DNA from: Thermoproteota archaeon
Lineage (GTDB): Archaea > Korarchaeota > Korarchaeia > Korarchaeales > JAOZGB01
Assembly (NCBI GenBank): GCA_027491935.1
Contig: JAOZGB010000009.1
Location: forward strand, 1-37,785
Length of the DNA stretch: 37,785 nucleotides
Direction of reading: 5' to 3'
The notes below the pieces were generated by a model. It did no database searches. It saw only the letters and a program-made list of their open reading frames with translations, and had not been told where the DNA came from. Shown piece by piece: positions 1 to 37,785 of the stretch. The position numbers and the translations under genes were made by a program. Numbering within the stretch: position 1 is the first letter of the stretch; every line of letters begins with the position of its first letter.

Positions 1-275
1 TATTCACTGCAGATTCTTATGTTCTCCATCTTGCCTCCTAGCTTATCGTTAATATATGCATGCCAGTTTGCAAGTAAAACCATTGTTTTAAACCCGGCAT
101 CTACGAGATCTACCAGTTTCCACGCCCATATAAGCCACCCTATGTGAAACATGCCTGATGGTTCAACACCTATATATGCCCTTGGTCGCTCCACTTCTTC
201 GAGTAGTTTCCTGAGATCTTCGATTGTTATAACCTCTACTGTATTTCTAGTTATTCTTTGGATTCTTTCATCCAA
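1..275 (-). CDS. tyrS: Tyrosyl-tRNA synthetase, N-terminal part (runs off window start)
   Basis: This gene is not in the ORF track because it leaves the window. Reading the minus strand from a TTG at 275 gives an open frame that matches the start of archaeal class I TyrRS. The core AYIGVEPSG is the substrate-binding strand, FHIG is the HIGH-type ATP motif, and ANWHAYINDKLGG follows as in archaeal enzymes. TyrRS charges tRNA-Tyr with tyrosine in the cytoplasm. The TTG is chosen because GGTGG lies just upstream and the N-terminus then has normal length. No ATG lies in this frame before the motif. It starts 9 bases after the stop of the SPFH gene, so the two are probably co-transcribed. Only about 91 residues are visible; the KMSKS loop and anticodon-binding domain are outside the window. 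Confidence 0.9.
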   Translation of the reverse strand, partial: MDERIQRITRNTVEVITIEDLRKLLEEVERPRAYIGVEPSGMFHIGWLIWAWKLVDLVDAGFKTMVLLANWHAYINDKLGGKMENIRICSE

Positions 276-283
276 AGAACCAC

Positions 284-1153
284 CTATTTCTGCCCCATAG
301 ACTTTTCAGCGTATCCTATTAGAGGCTGTAGGAGCCTAGTAAACTCCATAGGTAGAATAATCTTCGTAGCAGGGCTTGAACCGATTGCTTCGAGGGTTTT
401 CAGATACTGCAGAGTCATCGTTTTTACATCTATCCTGTTAGCCACGTTATATATCTGCTCAAGTGCCCTAGCAAAGCCTTCAGCTCTAAGGATGGCTGCC
501 TGCCTGTCTCCCTCAGCTTCAAGTATCGTTGCCTGCTTCTTTCCTTCTGCAACTTTAATAGCCGATATCTTCTTTCCTTCTGCTTCGGTGACCATCGCCC
601 TTCTATTTCTTTCAGCAGCCATCTGCTTGATCATAGCCTCCTGGACGTCCCTGGGTGGGAGAATCTCCCTTATTTCCACGCTTGTAACCTTAACACCCCA
701 CCTCTCAGTAACCTCGTCAAGTTTCGTTCTAAGAATCTTATTTATCTCATCTCTCTTGGCTAGGACATCGTCCAAGACAATGTTGCCGATAACATCTCTT
801 AGCGTTGTTGTAGCTATTACGATCGCAGCCCCTTTAAAGTTCTGTACTGCAAGTACAGACTCTGCCGGCTTTACAACCTTGTAATAAACAACAAAGTCTA
901 TGTCTGTTGGTGCGTTATCCTTTGTGATACATGTCTGGTGCGGAACCTCAAAATAGGACTCTCTTAGATCGACCTTGATCGCTTTGTCGATGATTGGAAC
1001 GATAAGTGTAGGCCCTGGCCCCCTAACGTCAAGGAAGGCGCCGAGCCTGAGCACCACTAATCTCTCATATTCTCTCACTATTTTTATCGCAGAGAATAGA
1101 AGCCACACAATTACGAATGCTATTCCTGCAAGAATTATGGTTGATAAATCCAT
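284..1153 (-). CDS. SPFH/Band 7 (stomatin/prohibitin-like) membrane protein
   Basis: A 289-residue protein with one N-terminal membrane segment (about residues 5-23). A Band 7 domain follows, containing YERLVVLRLGAF and GPGPTLIVPIIDKA. An Ala/Glu-rich helical region (EAEGKKISAIKVAEGKKQA) is typical of the coiled-coil that drives ring formation. Stomatin-family proteins form membrane scaffolds and regulate partner proteases or channels. The gene begins 6 bases after the NfeD-type protease stop, the classical archaeal stomatin operon arrangement known from Pyrococcus PH1511/PH1510. In Pyrococcus the stomatin is a substrate of the partner protease, and the same relation is inferred here. The length is normal and the ATG start is in the expected place. 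Confidence 0.93.
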   Translation of the reverse strand: MDLSTIILAGIAFVIVWLLFSAIKIVREYERLVVLRLGAFLDVRGPGPTLIVPIIDKAIKVDLRESYFEVPHQTCITKDNAPTDIDFVVYYKVVKPAESVLAVQNFKGAAIVIATTTLRDVIGNIVLDDVLAKRDEINKILRTKLDEVTERWGVKVTSVEIREILPPRDVQEAMIKQMAAERNRRAMVTEAEGKKISAIKVAEGKKQATILEAEGDRQAAILRAEGFARALEQIYNVANRIDVKTMTLQYLKTLEAIGSSPATKIILPMEFTRLLQPLIGYAEKSMGQK

Positions 1154-1159
1154 ACATGA

Positions 1160-2368
1160 CTACAAGGATCTTTCAACTTTTAAGGTTAGCCCTTCCACCC
1201 CAACCACTTTTACTTCTTCACCTTCTTTAATAGTCTGGGCGGAGACAGCCGTCCAAAGCTCTGATCCCACAAGCACAACACCGGGTTTGCCTGGTTTAAC
1301 CTCGGTCTTAACAACTCCTCTCCTTCCTACTAACTTCCTGGGGTCAATGAATTTCTCTTTCCTTCTAAGAACCTGCTTTACCTTATAAAGATAGAAGGAT
1401 AAAATTCCACCTAAAGCTAATCCTACACATATCGAAGCCGCGAACTTCCTGCCTGGAGACAGGAAAGGAGAGCCTTGGTATATCAGGAATAATCCTATAA
1501 GGGAAAGCATAACTCCACCTATGGCGAAAAATCCGTGTCCGGCCTTTATTTCTAAGAACATTACAGCCACTCCTAAAACCATTATAATCGTTGAAGACCA
1601 GCCTGCTTGCATTAAGCCCATCCCGTAGAGTGCTAGGATTATAAATGTTACTCCAAACCCCTCACCAATGAGTGTCGGCGTTTTGAGCCCCACCATAAGT
1701 AGGAATATACCTGATAACAAGAGGAAATAAGCCATTGCCGGGTCAGAGATCATATTGAGAAATTCAGCTTTAAGATCTGGTTCAACATTAATAATCGTCA
1801 TATCTCTCCACCCCATCTCCACCAGTAAGTCTGAGATGTTAGAACATAACAAGTCTACAACTCCCGCCTCAAACGCCTCTGTAGAGGTTAATACAAGGTT
1901 TTCAGTCACCATCCTTCTAGCGATATCGCCGGGTCTTCCATTCGACTCTGCAAGGCTTTGTATCCAGGAAGCCATAGCTTTGGCCTCCTTTTCACTATAT
2001 GGTACTGGAGAGCAGGCGCCGATGGCCGACCCATTAGCAGCTGCTACCACATCGGACGCCATTGCGATGTAGGCTCCTGCGGAGAATGCTCTTCCTCCGG
2101 GAGGTATGAATACGACAACTCTAGCTGGACAGGATGATATAGCATCTACTATCTCCTCTGTTGCCTTCAGCAAACCTCCATTAGTATTGATTATTATAAT
2201 GTAGCCTTCCGCATATCCCTGCCTGAGAGTTCTAGCTATGAGGTCTGACGTGCCATAGAAGATGGAGGTCTCAATTCTCAATACCACTATTTCCCCTCCA
2301 CTATGTCCAAATGCAAGAATAAACTGAGAAATACCAATTATAAATAGTAAAACTATTCTTCTCATCAT
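1160..2368 (-). CDS. NfeD/ClpP-class membrane serine protease (stomatin operon partner)
   Basis: A 402-residue protein with a signal-like N-terminus (about 4-20) and a ClpP-class protease domain (about 25-200). Four or more membrane helices follow (about 210-330), and the C-terminus is an NfeD OB-fold domain (about 345-402, containing LVGRRGVVKTEVKPGKPG). The nucleophile is probably Ser96 in GGRAFSAGAYIA. The general base is probably Lys130 (Lys127 is the alternative) in the helix EKEAKAMASWIQSLAESNGR, equivalent to the Ser-Lys dyad of Pyrococcus PH1510. The active site faces outward and cleaves hydrophobic segments of membrane proteins such as the adjacent stomatin. AATATTTATT about 30 bases upstream of the ATG is a plausible TATA box, so this gene probably heads the transcript running into the SPFH gene. 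Confidence 0.93.
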   Translation of the reverse strand: MMRRIVLLFIIGISQFILAFGHSGGEIVVLRIETSIFYGTSDLIARTLRQGYAEGYIIIINTNGGLLKATEEIVDAISSCPARVVVFIPPGGRAFSAGAYIAMASDVVAAANGSAIGACSPVPYSEKEAKAMASWIQSLAESNGRPGDIARRMVTENLVLTSTEAFEAGVVDLLCSNISDLLVEMGWRDMTIINVEPDLKAEFLNMISDPAMAYFLLLSGIFLLMVGLKTPTLIGEGFGVTFIILALYGMGLMQAGWSSTIIMVLGVAVMFLEIKAGHGFFAIGGVMLSLIGLFLIYQGSPFLSPGRKFAASICVGLALGGILSFYLYKVKQVLRRKEKFIDPRKLVGRRGVVKTEVKPGKPGVVLVGSELWTAVSAQTIKEGEEVKVVGVEGLTLKVERSL

Positions 2369-2399
2369 AATATTAGAGACGTTAAAGGAATAAATATTT

Positions 2400-4244
2400 T
2401 CACGTTTTCAGCCGTTCAACATGGAACTTTAAACTCCGGTAGTCTACTACTCTTACAGTTTCAAGCACGTAATCCGGCAATAACCTTGCGTATTCTCTTC
2501 TAAGATATCTCTCATCTCCAAGTATGAATATACCGCTGTCATCCTGAGACCTTAAAACTCTCCCTACTGCCTGAGAGGCTCTCCTGATCGCTGGGACAAC
2601 GTAGGCGTAGTATCTTCCCCTACCGCCATAAAGGTTAGTGTAATATTCTATGAGAAGCCGCGTTTTCAACGTCATCCTTTCGAATGGAATGCCAGCTAAA
2701 TACACAAGTTCAAGCTCCTCCCCAGGGAAGTCTGCTCCCTCGGCAAATCTGCCCATAGCCACTGCTAGGAGCACCGGCTTACGGCCTCTCTTAGCCATGT
2801 CTTTAAACTGGTCAAGTAAGAGTCTAGCTTTGTCCCCGCTCATCGCCTTTCTCTCCACCAGTACAGGCCGCCCAGCTTCTCTCAGCAGGTCAACAAGCCC
2901 CGCAGAGGCGAGTGAATCCTGAATCCTATAACTCGCTGAGAAGACCGCTGAACTCACGTCTACCGCAAGTATCGTTTCGACTATCGATTTTACATATCTA
3001 TTTGCCATATCAAAACTTAGTTCTTCACCCCTGGTGCTTACTCCTCTTAGTATGAAACTTCTAATCTTAGATCTGTCGAAGTAAGAGGGGAAAACCCTCT
3101 CTGCGTAGTCTTTAAGACCTATAACCTCTGCAAATCCAACTATAGGTTTCAATGTGCCAGAACAGAAGATGCACCGCCAAAATCTCCTCCAAATAGAGCC
3201 TAATATTTCCGAGAGCCTCATATCTACTAGCTCAATGTATAATCTGTCTTCTTCCCGGCTCCTAATGAGTCGGACACCCTCTGATTCAACATTATCCATT
3301 AACCGTTTCAAGAGTGAACATATCCTTCCAGTTGATGAGCGTGGAGGCCTACCCTCACCTAGCTTCTTTCTTCTTATAAAATCGGCTATTTTTTCAAGGT
3401 CTTCAACTATTCCATCTTCTCCTCCTAGGATAAACCTTAAGAATTCTTTCTTATCGATTTCAGCCTCCCCCTCCCCATTAAAATATTTGAGTATCTTGCT
3501 AACTGTCTGAAACGCAGTTTTACCCATCTCTGAAAGTTCTATCTCTTTCAAAGACGATTCTATCGTTCTCTCTGTGATTTTGATGTAGTTAAGATTTGAG
3601 ACTGCTGACTGTAGGTTATGGGCCTCATCTACAACTAGGATGCATTTACCAAAATCTAAGGTCCTAGAAATAGGTAGACCTATATTCTTATCAAGGATGT
3701 AGTTATAGCTTAACGATATGAGACTAGCATGCCTAAGCAAGGATCTTTCAACCATGTAGGGGCATATTCCCTGTTCCATTCCAAATGATAAGATTTCCGA
3801 GTAGATCAGCGGCTCATGTAGAACCATATCTGGTTTAAATTTTCTCTTGAAACCCCAGTAATATCTGCAATCCCTATGGTAAGCTCTGCAGATATAGGCA
3901 GCATCAGAATGCGATACATTCCTAAACTCTAAATCTCTCAATAAGATGCACATATCCTTTTTACCCCTAAAGGAGATGCCGAAAACCCCCTCTTTGAGTC
4001 TCTTGTTAATAACCTTGAGTTCTTCAACAGGCCTATCAGTCTCGTTACCCGTTCTAACAGCCCAGATAATTTTAAATCCCTTGGAACAATACGGAAGGAG
4101 AGCTGAGATTATGAGAGGAGTTTTACCGAATCCTGTTGGGGCTTCTACGCATATATTTCTTTCAGAAACGTATTTCTCGATGAACGAAAGGAAGGCTTTT
4201 TGCCCGATTCTAAATTCGTAGGGGAAATAATCCGAGCTTTCCAA
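2400..4244 (-). CDS. XPD/Rad3-family Fe-S DNA helicase
   Basis: A 614-residue superfamily 2 helicase. Visible elements are a Q-motif-like start (YEFRIGQ), Walker A APTGFGKT (35-42), four cysteines at about 99, 119, 126 and 161 forming the XPD-type 4Fe-4S pattern (the last in GICPYMVE), DEAH (206-209) and a motif VI stretch, QAVGRVLRSQDD, near the C-terminus. The order and spacing match XPD/Rad3/DinG 5'-3' helicases involved in repair and unwinding of damaged DNA. The length is close to archaeal XPD (about 550-620 residues). Start is TTG 4244, with GGAGG six bases upstream inside the end of the HAD gene, so the two genes are coupled. DinG-like function cannot be excluded from motifs alone. Confidence 0.9.
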   Translation of the reverse strand: MESSDYFPYEFRIGQKAFLSFIEKYVSERNICVEAPTGFGKTPLIISALLPYCSKGFKIIWAVRTGNETDRPVEELKVINKRLKEGVFGISFRGKKDMCILLRDLEFRNVSHSDAAYICRAYHRDCRYYWGFKRKFKPDMVLHEPLIYSEILSFGMEQGICPYMVERSLLRHASLISLSYNYILDKNIGLPISRTLDFGKCILVVDEAHNLQSAVSNLNYIKITERTIESSLKEIELSEMGKTAFQTVSKILKYFNGEGEAEIDKKEFLRFILGGEDGIVEDLEKIADFIRRKKLGEGRPPRSSTGRICSLLKRLMDNVESEGVRLIRSREEDRLYIELVDMRLSEILGSIWRRFWRCIFCSGTLKPIVGFAEVIGLKDYAERVFPSYFDRSKIRSFILRGVSTRGEELSFDMANRYVKSIVETILAVDVSSAVFSASYRIQDSLASAGLVDLLREAGRPVLVERKAMSGDKARLLLDQFKDMAKRGRKPVLLAVAMGRFAEGADFPGEELELVYLAGIPFERMTLKTRLLIEYYTNLYGGRGRYYAYVVPAIRRASQAVGRVLRSQDDSGIFILGDERYLRREYARLLPDYVLETVRVVDYRSLKFHVERLKT

Positions 4245-4245
4245 C

Positions 4246-4905
4246 TTAACCTCCTACCATAGCCGCTATAGTGTCAACTATCTCATTTAGACTCCCATAC
4301 GCTCCTGGGTATTGGTTGCTTCTTGAAAGATGAAATGATCTAATTCCTACGCTCTCAGGGACTATATAATCCTGTATGAAGTCGTCCCCTATATGAAATA
4401 TTTCTGACGGTTCAGCTTTTAAACTCTCTAAAACTTTACGGTAGGCTTCGGAATCATATTTTGTAAGTTTAAAGTCGTCAACAACAGAGAAAACCTTGTG
4501 AAACATCTTTGGGTCGAAGGGGGTTAGCAAAAACTTTAGGAAGGCCCTCGTTGAGTTAGTGATTAAAACTATTCTCCCTAATCTAGATGCTCCTCTGATC
4601 GCGCCCATAGCGTCACTATAGGGTTTAACTTCTACTGCTCTTGCTGCGTTAAGTAGAAGCACCTCCGGATTAACTTCGAGTTTAAGCTTTTCAACCCAAT
4701 AGTCAAGCATATACCATTCAATCATCCTATCTCCTACCATCCTATACTTGTTTATGATGTATTTATAAGCCTCCTCAAAGCTCAATCCATTCTTCTCCAT
4801 GTATAGGGAAGGTAGAAGCTTCAGCCAAACATAATTGCTAAAATTTTTCGTGACAAGGGTGCCTTCCACGTCAAATGAGATGTACTTAACCCTTTCCAAG
4901 GACAT
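4246..4905 (-). CDS. HAD-superfamily hydrolase
   Basis: A haloacid-dehalogenase-fold hydrolase of about 219 residues. Motif I is SFDVEGTLV (Asp nucleophile, with Glu where many members have the second Asp). Motif II is LITNST, a Lys in the KLTKYDSEAYRKV region fits motif III, and HIGDDFIQD is motif IV. An alpha-helical cap lies between motifs I and II, as in subclass C1 phosphatases. The DxE form of motif I is known in functional HADs such as enolase-phosphatase, so activity is expected; the substrate is unknown. The track starts at ATG 4920, but ATG 4905 is preferred because GGAGG lies just before it. It is translationally coupled to the downstream helicase gene and divergent from the phosphate permease. 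Confidence 0.85.
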   Translation of the reverse strand: MSLERVKYISFDVEGTLVTKNFSNYVWLKLLPSLYMEKNGLSFEEAYKYIINKYRMVGDRMIEWYMLDYWVEKLKLEVNPEVLLLNAARAVEVKPYSDAMGAIRGASRLGRIVLITNSTRAFLKFLLTPFDPKMFHKVFSVVDDFKLTKYDSEAYRKVLESLKAEPSEIFHIGDDFIQDYIVPESVGIRSFHLSRSNQYPGAYGSLNEIVDTIAAMVGG

Positions 4906-4952
4906 CCTTCCTCCAAACATTTATACATGGGCTGTGTGAAATATTGATTACA

Positions 4953-5924
4953 ATGCTCATTCTCCTAATTGCTTCCATAATGTTTTCAATGTACATAGCT
5001 ATAAGTATTGGTGCTAACGATGAAACAATGTCCACTGTTGCAGGTTCGAGGTTTATGACGGCTCTAAACGCCGCAATAATCGGAGGAATATTTAACCTCA
5101 TAGGCGCTTTACTTATAGGCTGGAAGGTCGAGGAAACCATAGGGAATGATATACTCACGTTTAGGGTCTCCAAATTTCATGCGCTAGCCATATTATCGTC
5201 AATGTCCATATGGTTGACTATAGCCTCTCTACTGGGGCTTCCGGTATCTGTAACTCATTCTGTAATAGGCTCGGCAATAGGCGTAGGAGTACTCTCGAAT
5301 GGGCTAGCAGGAGTTAACTGGGAGGTAATATTAACGATAGTTTTAGGAATGCTTGTTTCTCCCATCATAGGCTTTATCCTTTCATTTCTTCTATACGAAA
5401 TCGTTAAGTCATCCATCTTGAAAAGGGCTAAGGGAATTACCAGTAGAGAGTACGCGGAACTAAATTTCTCGCTGCTTCTACTCTCCAGCGCTATTCTAAC
5501 AGCATTTTCCAAGGGTGGCAACGATGTTGGGAATGCTACAGCGTTCCTGTCAAATATTCTAGGGAGCAGTATAATTGCAAGGATTATATGTGGGATTGGA
5601 ATGCTGGTAGGACTCTCCACACTGGGTAAAAAAGTTTTAATCAAGGTAGGCATGTCCGTTGTTAACCTAACACCAGCTATGGCTTTTTCAGCTCAATTCT
5701 CGACTGGAATCATCACTTTCCTAGCGACAGTAATGGGATTACCCCTTTCAAGCAGTCAGGTTCTCATCTCCTCCATAATAGGTGTGGGGTACGCGAGAGG
5801 CATGAAAATAAATTACAAACAGGTTGTTGGAATAATAGTTTCATGGATTCTTACATTACCTGTTTCAGGTATTCTTGCAGCTTTAATAGTTAAAAGTTTA
5901 CTACTTGCTACTCTAATGCTCTAA
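4953..5924 (+). CDS. pit: PiT-family inorganic phosphate permease
   Basis: A very hydrophobic protein of about 323 residues with roughly ten membrane helices and the internal duplication of the PHO4/PiT family. The first repeat carries ISIGANDETMSTVAGS and the second SKGGNDVGNATAF, the two signature GAND-like motifs. PiT proteins import phosphate, often as a metal-phosphate complex, with a cation. The track begins at TTG 4944; ATG 4953 is at least as likely because no Shine-Dalgarno favours either. The gene is divergent from the HAD gene, with about 45 bases between starts. It converges on the DUF47 gene, the usual PiT partner, and their 3' ends overlap by 17 bases. Confidence 0.93.
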   Translation: MLILLIASIMFSMYIAISIGANDETMSTVAGSRFMTALNAAIIGGIFNLIGALLIGWKVEETIGNDILTFRVSKFHALAILSSMSIWLTIASLLGLPVSVTHSVIGSAIGVGVLSNGLAGVNWEVILTIVLGMLVSPIIGFILSFLLYEIVKSSILKRAKGITSREYAELNFSLLLLSSAILTAFSKGGNDVGNATAFLSNILGSSIIARIICGIGMLVGLSTLGKKVLIKVGMSVVNLTPAMAFSAQFSTGIITFLATVMGLPLSSSQVLISSIIGVGYARGMKINYKQVVGIIVSWILTLPVSGILAALIVKSLLLATLML

Positions 5925-6564
5925 TAGAAATTATTCTCATTACATCAGAAGCATCCTCACACATATCTGAAACTTCCTCTAATGCCTTTAAGAAGGCGAA
6001 AAGGGCTATCATAACTCCTTCATCGCAGCATCTTCCCACGATTACCTGACCTAGTGTTTCAAGATATAGCCTGTCGCACTTTCTTTCCGAGTTTTCTATC
6101 TTATCGCATATCTCCCCTACCGACTTAAAGTCTGAACTCATAGTTTTTGTGGCCTCAAGCGTTAACTTTGCACAGTAAACTGTTTCGTTTATTAGCATCA
6201 ATATTTTCCTCTTAAGATTCTCATTAAGTTTTGAAAGGTTTAGGTAGGTCAAAAGTCTGCTTGCTTCATGTGCGTAGTCCGCTACCATGTCTATACGTCT
6301 AACCAGCCTCATTAAGTCCTGCCTGCTGAATGGAGGTAGGACGCCTTTTGTTAACTCGGTATTTATTCCTCTCCTTAAGGTGTCAGCCTCGCCTTCAAGA
6401 TTTTCAACCTCACCTATTTCCTTCATGCAATCAGCCAGTCTATCCTCTATATTACTCGTAACAGCTTGTCTGAGTTTTTCAACAACCATTAAACTGCATC
6501 GTGCGTGTTCAACTATTCTTTCGAATGAAACTATCCTCTTTTTGAACAAGTCTAGAAGGCCCAC
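5908..6564 (-). CDS. DUF47/PhoU-like phosphate transport accessory protein
   Basis: A 218-residue all-helical protein with a PhoU-like antiparallel bundle. It is rich in charged heptad-like stretches such as EVENLEGEADTLRRGIN and NSERKCDRLYLETLG, where E-x-x-x-D patterns are the metal-binding signature of PhoU/DUF47. Such proteins modulate PiT phosphate uptake at the membrane. The PiT gene sits immediately next door but on the opposite strand with overlapping 3' ends, whereas the pair is usually one operon. The start is GTG (GTGGGCCTT). The AT-rich AATTTAATATTT about 30 bases upstream is a possible TATA box. Confidence 0.88.
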   Translation of the reverse strand: MGLLDLFKKRIVSFERIVEHARCSLMVVEKLRQAVTSNIEDRLADCMKEIGEVENLEGEADTLRRGINTELTKGVLPPFSRQDLMRLVRRIDMVADYAHEASRLLTYLNLSKLNENLKRKILMLINETVYCAKLTLEATKTMSSDFKSVGEICDKIENSERKCDRLYLETLGQVIVGRCCDEGVMIALFAFLKALEEVSDMCEDASDVMRIISIRALE

Positions 6565-6614
6565 AGTCTAATAGTTACTGTTGGAAATATTAAATTATTC
6601 TATTTTGAGAGCGT

Positions 6615-7388
6615 TTAACCTCTGTATGGTATTTCTTCTCTTCTTCTCGGTTTAATTTCCCCCCTAGCTCTTTGAATTATCCTGTTCATCTCCCTCCTTA
6701 ATGTTAGCGCCATCTCTATGTCCTTTATAGCTTTGTTAACAAGGCTATAGTCAACATTTATTCCGTACATGGCATCTATCACCTTAAGAAGGCGTCTTGC
6801 CGCTTTAGGGTCCGGATATGCCCCCCTGGTAGATGATAATAAGCAAAATGAATCCATCCCTCTAACAGGTGCGAGTCCAGCTAGCAAGCCACAGGCACCT
6901 GTTACTTCTCCCCCTTGTAGGGGGAGAACTTTATATTTTGAGAGCATTTTAAGAAGCTCCATGTTTGAGGCACAAGCATAAACTGTATTCTCGTATCTCT
7001 GTACCACGTTTCCACCCATAGTTACTACTGTTGACCCGCCAAGGCGTTTAAAGAAGTCTAGAACCTGATTTGCCATAGGATACTGCCCCCATGTCGTAGG
7101 TTGAACCTCTGCAGTTAGAAGAATGAGATCTGCGTTTTCGGCGTGGATATGATAGAAATCATATGAGTATACCTCTATGCTGTTCCCGCCCTTAAGAAGT
7201 ACACCAAGCGCACCACTGGGAAGCGTGAGGTACTCTGAGAAAATACTGGCAAACTTTTCCGGTTTGAACTGTTTAATTAGAAAGTCGGCGGTTAACTTGC
7301 CGACAAGCCCAACTCCTGGCAACCCTTGTAACAATACTGGGTTATCTACCTGTGGCCTGTAATATTCTACAAGTTTAATGTATCCCAT
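6615..7388 (-). CDS. PAC2-family protein (proteasome assembly chaperone-like)
   Basis: A 257-residue protein with the archaeal PAC2 signature near its start (LLQGLPGVGLVGKLTADFLI, about 19-38). Further conserved stretches are SGALGVLL, EVQPTTWGQYP and a Gly-rich segment, GGEVTGACGLLAGLAP. Eukaryotic PAC2 helps assemble the proteasome alpha ring; archaeal members such as PbaB bind proteasomes or act as ATP-independent chaperones. The precise role here is inferred from family only. The C-terminal tail is basic (RARGEIKPRRREE). The gene starts at ATG 7388 and is divergent from the flavoprotein gene across a short spacer holding a perfect palindrome. A 9-bp inverted repeat at 6906-6928 lies inside the coding region. 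Confidence 0.87.
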   Translation of the reverse strand: MGYIKLVEYYRPQVDNPVLLQGLPGVGLVGKLTADFLIKQFKPEKFASIFSEYLTLPSGALGVLLKGGNSIEVYSYDFYHIHAENADLILLTAEVQPTTWGQYPMANQVLDFFKRLGGSTVVTMGGNVVQRYENTVYACASNMELLKMLSKYKVLPLQGGEVTGACGLLAGLAPVRGMDSFCLLSSTRGAYPDPKAARRLLKVIDAMYGINVDYSLVNKAIKDIEMALTLRREMNRIIQRARGEIKPRRREEIPYRG

Positions 7389-7423
7389 TGGTAGCTCTAA
7401 TAGTAGGAAAGTTGGGGGTAAAT

Positions 7424-7441
7424 TTAAATGGTACCATTTAA
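7424..7441. promoter_or_regulatory. 18-bp perfect palindrome, putative operator overlapping a TATA box
   Basis: TTAAATGGTACCATTTAA is a perfect 18-bp palindrome centred about 22 bases upstream of the ATG of the CoA-disulfide-reductase-type gene. Its left arm overlaps ATTTAAAT, the best TATA-box candidate for that gene. A repressor dimer bound here would block TBP or polymerase. It also lies about 45 bases upstream of the divergent PAC2 gene. Regulator identity is unknown, and no regulator gene is adjacent. Confidence 0.6.
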
Positions 7442-7453
7442 TGGTGTAAATCT

Positions 7454-8776
7454 ATGGAGAACATAGTAATCGTAGGATACGGGACATCAGGTAAAACTGC
7501 TGCTCTATTTGCGGCTAAATCAAAGGGTAAACCCAAGATAACAGTTATCGAAAAAAGAGATAGGATCTTTAATCATCCCTGCAGTCTTCCATATGTACTT
7601 GATGGGTCAGCGTCCACTGAAGTTTTAAAAAAAAGCGACCACATCCCGAGAAAATTTGAACTCGTGAAAGGTGACGCTAGGAAAATAAAGACCTCATCAA
7701 TGGAGGTTGTAGTCAAAACCAAGGAGGGTTATGTGTCGGTAAATTATGATAAACTTATCATCGCTACTGGATCCTTACCTATGATCCCCCCCGTTCCAGG
7801 AGTAGGCCACAAAGGAGTTTTCAAATTTAAAGATGCGAGCGATTTAGAGATGATTCTATCATGGATGAAAAGCTATTCAAGAGTTGCCGTAGTAGGAGCT
7901 TCAGCAACAGGCTTAGAAGTAGCTTTAGCTATGAGGGGAGCTGTCAAGTCTGTTTATCTTATAGAAATGTTCGACATGCCTTTGCATGGTAGGTTAGATA
8001 GGGATATGGCTGAAATACTTGTTGAAAAAATATCCGATAAAGTTCATCTCAAACTTGGGTCTCCGCTTAAACAAATTACAGGTATTGGAGGGAAGGTGTC
8101 AGAGATAACTGTAGGTAGAGAAACTATACCTGTAGATATGGTTATCCTAACCACAGGGGTAAAGCCCAATATATCGTTAGCAGAATCAGCAGGGCTCAGA
8201 ATCGGAGATCTTGGGGGAATAATAGTGGATAGAGAAATGAGAACCAGTAATAAACAAATATATGCCTGTGGGGACTGCGTTGAAACTTTCGATATTGTTT
8301 CCGGAAAGAGAACTCTAAGTATGCTTGCAACTTCGGCGATGAGGCAAGGTATGGTTGCAGGGATAAATGCCGCCGGAGGATCTATTGAATACAGGGGCTC
8401 CGCCTCACCATATGTAATAAAGGCTGGAGAAGTTGAAATCGGCGCAGTTGGGTTGACAGAGGAGAATGCTGTTAAGGCCGGCTTTAAAGTCTTTTCATGT
8501 AAATATACCTGTCGGAGTAAACCATGGTATATGAAAGATTCCGGTAAAATCACATTAAAATTGGTTTTCTCTGCGGACGAAGGTGTAATTCTCGGGGGGC
8601 AAGCCTTAGGACGGGATGTATATCCCCGAATCAGCGTTATCTCTCTGGCTGTAAACCGGAGATTAAAGTTTTCTGATCTAGAAAACCTCGAGATACCATA
8701 CAACCCAGCATTTTCTGACTATCTTGACCCTATAAACGTGGTATCAAACCTCGCCAGATCCAAACTTGCTGGATAG
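7454..8776 (+). CDS. CoA-disulfide reductase / NADH oxidase-type flavoprotein
   Basis: A 440-residue FAD-dependent pyridine nucleotide-disulfide oxidoreductase. An N-terminal FAD-binding GYGTSG (8-13) is followed by a single redox cysteine, Cys43, in HPCSLPYVLDG, the position used by CoA-disulfide reductases and NADH peroxidases/oxidases. Then come an NAD(P)H-binding VVGASATGLEVA and a second FAD motif, IYACGDCVE. The C-terminal dimerisation domain is present and there is no fused rhodanese domain. Likely reactions are reduction of CoA disulfide, polysulfide or oxygen with NAD(P)H; motifs cannot decide between them. Start is ATG 7454, directly downstream of a palindrome and TATA-like element. 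Its 3' end overlaps the convergent 117-aa ORF by about 30 bases. Confidence 0.88.
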   Translation: MENIVIVGYGTSGKTAALFAAKSKGKPKITVIEKRDRIFNHPCSLPYVLDGSASTEVLKKSDHIPRKFELVKGDARKIKTSSMEVVVKTKEGYVSVNYDKLIIATGSLPMIPPVPGVGHKGVFKFKDASDLEMILSWMKSYSRVAVVGASATGLEVALAMRGAVKSVYLIEMFDMPLHGRLDRDMAEILVEKISDKVHLKLGSPLKQITGIGGKVSEITVGRETIPVDMVILTTGVKPNISLAESAGLRIGDLGGIIVDREMRTSNKQIYACGDCVETFDIVSGKRTLSMLATSAMRQGMVAGINAAGGSIEYRGSASPYVIKAGEVEIGAVGLTEENAVKAGFKVFSCKYTCRSKPWYMKDSGKITLKLVFSADEGVILGGQALGRDVYPRISVISLAVNRRLKFSDLENLEIPYNPAFSDYLDPINVVSNLARSKLAG

Positions 8777-9097
8777 TGGCCTAGCTGAAAATAGCTTAGC
8801 CCATCCCCCACTACTGTGGTACGTTGTTATCTCCTTACCCATTATTCTAGCGATCATAACTAACCCCCCAAGAACCCAGTTTCCAGCGTCTCCAACAACA
8901 GTTACAAGATCAGCCTTATCGATGGCTTCAACCGACCTCTTAATATCTGTTCCATCTATTATGACGGGCTCATATCCTAGCTTGCGGAGAATCTCAGTGG
9001 CTTTTTCGATCACGGCTGTTTCCACGATACTTTTATCTACTATTATAGTAGCTCTCTTGCTCAATTTAATCCTCTTATTTAGGCTTGAACTTTCCAC
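8744..9097 (-). CDS. Conserved-looking hypothetical alpha/beta protein, 117 aa
   Basis: I do not recognise this family. The sequence alternates predicted strands and helices (ATIIVDK, EKATEILRKLGYEPVII, ADLVTVVGD, GGLVMIARIMGKEITTYHS), as in a small Rossmann-like or receiver-like domain. The central motif GDAGNWVLGG and the tail SSGGWAKLF are the most distinctive parts. The GTG start at 9097 lies inside the end of the upstream four-Cys small gene. A TTG at 9064 preceded by AAGAGGATT would start just after that gene's stop, near the first strand, and may be the true start. The two small genes would then be a coupled pair. The 3' end overlaps the convergent flavoprotein gene. No function can be assigned. 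Confidence 0.65.
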   Translation of the reverse strand: MESSSLNKRIKLSKRATIIVDKSIVETAVIEKATEILRKLGYEPVIIDGTDIKRSVEAIDKADLVTVVGDAGNWVLGGLVMIARIMGKEITTYHSSGGWAKLFSARPLSSKFGSGEV

Positions 9098-9200
9098 ATG
9101 TATGGTTTGGATTTACTTTCTGCTTTAAAAGCGAGCAGAACAAGCTCCCTCTTTTCTTTTTAACATGAGCACAGTTCTTACATATATTCCCTTCAGCCAA
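9075..9200 (-). CDS. Small four-cysteine (zinc-ribbon-like) protein, 41 aa, not in ORF track
   Basis: The minus strand encodes a 41-residue protein starting at TTG 9200, with GGTGA about eight bases upstream and an in-frame stop before it. The reading is roughly LAEGNICKNCAHVKKKRGS, then LFCSLLKQ, then HTCGKFKPK. The arrangement CxxC-(x11)-C-(x12)-C with a terminal CGKF resembles tiny archaeal zinc-binding proteins. Lysine richness suggests nucleic-acid contact, but this is inference. It precedes the 117-aa hypothetical gene and overlaps its GTG start by 23 bases, so the two are probably co-translated. It was missed by the track because of its length. Function unknown. Confidence 0.6.
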   Translation of the reverse strand: MAEGNICKNCAHVKKKRGSLFCSLLKQKVNPNHTCGKFKPK

Positions 9201-9240
9201 TCCTACTCACCTTCTACTCATCGATTCGGAAAGGTTAAAA

Positions 9241-9260
9241 GGATTTATAGTTATATATAA
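9241..9260. promoter_or_regulatory. TATA-rich divergent promoter region
   Basis: The stretch GGATTTATAGTTATATATAA contains overlapping TATA-like elements between the divergent four-Cys small gene (start 9200, minus) and the DUF1512 gene (start 9282, plus). Distances of about 22-40 bases to either start fit archaeal TATA spacing. Confidence 0.45.
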
Positions 9261-9281
9261 TGCTGCCAGGTGCATCTTCTA

Positions 9282-10406
9282 ATGGTCCAACCTATGCTAG
9301 CCGTACTTCAAGATCAAGGGTCAAACTTGATTCAATGGCTCTTGTTCATTGTAATGCTTTTTCTAATACAAATTTTTGGTATGAAGATTCAAGCATTGAT
9401 GGGTCTCTCTGACATTGCTAGAGCTTTAGACAAGCTCTGGAATTTAAATCAGTCAGCCTCTAAAATGTTTATAGAGGAGGCTTCAAAGTATGGCAAGGGG
9501 AAGGAGGATGTAGATAGGATACTAAGCCGTTATAAAGGATTCGGAATAATAGAACCGGTCTATCTTGACCCCGTCGGCGCTATTAAAAAGCTAGAGCATC
9601 TTCTAAATACGGCTAAGTGGAGGATTGACGAGATTGTGTGGGAAATAGCGCCTAAAGCCCAGAAGCACATACATTCAAATTTGAAAGACATGTTCCTGTC
9701 ATGTTTAACCCTAGATTACATATACAGAATTGTAAGACACTACTTCATAATGGGGAGGAAAACGCAGAATTTCTACTACATATTTCAAGTCCAAATGGTT
9801 CTCCCGGAGATTATGAAAATAGCTAAAGCCTACCATACATCTGTTGACGCATTTAGAAGGGGAACCCCGATTGGGGACGGACTTGGACCATTAGTAGTGG
9901 CGAGGTTCGTAAGTGAATATGATCCTAAGCTTGAAGCCGAGGAGATAGCTGAAAACATATCTCTCTACAGGGTAACCTATGAAGGGAGGAATATCCTTTT
10001 AGTCAAGGCGAAAGGGCCCGGCGGGGAAGTGGGTAAGCCAGGCGATGCCATAAAAAGGCTTATAGAAATGAGAAGCGGCGCCGTCTCCAGAATAATAATG
10101 GTTGATGCAGGCGGAAAACTAGAAGGTGAGCCTACAGCTGAGATAACAGAATATGTAGGAGCAGCTATTGGAGATCCGGGTCCGGAGAAGTATAAGATTG
10201 AGGAAGTTGCGACAAAATATAAGATTCCTGTTGATTCGATAGTGGTTAAAATGGATCCGTTGGACGCTATTGCAATCATGAAGAAGGAAATAAGTTTAGC
10301 CGCCGATTCGGTTGTAGATAGGATAGAACATATTCTGAAGGAGAGGACGCATGAGGGTGACACCATTATCGTAGCCGGTATTGGAAATTCAATTGGGATA
10401 AGGTGA
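9282..10406 (+). CDS. DUF1512-family archaeal membrane-anchored protein
   Basis: A protein of about 374 residues with one N-terminal membrane helix (LIQWLLFIVMLFLIQIFGMK). A long soluble region follows, containing ALDKLWNLN, EPVYLDPVGAIKKLEHLL and a C-terminal alpha/beta part with VAGIGNSIGIR. This matches my recollection of the archaea-specific DUF1512 family, whose function is unknown. The track starts at GTG 9270; ATG 9282 is preferred because AGGTG sits about 8 bases upstream of it. A TATA-like TTATATATAA precedes the gene. The next gene starts seven bases after the stop and is also a membrane protein, so they form a two-gene operon, perhaps one membrane complex. Confidence 0.75.
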   Translation: MVQPMLAVLQDQGSNLIQWLLFIVMLFLIQIFGMKIQALMGLSDIARALDKLWNLNQSASKMFIEEASKYGKGKEDVDRILSRYKGFGIIEPVYLDPVGAIKKLEHLLNTAKWRIDEIVWEIAPKAQKHIHSNLKDMFLSCLTLDYIYRIVRHYFIMGRKTQNFYYIFQVQMVLPEIMKIAKAYHTSVDAFRRGTPIGDGLGPLVVARFVSEYDPKLEAEEIAENISLYRVTYEGRNILLVKAKGPGGEVGKPGDAIKRLIEMRSGAVSRIIMVDAGGKLEGEPTAEITEYVGAAIGDPGPEKYKIEEVATKYKIPVDSIVVKMDPLDAIAIMKKEISLAADSVVDRIEHILKERTHEGDTIIVAGIGNSIGIR

Positions 10407-10412
10407 GCAGCC

Positions 10413-10826
10413 TTGGTGGGTAGCAAGGGGAAGGAAGGTAGAAGCTCCATCATTTTATTTGCTAATATAATCCTCTCACTTGCAGTTATACTTTTCGGTG
10501 TTACAATGATAATCTATGTCTATAGAGAGTACGGCGATGTGTCATCGCAGTCCCCCTATGCGATGTTCATGCTCATGATAGGATTTACACTTATATTCTT
10601 CGCTGGTCAAGCATTGTATAACATGGTAAGATTCGGGCTAGAGGTGGGAATACCACAACTGAGCATAATTACAGTAGTAAAATGTTATTCATGCGGGCTA
10701 ACCTCTGAAAGGAAATTCCAAAATGGAGATTATGTAAACAAAGTTGTGGGAAAATGTGAGAAATGCGCTGGGGTAAAGTACATAAGTAATATTTATGCTG
10801 AGGAGCCTAAAAAGAAGAGATTTTAA
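10413..10826 (+). CDS. Two-TM membrane protein with C-terminal zinc ribbon
   Basis: A 137-residue protein of unknown function. Two membrane helices are visible (about 14-37 and 50-70). A soluble zinc-ribbon-like tail follows, with CYSCG and CEKCAG spaced about 25 residues apart and a basic end (EEPKKKRF). The TTG start is supported by AGGTGA seven bases upstream, which includes the stop of the DUF1512 gene. Tight spacing suggests co-expression with that gene. The tail is probably cytoplasmic by the positive-inside rule. No family name can be given with confidence. Confidence 0.75.
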   Translation: MVGSKGKEGRSSIILFANIILSLAVILFGVTMIIYVYREYGDVSSQSPYAMFMLMIGFTLIFFAGQALYNMVRFGLEVGIPQLSIITVVKCYSCGLTSERKFQNGDYVNKVVGKCEKCAGVKYISNIYAEEPKKKRF

Positions 10827-10828
10827 GT

Positions 10829-11611
10829 CTAGAACGGGTCTATTATAGGCGGGGGATTCCTTTTATGCCTGCTTCGGTGCAGGAGGCTAACAACCCTGTC
10901 TACTTCCCTATTTAACCCTAGGATATTTTTCACATCCTCTGGACTCCTACCCATGTCGTAGAGATAGTAGAGTATTAAATCTAGGGTTTCATAGGGTAAT
11001 CCAAGCTCGCCCTCATCGGTTTGGCCGGGCCAGAGGCCTGCTGAAGGTTTCTTCCGTATTATTCTGGCTGGGATTGAGAGATCCCTTGCAAGCATCCTAA
11101 CCTGTGTCTTGTAGAGTCCCCCGATTGGAAGAATGTCGACTCCGCCGTCCCCATACTTTGTAAAGTAGCCTGTCAATAGTTCAGACTTGTTCCCCGTCCC
11201 GATAACGAACCCGTCCATGTCGTTGGCAACTGAGTATAGCAAAACCATCCGAATCCTAGCCTGCCTATTCCCTACTGAAATCTTACCCCTGACAGGTATA
11301 GTTCTTTGAAACGCTTCCTCAATGAGGGATATATCTGCAATTTTAAATCTCACCCCTACCTTTCTGCAGATGTCCATAGCGTCGTCTATATCCTCTTTCC
11401 TTGTAAATCTAGAAGGCATTATGAGAGCGATAATATTTTCAGGCTCTAGGGCATGGGATGATATGAATAGTGTGACAGCTGAATCTATCCCACCGCTTAT
11501 CCCGATAACCCCCCTTTTAAGACCATGTTTATCGGCGTATTCCCTCAGTCTTTTCACGATTTTATCCATGACATGTGTTACATCTATTTCTAGCACTTCT
11601 GCGGCTTTCAT
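10829..11611 (-). CDS. nadE: NAD+ synthetase (ammonia-dependent)
   Basis: An N-type ATP pyrophosphatase of about 260 residues. The P-loop ISGGIDSAVTLF lies near the N-terminus, and downstream are GTGNKSELLTGYFTKYGD, which binds deamido-NAD, and KKPSAGLWPGQTDEGELG. It catalyses the last step of NAD synthesis, deamido-NAD + NH3 + ATP to NAD. There is no N-terminal nitrilase (glutaminase) domain, so it should use ammonia or an unlinked glutaminase. The track start is GTG 11620, overlapping the preceding TGA; ATG 11611 (MKAAEVLEID) matches the usual archaeal N-terminus better. It is the last gene of the PDO/TrxR operon, which ties NAD supply to pyridine-nucleotide redox enzymes. Confidence 0.93.
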   Translation of the reverse strand: MKAAEVLEIDVTHVMDKIVKRLREYADKHGLKRGVIGISGGIDSAVTLFISSHALEPENIIALIMPSRFTRKEDIDDAMDICRKVGVRFKIADISLIEEAFQRTIPVRGKISVGNRQARIRMVLLYSVANDMDGFVIGTGNKSELLTGYFTKYGDGGVDILPIGGLYKTQVRMLARDLSIPARIIRKKPSAGLWPGQTDEGELGLPYETLDLILYYLYDMGRSPEDVKNILGLNREVDRVVSLLHRSRHKRNPPPIIDPF

Positions 11612-11616
11612 CATTA

Positions 11617-11802
11617 TCACTTTTTAAGAAGCGATACTAGGAGGACTATTAGAAACCCGGCTACAGAATATGCTGGGCTTCCAGTTACAACCCATATGAT
11701 GAACCCGATTATCACAGCGGGCAGCAATAGTAAGAAGACCTTTACTGCAATAACTATCATTACCAATAATAGGAGTACCCCGATTATGAGTGTTATGCTC
11801 AT
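11617..11802 (-). CDS. Small two-helix membrane protein, 61 aa
   Basis: Almost the whole 61-residue chain is hydrophobic. Helix one covers about residues 3-36 (long or kinked, containing LLLLPAVIIGFIIWVV) and helix two about 45-58, with a short TGSPAYS turn between and a KK end. The ATG overlaps the stop of the thioredoxin reductase gene by four bases (ATGA), and its own stop overlaps the GTG candidate of nadE, so the reading frame is well supported by coupling. Function unknown; a membrane anchor or chaperone role is only a guess. Confidence 0.7.
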   Translation of the reverse strand: MSITLIIGVLLLLVMIVIAVKVFLLLLPAVIIGFIIWVVTGSPAYSVAGFLIVLLVSLLKK

Positions 11803-12728
11803 CTACTTACCCCCTTCAACTTTCTCCTAATATACACGGATGCATTTATAGCTGCTACCGCTGCGTCTCCCGCAGCCGTAACAACCTGCAATCCCCTACA
11901 TGTGCAGTCGCCAGCTGCATAGACCCCTTCTACGCTGGTTTTTTGGTCTTTATCAACGATGATGCATCCTCTCGGGTCGGTTCTCACACCGGAGTTCTCC
12001 AGCAGCTTTGCGGTTGGGATCTTCTCGGTAGCTATGAATACAGCACTTACATCTAGTAACTCTTCTCTGCCGCTTACAGATATTTTTAGTCCTGTGACGT
12101 ACTCCTCTCCTAAAATCTCTATCGGCCTAGCCTTCTCAACCAATTCGATTTTCTCAGATATACCTGTTATTCTCTTATTTTCCACGGTTTCTGGTGGAAC
12201 CTGTATCACATATATCTTCCCTACAATTCCAGAGAGCCTTTCAGCTTCTTCTATTAAGGCTTCCCCGGAGCCTATCAGTGCAACCGTCTTACCTGCAAAC
12301 AGGGGGCCATCGCACACTGCACAGTAGCTTACTCCCCTCCCGGTTAGTTTCTGTTCGTTTTTTATTCTAAGGCTCTGTTGCTGTAGGCCGGTGGCTATTA
12401 CTACAGCGTCAGCTGAATATATTTTGTTCTCTCTTGTTGTCAACATTTTCGGGTGGCTAGAAAGTTGTGTGGAGATAACGTCGCTTTTAACGATCTTCGC
12501 ACCCATTTTTAAAGCTTGTTCTCTCATCCTACTAAGCAGTTGCACCCCTGAGATAGGCTCTACGAATCCTGGATAATTATTTATAACCTCTGCCAGGGCA
12601 AGCCTCGGTTTGGAGGTGCCTTCGATTATCAGTGTGTCGATTTTCATGCTGGCAGCATACATGCCGGCTGTGAGACCTGCAGGCCCACCCCCTACCACTA
12701 TGAGCTGGTGCTTTTCAAAACCGAACAT
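11799..12728 (-). CDS. trxB: Thioredoxin reductase (NAD(P)H-dependent, FAD)
   Basis: A 309-residue low-Mr thioredoxin reductase. FAD-binding GGGPAGLTAGMYA lies at about 13-25, the redox disulfide CAVC at 136-139 (SYCAVCDGPLF), NAD(P)H-binding GSGEALIEEAERL next, and C-terminal FAD motif GVYAAGDCTCRGLQVVTAAGDG-like near 275-295. It transfers electrons from NAD(P)H to a dithiol protein. The natural partner is the protein disulfide oxidoreductase encoded six bases upstream, or the thioredoxin at 15.3 kb. The second half of the nucleotide motif (GSGEA rather than GGGDSA) differs from bacterial TrxB, so cofactor preference is uncertain. Start is ATG 12728. Confidence 0.93.
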   Translation of the reverse strand: MFGFEKHQLIVVGGGPAGLTAGMYAASMKIDTLIIEGTSKPRLALAEVINNYPGFVEPISGVQLLSRMREQALKMGAKIVKSDVISTQLSSHPKMLTTRENKIYSADAVVIATGLQQQSLRIKNEQKLTGRGVSYCAVCDGPLFAGKTVALIGSGEALIEEAERLSGIVGKIYVIQVPPETVENKRITGISEKIELVEKARPIEILGEEYVTGLKISVSGREELLDVSAVFIATEKIPTAKLLENSGVRTDPRGCIIVDKDQKTSVEGVYAAGDCTCRGLQVVTAAGDAAVAAINASVYIRRKLKGVSR

Positions 12729-12734
12729 TTAAGA

Positions 12735-13379
12735 TCACTCTATTGCTTCAAGTATTTTCTGTGCGAAGAACATTTCTGGTACTGCGCCTTCAAACATTAC
12801 CTTATCATTTATAACTATTTTGGGGACCGCCATTACCATGTATTTTTGGGATAAATCTGGAAATTCTATAGCTTCTATCATATCCCCTAAAATGTTTCGG
12901 TTTAAAATTGCGAACTTGTGAGCAGTCCTAACAGCTATTGGGCAGTACGGGCATGTTGGGGTGACAAAAACTTGGATATGAACTTTCTTGCCTATGCTTT
13001 TCACTATCTCCTTTACATCCGGCGGTATTTCCGTGTCTCCACGGGAGGCGTCCACGATGGCCTCTACTAGGCTTCCAAGCTCATAGCCGGAAGGTATACC
13101 GAAGAATCTGATTCCATACTCCTCCTTTCCATGGACTACTATGGCTGGGTGTTTATCGATATTAAATCTTTTAGCCGTCTGGGAATCCGTGGTGCATTCG
13201 CATTCTTCGATCTTTATGAGGTGAGAAAACTCAGCTATTATTTTAGCGATCTCTAGGGTTTCATTGCAGTAGAGACAGTGGTTTTTAGTTGTAAACACGT
13301 GGAGTGTTACGGGGTTTACGAGTTTTGAGAACTTATCTTTTATATATCTTCTAACATCGGGGGGTAACTCTACAACCAT
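12735..13379 (-). CDS. Protein disulfide oxidoreductase (PDO, double glutaredoxin-like)
   Basis: A 214-residue protein of two tandem thioredoxin folds. The first has CLYC at 35-38 (NHCLYCNE) and the second CPYC at 143-146 (TPTCPYCPIAV). Each fold ends with a cis-Pro loop (DKHPAIVVH and MAVPKIVIN). This is the archaeal/hyperthermophile PDO that forms, reduces and isomerises intracellular disulfides. PDO/TrxR redox couples are known from Sulfolobus and Pyrococcus, and the adjacent trxB fits that. Presence of PDO suggests a thermophile with disulfide-rich cytosolic proteins. Start is ATG 13379; TTTAAAATA about 35 bases upstream is a TATA candidate, making this the operon head. Confidence 0.93.
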   Translation of the reverse strand: MVVELPPDVRRYIKDKFSKLVNPVTLHVFTTKNHCLYCNETLEIAKIIAEFSHLIKIEECECTTDSQTAKRFNIDKHPAIVVHGKEEYGIRFFGIPSGYELGSLVEAIVDASRGDTEIPPDVKEIVKSIGKKVHIQVFVTPTCPYCPIAVRTAHKFAILNRNILGDMIEAIEFPDLSQKYMVMAVPKIVINDKVMFEGAVPEMFFAQKILEAIE

Positions 13380-13429
13380 AGCATTTTATAATCATCACTT
13401 TACTTTATTTTAAAGCCTGGCGGAAAAAT
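13380..13429. promoter_or_regulatory. Short divergent promoter region, PDO operon / archaemetzincin
   Basis: Fifty bases separate the two start codons. TTTAAAATA (minus strand reading, about 35 bases from the PDO ATG) and ATTTTATAAT (plus strand, about 40 bases from the amzA ATG) are AT-rich TATA candidates. No inverted repeat stands out. Confidence 0.4.
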
Positions 13430-13960
13430 ATGGTGAACGTTCTAAATCTATATATGCTTGGAGGAACCCCCCAAGGTTTCTGTGAATCCGTCAAGAACAT
13501 TATAAACTCGACATTTAAAGGTCTATTGCAAGTTCAGAGTAGGGGAATTGTGGATTTGGAGTATGAAAAAACCTTCAATAAGGGTAGGAGGCAGTATAAT
13601 GCCAGTGAAATAGTTCGTATAGCTTCTCCTTCAGTTTTAAAGCCCGCCTTAATCGTTGCAGACCTGGATCTTTATGTGGAAGACTTGAATTTTGTCTTCG
13701 GTTTGGTGTCAGATATGGTTGGACTTATATCTATAAAGCGGCTTTCCAACTCATTCTATGGTATCCCTGGTAATGGAAACTTACATAGAAGGAGGGTAAA
13801 CGTGGTTGCGCTTCATGAGGTTGGGCATTTACTAGGGCTTGGCCATTGCAGTGACAGAAGTTGCTGTATGAGCTTTCACAATTCTATATGGGAAGTAGAT
13901 AGGTCTAATCCCCGGTTTTGTACTGATTGCTGGGGTAAAATCCTATCTATCTTGAAGTAG
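13430..13960 (+). CDS. amzA: Archaemetzincin (M54 zinc metallopeptidase)
   Basis: A 176-residue protein with the complete archaemetzincin signature. The catalytic zinc motif HEVGHLLGLGHC spans 129-140. It is followed by CCMSF (145-149, including the Met-turn) and the second zinc-site pair FCTDC (Cys164, Cys167), together with Cys140 and Cys145 or Cys146. The family is an M54 protease of unknown physiological substrate, conserved in archaea and vertebrates. Length matches archaeal members. Start is ATG 13430, divergent from the PDO operon. The 3' end overlaps the convergent LOG-like gene by 18 bases. Confidence 0.95.
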   Translation: MVNVLNLYMLGGTPQGFCESVKNIINSTFKGLLQVQSRGIVDLEYEKTFNKGRRQYNASEIVRIASPSVLKPALIVADLDLYVEDLNFVFGLVSDMVGLISIKRLSNSFYGIPGNGNLHRRRVNVVALHEVGHLLGLGHCSDRSCCMSFHNSIWEVDRSNPRFCTDCWGKILSILK

Positions 13961-14434
13961 GTCCTCAACCATTTTAACCGCTTCTTCAGGGTTCTTCGCC
14001 GCGTAGACATACTTTCTCCCAAACTTTCTACCTGCCAGCAGGTCTGCAGCCTCTCCTGTTCCCTTAATGCATATAACCGGTTTTCCGTAGACTAGCGCCA
14101 TTGCAATCTCAGAGAGGGTTCCCTCCCTCCCCCCAACAGCTATAACAGCATCCCCGGAGCATGCATTAATAAAGTTTCTCGCGTATCCTATGCCAGTTGT
14201 TATTTTAACAGTTAGATATGGGTTAGCATCTTCGCCGTTTATTGATGGAAGTATTCCAACAGTTATTCCGCCATTCTCCCATGCCCCCCTGCAGGCTGCC
14301 TCCATTACTCCGTCTCTACCTCCGCAGATGAGTATATGCCCTCTTGATGCTATAATCTTGCCAAGTTCATATGCGGTTTGGTATAGCTGCTCGTCGATCT
14401 TCCCACTGGAACCAACTACGGATATCTGTACCAT
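13943..14434 (-). CDS. LOG/TIGR00725-family nucleotide-binding Rossmann protein
   Basis: A 163-residue single-domain protein. It carries the SLOG/LOG-type phosphoribohydrolase signatures: an N-terminal VVGSSG, GGRDGVMEAACRGAWENGG in the middle, and GGREGTLSEIAMALVYGKP near residue 100-120. The middle and C-terminal motifs correspond to the PGGxGTxxE loop of LOG proteins, with GGREGTLSE retaining the catalytic-type Glu. Members cleave ribose phosphate from nucleotides or bind nucleotides as sensors; this short archaeal subgroup (TIGR00725-like) has no firm function. Its ATG starts directly after the stop of the RNase H gene with no spacer. Confidence 0.8.
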   Translation of the reverse strand: MVQISVVGSSGKIDEQLYQTAYELGKIIASRGHILICGGRDGVMEAACRGAWENGGITVGILPSINGEDANPYLTVKITTGIGYARNFINACSGDAVIAVGGREGTLSEIAMALVYGKPVICIKGTGEAADLLAGRKFGRKYVYAAKNPEEAVKMVEDLLQDR

Positions 14435-15223
14435 CTATGAAGGCTTTAGATACGATATTTTATAAATCATGTTCAACGGTTTAATCCCTACCTTACTTTG
14501 ATTTTCCATAACCCACCTGTCATAGGCTGCTTTAGCAATTATGCTTGCTGCAGCAACAGCAATATCCTTCTCTCCATTCTCTAGCTGGACTATACTTTTT
14601 ATTCCCATGTTTTCCATGGCTTTACGGGTTTTTTCCTCGTCAAACTTGTCAATTAGAACCGTTACATCTGCGCGTTGGATTTTTTCTATTAGACTCTTTA
14701 CAGCTTTAGCATGAAGTTCCGATAGGAGATGGTTCAGATTTTTCCCTTCACTCTTTATTTCATCCATTTTCATGTTAAACTCTTTAGGCTCGACAACTAA
14801 AAGTTCGCATCCAAGAGAGTTTCTCCTTATTTTAGTCTCTAAGGTTTGGATTTGCTTTTTCGATAGCATTTTACTATCCATAACCCCCTCAGCCCATAGT
14901 TCGATGTACTGGTCTGGGGTTAGAGCTACAGCTGAGACTACTAGGGGTCCTAGGGCTTCGCCCTTCCCAGCTTCATCGCATCCTATTCTAACAGACTCAG
15001 GTCTAAAATTCTTCCTGAAAAACTCTATGAATATAGATTTAACATTTTCGCTATAGATTACCTTTCCTGTTTTATATGCTATTACCGCTGTTTTTCCACC
15101 GCTTTTGTATCTAAAAGCTTCGTAAGGCGACTTCACATCCGTCCTTTCCAATCCTGAGGTTTCAAGTACTTCTACGAGCTTCCCTAACACATCTGTGTCG
15201 AAAAGTGTAACGATTTTCATCAT
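14435..15223 (-). CDS. rnhC: RNase HIII-type ribonuclease H (N-terminal TBP-like domain + RNase HII fold)
   Basis: A 262-residue protein. The catalytic part begins near residue 80 with RIGCDEAGKGEALGPLVVSAV, carrying the Asp83-Glu84 pair. DSKMLSKKQ, VLIDKFDEE and a terminal ASIIAKAAYDRW all follow the RNase HII/HIII plan for cleaving RNA in RNA-DNA hybrids. About 75 residues precede this, with a strand-rich pattern (KTAVIAYKTGKVIYS). They fit the TBP-like substrate-binding domain of RNase HIII rather than ordinary archaeal RNase HII, which starts with the catalytic strand. GKG instead of GRG also points to HIII. Start is ATG 15223, about 48 bases from the divergent tRNA gene. The HIII assignment is inference from architecture. 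Confidence 0.82.
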   Translation of the reverse strand: MMKIVTLFDTDVLGKLVEVLETSGLERTDVKSPYEAFRYKSGGKTAVIAYKTGKVIYSENVKSIFIEFFRKNFRPESVRIGCDEAGKGEALGPLVVSAVALTPDQYIELWAEGVMDSKMLSKKQIQTLETKIRRNSLGCELLVVEPKEFNMKMDEIKSEGKNLNHLLSELHAKAVKSLIEKIQRADVTVLIDKFDEEKTRKAMENMGIKSIVQLENGEKDIAVAAASIIAKAAYDRWVMENQSKVGIKPLNMIYKISYLKPS

Positions 15224-15240
15224 TATACATGACTCGGAAG

Positions 15241-15250
15241 ATTTTTAAAA
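15241..15250 (+). promoter_or_regulatory. TATA box for tRNA-Cys
   Basis: ATTTTTAAAA lies about 25 bases upstream of the first tRNA base, the normal distance of an archaeal box A from its start site. Confidence 0.5.
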
Positions 15251-15270
15251 ACCGGGTGTTCTTACTATGT

Positions 15271-15343
15271 GCCGGGGTGGCTGAGTGGTATAGGCGGCGG
15301 GCTGCAGACCCGTTTTACGCGGGTTCAAATCCCGCCCCCGGCT
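15271..15343 (+). tRNA. tRNA-Cys (GCA anticodon)
   Basis: Folded by eye. The acceptor GCCGGGG pairs with CCCCGGC, a three-pair D stem GCT/GGC is followed by the anticodon stem GCGGG/CCCGT, and the anticodon loop CTGCAGA gives anticodon GCA. The T arm is GCGGG-TTCAAAT-CCCGC. The discriminator base is T73, the identity element of tRNA-Cys. There is no intron and no encoded CCA. The thioredoxin gene on the other strand ends two bases downstream. Confidence 0.95.
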
Positions 15344-15344
15344 C

Positions 15345-15761
15345 TCACCTAATATACTTCCGTATCATCCTATCAAGGACATCATATCCTATAGCTCCAG
15401 TAAACCTCTCAACTATTTTGCCGTTTACTACGAGTATGTAGGTTGGTACAGCCATTATATGGAACTTCATAGCCAATTCTCTCTCTTTATCCACATTTAT
15501 TTTAACTACAGCCACTTTCCCCTTGTATTTCATAGCTACCTGGTGGATTGCGGGCTCCATCATCCTGCACGGGCCGCACCATTCTGCCCAGAAGTCTAAG
15601 AGCATCACATCTACAATCTTAGCTACTCGATCTATTATTTGCTCATCACCTTCTATCGGCTCTCCAGCCGCTATCTTTACATATAGAGGGTCTTCTCTTT
15701 TCTGAATGATTCTTTCAAGCATTTTCATCTTTAAAATCTCTAGTTCATGGTCTTCAGACAT
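15345..15761 (-). CDS. trxA: Thioredoxin with N-terminal extension
   Basis: A 138-residue protein. The thioredoxin fold occupies about 35-138, with the canonical active site WAEWCGPCRMM (Cys62, Cys65) and the cis-Pro loop IMAVPTYILV. About 40 charged N-terminal residues (EILKMKMLERIIQKRED) exceed a usual 105-110 residue thioredoxin and may form a helix for partner binding. It reduces protein disulfides and can be recharged by the TrxR encoded 2.6 kb away. The ATG lies inside the last codons of the M28 peptidase gene (8-base overlap), so translation is coupled. The stop is two bases from the convergent tRNA-Cys. Confidence 0.92.
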   Translation of the reverse strand: MSEDHELEILKMKMLERIIQKREDPLYVKIAAGEPIEGDEQIIDRVAKIVDVMLLDFWAEWCGPCRMMEPAIHQVAMKYKGKVAVVKINVDKERELAMKFHIMAVPTYILVVNGKIVERFTGAIGYDVLDRMIRKYIR

Positions 15762-16719
15762 AGGTAAAGTCCCCCCGATCTTCTGATATTTTCAGTATTA
15801 CAGCTTCTACTACCCTTCCTACAATTTCTAAACTTTTCGGTGATACTTTATCGGGTGTATCGTTTAGGGTATGCCAGTATGGATAGTCAAAGTCTATAAT
15901 GTCCACGCCGGGTATTCCCTCTTGAATAAAAGGGTAGTGATCATCATATATAGTATATTTTACTCTTGGTACAAAATACTGTGTATAGTTTAACTCTTTA
16001 GCCGTGTTCCATATCAATTCTACGAGATCTCTGGCATGGCGGTAGGAGAAGCCTTCCATGTATATTTGTAGGTCCTTGTCTCCCACCATATCAAGGAGTA
16101 TTAATCCGATTATTTTCTTCTTTTCGTTAGACGGTAAATGTTTGACGTGGTATCTCGAGCCTATGAAGTAGTGGTCAAGTATTATACCCCAATCTTCGCC
16201 GTCGAAAAATATGAATCGTACTTCCATCTTTAAATCTCTATCTTTAAATATCCTAATCAACTCTAGGAGTACCGCTACTCCGCTTGCCCCGTCATTCGCA
16301 CCTAAAATAGGTTTTCCTCTGTTCTCGAAAGACTGTTCCATGTCCGCTCTCGGCCTGGTATCATAATGAGCCCCAACATACAGTATTTTGTCCCCGCTTC
16401 CGAGAGAGACAATTATGTTCACCATACTTATCGGTCCTGCCTCTGGATCGGAAAATGTGAAATTTTCTAAGTGGTACGTTAAGCCGTAGCTCTTTATTAC
16501 ATTTACGATATACCGGATGCATTTTTCATGTTCGATCGTCCCAGGAGGTCTTGGACCTATCTCGCATTGTCCCCGTACGTGCAGGTATGCCTTTGTCCCG
16601 TTAAATGTTAACCTATATTTATACTCTATTATCTCGCTCTCCTGTCTAAGCTTACCATAGTATAGGTATCCAGATATAATTGCTACGATAAATATTAGTG
16701 GTAATACCTTCTTTGCCAC
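15754..16719 (-). CDS. Membrane-anchored M28 peptidase, glutaminyl-cyclase-like
   Basis: A 321-residue protein with an N-terminal signal anchor (about 4-21) and an M28 zinc aminopeptidase domain facing outside. Metal ligands and catalytic residues are visible in VGAHYDTRP, GANDGASGVAV, FFDGEDWG and LLDMVGD, with a final His in PYWHTLNDTPD. FFDGED followed by FIGSRYHVKHL and the WHTLNDTPDK end resemble glutaminyl-peptide cyclotransferases, which form N-terminal pyroglutamate. An aminopeptidase activity remains possible. Start is GTG 16719. It overlaps the thioredoxin gene. The membrane anchor suggests processing of exported peptides or N-termini. Confidence 0.87.
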   Translation of the reverse strand: MAKKVLPLIFIVAIISGYLYYGKLRQESEIIEYKYRLTFNGTKAYLHVRGQCEIGPRPPGTIEHEKCIRYIVNVIKSYGLTYHLENFTFSDPEAGPISMVNIIVSLGSGDKILYVGAHYDTRPRADMEQSFENRGKPILGANDGASGVAVLLELIRIFKDRDLKMEVRFIFFDGEDWGIILDHYFIGSRYHVKHLPSNEKKKIIGLILLDMVGDKDLQIYMEGFSYRHARDLVELIWNTAKELNYTQYFVPRVKYTIYDDHYPFIQEGIPGVDIIDFDYPYWHTLNDTPDKVSPKSLEIVGRVVEAVILKISEDRGDFTYV

Positions 16720-16751
16720 GGTGTAAGTGCTATCCCATTAAACATTTAAAC

Positions 16752-16967
16752 CTATCCTGGCTCACCTGTTTGGTTTCCACCTTCATTGCCAAATATTTTG
16801 TCCAAGCCTGAATTAATCCAGTCAAGCAGATCCTGAATGTTAGTATGGTTTCTAGCTGGTTTATGTTCAATCCAGCCTAGTACATTAGCTATAGGTGGAA
16901 TAACCGCGGCTATGAATATCCCCACGGTAACAGCTAGCAACAAGCCTGCCCCCAAAACCTCATTCAC
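16752..16967 (-). CDS. Small single-pass membrane protein, 71 aa
   Basis: A hydrophobic N-terminal helix (VLGAGLLLAVTVGIFIAAVIPPIANVLGW, about 4-32) is followed by a polar tail with an amphipathic stretch (IQDLLDWINSGLDKIF) and a Gly/Asn-rich end. The start is GTG 16967. It lies 32 bases upstream of the M28 gene on the same strand and 38 bases after the wHTH gene. I do not recognise the family. It could be a subunit or pilin-like anchor; there is no class III signal cleavage motif to support a pilin. Confidence 0.5.
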   Translation of the reverse strand: MNEVLGAGLLLAVTVGIFIAAVIPPIANVLGWIEHKPARNHTNIQDLLDWINSGLDKIFGNEGGNQTGEPG

Positions 16968-17005
16968 TTTTAATCCCTAATGATAGTATGTTTGTTCAGA
17001 GTATT

Positions 17006-17251
17006 TCAGTGACTCGAATCCCAAACTTCTACTATTAGCCTTTTTGATAGGCGTAGATATTTCCTATAACCCTCTCTATATTCAATCACCAATCCAGCGT
17101 CCTTAAGCCTCGCTATATGATATGATAGATGGGCTATAGATATTCCAAGCCTTCTTGCGATCTCACCCTTAGTCAAGGGGCCGGCTTCAAGCATTTTATA
17201 AACCACATAGCGATGCTTATGTGCGAGAGCCCTAAATAATTCCACGGTCAT
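17006..17251 (-). CDS. ArsR-like winged-helix transcriptional regulator, 81 aa
   Basis: A single winged-helix domain. ALAHKHRYVVYKMLEAGPLTKGEIARRLGISIAH-type sequence gives the first helix and the helix-turn-helix (GEIARRLGI/SIAHLSYHIARLKDAG). The wing is VIEYREGYRKYLRLS. This is the ArsR/HTH_20-type archaeal fold that binds DNA as a dimer. No Cys or His metal-sensing cluster is present, so a ligand is not evident. It is divergent from the coiled-coil/MinD-like pair, with 89 bases between starts, and heads the minus-strand run toward the M28 peptidase. Either side could be its target. Confidence 0.85.
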   Translation of the reverse strand: MTVELFRALAHKHRYVVYKMLEAGPLTKGEIARRLGISIAHLSYHIARLKDAGLVIEYREGYRKYLRLSKRLIVEVWDSSH

Positions 17252-17340
17252 CTCAAAAGATGTATGGGATGTTTTAGATTATTAACCTCCTCTTCGAGCA
17301 TCCTAAATATTCTAATCCCGCCTTGTCTATTTGATGAAAA

Positions 17341-17529
17341 ATGGGTATTAATAGAGCCTTCAGCGAGTCCGGAGAGTCTAACCTGTTGAGGAAGGATAAC
17401 AGTCCTGCTAAGAGCATGGTTTCAGGACTAAAAACCCTCATTGAAAGGGTAAACACTCTTGAGAGAAGGGTGATGGAGATAGAGGATGCCCTTAAAGAGT
17501 TAGCTAACGTTCTTGGTGAGACCCCTTGA
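17341..17529 (+). CDS. Small coiled-coil protein upstream of MinD-like ATPase, 62 aa
   Basis: A 62-residue polar protein whose second half is a clear coiled coil (LKTLIERVNTLERRVMEIEDALKELANVLG, hydrophobic residues in heptads). The stop overlaps the TTG start of the ATPase gene by four bases, and the last codons supply its GGTGAG ribosome-binding site, so the pair is translationally coupled. The start could be ATG 17341 or the internal ATG 17419, which would leave only the coil. The coupling suggests a partner or regulator of the ATPase; no family is recognised. The longer minus-strand ORF over this region is considered a shadow. Confidence 0.6.
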   Translation: MGINRAFSESGESNLLRKDNSPAKSMVSGLKTLIERVNTLERRVMEIEDALKELANVLGETP

Positions 17530-18971
17530 AAGTGGTAACTTTCGGTAAAATCGGGGGAGGATGCGTCGACGGAGATTCCACGATACTTACCAAAGAACAC
17601 GGAAATATAGTTTTTCAAAAACTCTTTGAAAAAATAGTAGGTATCTTTAGACATGAAGTTATAGTTGCAGTGCTTCCTCCGGGTAAGCTTAGGGTGAAAA
17701 GCGTTAATACGGAAAATGGTGAACCTTCGTGGAAAGAGGTTAGGTGTATATGGAGAATACCTGTTAAGGGAGAAGTGTGTAAGGTAGAACTGTCTAATGG
17801 CAACTCGCTATTAACCTCCCGCAGGCATCCCTTTCTGGTAATCAAAGATTCTAAACTTCTATATAAAAAAGCTTATAGATTGAGCAAGAAAGACAGGCTA
17901 TTAAACCCGCTTGAAGGAAAAGCTTCAGAAGTGACAAAAATATTCCGAACGACTGTAGATACATATTTTTACGACCTTACTGTTGACGGATACAACAACT
18001 ATGTTTCATCTGGAATAGTAATTCATAATACAGGATGCACCAGTGTAAGCTTTAACACTGCTGTTTGGCTTTCAAAGCTCTATAACAAAAGAATAGCCTT
18101 TATAGAGGCTGACTTTGGAAGAAATAGTTCCGAATTCCTCTGGGATCCGCTTTTTTTAAAGGCTAGAGAGGAGAGCCCAGGCGATTATCCAACTCTCAGA
18201 GAGTATTTGAATGGATCAGCAGAGCCATGGGAAATAGCGCATGTGAGTAGTAGGTATCCAGAATATAAGAACATAGCCTTTATCCCTGCATCCCAAATAT
18301 TTTCGTCTAAGAAAGACTTATACAAAAACTACCCGAGCTACGAGGAAAAGATGCGGAATCTGATCAAATTTCTCAAATCGAGGTGCGCAGTGATAATAAT
18401 AGATGGGCCAGGAGGAGGGGGGTTTACAGGTATGGCTGACTACTATCTTTTGCTTCCGGTATCAGATGCATTCATACCAGTTCTGGAACCCAATAAACCA
18501 ACAATAAACGCGACTCAGCCTTTAATAGATTTATCAACACTTCTCAAAATAGAATATCCAGCATACATTGTGAATAAAGTCAGGAGAAAGGATCTAAAGG
18601 ACATTAGAGAGATAACAAGGCCTATCAGAAAGTCGGAGGCTCAACCCTGCTTCATAGTTCCATACGACGAAAACATGGAGAAATCTTACAGGATGGGCAT
18701 ACCGATCGCCATACAATACCCCGATTCCAAGGCGTGTAGAGAGATTAGAAGAGTAGCTGAATTCTTGATGGAGGCTAAAACCGGAAGCGAAGCTAAGCGT
18801 AGAGTATCCCTCACACCCCTGATAAACGCGATACTATATGGAAATGCACAGATAAAAACTCTAATATATCAGCTCAAGGAAAAACTGGTCAGTAAAGGAA
18901 GAGTGGACGATGAAATATCTGAAGAGCTGAAGGAGATAGAAAAACTATTAAAGGCTATAGAAAGCCCCTAA
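17526..18971 (+). CDS. MinD/ParA-like ATPase containing an in-frame mini-intein
   Basis: The 481-residue ORF is a SIMIBI-class ATPase split by an intein. Residues 1-12 (VVTFGKIGGG) and 169 onward (TGCTSVSFNTAVWLSKLY) join after splicing into a P-loop region, GKIGGGTGCTS. FIEADFGRNS (switch I type) and VIIIDGPGGGG (Walker B type) follow. The C-terminal part has a helical tail (LKEIEKLLKAIE). Spliced length is 325 residues. Aligned to the deviant Walker A KGGVGKTT, both lysines are replaced (GGGTGCTS), so nucleotide binding may be atypical, as in TadZ/CpaE-like members. Start is TTG 17526, coupled to the coiled-coil gene. Role could be membrane positioning, pilus/secretion polarity or partition; context does not decide. 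Confidence 0.85.
   Translation: MKVVTFGKIGGGCVDGDSTILTKEHGNIVFQKLFEKIVGIFRHEVIVAVLPPGKLRVKSVNTENGEPSWKEVRCIWRIPVKGEVCKVELSNGNSLLTSRRHPFLVIKDSKLLYKKAYRLSKKDRLLNPLEGKASEVTKIFRTTVDTYFYDLTVDGYNNYVSSGIVIHNTGCTSVSFNTAVWLSKLYNKRIAFIEADFGRNSSEFLWDPLFLKAREESPGDYPTLREYLNGSAEPWEIAHVSSRYPEYKNIAFIPASQIFSSKKDLYKNYPSYEEKMRNLIKFLKSRCAVIIIDGPGGGGFTGMADYYLLLPVSDAFIPVLEPNKPTINATQPLIDLSTLLKIEYPAYIVNKVRRKDLKDIREITRPIRKSEAQPCFIVPYDENMEKSYRMGIPIAIQYPDSKACREIRRVAEFLMEAKTGSEAKRRVSLTPLINAILYGNAQIKTLIYQLKEKLVSKGRVDDEISEELKEIEKLLKAIESP
17562..18029 (+). mobile_element. Mini-intein (156 aa, no homing endonuclease) in the ATPase P-loop
   Basis: Residues 13-168 of the ATPase ORF form a Hint domain. Block A is CVDGDSTIL with catalytic Cys1. 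Block B is SLLTSRRHPFLV with the His of the N-terminal splice site. Block F is TYFYDLTVDGYNNYVSSGIVIHN, ending in the penultimate His and terminal Asn. The +1 extein residue is Thr169. Only about 156 residues separate the ends and no LAGLIDADG motif is visible, so this is a mini-intein that has lost or never had the endonuclease. The insertion lies exactly between Gly and Thr of the P-loop, a common intein location. Block B has the His preceded by TSRR rather than the common TxxH. Confidence 0.9.
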
Positions 18972-19008
18972 CAACTAAAATTAATAGTACCACTAAGGGA
19001 TAAATCTT

Positions 19009-19782
19009 GTGGAAGCGATAATCATAAACACGGGTAACGAGCTGTTGACAGGAGAAACCATAAACACCAACGCCTCATGGATAGCTTCAAAGCTGTACCA
19101 CATTGGTATAAAAACTAAAAGGATAATTGTCATCGGGGACAACTGCGAAGAACTTAAAAGAGCGATCGAATGGTCGATGCAGGAAAAACCGGACATATTA
19201 ATCATTACCGGAGGACTCGGCCCAACACACGATGACAGAACAGTAGAGTGCCTATCTAAAGCCCTGAAAACCCCTTTAAAGGTTGACAGGGAGGCTTACA
19301 AGATGATAGTAGAGAAATATAGAGACATAAACCTGCCTCTCACACCCGAAAGAGTAAAAATGGCGAGAATCCCAGTTAATGCAAAGCCGATAAAAAATCC
19401 CGTAGGAGTAGCGCCGGGAATCGAGCTAAAAATAGGTAAAACAACTATTTACGTCCTCCCAGGCGTGCCTAAAGAAATGATGGGGATGATGGAGAAACAC
19501 GTAATTCCCAAACTCGAATTGGAAACAAGAGATATAAGATCTATAACGAAGACAGTCACTATAGATGGAATTCCAGAATCCTCCATAGCCCCCATTCTAA
19601 AGAAAATTCAAGACACATATCGAGGATTAGAAGTAAAAAGCCATCCTATAGGAAGTGAACAAAAACCTAAACTCAAAATAGTTTTTAGACTAATAGGGAA
19701 ACAGTCTTTAAAACCGGAATCTATCGTAGATAACGCTATTAAAAAGTTATGGGAATTATTAGATGAAGCCTCTTCTTCTTAG
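19009..19782 (+). CDS. cinA: CinA-family protein (MoaB/MogA-like domain)
   Basis: A 257-residue protein with the N-terminal CinA/MoCF-biosynthesis fold. It carries INTGNELLTGETINTNASW (7-25), GGLGPTHDDRT (about 68-78) and PGVPKEM, followed by a short second domain (about 165-257). The C-terminal NMN-deamidase domain of bacterial CinA is absent, as is usual in archaea. The N-terminal domain in bacteria has ADP-ribose or nicotinamide-nucleotide pyrophosphatase activity; the archaeal role is unproven. Start is GTG 19009 with AAGGGAT upstream, 37 bases after the ATPase gene, so possibly the same transcript. Its 3' end overlaps the convergent cDPG synthetase-like gene by 24 bases. Confidence 0.88.
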   Translation: MEAIIINTGNELLTGETINTNASWIASKLYHIGIKTKRIIVIGDNCEELKRAIEWSMQEKPDILIITGGLGPTHDDRTVECLSKALKTPLKVDREAYKMIVEKYRDINLPLTPERVKMARIPVNAKPIKNPVGVAPGIELKIGKTTIYVLPGVPKEMMGMMEKHVIPKLELETRDIRSITKTVTIDGIPESSIAPILKKIQDTYRGLEVKSHPIGSEQKPKLKIVFRLIGKQSLKPESIVDNAIKKLWELLDEASSS

Positions 19783-21087
19783 AAACTCGCCTATGATCTC
19801 CTTAAAAGTGGGTCCTTCGGCCACCTTAACATCATATCTCACGTTATAAATGGGCTTATTTACCTTAACTATATTTGAAAGCTCGATCGGTGTGCCTGAA
19901 ACGACTGCGTCGCAGTCGATCAAGCTAAGCATCTCTTCAAGCATCTTAACCTGTTCATCACTGTACCCTACCGCTGGGATCACAGGGCCCAAGTGACTAT
20001 ACTCCTCATATATCTTTTTGTACTCTCCAACGGCAAATCTTTTAGGATCAACTATCCTAGCACCCCGGCTCTTAGCAAACAGGTAGCCGGCGCCATACGG
20101 CATACCTCCATGTGTCATGGTTGGACCATCCTCCACGACAACTACAGTCTTACCCCTCAGGTCAACATCGCAATCACAGCTTATCACTGACTCTGCTTTG
20201 ATAATTATGGCCTTAGGATTGTATTTTCGAGCATTGTAAATAACCTCTTCTACACCTGCCTGTGGCGCAGAGTTAACCTTGTTCACAACAATAACATCTG
20301 CCATCAGGAAATTAACCATTCCAGGATAATACGAAACCTCATGGCCGGCTCTAAAAGGATCAGCAACAACAAATAAAAGGTCCGGCCTAACGAATGGAAA
20401 GTCGTTATTCCCCCCATCCCATATTATAATATCAGCTATCTCCTCAGCTCTTTTTAAGACCCTCTCATAGTCAACCCCGGCTAGCACGGTAAACCCTGAT
20501 TTCAAAAGGTGCGTAAAATCCTCTCTCTCCTCAACCGTACATTTATACCTATCTAGATCTTCCAATTCCTTTAACTCCATGACAACCTGTTTTGACAAAT
20601 CACCATAAGGCATAGGATGCCTGATTACGGCAACCCTTAAACCTACCTCTTTGATTATACTACTTACTTTCCTCGTGGTCGGACTCTTCCCAGACCCTGT
20701 CCTGACAGCACAGATAGCTATGACGGGCTTTTCCGACTCTAACAAGGTGTCCTTAGGTCCAAGCATCATAAAACTTGCCCCATTAGCCATTGCTATAGAT
20801 GCCTTTTCCATGACGTATGAATGAGAAACATCGCTATAAGAGAAAACTACAAGGTCAACATCGTATTTCTTAATGAGCTTAGGCAACATAGACTCTGGAT
20901 ATATGGGGATGCCATCCGGGTATAGCCTGCCTGCAAGCACAGGCGGATAAATTCTCTTCACATTAAGGGGCAACTGCCCATGTGTAAAACATACTACCTC
21001 GTAACGTTCGTTATCTCTAAAGTAGACGTTAAAATTATGGAAATCTCTCCCAGCTGCTCCCATAATAATAGTCCTTACCCTCTTCAT
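19759..21087 (-). CDS. Cyclic 2,3-diphosphoglycerate synthetase-like P-loop protein
   Basis: A 442-residue protein beginning with TIIMGAAGRDFHNFNVYFRD and YPPVLAGRLYPDGIPIYPE, the characteristic N-terminus of the cDPG-synthetase/GTPase family. A P-loop, AVRTGSGKSPTTRK, lies at about 127-140. Downstream are IIWDGGNNDFPF, VIVVNKVNSA (an NKxx-type nucleotide motif) and MPYGAGYLFAKSRGARIVDP. In Methanothermus the enzyme closes 2,3-diphosphoglycerate with ATP to make a thermoprotectant solute. Homologs occur in many non-methanogenic archaea where the product is untested, so the solute role is inference. Start is ATG 21087; GATTTTAAATTT about 25 bases upstream is the TATA candidate. Confidence 0.85.
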   Translation of the reverse strand: MKRVRTIIMGAAGRDFHNFNVYFRDNERYEVVCFTHGQLPLNVKRIYPPVLAGRLYPDGIPIYPESMLPKLIKKYDVDLVVFSYSDVSHSYVMEKASIAMANGASFMMLGPKDTLLESEKPVIAICAVRTGSGKSPTTRKVSSIIKEVGLRVAVIRHPMPYGDLSKQVVMELKELEDLDRYKCTVEEREDFTHLLKSGFTVLAGVDYERVLKRAEEIADIIIWDGGNNDFPFVRPDLLFVVADPFRAGHEVSYYPGMVNFLMADVIVVNKVNSAPQAGVEEVIYNARKYNPKAIIIKAESVISCDCDVDLRGKTVVVVEDGPTMTHGGMPYGAGYLFAKSRGARIVDPKRFAVGEYKKIYEEYSHLGPVIPAVGYSDEQVKMLEEMLSLIDCDAVVSGTPIELSNIVKVNKPIYNVRYDVKVAEGPTFKEIIGEFLRRRGFI

Positions 21088-21158
21088 CTTTTATCCCAGT
21101 CACATGAGAAATTTAAAATCTTAAACTTAACCCACGTTCCTAAACTAGCCAGGCCACG

Positions 21159-21175
21159 TTAATTTATTAAATTAA
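21159..21175. promoter_or_regulatory. AT-rich inverted repeat / TATA element before the ligase operon
   Basis: TTAATTTA-T-TAAATTAA is a 17-base inverted repeat with perfect 8-base arms, about 27-43 bases upstream of the PaaK-like ATG. It contains TTTATTAA at box A distance. It may be simply a symmetric TATA box, or an operator over it. Confidence 0.45.
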
Positions 21176-21201
21176 GACATTCCTGTAGCTCAACGATAGA
21201 T

Positions 21202-22650
21202 ATGACAATTAATCTCAAAATAACAAACCCAAAAGTTGAATTTCTACCTCGAAGGGAACTTGAAAAACTCCAGCTAAAAAAACTAAGATACATGCTAAAC
21301 CTAGCATATCATACATCCCCCTATTACCACAGAGTCTTCAAAAAACACGGCCTCAAACCATCAGACATTCAAGGTTTTAAAGACCTAACAAAAATTCCCA
21401 TAACCAAAAGAGAGGAACTAATGAACTCTCCGAAAGACTTCATACTTCAACCCAGAAAGGAACAGCTGACAAAGATACTTCCCAAAAAGAAACTTATCAG
21501 CCTGCTGGTAAAAAAAGCAGTAAACAAGAAAAAAGCGGAGGTTGAGGTTTTAAAGGAATTCTACCCGGTAAGAGTAACTTTCACATCGGGTAGATCAGGC
21601 AATCCAGTGCCGGTCTTTTACACCCACTATGACCTAGACCTATTCAGCGACATAGCTGGCCGTGGAGCCATCATCTCAGGCTCTAAAACAGGTATGGTAG
21701 GGCTAAACCTGTTCCCAAGAGTGATAGATCATTTAGCAGGGTTCCAAGCTGTATTCGCATTTCAAAGCATATTTGCCATACCTGTATCGATCTCGATGAT
21801 GACGGAAAGATCGATCAGAGCCGCTGAAGCATTAGAAGTCCAAGGAATAGCTGGAATACCCAGCTATATCATGTACTGGTTCAGAAGGGCTTTAGAGATG
21901 GGTGTGAAACTCCCCAAAATCCAGGTTCTATTCGTAGCAGGGGAAAGAGTGTCAAAAGGCTGGAGAGAAAAGCTTATGAAATATGCGGAGGAGCTTGGTG
22001 CAGAAGACCTTAAGATAAGAGAAGGATACGGATTAACGGAAGCCAAACATGCCATGCTAGAATGCGAGCTGGACTCCGGATTCCATACATTCCCGGATAT
22101 AGCGATATGGGAGGTGGTAGATGAAAAAACATTCGAACCAGTCGGTGAGGGGGAAAGAGGGGCGATACTATTCACCCATATAGATTATAGAGGAACGATA
22201 TTTCTTAGGTACCTGACAGGAGATATAGCGGAAGGCGGTATAACACATGAAAAATGTCCATACTGCGGTAGAACAGTACCGAGGATACACAGGCCAATCG
22301 GTAGAATGATGGACTACTTGAGAGAACTCCATATAACAAAGGTTAAAGGGACAACAGTGAATCTTAACGCTATTACTGATGTGATAGAAGAAAACGGAAA
22401 TGTAAAAGATTATCAAATTGTCATAGCTAAAGAGGATCCGTCAGACCCGTATTCAAGAGATGTTTTAATAGTAAGAATCGAATGCCACAGCCAAGACGAG
22501 TACGAAAAAACGGCGAGAGAAATCGTTGAAGCTGTTAGAAGCGTTTCCGAAGTTACGCCTATAGTAAAACATGTTGAGGGCCTCTCTGAAATGTTTGTCT
22601 CAGATATTAAAGCCCATAGGGTTGTTGATGAAAGGCCGGTAGAGGCGTAG
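21202..22650 (+). CDS. PaaK/LuxE-like adenylate-forming acyl ligase
   Basis: A 482-residue ANL-type enzyme of the phenylacetate-CoA ligase group. Visible motifs are the phosphate loop TFTSGRSGNPVPV (127-137), LKIREGYGLTEAKH (adenine/acyl motif), YLTGDIAEGG (ribose-binding Asp) and CPYCGRTVPRIHRPIGRMMDYL, the hinge and Cys pair typical of PaaK. About 30 basic residues before the phosphate loop (PKKKLISLLVKKAVNKKKAEV) look like an insertion. It should activate a carboxylic acid as acyl-AMP and pass it to CoA or a protein thiol; the substrate is unknown. A TATA-like inverted repeat precedes it. Seven bases separate it from the ALDH gene, giving a three-gene operon. Confidence 0.87.
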   Translation: MTINLKITNPKVEFLPRRELEKLQLKKLRYMLNLAYHTSPYYHRVFKKHGLKPSDIQGFKDLTKIPITKREELMNSPKDFILQPRKEQLTKILPKKKLISLLVKKAVNKKKAEVEVLKEFYPVRVTFTSGRSGNPVPVFYTHYDLDLFSDIAGRGAIISGSKTGMVGLNLFPRVIDHLAGFQAVFAFQSIFAIPVSISMMTERSIRAAEALEVQGIAGIPSYIMYWFRRALEMGVKLPKIQVLFVAGERVSKGWREKLMKYAEELGAEDLKIREGYGLTEAKHAMLECELDSGFHTFPDIAIWEVVDEKTFEPVGEGERGAILFTHIDYRGTIFLRYLTGDIAEGGITHEKCPYCGRTVPRIHRPIGRMMDYLRELHITKVKGTTVNLNAITDVIEENGNVKDYQIVIAKEDPSDPYSRDVLIVRIECHSQDEYEKTAREIVEAVRSVSEVTPIVKHVEGLSEMFVSDIKAHRVVDERPVEA

Positions 22651-22657
22651 AGATGAG

Positions 22658-24088
22658 ATGAAAGAGATAAAGGTGACAGACAAATATACTGGCGAAATAA
22701 TAGCAACATTACATGCGGACTCAAGGGGAGACCTAAAAGAAAAAATAAGAAAGGCGCACATATCATGGCCGAGAGTAAAGAAACTCGAAAGATCGGAGAA
22801 AATAGGCATAATAAGAGAAATAGGTAGAAAACTAAGAGTTAGAAGAAAAGAAATCATTGAAATGCTGATTAGGGAGGCAGGACAGCCTAGAAAATACGCT
22901 GAAAATTTCGAATACAAAAACTCGTACCTTGCAACCCAATTCTACGATTACATGCTAGACCTGGTAGAGGATAGAGAAATAGAGGCGATGACCGGAAGAA
23001 ATATCCTCGTCTTTGAACCGGTGGGTGTCGTAGCCACAATGACCCCCAGAAATGCACCACTAATACTGTCGCTTCATTCATTACTATCATCATTCGGCGC
23101 AGGAAACCCTACGATCCTTAAACCATCAACAGTAACCCCTCTCACAGCAAAAATACTATACGAAATAGCCGTGGAAACAATGCCTGAAGGAACGGTCCAG
23201 TACACCACCACACCTGGAGAACAAGCCGCTTGGGAGTTCATAGAGAATCCGTATGTAGCAGCACTAATAGTCTACAGTAGTAGTCACATAGGAAAGGACA
23301 ACATAATAAAATATGGCAAGTACTTGGAGAAGGAGAAAAAGAAGCTTCTTGGAGGATTTCTAATAGGCGGAAAGTTGATGAAATACATTCCGGAGCTCGC
23401 TGGAAACGACCCACTAATAGTAATGGAAAATGTTAACATCGAAAAAATAGCAAAGTGGACCACAACAATAGCATTTTCAAATTCCGGGCAAATGTGCATT
23501 TCAGCGAAAAGAATTCTCATCCAAAACTCAATATATAAAGAATTCGTGGATAGTATAGTGAAAGAAGTGTCAAAACTAAAAGTTGGAGACCCAAGGGATC
23601 CAGGTACAGATATAGGCCCTATAGGAACTAAGAGAACCCTTGACATCTCAGAGGCACAGCTCAAGGATGCACTCAGGAAAGGCGGAAAAATACTGTACGG
23701 TGGGGAGAGGAACGATCCATTTTACAACCCCACACTCGTAGAACTGGACGGAAAGATGATTTTAAAGCAGGAATGGAACGAAAAACCATTCCTATGGCGT
23801 GAAGAATGCTTCGCCCCAATAAGATCTATAGTGTCCTTTAGCAGCATCGAAGAAGCTGCGAGACTCGCAAACGACTCGAAATATGCACTAAGATGCGCAA
23901 TATATGGCCCGCAAGATGAGTGCATCAAACTTTCAAGAATGATAGATGCAGGAGTGGTAGTCATAAATGAAAACCCACTTTACGCGGACATATTCATGCC
24001 CTTTGGAGGCTACAAAGATTCCGGCATATCAGGAGCTAAATATCTAATCGAGGAGCTCGTAAACAGAAAAATAATACATTTGGGATAA
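22658..24088 (+). CDS. Aldehyde dehydrogenase-superfamily protein (putative acyl-CoA reductase)
   Basis: A 476-residue ALDH-fold enzyme. Motifs are TPRNAPL (catalytic-type Asn132), LKPSTVTP (NAD-binding Lys155), PELAGNDPLIV (Glu246) and SNSGQMCISAKRI (nucleophile Cys280). Glu-to-Cys spacing of 34 equals that of classic ALDHs (Glu268/Cys302). An extra basic segment, KYLEKEKKKLLGG, precedes the Glu motif. It could oxidise an aldehyde, or run in reverse on the acyl-thioester made by the upstream ligase. The gene order supports reduction, but sequence alone cannot decide. It sits between the ligase (7 bases) and SCP2 (4 bases) genes. Confidence 0.87.
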   Translation: MKEIKVTDKYTGEIIATLHADSRGDLKEKIRKAHISWPRVKKLERSEKIGIIREIGRKLRVRRKEIIEMLIREAGQPRKYAENFEYKNSYLATQFYDYMLDLVEDREIEAMTGRNILVFEPVGVVATMTPRNAPLILSLHSLLSSFGAGNPTILKPSTVTPLTAKILYEIAVETMPEGTVQYTTTPGEQAAWEFIENPYVAALIVYSSSHIGKDNIIKYGKYLEKEKKKLLGGFLIGGKLMKYIPELAGNDPLIVMENVNIEKIAKWTTTIAFSNSGQMCISAKRILIQNSIYKEFVDSIVKEVSKLKVGDPRDPGTDIGPIGTKRTLDISEAQLKDALRKGGKILYGGERNDPFYNPTLVELDGKMILKQEWNEKPFLWREECFAPIRSIVSFSSIEEAARLANDSKYALRCAIYGPQDECIKLSRMIDAGVVVINENPLYADIFMPFGGYKDSGISGAKYLIEELVNRKIIHLG

Positions 24089-24092
24089 GATT

Positions 24093-24485
24093 ATGAGTGC
24101 AGATAACCTTTTATCAAAGGCGATAGAACACTTTTCCAAGCATCCAGAGTTCTTTACCGGGATAAAACCTGGTGCCACGATGACTATAACCATAGAAAAT
24201 GTAGGAAGCTACACGGTCAAGGTAGTAGATAAAAACAAGGTGGAGGTAAGAAAAGGCTATGACGAATCATGTGATATAGAATTCATAGTCACGCCAGAAG
24301 CTGAGGAGGAACTCATAAGGCAAAACACGGTTGAAGCCTTCGGGAGACTTCTACTTAAATACTACATTAAACCAGAATACAAGAAGAAAGTAGAGATCAA
24401 GCCGAAAAAATCGATAATTGAGATCTCCAAGAAAGGTTATATTGCGTGGACAGCAAAAATAGGCTTCAAAAAACTCTTAGGATAA
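24093..24485 (+). CDS. SCP2 sterol-carrier-type lipid-binding protein
   Basis: A 130-residue single-domain protein with the SCP2 pattern. It begins with a helix (LLSKAIEHFSKHPEF), then strands (MTITIENVGSYTVKVVDKNKVEVRKG) and CDIEFIVTPEAEEELIRQN, where SCP2 proteins carry the D-x-x-x-x-x-x-x-x-E/D helix start. The basic tail is predicted to be beta/helical (KKSIIEISKKGYIAWTAKIGFKKLL). SCP2 domains hold acyl chains, acyl-CoAs or sterols in a hydrophobic tunnel. In this operon it may present a lipid or acyl substrate to the ligase/ALDH pair. Start is ATG 24093, four bases after the ALDH stop. The 3' end overlaps the convergent ZIP transporter by nine bases. Confidence 0.85.
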   Translation: MSADNLLSKAIEHFSKHPEFFTGIKPGATMTITIENVGSYTVKVVDKNKVEVRKGYDESCDIEFIVTPEAEEELIRQNTVEAFGRLLLKYYIKPEYKKKVEIKPKKSIIEISKKGYIAWTAKIGFKKLLG

Positions 24486-24764
24486 GATAACGTCTAATAC
24501 CATCATCAATATAAAACCAGCCATTAAGCCAAAAGTTGCCCTGCTCTCTACCCCACACCTATGCGTCTCAGGAATCATCTCATCACTAACAACATATATC
24601 ATGGCACCGGCGGCGAATGATAGAGCATAGGGAAGAATGCTAGAGGACAAGCTAACAAGAAAGATCCCTAGAAGCCCTCCGACAGGCTCTACAAGTCCTG
24701 AAAGTGTGGAGTAAAAGAAGGCCTTCCATCTCCCATATCCCATTTTAAATAGGGGAAAAGCCAC
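24477..24764 (-). CDS. ZIP metal transporter, C-terminal fragment (after frameshift)
   Basis: A 95-residue ORF encoding the last helices of a ZIP/GufA-family transporter: VAFPLFKMGYGRWKAFFYS, LSGLVEPVGGLLGI (helix V motif) and AGAMIYVVSDEMIPETH (helix VI metal/EMIPE motif). It continues the upstream fragment in a +1-shifted frame; joined, the length is about 252 residues, normal for the family. It can in principle start at GTG 24764, since GGAGGG (within the Pro-Glu-Gly codons of the other frame) lies eight bases before it. Split translation is therefore possible. See the matching N-terminal fragment. Confidence 0.75.
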   Translation of the reverse strand: MAFPLFKMGYGRWKAFFYSTLSGLVEPVGGLLGIFLVSLSSSILPYALSFAAGAMIYVVSDEMIPETHRCGVESRATFGLMAGFILMMVLDVILS

Positions 24765-25218
24765 AGCTGAAACCCTCCGGAATATTCTGTAGGCCGATCC
24801 CTATAGCTAATGCAAGCGCAGCCTTTACGCTACCCAGGCCAAAGCCGACACCTACTGAAACCCCCTCCGGAAAATTGTGTATTGTAATAGCTATAATCAT
24901 AAGCCAGATCTTCCCGATTTTAGAACTTGGCCCCTCATACCCTATAAATCCATGGAAGTGTGGGATCGACTTGTCGGCAACGTTAAAAATAGCCCCTCCG
25001 AGGCTAAACCCGACAATTACAGGTGCAATTCCACCCATCTCTATGGCGGGCATAAGTAAACTGAAAAAACTGGCTGAAAGCATAATTCCGGCTGAAAAAC
25101 CCATAAGCATGTCTAAAACTTCCTGTTTAACATTTCCCATAAGGAGTACAGGTATTGCACCTATACCCGTTGATAGCCCTGCGATTAGACTGGCAAGGAA
25201 GCCGAGCAGTAGTCTCAT
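24745..25218 (-). CDS. ZIP metal transporter, N-terminal fragment (frameshifted)
   Basis: A 157-residue ORF with helices I-IV and the start of V of a ZIP/GufA transporter: LLLGFLASLIAGLSTGIGAIPVL, DMLMGFSAGIMLSASFFSL, the metal site MIIAITIHNFPEGVSVGVGFG (HNxPEG), and IGIGLQNIPEGF. After IPEGFS the frame runs into CGFSPI and a stop, while the family continues VAFPL, which is encoded one base out of phase. One extra T near 24766 explains it. Such transporters import or export Zn, Fe or Mn. The lesion may be a real inactivation, an assembly error, or recoding; fragments on both sides are otherwise intact. The start is ATG 25218. Confidence 0.8.
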   Translation of the reverse strand: MRLLLGFLASLIAGLSTGIGAIPVLLMGNVKQEVLDMLMGFSAGIMLSASFFSLLMPAIEMGGIAPVIVGFSLGGAIFNVADKSIPHFHGFIGYEGPSSKIGKIWLMIIAITIHNFPEGVSVGVGFGLGSVKAALALAIGIGLQNIPEGFSCGFSPI

Positions 25219-25264
25219 CCGCTATCAAACTACAGCATAGTTGAATTAGACAGCACCGTTAGTC

Positions 25265-25492
25265 TCACAATACAAGCGCGGTTTCCGTCCTTGTTACGCC
25301 TTCTATAGCGTGGATTTCCCCGATTATCAGGTTCCTCAGGTTTCTTAGGCTGTCAGCCTCCGCGATCGCGATTATATCTATAGGACCTGAAACCTCATCA
25401 ACAGAAACAATACCAGGTATCCTCTTCAGCTTATCTCTAACCTCATCAACCATACCGATCTGGGTTCTGATAAGGATGTAGGCTTTAACCAT
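25265..25492 (-). CDS. Stand-alone RAM (Lrp/AsnC ligand-binding) domain protein
   Basis: A 75-80 residue protein made only of the Lrp/AsnC C-terminal effector domain: VKAYILIRTQIGMVDEVRDKLKRIPGIVSVDEVSGPIDIIAIAEA and a terminal IHAIEGVTRTETALVL. The beta-alpha-beta-beta-alpha-beta plan and the GxIDI turn are typical. There is no DNA-binding helix-turn-helix. Such proteins form ligand-binding rings, sometimes mixed with full Lrp proteins. The track starts at ATG 25507; the internal ATG 25492 directly before VKAYIL has GGGGAT before it and gives the usual length. It lies about 30 bases downstream of bax1 on the same strand. Confidence 0.85.
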   Translation of the reverse strand: MVKAYILIRTQIGMVDEVRDKLKRIPGIVSVDEVSGPIDIIAIAEADSLRNLRNLIIGEIHAIEGVTRTETALVL

Positions 25493-25524
25493 GTAATCCC
25501 CATCCATGATAGAACTTACTATTT

Positions 25525-27120
25525 TTAAGCTTTCCCCATAGCACCATCTTTAAAACCGTCGCTAACCCTCTTACGTATTATAAGTGCATTCTTTATATCT
25601 ATACCCCGCCACTTGAGGCTGAACCCCGCCGCCTCCAGTACGGGTACATGGTACTCCTCGGGAATACCCATGTCTAACAACGCCCTATAAGCCTCCCCAT
25701 ATGTTATGAACCCTCCCTCCTTAACTACGGCTGAAACCCTTGATGATAGACTTTTATGGATAGCAGTCCCGCCTATAACTAAGTACTCATCCATCTTTTC
25801 CGCCTCCTCCTCCAGTATTCTTAGATCTATATGGCTTCTCCTAGCAGCCATCTTTAAGTCTACTATTTCGCCTTTTAGAACTCTTTTAACGGTTTCCACG
25901 TCTACTTCCTCTGTTCTACTTTCTCTATATTTGGAGAGGGCTTTATAAACCTGTACTGGGGTTATTTTCCCATCATAGTATACAACTTCCATTGGAAGTT
26001 TCTGAAGGGAAGAACAAGCCAGTCTTTTGTCCGCAAAGACTATGATTCTACTCCTGAGCCTCCTTAACTTTTCAATTTTCCTTTTGAGATATTCAGCCGT
26101 CCAAAAACCAACTATTTCAACGTACAGCTCTATACCATTTATCGAAACTTTGAAATCGGGTATAACTATATCCTTTCCTGAAACCAACGGTTCCGGCTCT
26201 CTTTCCACTTTCCACCCCGCCTGTTGGGCGATTCTGTAAAAGTCCCTCTCAACAGCACTATCGAAAGATTCAACTCTAAATCTCCGCTCCGGGAAGAGTT
26301 TTCTCATAGAATCGTCGACGAAAAGTGTTAAGTATTTAGGCCTACCAGAAACTTTCTTCACTACCGAAGCCCTAATACACCAGTTGCTTAGGGAGACTAT
26401 GCTTGGTACAACTTTCGCCATCGCCGTCCCATATCTTGTTGTCATCTTAATTAGCGATGAAGGGCCGTCGAGAACAATCCTCACACTTTTATCTATCCTA
26501 TAAGCCGTATACATCAGCCCCCTATACTTGACATCCCTAAGTAGAGGCTTAATCTCCCACCCGGGTGCTGAGGTTTCAACCGTAAGAGAGGCTGCCTTAA
26601 AAAGTGCGGTCTGCAGGAGGGCCAGATTATACGTTTTGAGAAGTTCTGGGGCATTAATACCCCTAAACTCCCTGACAATTATAGCATCCTCGCTATCCGA
26701 ATACATGGATTCTTCTAGCTCCGATTCTCCCACACCAAGAATTCCGGCGGCCCTCCTCAGAACATCCCCCCTAAGCTTGTCTGACGGTAGAAATCCCCCG
26801 AATAAATTGTTAACAACACTGTAAACAGTCAGTCTAGCCTTTACAGGCTCAACTTTCGAACTTATCCTTTGTAGTCCGCACCTCCGCAGAAGTAGCACGC
26901 TCAACCCCCTGTAGAGCTTGTAATCAACACCTGCAGCTTCATATATCTTTTCTAGGTCCTCCACCCTGCTGCTGAGATCCGATAGGCTCTTTCCGACGCT
27001 GCTTTCAAAAAGGCTTATAAGCCCTTTTGCAACATTCAATTCCACTTTTCTGCCTCTTGCGAATAGTATTAATAGTCTGCCTCCACGCATCCTAGCCCTC
27101 AGTAGGGGGGACGGAAGCAT
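25525..27120 (-). CDS. bax1: Bax1 nuclease (DUF790), partner of XPB
   Basis: A protein of about 531 residues of the DUF790 family, starting MLPSPLLRARMRGGRLLILFARG as in other Bax1 proteins. The C-terminal third has a PD-(D/E)xK-like nuclease core: IPDFKVSINGIELYVEIVGFW followed by a conserved Lys-rich helix. It ends with small helical domains. In archaea Bax1 binds XPB helicase and cuts DNA near bubble junctions, in a nucleotide-excision-repair-like role. ATG 27120 is preferred over the track's GTG 27129 because AGAGGTG lies just upstream and MLPS matches the family start. It overlaps the 3' end of the XPB gene because that end has been lengthened by a duplication. Confidence 0.9.
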   Translation of the reverse strand: MLPSPLLRARMRGGRLLILFARGRKVELNVAKGLISLFESSVGKSLSDLSSRVEDLEKIYEAAGVDYKLYRGLSVLLLRRCGLQRISSKVEPVKARLTVYSVVNNLFGGFLPSDKLRGDVLRRAAGILGVGESELEESMYSDSEDAIIVREFRGINAPELLKTYNLALLQTALFKAASLTVETSAPGWEIKPLLRDVKYRGLMYTAYRIDKSVRIVLDGPSSLIKMTTRYGTAMAKVVPSIVSLSNWCIRASVVKKVSGRPKYLTLFVDDSMRKLFPERRFRVESFDSAVERDFYRIAQQAGWKVEREPEPLVSGKDIVIPDFKVSINGIELYVEIVGFWTAEYLKRKIEKLRRLRSRIIVFADKRLACSSLQKLPMEVVYYDGKITPVQVYKALSKYRESRTEEVDVETVKRVLKGEIVDLKMAARRSHIDLRILEEEAEKMDEYLVIGGTAIHKSLSSRVSAVVKEGGFITYGEAYRALLDMGIPEEYHVPVLEAAGFSLKWRGIDIKNALIIRKRVSDGFKDGAMGKA

Positions 27121-28510
27121 GGCTTCCACCTCTATGCGCTATGAATGGCCCTTCTCCTCCTCCATGAAATTCAATGGCCCTTCTCCTCCTCCATGAAATT
27201 CTGGTTTCAGCCGTTCCAGACGATACAACCTCGTAGAGAATAGCCTGCTTCCCCCGCTTTTTCCTTAGTATCCTCCCAAGCCTCTGTATAAACTCCCTCT
27301 TGCTACCTGTCCCTCCAAGGATTATAGCAACACTCGCATCCGGCACGTCTAAACCCTCATCTAAAACTTTAGACGTGACGATTTTCGTGAATTCGCCAGT
27401 TCTAAAGCCTTCCAGAATTGCTTTCCGCTCCGCTTTACCGGTCTTCTGTGTTATGAGTGGGATCAGGAAGCGCCTGCTCACCCTCTCAGCCATACTATTA
27501 AATTCGGTGAAAATGATAACTTTCTCATCCCTATGGGCCTCCAGCAGGCTCTTTAGAACGTCGATCTTCGACTCAGAGTTTATAGCTATCTTTCTAGCTT
27601 CATTCCATGCAAGCAGCGCCCTCCTAGCTGTTTTTGAAGCCCCGCTTCTTACTATAAGCCTCCTAAAATCATCGATAGACCTAATCGTTATCCCAGCCTC
27701 CTTAAGAAGTTTTTTATAAGTCCTAACAAGCTGCTCATACCTATCTTTCTCCTCCTCTGCGAGGCTAACAGGGATTCTAACAACCTTAAAGTCTGCAAGG
27801 TGTTGGCCCTTAAGATCCTCAGGCCCAAGACGGTAAACAACACCTCCTAGAACTCTGAAAAGATGGATATGCCTCCCATCCTCCCTTTCGAATGTTGCTG
27901 TTAAACCAAGCCTGTAAGGTGCTGCAAGCATCTCAGCTATCTGGATATAGCCCTCGGCAGCAACATGGTGCGCCTCATCAAAAACAACGAGTAGAAACTT
28001 ATTACCAAGCTCCTCAGCTCTAATATAGGCAGAATCATAAGTTGAAACTGTTATAGAACCTAAGACATGCTTGCCTCCACCGTAAACCCCAGGCTCAACA
28101 TTTAAGTATCGTTTAACCATCCCAAACCACTGCTCAACAAGAGGAAGAGTCGGAACAACAATCAAAGTTGGAGCCTGCAGCTCATAAATAGCTTTAAGGG
28201 CGATAAATGTCTTCCCAGACCCGGTAGGGAGAACCACCACCCCTCTCCTACCCGATTTAACCCATGACCGGTAGGCGTTAACCTGATAATCTCTGAGTGA
28301 GGCTTCAAAATGATAAATACCTGATGGAATCAAATCTAAAACCCTATCCCTAAAACTAATACCACTCCTCCTTAAATACCCCACAATATCCCTATATCTA
28401 AAAGCAGGAGATCTATAACATGAGGTCCTGTCGTCCCATATAGCAAATGGGATGCTAATATCCCCCCTTATAAGAATCGTGCCCCTATCATAGAAAAGCT
28501 CGACCTCCAA
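27092..28510 (-). CDS. xpb: XPB/Rad25-family DNA helicase with altered C-terminus
   Basis: A 472-residue superfamily 2 helicase. An N-terminal damage-recognition-like domain (1-70) is followed by Walker A PTGSGKT (95-101), DEAH (178-181), TATFERED with the XPB-specific RED motif (209-211), a helical thumb region around EEEKDRYEQLVRTYKKL, and motif VI QRLGRILRKKRGK. The order is that of archaeal XPB, which unwinds or translocates DNA in repair and acts with Bax1, encoded directly downstream. The last 26 residues (EFHGGGEGPFIAHRGG...) arise from a perfect 29-bp tandem duplication that shifts the frame. With one copy the protein would end RRRRAIHSA. The helicase core is unaffected. The start is ATG 28510. 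Confidence 0.93.
   Translation of the reverse strand: MEVELFYDRGTILIRGDISIPFAIWDDRTSCYRSPAFRYRDIVGYLRRSGISFRDRVLDLIPSGIYHFEASLRDYQVNAYRSWVKSGRRGVVVLPTGSGKTFIALKAIYELQAPTLIVVPTLPLVEQWFGMVKRYLNVEPGVYGGGKHVLGSITVSTYDSAYIRAEELGNKFLLVVFDEAHHVAAEGYIQIAEMLAAPYRLGLTATFEREDGRHIHLFRVLGGVVYRLGPEDLKGQHLADFKVVRIPVSLAEEEKDRYEQLVRTYKKLLKEAGITIRSIDDFRRLIVRSGASKTARRALLAWNEARKIAINSESKIDVLKSLLEAHRDEKVIIFTEFNSMAERVSRRFLIPLITQKTGKAERKAILEGFRTGEFTKIVTSKVLDEGLDVPDASVAIILGGTGSKREFIQRLGRILRKKRGKQAILYEVVSSGTAETRISWRRRRAIEFHGGGEGPFIAHRGGSHASVPPTEG
27144..27201. repeat. Perfect 29-bp tandem duplication inside xpb 3' end
   Basis: Two adjacent identical copies of a 29-base unit beginning AATGGCCCTTCTCCTCC (plus strand) occupy 27144-27172 and 27173-27201. 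Identity is complete, so the event is recent or a sequencing/assembly artefact. Twenty-nine is not a multiple of three, so one copy shifts the xpb frame past its ancestral TAG at 27132-27134. Confidence 0.95.
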
Positions 28511-28567
28511 CCCGGAATCACAAGAATAGAGAACATACTACTTTAAAACATATCCTATAGGAAGATG

Positions 28568-29215
28568 CTAATCCATCTCCGCATCTAGAATCCTAATAAA
28601 TCTTGGAGGGATATATCTAGAAACGTAGATGTTTTTACCAGCCCTCCTTATATCTATACCCTCAGCCACAGCCCTTCTTGCATCTATAACCAGAACTACA
28701 GGATTTTTGTCCCTCCTTAGACCAACGAGGTAGGCGTCTCTAATGTTACTGGTTAGGTGAACCATGTTTCTCCTCATGGGCTTCAAGCCATCCTTTAAAA
28801 TCGAATCTAAGGCTGACCTCCCTGTTCCATGGTAGAGTACATCCGGAACCCTGCCACATTTATACTCTATTTGGACAGGGGCACTATGGCCATATAAAGC
28901 CCTAATTCTTCCGTTTCTAATTTCAAATCTGCCTTTCCCATCTGTTTCAACGATAGCGTAAACATGGACTGTTTTAACCCAGTTAAATCCTCTAAGACTT
29001 CTTATCCTCCTTACAAGCTCTTCTACCGTGCAGCTTAGGAAGCCCTCCCTATCTATGCTTGAATTGATGATCTCCGGTTTATGCCTAAGGATTAGGCTTA
29101 AAAGCTTGCTTAACCTTAGCCTCCTCTTTCCATCTATCAGTAAAATTGCCGGCAGTCCACAATGTTCCGCACTATGAGTGTATCTCCCACATTTAGCACA
29201 TTTGTAAATACTCAA
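28568..29215 (-). CDS. kptA: RNA 2'-phosphotransferase (KptA/Tpt1) with N-terminal zinc finger
   Basis: A 215-residue Tpt1/KptA protein. LRLSKLLSLILRHKPEIIN (34-52) is the RNA-binding lobe signature with the catalytic Arg-His pair. LYHGTGRSALDSILKDGLKPMRR carries the NAD-binding HGT motif. NVHLT-like MVHLTSN and PRFIRILD complete the ADP-ribosyltransferase-type lobe. The enzyme transfers a 2'-phosphate from RNA to NAD. A short Cys/His cluster precedes it (YKCAKCGRYTHSAEHCG), a presumed zinc finger. Archaea have no Tpt1-type splicing junction, so the substrate is unclear. The TTG start places the finger at the N-terminus. It is separated from the xpb gene by 57 bases. Confidence 0.92.
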   Translation of the reverse strand: MSIYKCAKCGRYTHSAEHCGLPAILLIDGKRRLRLSKLLSLILRHKPEIINSSIDREGFLSCTVEELVRRIRSLRGFNWVKTVHVYAIVETDGKGRFEIRNGRIRALYGHSAPVQIEYKCGRVPDVLYHGTGRSALDSILKDGLKPMRRNMVHLTSNIRDAYLVGLRRDKNPVVLVIDARRAVAEGIDIRRAGKNIYVSRYIPPRFIRILDAEMD

Positions 29216-29276
29216 GCCTTGAATTTAGCTCAACTATTAAAATATAAGCGTAATGTGTAGGTTTTAGTGGTTAAAG

Positions 29277-29912
29277 TTGGCTTTTACAGAGGAGGAGGTG
29301 AAGTCTGAGGTTATATGGGCGATGAAAGCCCTTTACAACAAGGGTTTAATGACAGGTGTTGGTGGAAATGCAAGCGCTAGGCTGCCGAACTCCGAGGAAA
29401 TCTGGATAACCCCCAGCGGATTATATAAGCCTAGACTTACCGAAGAAGATCTCGTAAAGATAGATCTCGAAGGAAATGTTATAGAAGGCGTTCTTAAGCC
29501 ATCCATGGAATGGCATTTTCATACAGAAATATATAAACGAAGGTCAGACGTAAACGCGGTAGTTCATGCCCACAGCCCATACTCGACAGGTCTAGCGATT
29601 GCCGGGGTAGAAATAAGGCCAATAACTCTCGAGGCAGCACTGATGCTTGCAAAGGTGCCCGTAGTACCATTTAAGTATCCGGGGACTAAGGAGCTTGCAG
29701 AAGAAGTCGGGGAAAGAATAATGGGAACAAGGCTATTAATCCTGCAGAACCATGGTGTAATAGGAGTAGGATATGAAATGATAGAAGCAGTCACAGCAGT
29801 GGAAATCCTAGAAGAGGTTTCAATGATGACGTTTATAGCGAAAATGATGGGCCGCCTAATAGAAATCCCTCCTGAAGAGATAGAAGTCATAAAAAAGCTA
29901 TACAGAATATAG
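29277..29912 (+). CDS. Class II aldolase/adducin-family protein (fuculose-phosphate aldolase-like)
   Basis: A 211-residue zinc aldolase fold. NKGLMTGVGGNASARLPNSEEIWITPSG is the phosphate-binding part. MEWHFHTEIYKRRSDVNAVVHAHSPYSTGLA carries the metal ligands HAH, and LILQNHGVIGVG the third His. Glu77-type general acid is likely the Glu of MEWHFHTE. Members cleave sugar phosphates such as fuculose 1-phosphate, or decarboxylate related compounds; in archaea they can make lactaldehyde or glycolaldehyde. The start is TTG 29277. It lies 11 bases upstream of the AOR gene. An aldolase that releases an aldehyde next to an aldehyde-oxidising enzyme suggests one short pathway. Confidence 0.88.
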   Translation: MAFTEEEVKSEVIWAMKALYNKGLMTGVGGNASARLPNSEEIWITPSGLYKPRLTEEDLVKIDLEGNVIEGVLKPSMEWHFHTEIYKRRSDVNAVVHAHSPYSTGLAIAGVEIRPITLEAALMLAKVPVVPFKYPGTKELAEEVGERIMGTRLLILQNHGVIGVGYEMIEAVTAVEILEEVSMMTFIAKMMGRLIEIPPEEIEVIKKLYRI

Positions 29913-29923
29913 GTGGACGCTAA

Positions 29924-31741
29924 ATGCCGTATGGCTATGTTGGCAGAGTACTCTGGATAAACCTAACCAGCAAGGAGATAAAAGAACTCACATTCGACGA
30001 TGAAGTCCTCAGAAGCTATGTAGGGGGAAGTGGACTTGCAGCAAAAATAATCTACGAAAACGTCCCGCCGGAAGCAGACCCCCTATCCCCTGAAAATCTT
30101 CTCGTATTTATGACAGGCCCATTAACAGGAACAATAATCCCGGGAAGCGGTAGACACACCGTGTCAGCTAAATCTCCACTAACGGGGATATGGGGGGAAG
30201 CTAACGTGGGGGGGTACTGGGGCGCGGAACTTAAGAAAGCTGGATACGACGGTTTAATATTCGAGGGAGCATCGGAAAAACCGGTGTACATGCTTATTGA
30301 AGATTCAAACGTTCAAATCATAGATGCCGGAGACGTGTGGGGGCTTGATGCGATTGAAACAGGTGAGAAGCTACGTGATAAGCATGGTAAGGTCAGAGTG
30401 TCAGCGATAGGCAGAGCCGGGGAGAAACAGGTTAAAATAGCCAATATAATAAGCGACGGCGGAAGAGCGGCGGGGAGAACAGGTCTAGGGGCAGTTATGG
30501 GCTCTAAGAAGCTTAAAGCTGTAGCAGTGAAGGGGACAGGCACAATTGAAATAGCTGAACCTCAAAAGCTGAGAAGGCTAATATCAAGAGTACTCGTTAC
30601 GATTAGGGCTGACCCGCATGTTCAAATACTAGCATCCTACGGTACAGACGGGATCATGCTCCCAATGCATACTTATGGAGACGTCCCAATCAAATACTTC
30701 ACGGTTGGAGAGTGGGAGGGGCTTGAAAAAATATGCGGTGAAGCAATTGTGCAAACAATACTGGTTAGGCAATATGCATGCCACGCATGCCCGATAGGTT
30801 GCGGTAGGATCGTAAAGGTGGATGAAGAACCGTACAAAATGGAAGGACACGGGCCAGAATACGAGACGGCAGCGGCGCTTGGCAGCCTACTGCTAATAGA
30901 TAATCTGAAAGCAATAGCGAAGATGAACGATCTATGCAACCGCTACGGGATAGACACGATCTCCACCGGGAGTGTAATAGCTTATGCAATAGAGTGCTAT
31001 GAGAAAGGCCTGCTAAAGACAGGTATGAAGCTTGAATGGGGAAATCCGGATCTTGCGATAAGACTGATAAAAATGATAGGTGAGAAGCGAGGCTTAGGAG
31101 AACTCTTATCACAGGGGGTTAAAAAGATGGGTGAGGAGTTGGGGGGAGAAGCTGAAAAGCTCGCACTACATGTTAAAGGCCTCGAAATACCCATGCATGA
31201 CCCAAGAGCATTCTATGGGATGGCCCTCCAATATGTAACATCTCATAGAGGGGCATGCCACCTGAGAGGGCTAATGTACCAGATAGAACAAGGCGTGAGA
31301 ATACCAGATCTAGGCATACATAAAAGATACCACAGAGACACCTTAATGGACAAGCCAGAGCCCCTAATAGCGATGCAAAACTGGCACGACCTCCTAGACA
31401 GCCTGGTTCTATGCAAGTTCGTTGCAATACCCCCGGCAACCGTGGCAGCAATGTACCAGCTCGCCACAGGCATAGATCTTAAACTCAAAGACCTCCTGAA
31501 AGCTGGCGAAAGGACATACAACCTGAAAAGGCTATACAGCATTAAATGCAGTCCCATAGGCTGTGAGGACAAGCTCCCACACAGGTTCATGGAAGAGCCG
31601 CTAGCGGAAGGCGGGGCCAGAGGGATGATACCTCGAGAATTACAGGGAGCCCTAAAGAAATACTACGAGCTAAGAGGATGGGATGAGAAGGGAATACCAA
31701 CAGAGGAAAAACTGAAAGAACTCGGAATAACACAAAGCTAA
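29924..31741 (+). CDS. Aldehyde:ferredoxin oxidoreductase (tungsten, AOR family)
   Basis: A 605-residue AOR. The N-terminal domain begins GRVLWINLTSKEIKE, and GPLTGTIIPGSGRHTVSAKSP and WGEANVGGYWGAELKKAGYDG surround the bispyranopterin-tungsten site. The 4Fe-4S ligands are CHACPIGC (CxxCxxxC) near residue 286 and a later Cys in SLVLCKF. It oxidises aldehydes to acids and passes electrons to ferredoxin; the 2[4Fe-4S] ferredoxin at 35.1 kb is a possible acceptor. The start ATG 29924 has GGTGG nine bases upstream. It is coupled to the aldolase gene. The AOR and Lrp genes overlap tail to tail by four bases. Confidence 0.94.
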   Translation: MPYGYVGRVLWINLTSKEIKELTFDDEVLRSYVGGSGLAAKIIYENVPPEADPLSPENLLVFMTGPLTGTIIPGSGRHTVSAKSPLTGIWGEANVGGYWGAELKKAGYDGLIFEGASEKPVYMLIEDSNVQIIDAGDVWGLDAIETGEKLRDKHGKVRVSAIGRAGEKQVKIANIISDGGRAAGRTGLGAVMGSKKLKAVAVKGTGTIEIAEPQKLRRLISRVLVTIRADPHVQILASYGTDGIMLPMHTYGDVPIKYFTVGEWEGLEKICGEAIVQTILVRQYACHACPIGCGRIVKVDEEPYKMEGHGPEYETAAALGSLLLIDNLKAIAKMNDLCNRYGIDTISTGSVIAYAIECYEKGLLKTGMKLEWGNPDLAIRLIKMIGEKRGLGELLSQGVKKMGEELGGEAEKLALHVKGLEIPMHDPRAFYGMALQYVTSHRGACHLRGLMYQIEQGVRIPDLGIHKRYHRDTLMDKPEPLIAMQNWHDLLDSLVLCKFVAIPPATVAAMYQLATGIDLKLKDLLKAGERTYNLKRLYSIKCSPIGCEDKLPHRFMEEPLAEGGARGMIPRELQGALKKYYELRGWDEKGIPTEEKLKELGITQS

Positions 31742-32328
31742 TCCTTCCTAGCTGCTTTGAAAGGTCCGCGGTAGCCCTCAACCGACGGACACCCAACACA
31801 TCCCCTACTATACTCTTCACATTCAACGCAGATTCTCCCACAAGGCGTAATCCTACCCCTCTTTTCAGAAACCATTTTTAGTCGGACCAGGAGGTCGACA
31901 TTTTCCCTTCCAAGTAGAATTAAACTACTCTTCCTAATCGCCCTGTGCGTCCTCATCGTGCATGAACCCATGAAAACCTCTATCATCCTCTCATCCTCCG
32001 CGACAACCATTCCCATAAGGTCGTATTCTCCCAGCATGCTTGCCGCAAATACTACACGAGGGCATCTTTCAAAGAGCTCAAGTATTTCCCTCCTATATCT
32101 CGTCCCCCTTGTTTCAAGGAAGAGCAACGCGACTTTTAAACCCATCCTCTCCGGATCTATAAGCAGTGAGACCCTAGCATAGCCATCTCTCACCATTGCA
32201 TTAAGCCTATTCATAACAGTCACATGGGATACCCCTATCCTTCTAGCAATCTCAGAGAGCTTAGCCCTGCCATCCATGCTAAGCATCCTTATAATCTCAA
32301 ATGATATATGGTCAAACCTCAAGACCAT
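31738..32328 (-). CDS. Lrp/AsnC-family regulator with Cys-rich C-terminal tail
   Basis: A protein of about 196 residues. The N-terminal helix-turn-helix is FEIIRMLSMDGRAKLSEIARRIGVSHVTVMNRL. An Lrp effector domain follows (VALLFLETRGTRYRREILE, MLGEYDLMGMVVAED). The added tail, CGRICVECEEYSRGCVGCPS, has five cysteines (CxxxCxxCx6CxxC) able to bind a metal or Fe-S cluster. Archaeal Lrp-type proteins with such a tail could sense redox or metal state; this is inference. The track start at 32424 would overlap the divergent permease gene. ATG 32328 gives a standard Lrp N-terminus and lies next to a palindromic operator and TATA box, so autoregulation is likely. Confidence 0.87.
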   Translation of the reverse strand: MVLRFDHISFEIIRMLSMDGRAKLSEIARRIGVSHVTVMNRLNAMVRDGYARVSLLIDPERMGLKVALLFLETRGTRYRREILELFERCPRVVFAASMLGEYDLMGMVVAEDERMIEVFMGSCTMRTHRAIRKSSLILLGRENVDLLVRLKMVSEKRGRITPCGRICVECEEYSRGCVGCPSVEGYRGPFKAARKD

Positions 32329-32345
32329 ACTTACAAAGTGTAAGT
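32329..32345. promoter_or_regulatory. Palindromic operator candidate at the Lrp start
   Basis: ACTTACA-AAG-TGTAAGT is an inverted repeat with perfect 7-base arms and a 3-base spacer, abutting the Lrp-type ATG. It is 10-20 bases from a shared TATA-like TTTATAAAA. Its size and symmetry suit an Lrp dimer half-site; binding is inferred. Confidence 0.55.
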
Positions 32346-32349
32346 TATG

Positions 32350-32358
32350 TTTATAAAA
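32350..32358. promoter_or_regulatory. Shared TATA element for Lrp and TauE/SafE genes
   Basis: TTTATAAAA reads as a TATA box on both strands. It lies about 22-30 bases from the Lrp ATG (32328, minus) and about 30-38 bases from the permease ATG (32388, plus). Confidence 0.5.
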
Positions 32359-32387
32359 ATCGTTAACCACTGAAAAACCGACCTCCC

Positions 32388-33329
32388 ATGAGAAGGCTAT
32401 ATCTATTTGCTTTATCCCTGTCATGGATGCTTACCCTGTTTTACCCGCCTCGCTACATCCTCATGAGCATAGCAGGCTTAGCCGTGGGGCTTGTAAGCTC
32501 ATACTTTGGGGTTGGTGCGTGTTTCATCATGGTTCCAGTAATGATATACTTTTTTGAAAACATGGGGACTCCCGCGAGTTTAGCCCCCCTAATAGCCTTC
32601 GGAACAAACATGGCCATAGTAGTTCCTACATCCCTCAGTGGTTCAATAAGACATATAAAGGAGCTGAAAAGGAAGGGTTTAAATATTACAATTAGGCGCT
32701 ACGTTTATTTCGCGATTCCAGTAGCAATAGGAAGCTTCGTGGGCGCGCTTCTAGCATACACGGTTTTCAAGACGTTTAGGATGGAGGCAGGAATATATCT
32801 TAAAGGAGCATTCGGCATTGCATGTATAATAGGCGCATACCGTTTCATGACGGCTAAACCGATACCAATTAAAGGTTTAAAACCGCCTAACCTGGCGAAA
32901 TACAGTATAACAGGATTCTTATCAGGACTTGTAGCTCACTTCATAGGTATAGGTGGCGGAATAGTCTATATGCCAGCACTAAACACCATCCTTAGGATTC
33001 CGGTCCACCTTGCGGTTCCACTATCCCTGGCTACGATGATTATAGGGTCCAGTGTAGGTTCCACATCTTTTGCCATCCTTGGGAGAATAGACCAGGCGCT
33101 TCACCCCACAGACTATCCTCCCTACTGCTACGGATGGTTCAACATCTTAGCCTTCCTCCTAATAGGGATACCAAGCGTGTTAGCAGCCCAGATAGGGCCT
33201 AGGATAGCCCACAGGACAACGCCTAAGAGGTACAAGATCCTTTTAGCAGCGGTCTATACGTACATCGGATTAAGACTATTGATAAGAGTTTACTACCAGC
33301 TTCAAGGCCTGAAGCCTCCCATACCTTAG
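32388..33329 (+). CDS. TauE/SafE-family (sulfite/anion exporter) permease
   Basis: A 313-residue protein with about eight membrane helices and the internal repeat of TauE/SafE. The first half has GLAVGLVSSYFGVGACFIMVPVMIYFF and the second GFLSGLVAHFIGIGGGIVYMPALNTIL, each with the G-hG-G-hhh-P signature at a helix end. Family members export sulfite, sulfoacetate or related anions; some are uncharacterised. The divergent Lrp-type regulator with a palindrome between the genes is the likely controller. The start ATG 32388 has no Shine-Dalgarno, consistent with a leaderless transcript from the TATA box 30 bases upstream. Its stop overlaps the methyltransferase stop. Confidence 0.88.
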   Translation: MRRLYLFALSLSWMLTLFYPPRYILMSIAGLAVGLVSSYFGVGACFIMVPVMIYFFENMGTPASLAPLIAFGTNMAIVVPTSLSGSIRHIKELKRKGLNITIRRYVYFAIPVAIGSFVGALLAYTVFKTFRMEAGIYLKGAFGIACIIGAYRFMTAKPIPIKGLKPPNLAKYSITGFLSGLVAHFIGIGGGIVYMPALNTILRIPVHLAVPLSLATMIIGSSVGSTSFAILGRIDQALHPTDYPPYCYGWFNILAFLLIGIPSVLAAQIGPRIAHRTTPKRYKILLAAVYTYIGLRLLIRVYYQLQGLKPPIP

Positions 33330-34255
33330 GTACCACATGATTCAACTATGCTAACCCTGTATTTTCTGTCTATTCTACGCCTTCTAACCCCAACTTTTTC
33401 TTCTATTAGTGGAAGAAGGCTTCTGTCGATCTCGTATCCAATGGAGTTTCTCATAAGGTCTATGGCAGCCTTCATTGTCGTTCCTGTTCCGAGGAAGGGG
33501 TCTAACACCGTGTCTCCTATTATGGAGAACATCCTGATTAGTCTTCTCGGTATTTCTTCAGGGAAAGCTGCAACCCTCCTTTCTACCTCTGGCATCTGCT
33601 GTTTGGCTCCAGCTACGTCCCATATCTGGGTGAACCACTGGTCTCTCTCTTCCTTTGTATACTTGCTTGCGTATCTTAGGGGGTCGTGAGGCTTAAACCT
33701 CCGTGGCTCTCCCTTCCTAAATATTAGGATGTACTCGCAGTCAAGCGTTACATAGGCGTTCGGGGGCAGCATTCCAGAGCCTAGAAATGCCCCCTTCCCC
33801 TTATATCTTGGCTTAGTTGTAGGTTTTTTCCACAAAATATATGGTAGAGTTACAAAGCCTATCTTCTCAAAGATCTCAATCGTCCTTGCATGGTTTGGAA
33901 AAACCCTAAATACTTCCTTAAACGTCCTTGTGGCATCCCCAATGTTGACGCATGCGATCCCACCCGGGATTAGAACCCTGTAAACCTCCCTCCAAACCAT
34001 TTCAAGATTCTCATGCATGAGATCATAGATCTCACGCACATACTCGTCTCTACTGCTGGCCTCCATTTTTCTCCAAAGCCTATCAATCTTCTCATCAAGA
34101 TTTCTAAAGAGGCTATCCCATATCTCAATCATGGGGTACGGAGGCGATGTAACAACCAGATGGATGCTTTCATCCTCTATTTCACGCATACTCCTGGAGT
34201 CCCCGATTATAACGGTATGTTTAGTCTCTATTTCATGCATGCCCGAAGAAACCAC
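33326..34255 (-). CDS. Solitary DNA methyltransferase, SPPY type (N4-cytosine/N6-adenine, beta-type order)
   Basis: A 309-residue Rossmann methyltransferase. Motif IV VVTSPPYPMIEIWD comes first (about 34-47). The target-recognition region follows, and motif I VLDPFLGTGTTMKAA lies near residue 255, the circularly permuted beta-class order. SPPY, rather than DPPY, favours N4-cytosine methylation. No restriction endonuclease gene is next to it (neighbours are a permease and AlaX), so it appears solitary and may mark the genome or guard against a distant enzyme. Start candidates are GTG 34255 (AGGGG upstream) and ATG 34240. Confidence 0.88.
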   Translation of the reverse strand: MVSSGMHEIETKHTVIIGDSRSMREIEDESIHLVVTSPPYPMIEIWDSLFRNLDEKIDRLWRKMEASSRDEYVREIYDLMHENLEMVWREVYRVLIPGGIACVNIGDATRTFKEVFRVFPNHARTIEIFEKIGFVTLPYILWKKPTTKPRYKGKGAFLGSGMLPPNAYVTLDCEYILIFRKGEPRRFKPHDPLRYASKYTKEERDQWFTQIWDVAGAKQQMPEVERRVAAFPEEIPRRLIRMFSIIGDTVLDPFLGTGTTMKAAIDLMRNSIGYEIDRSLLPLIEEKVGVRRRRIDRKYRVSIVESCGT

Positions 34256-34278
34256 AGAAACCCCTATGAAGCATTATT

Positions 34279-34998
34279 CTAAACGAGTGTAAAATAGACT
34301 CTTTTCTTCCCCCGACCTTTATTCTCAACTTTAAGTAGTTTTATCTGTCCTATCTCAGCCGTATTTGAAACGTGAGGGCCGCCGTCTGCTTGTACGTCTA
34401 CCCCCGGTATCTCTACTATCCTCAATATCTTAATGTCAGGCGGCATTCTCCTATCCAGCTTAACTATGCCAGGGATTTTCAGAGCTTTTTCGCGTGGGAG
34501 GAAATAAATCTTAACGTCGATACCTTTTGCTATTATCCGGTTAACCTCTTCGATCGCTTGTTTAAAGAGTTCTTTTCCACCCTTTTCCAAGCTGAAGTCT
34601 GACTTAGCCTTTTCAGGATCTATGTGCCCCCCGGTCACCAGTGCTGAATATTCTCTGTAGAGGACAGCGGCTAATATGTGATCAGCAGTGTGCAACTTCA
34701 TTAGTCTATATCTCCTCTCCCAGTCTATTACACCTGTAACCTTACAACCAGCTTTAAAGCATGGATCTGGCTCAACGACATGAAATATTCTTCCATCTTC
34801 AGACTTTACCACGTTAACAACGCGGTACTCGGCATCCCCATGCCGTATAATTCCGGTATCGTTAGCAACCCCCCCAGATAGGGGGTGAAACGCTGTTCGG
34901 TCGAGGACGACGCCATCATCGGAGATCTCTATTGTTACAGCCTCAAATTCCCGGAGATACGAGTCTCTCTGGTAGAGAAGCTCGGTCAAGAGTTGCAC
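34279..34998 (-). CDS. alaX: AlaX-type alanyl-tRNA editing protein
   Basis: A 239-residue free-standing editing domain related to AlaRS. A short N-terminal beta domain carries HPLSGGVANDTG (about 38-49). The editing core then has HTADHILAAVLYREY (103-117; His103, His107) and GVDVQADGGPHVSNTAEIG (199-217; His209). It removes serine or glycine mischarged on tRNA-Ala. The usual fourth zinc ligand, Cys of CGGTHV, is Asp205 here (DGGPHV), so metal binding may differ. The start is ATG 34998. It lies 23 bases upstream of the methyltransferase gene on the same strand. Confidence 0.88.
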   Translation of the reverse strand: MQLLTELLYQRDSYLREFEAVTIEISDDGVVLDRTAFHPLSGGVANDTGIIRHGDAEYRVVNVVKSEDGRIFHVVEPDPCFKAGCKVTGVIDWERRYRLMKLHTADHILAAVLYREYSALVTGGHIDPEKAKSDFSLEKGGKELFKQAIEEVNRIIAKGIDVKIYFLPREKALKIPGIVKLDRRMPPDIKILRIVEIPGVDVQADGGPHVSNTAEIGQIKLLKVENKGRGKKRVYFTLV

Positions 34999-35122
34999 CC
35001 CCTACATATCAGTATCCCAACAGTTAAAATTGTTCTTAAGTTTTACCTGTTACCTCCGGAGAGTTATAAAGCGGTAATTTCACTTTGATTCTGTAGAATA
35101 GGAAGAAAGAGAGAAGAAGGTG

Positions 35123-35341
35123 CTAGCATGAGCTGTGGGTAATAGCATTCGTTGGGCATGCGTTAACACAGGCGCAGCATTGAATACACTGGTCGATGTT
35201 CGGAGCTGTAGACTTCCCCTCAACCATCTCGAACACGCCTACGGGGCAGACCTGAACACACTGTTCACAGCCTTCACATTTATCATGATCTATCTGTATC
35301 TCTATTCCAAGACTCTCGGATTTCCATGTCTTCACAGACAT
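35123..35341 (-). CDS. Ferredoxin, 2[4Fe-4S]
   Basis: A 72-residue ferredoxin with two complete cluster motifs: CEGCEQCVQVCPVG (about 23-36) and CIQCCACVNACPTNA (about 52-66). The cysteine spacing is CxxCxxCxxxCP in both. The N-terminus has a short 20-residue extension. It carries low-potential electrons in the cytoplasm, a plausible acceptor for the AOR or other oxidoreductases. The ATG 35341 is preceded by GGAGGTG about seven bases upstream, the strongest Shine-Dalgarno in the window, suggesting high expression. It is divergent from the large surface protein, and an AT-rich promoter stretch (AATAATAAAAATATTT) lies between. Confidence 0.93.
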   Translation of the reverse strand: MSVKTWKSESLGIEIQIDHDKCEGCEQCVQVCPVGVFEMVEGKSTAPNIDQCIQCCACVNACPTNAITHSSC

Positions 35342-35406
35342 CTTTACACCTCCTCTTCTTAGACGATACGGAAATAATAAAAATATTTAACCGCACTATC
35401 AGTGAT

Positions 35407-37785
35407 GTGGGTGCCAAGTGGTTAAGCATAATCGGACTGTCGTCCGCATTTCTACTTATCACGGCGAGTTTTAGTGTCAAAACAAGTTTTACCTCTAATG
35501 GGAAGGTTGCAGTCATTCTGGCGGTAAATCAGTATGATCCAAACGCCCTTCTATATTCAAGTATATATGCTCCGCTCTCTGTTCATGAAGGCTATACTCC
35601 TATCCTCCTAACCGGAGAAGACCGTCTTGACCGATCCATTAGAAACTTTCTGGAATACTATGACCCTGAACTTATAATTGCAGTCAACTGCCCATCAAAC
35701 ATCATCAATACACTTTCAAAAATCACGTCTGTCCAAGATGAAAAGTATAGTACTCCTGGGGAGGCCTCCGTATCATTAGCGCTGGAAGGCTGGAGCAAAC
35801 CTGAAACAGTGGTGATAACAATGCCGGAGGATGCCGTTGAAGCCTCGACGATAGCTTCAACATTAAACGCGCCTCTCATACTATACTCAGACGAGGCGAT
35901 ATCCCAAATTTCACAGTGGAATGCAACAGTCTACGCCTACAATTTTAAGCCCTCAGGAATCCCTTCCAAATACATCCCGGAAGATAGGTATCTAGATTTC
36001 TTTATAGGGGTTGACGGGATCGACTACATTGTAGTCGCCGATTTTGAAGACGCAAACTCCGCATACGGACGCCTATCCATAGTAAGCCCTCTTATAGCGG
36101 CAATCCACAATGCACCAATAGTATCTATAAACTCGGCGGAGAATTTAATCCTAAGCTACGATGTGGAGTACGTCGCAGTCTGCGGCGGTCTGGACACCTT
36201 CCCACTTGTCGAAAACGGGTATCACCTAGCGTGGCACGACTACCCATTCTATGAAAACGCACTACAGGAGCCACTCGAGATACTTGACTCTGACAAGTAC
36301 GTCGACGTCGCTGTGGGCAGAATCATAGGCGAAAACCCGTACGCCGCCTCAGCGCTTATAGGCAGGACCTGGACCTACCATGAAAAAGGCGTCATAAAAG
36401 ACTCTCTCGGGGTATACAGCATATACTCAGGCTTAGACGAGCTTGCCGACGGATATATCAACGCGCTTTCAGCAGCCGATATCTGGGCAGATGCCATGGG
36501 AGGCGAATCCCACCATAGTATCGGCGAATCAGCCTCCTCAATACTGGGTAAAATGCCCGGGAAAGGTTTAATAATGCTCGTCGGACACGGAGACTACGGC
36601 ACAATAACAACAGCATCCGGAGTCATAGATCCGCAGGCTATAAGTAATACCGTACTCACCTCGCCGATAATACTCTCCTCCTCATGCCATTTCATGGCAG
36701 ACCTAGCCACACCGTCAGGCTCTCTATCACTTTCCATGGTTTCATCCGGAGCTGTAGCAGTAATAGGTGCAGCAACTCTCCAGGAAAGCGAGGCAGCCTT
36801 CTTCCACTTTGTAAACCTTGTATCACTAATCGCCTATAACGGTCTAAGCATAGGAGAGGCGTCGAAGATGGTTAAAAACATGCTCTTACTCTCAACGAGA
36901 GGTCTACCCTACACATGGGTCGAAAACGTGGCAGGAGGCTCGAACACAGCGTCAACCTCCCTAGGGCAAATCCTGATCGGAGATCCAGCATTCACCCCCT
37001 GCCCCAAGCCCAAGTCTAAGATATACACATCCTTTAAATGGGGGAGAGCCGGATACGCAACCGTTGAAGACCTAACCATAGAAGGAGGAATCACCCTAGA
37101 CGTTTTAGGAGAATACACGAGGGATATACCTGAAAATGAGATAGACGAGTTCAACTTCAACACAATATTACATCTCAGCCTGGTGAGAGGGCTGGGCGTG
37201 TCACCAAGGCTCAACGAGCACGAGGGAATAGCTGATGTACCACCCCACCTCTACATCGAGCTCGAACTACCAAGGGGAGACCTCCACATTAAACATTGTA
37301 AAGATGCAGAACTACTCTACGACAAGTCCAAAAACAATGGGAAAACAATCCTACACATATCCCTAACAGTCAGAGGGCCGAACCCATCGTTCTCCGTAGA
37401 GTACAAGGTGAAACCCGTGAAAATATCAGACTCAATCCGGGAAGCTCAGTACTACCAGGTATATACATCCGCGTACGGGCCAGACATGGGATACGCAACT
37501 ATGCTCCTTGAATCTCTAGGCGTTAAATCCACATTAACAGCTGTAAACCCATACTACACTCTGATAGTAGGCGGCCCGCTGGCGAACCAAATGGCAGACG
37601 AATATAACAAGTGGATAGGGCTGTCCTTCACAATATCAGAAGGTAGGGTCACCCTAAACCTAGAAGGGCTAGGGAACTATACAGGAGTAAGCAGCTTCGG
37701 CTTTGTAGACTATGCAGCAATAATAAACCTTGTAGACGACGGCAGAAAAATCCTACTAATAGAAGGGTGCACAAGATATGGAACC
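35407..37785 (+). CDS. Secreted C25 (gingipain)-like cysteine peptidase with S-layer-like region, partial
   Basis: Not in the ORF track because it runs off the window. From GTG 35407 an uninterrupted frame gives 793 codons. A signal peptide covers about residues 3-24 (KWLSIIGLSSAFLLITASFS). A peptidase C25-like region follows: VAVGRIIGENPYAASALIG, then LIMLVGHGDYG (His394), IILSSSCHF (Cys427), AVIGAATLQES and ILIGDPAFTPCP. The His-Cys spacing of 33 equals that of gingipain R. Beyond about residue 690, LIVGGPLANQMADEYNKW and IEGCTRYGT resemble archaeal S-layer/surface proteins. It is probably an exported, cell-surface caspase-fold protease or inactive relative. The GTG is chosen because it precedes the signal peptide; no ATG is in frame there. 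Confidence 0.8.
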   Translation, partial: MGAKWLSIIGLSSAFLLITASFSVKTSFTSNGKVAVILAVNQYDPNALLYSSIYAPLSVHEGYTPILLTGEDRLDRSIRNFLEYYDPELIIAVNCPSNIINTLSKITSVQDEKYSTPGEASVSLALEGWSKPETVVITMPEDAVEASTIASTLNAPLILYSDEAISQISQWNATVYAYNFKPSGIPSKYIPEDRYLDFFIGVDGIDYIVVADFEDANSAYGRLSIVSPLIAAIHNAPIVSINSAENLILSYDVEYVAVCGGLDTFPLVENGYHLAWHDYPFYENALQEPLEILDSDKYVDVAVGRIIGENPYAASALIGRTWTYHEKGVIKDSLGVYSIYSGLDELADGYINALSAADIWADAMGGESHHSIGESASSILGKMPGKGLIMLVGHGDYGTITTASGVIDPQAISNTVLTSPIILSSSCHFMADLATPSGSLSLSMVSSGAVAVIGAATLQESEAAFFHFVNLVSLIAYNGLSIGEASKMVKNMLLLSTRGLPYTWVENVAGGSNTASTSLGQILIGDPAFTPCPKPKSKIYTSFKWGRAGYATVEDLTIEGGITLDVLGEYTRDIPENEIDEFNFNTILHLSLVRGLGVSPRLNEHEGIADVPPHLYIELELPRGDLHIKHCKDAELLYDKSKNNGKTILHISLTVRGPNPSFSVEYKVKPVKISDSIREAQYYQVYTSAYGPDMGYATMLLESLGVKSTLTAVNPYYTLIVGGPLANQMADEYNKWIGLSFTISEGRVTLNLEGLGNYTGVSSFGFVDYAAIINLVDDGRKILLIEGCTRYGT

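Follow-up and report, generated by a model that had tools for sequence, protein, structure and literature searches.

A korarchaeal gene for a MinD/FlhG-like P-loop protein is interrupted, exactly within the P-loop, by a class-1 mini-intein, and the loop that splicing would reassemble carries a cysteine in place of the Walker A lysine. Of the explanations considered, we regard as probable the one in which the insert is a self-excising, near-neutral passenger in a pilus-type FleN/MinD-like protein that lacks the lysine and has reduced or no ATP hydrolysis. The gene lies in a stretch of 37,785 nucleotides that was analyzed as a whole (hereafter the window). The source assembly comprises 456 kb and is 66.7% complete, and its genome is the sole member of its family in the genome collection; the relatives used for comparison are Thermoproteota MAGs and Ca. 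Methanodesulfokora (class Ca. Korarchaeia in the NCBI taxonomy). The features relevant to this locus are:

17341..17529, plus strand: 62-aa ORF, coiled-coil-like, whose stop overlaps the TTG start of the MinD-like gene by 4 nt
17526-18971, plus strand: intein-bearing ORF of 481 aa, with 481 codons open and a TTG start
17526..17561, plus strand: N-extein, MKVVTFGKIGGG, comprising strand beta-1 and the first half of the P-loop
17562..18029, plus strand: class-1 mini-intein, CVDGDS...VIHN, 156 aa, ORF residues 13-168
18030..18968, plus strand: C-extein, MinD/FlhG-like P-loop protein, first residues TGCTSVSFN
18036..18038, plus strand: TGC codon, Cys at the P-loop lysine position (residue 15 of the spliced protein)

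The intein and its predicted splicing

The insert is recovered by the Pfam Intein_splicing profile (PF14890; 65.4 bits against a cut-off of 35.8, E 6.6e-18), by the N-terminal intein model TIGR01445 (43.0 bits against 24.5), which detects the N-terminal splicing motif, and by the C-terminal intein model TIGR01443 (26.7 bits against 15.6). These matches bear out the proposal of an earlier note on this DNA that residues 13-168 constitute a complete Hint mini-intein. Its closest solved relatives by sequence are the archaeal inteins CDC21, PI-PfuI and PolII in the PDB. The intein block was modelled separately from the host ortholog discussed below, and the resulting AlphaFold model of the block alone (pLDDT 87) aligned in Foldseek with the PolII, CDC21 and RadA inteins at TM 0.82-0.87, one domain-swapped PolII entry scoring lower, with E values against archaeal inteins down to 1.9e-10. 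A Hint fold is hence predicted for this block. Splicing-domain profiles are the only ones that match the 156-aa intein and no homing endonuclease domain was detected in it; it is a mini-intein whose homing endonuclease has been lost.

Examination of the active-site positions showed Cys1 (window position 17562), the sequence S-R-R-H at intein residues 86-89 (block B), which retains the His and has a Ser for the Thr of the usual T-x-x-H motif, Asp138 of block F, the terminal His155 and Asn156, and a Thr at extein position +1. Block F also has an Asn where the FtsY intein described below has a His, and this departure, together with the block B Ser, might slow splicing. Judged from these residues, the intein most likely does splice by the standard class-1 route: a thioester would form at Cys1 at the N-extein junction, transfer to Thr+1 would follow, and cyclization of Asn156, aided by His155, would complete the reaction. 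The joined N- and C-exteins amount to 325 aa, with IGGGTGCTSVSFNTAVWLSK as the predicted junction peptide, and the product, in which GKIGGG is joined to TGCTS, would have an uninterrupted MinD fold.

Intein-free orthologs and the identity of the host

The complete 481-aa ORF yielded no close relative in the genome-contig or viral-contig collections searched. Searches with the extein, on the other hand, identified true orthologs in six other genomes among the 29 Korarchaeota genomes, and in a profile search of 297 genomes these seven proteins formed a group at E 1e-117 or better, with other MinD relatives at E 1e-25 or weaker. All six orthologs (L003-L008) are intein-free and align with the N-extein and through the junction without a gap, their loops reading GGG/TGKTT, SGG/VGKTT or RGG/VGKTT, where the slash marks the insertion site. 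Because this gapless alignment extends to all six, the boundaries of the intein, with residue 12 joined to residue 169 as originally proposed, are exact; the intein-free alleles that the earlier note had suggested looking for in relatives are thus at hand. Sequence comparison also indicates that exact removal of the intein would give a MinD/FlhG-type protein of normal length. The occurrence of GGATGC at both junctions was considered as a direct repeat or target duplication and rejected, given that the window contains 31 copies of this hexamer and that deleting one repeat copy would not restore the length of the loop.

Comparison of the spliced protein with MinD/ParA profiles, another suggested check, gave a mixed answer: the extein flank does match the archaeal MinD model TIGR01969 (minD_arch; E 4.9e-9), albeit weakly, at 35.7 bits against a cut-off of 201.75, and the joined extein is below the Pfam cut-offs for AAA_31 (22.6 against 27) and CbiA (22.5 against 25.4). 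Since none of the curated cut-offs for MinD, ParA or Pfam families is reached, we base the assignment of the protein on its orthologs and on the fold. The model of ortholog L003 (pLDDT 84) has the archaeal MinD 1hyq as its best PDB match (E 6.3e-13), followed by FlhG (4rz2), and on this model the spliced window protein is predicted to adopt the MinD/FlhG fold. The ortholog alignment and the L003 fold together identify the host as a member of the MinD/ParA family and place the intein in its P-loop, as had been claimed, and sequence relationships suggest that the host belongs to a Korarchaeota-specific FleN/MinD-like group.

Replacement of the Walker A lysine

Joining the exteins restores the loop GKIGGGTGCTS and with it the predicted MinD fold. 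The earlier note, which gave this loop and a MinD-like order of motifs, overlooked that the lysine of the Walker A motif (G-K-[ST]) is missing from this loop, being replaced by Cys15 at C-extein position +3. The lysine is present in all six orthologs, and in each of the 42 distinct MinD relatives with a readable intact loop, a count that includes the orthologs. A sequencing error is an unlikely source of the difference, since conversion of AAA or AAG to TGC takes three base changes. The lysine of the deviant Walker A signature (KGGxGK) is also absent, its place being taken by G in the window protein and by G, S or R in the orthologs. Elsewhere the protein keeps 26 of the 33 positions that are invariant in the six orthologs, the seven changes being K15C, T17S, A46S, Y83H, L144F, S170T and L211I, and it retains D40, D137-x-P-G-x-G-G and N194-K195. 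We therefore read the extein, on the basis of its sequence, as a protein under constraint in which a single change, at the active site, is radical.

Loss of the Walker A lysine in P-loop NTPases usually abolishes hydrolysis. Splicing would thus probably restore the fold and not a canonical ATPase, and the proposal that it regenerates an active ATPase is not supported, given the cysteine at this position. MinD-family proteins without the Walker A lysine might still bind nucleotide. The lysine has been replaced by cysteine in the window lineage, and in the scenario that we favor the mature MinD-like protein would most likely play a structural or regulatory part, with ATP hydrolysis reduced or none.

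A distant MinD-like paralog in another korarchaeal genome, G002 (L019:1456-2355, plus strand, the same gene as L069:7511-8416), has a degenerate P-loop, NGNLCAEVT, and an Asn for the Walker B Asp, and is likely to be a pseudo-ATPase. It too has a Cys near the position of the Walker A lysine, in a region where the alignment, at 21% identity, is gapped. As this paralog lacks a P-loop, motif loss has a precedent in the MinD-like group.

Gene neighborhood and a probable link to pili

In four of the genomes with an intein-free ortholog (G001, G002, G024 and G025) a T2SSE-type secretion ATPase is encoded 3-7 kb from the gene, and the surrounding genes include some for single-TM pilin-like and for multi-TM proteins. 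This neighborhood, which is found in the relatives only, suggests that the host is a pilus-linked FleN/MinD-like protein. Contig C13 of the window's genome does carry an operon of the pilus type, whose T2SSE-type ATPase lies at 3239-4978. As this operon lacks a MinD-like gene, the window copy is a relocated or stand-alone member of the apparently pilus-linked group. In a census of archaeal T4P, FleN/MinD-like ATPases are named as frequent regulators whose genes lie outside the pilus locus more often than within it (PMC4858521). The window group resembles these ATPases (arCOG00589) and the bacterial FlhG/FleN in its fold and in the association of its relatives with a secretion ATPase, but differs from them in being Korarchaeota-specific and in that the orthologs lack the deviant Walker A signature lysine; the window copy differs additionally in lacking the P-loop lysine and in bearing an intein.

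In the window itself the MinD-like gene has a CinA-like gene and a tRNA-Cys as neighbors. Its only near partner is the 62-aa ORF, which matches no significant Pfam family and is possibly its operon partner. This ORF and the C-terminal tail were considered as conserved partners and rejected, as they have no homologs near the orthologs. A 126-aa ORF on the minus strand (17274-17654), opposite the 62-aa ORF and the N-extein, has no NCBIfam match and is probably not a gene.

Is the intein a switch, a relic or a passenger?

The location of the intein exactly within the P-loop had led to the suggestion that splicing could act as a switch. In such a scheme, a signal such as heat or redox state would trigger an inactive precursor to splice into a working MinD-like protein. 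Such a role has been proposed for P-loop inteins, e.g. those of RadA and DnaB, and P-loop inteins in other ATPases do splice conditionally (PMC5790916; reviewed in PMC5874633). However, the argument loses its basis here because the P-loop still lacks the lysine after splicing. Moreover, only one of the seven alleles of the MinD-like group carries the intein, and hence there is no sign of selection retaining it, or of its conservation for regulation. Thus, we found no evidence in support of a switch and consider it quite unlikely. A version in which the cysteine at +3, close to the splice junction, is itself tied to the intein, forming a putative redox lock with Cys1 in the precursor that would make splicing and maturation sensitive to oxidation while sacrificing ATP hydrolysis, appears very improbable.

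It is also conceivable, though unlikely, that the host gene is decaying, its MinD-like role having been lost after it left the pilus operon, with the lysine gone and the intein lingering. The lysine-to-cysteine change and the replacement of the family's Tyr by His at residue 83, the separation of the gene from the C13 pilus operon and the example of the degenerate G002 paralog, which shows that such proteins lose motifs, all point in this direction. Against it stand the reading frame, open throughout, and the retention of the Walker B region, D40, PGxGG and NK motifs along with most family-invariant residues. We see scarcely any prospect that the Hint domain, as a bacterial-intein-like or degraded element, only cleaves and releases two separate products: the Ser of block B and the Asn of block F, at positions occupied in many inteins by Thr and His, might hint at this, but the essential class-1 residues (Cys1, the His of block B, the Asp of block F, the His-Asn pair and Thr+1) are all present, TIGR01443 is matched above its cut-off and the extein frame is exact. 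Most likely the insert is a splicing passenger, a near-neutral element that has been kept vertically and can be lost only by exact deletion.

Inteins of Korarchaeota and of other P-loops

A genome-wide survey of one phylum, Korarchaeota, recovered intein matches in all 29 genomes, with up to 11 in a single genome (G027) and often two matches per gene. In G003 (contig 18; L048:587-2017, minus strand) the SRP receptor FtsY contains a 171-aa P-loop mini-intein (GFNGVGK/CVAGDS...LIHN/SLSLAK). Among the fetched loci this is the intein nearest to that of the window (28% identity, BLASTP 3e-16), and FtsY and the MinD-like host are presumably both SIMIBI-class NTPases. The two inteins share their phylum and their type, that of a P-loop mini-intein, but the one in FtsY is inserted after GK (GFNGVGK/S), the lysine is kept and the host is the SRP receptor.

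The RadA inteins 4e2t, 4e2u and 2lqm align with the predicted structure of the window intein at TM 0.85-0.87; we take the RadA intein to be inserted after the lysine and the window intein before T-G-K, and the hosts differ, being a recombinase in one case and a MinD/FlhG-family protein without the lysine in the other. Like the window intein, the RadA mini-inteins of Pyrococcus horikoshii and T. sibiricus are archaeal, endonuclease-free and situated inside the P-loop (PMC5790916). More generally, inteins reportedly favor ATP-binding proteins, which account for over 70% (PMC5790916), and P-loops are reported as favored sites (PMC5874633). The P-loop mini-intein is thus already known as a kind, and MinD/ParA-family proteins are probably new as hosts: a word search of titles and abstract openings, in which "MinD" also matches "mind" and which subscription papers mostly escape, found no intein in this family. 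As regards its phylum the host is not unusual, since every genome there has intein matches, including the one in the P-loop of FtsY.

With these observations the hosts of P-loop inteins gain one more family, and Korarchaeota, a phylum that has received little study, emerges as rich in inteins, with mini-inteins at several P-loops. They also provide a natural case of an intein whose landing site is without the lysine, the residue whose conservation supposedly keeps inteins in P-loops, and so bear on whether such inteins persist for regulation or for want of exact deletion.

The genome of the window probably has a second intein, in the 983-aa anaerobic ribonucleotide reductase NrdD encoded on C13 (L063:10808-13756, plus strand), after which an NrdG-like radical SAM protein is encoded; NrdD matches the TIGR01445 model with E 5.4e-6. 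In G004, a HerA-like ATPase (L052:475-2736, minus strand) has an intein of ~239 aa at its P-loop (GMTRSGK/S...FVHN/SSF).
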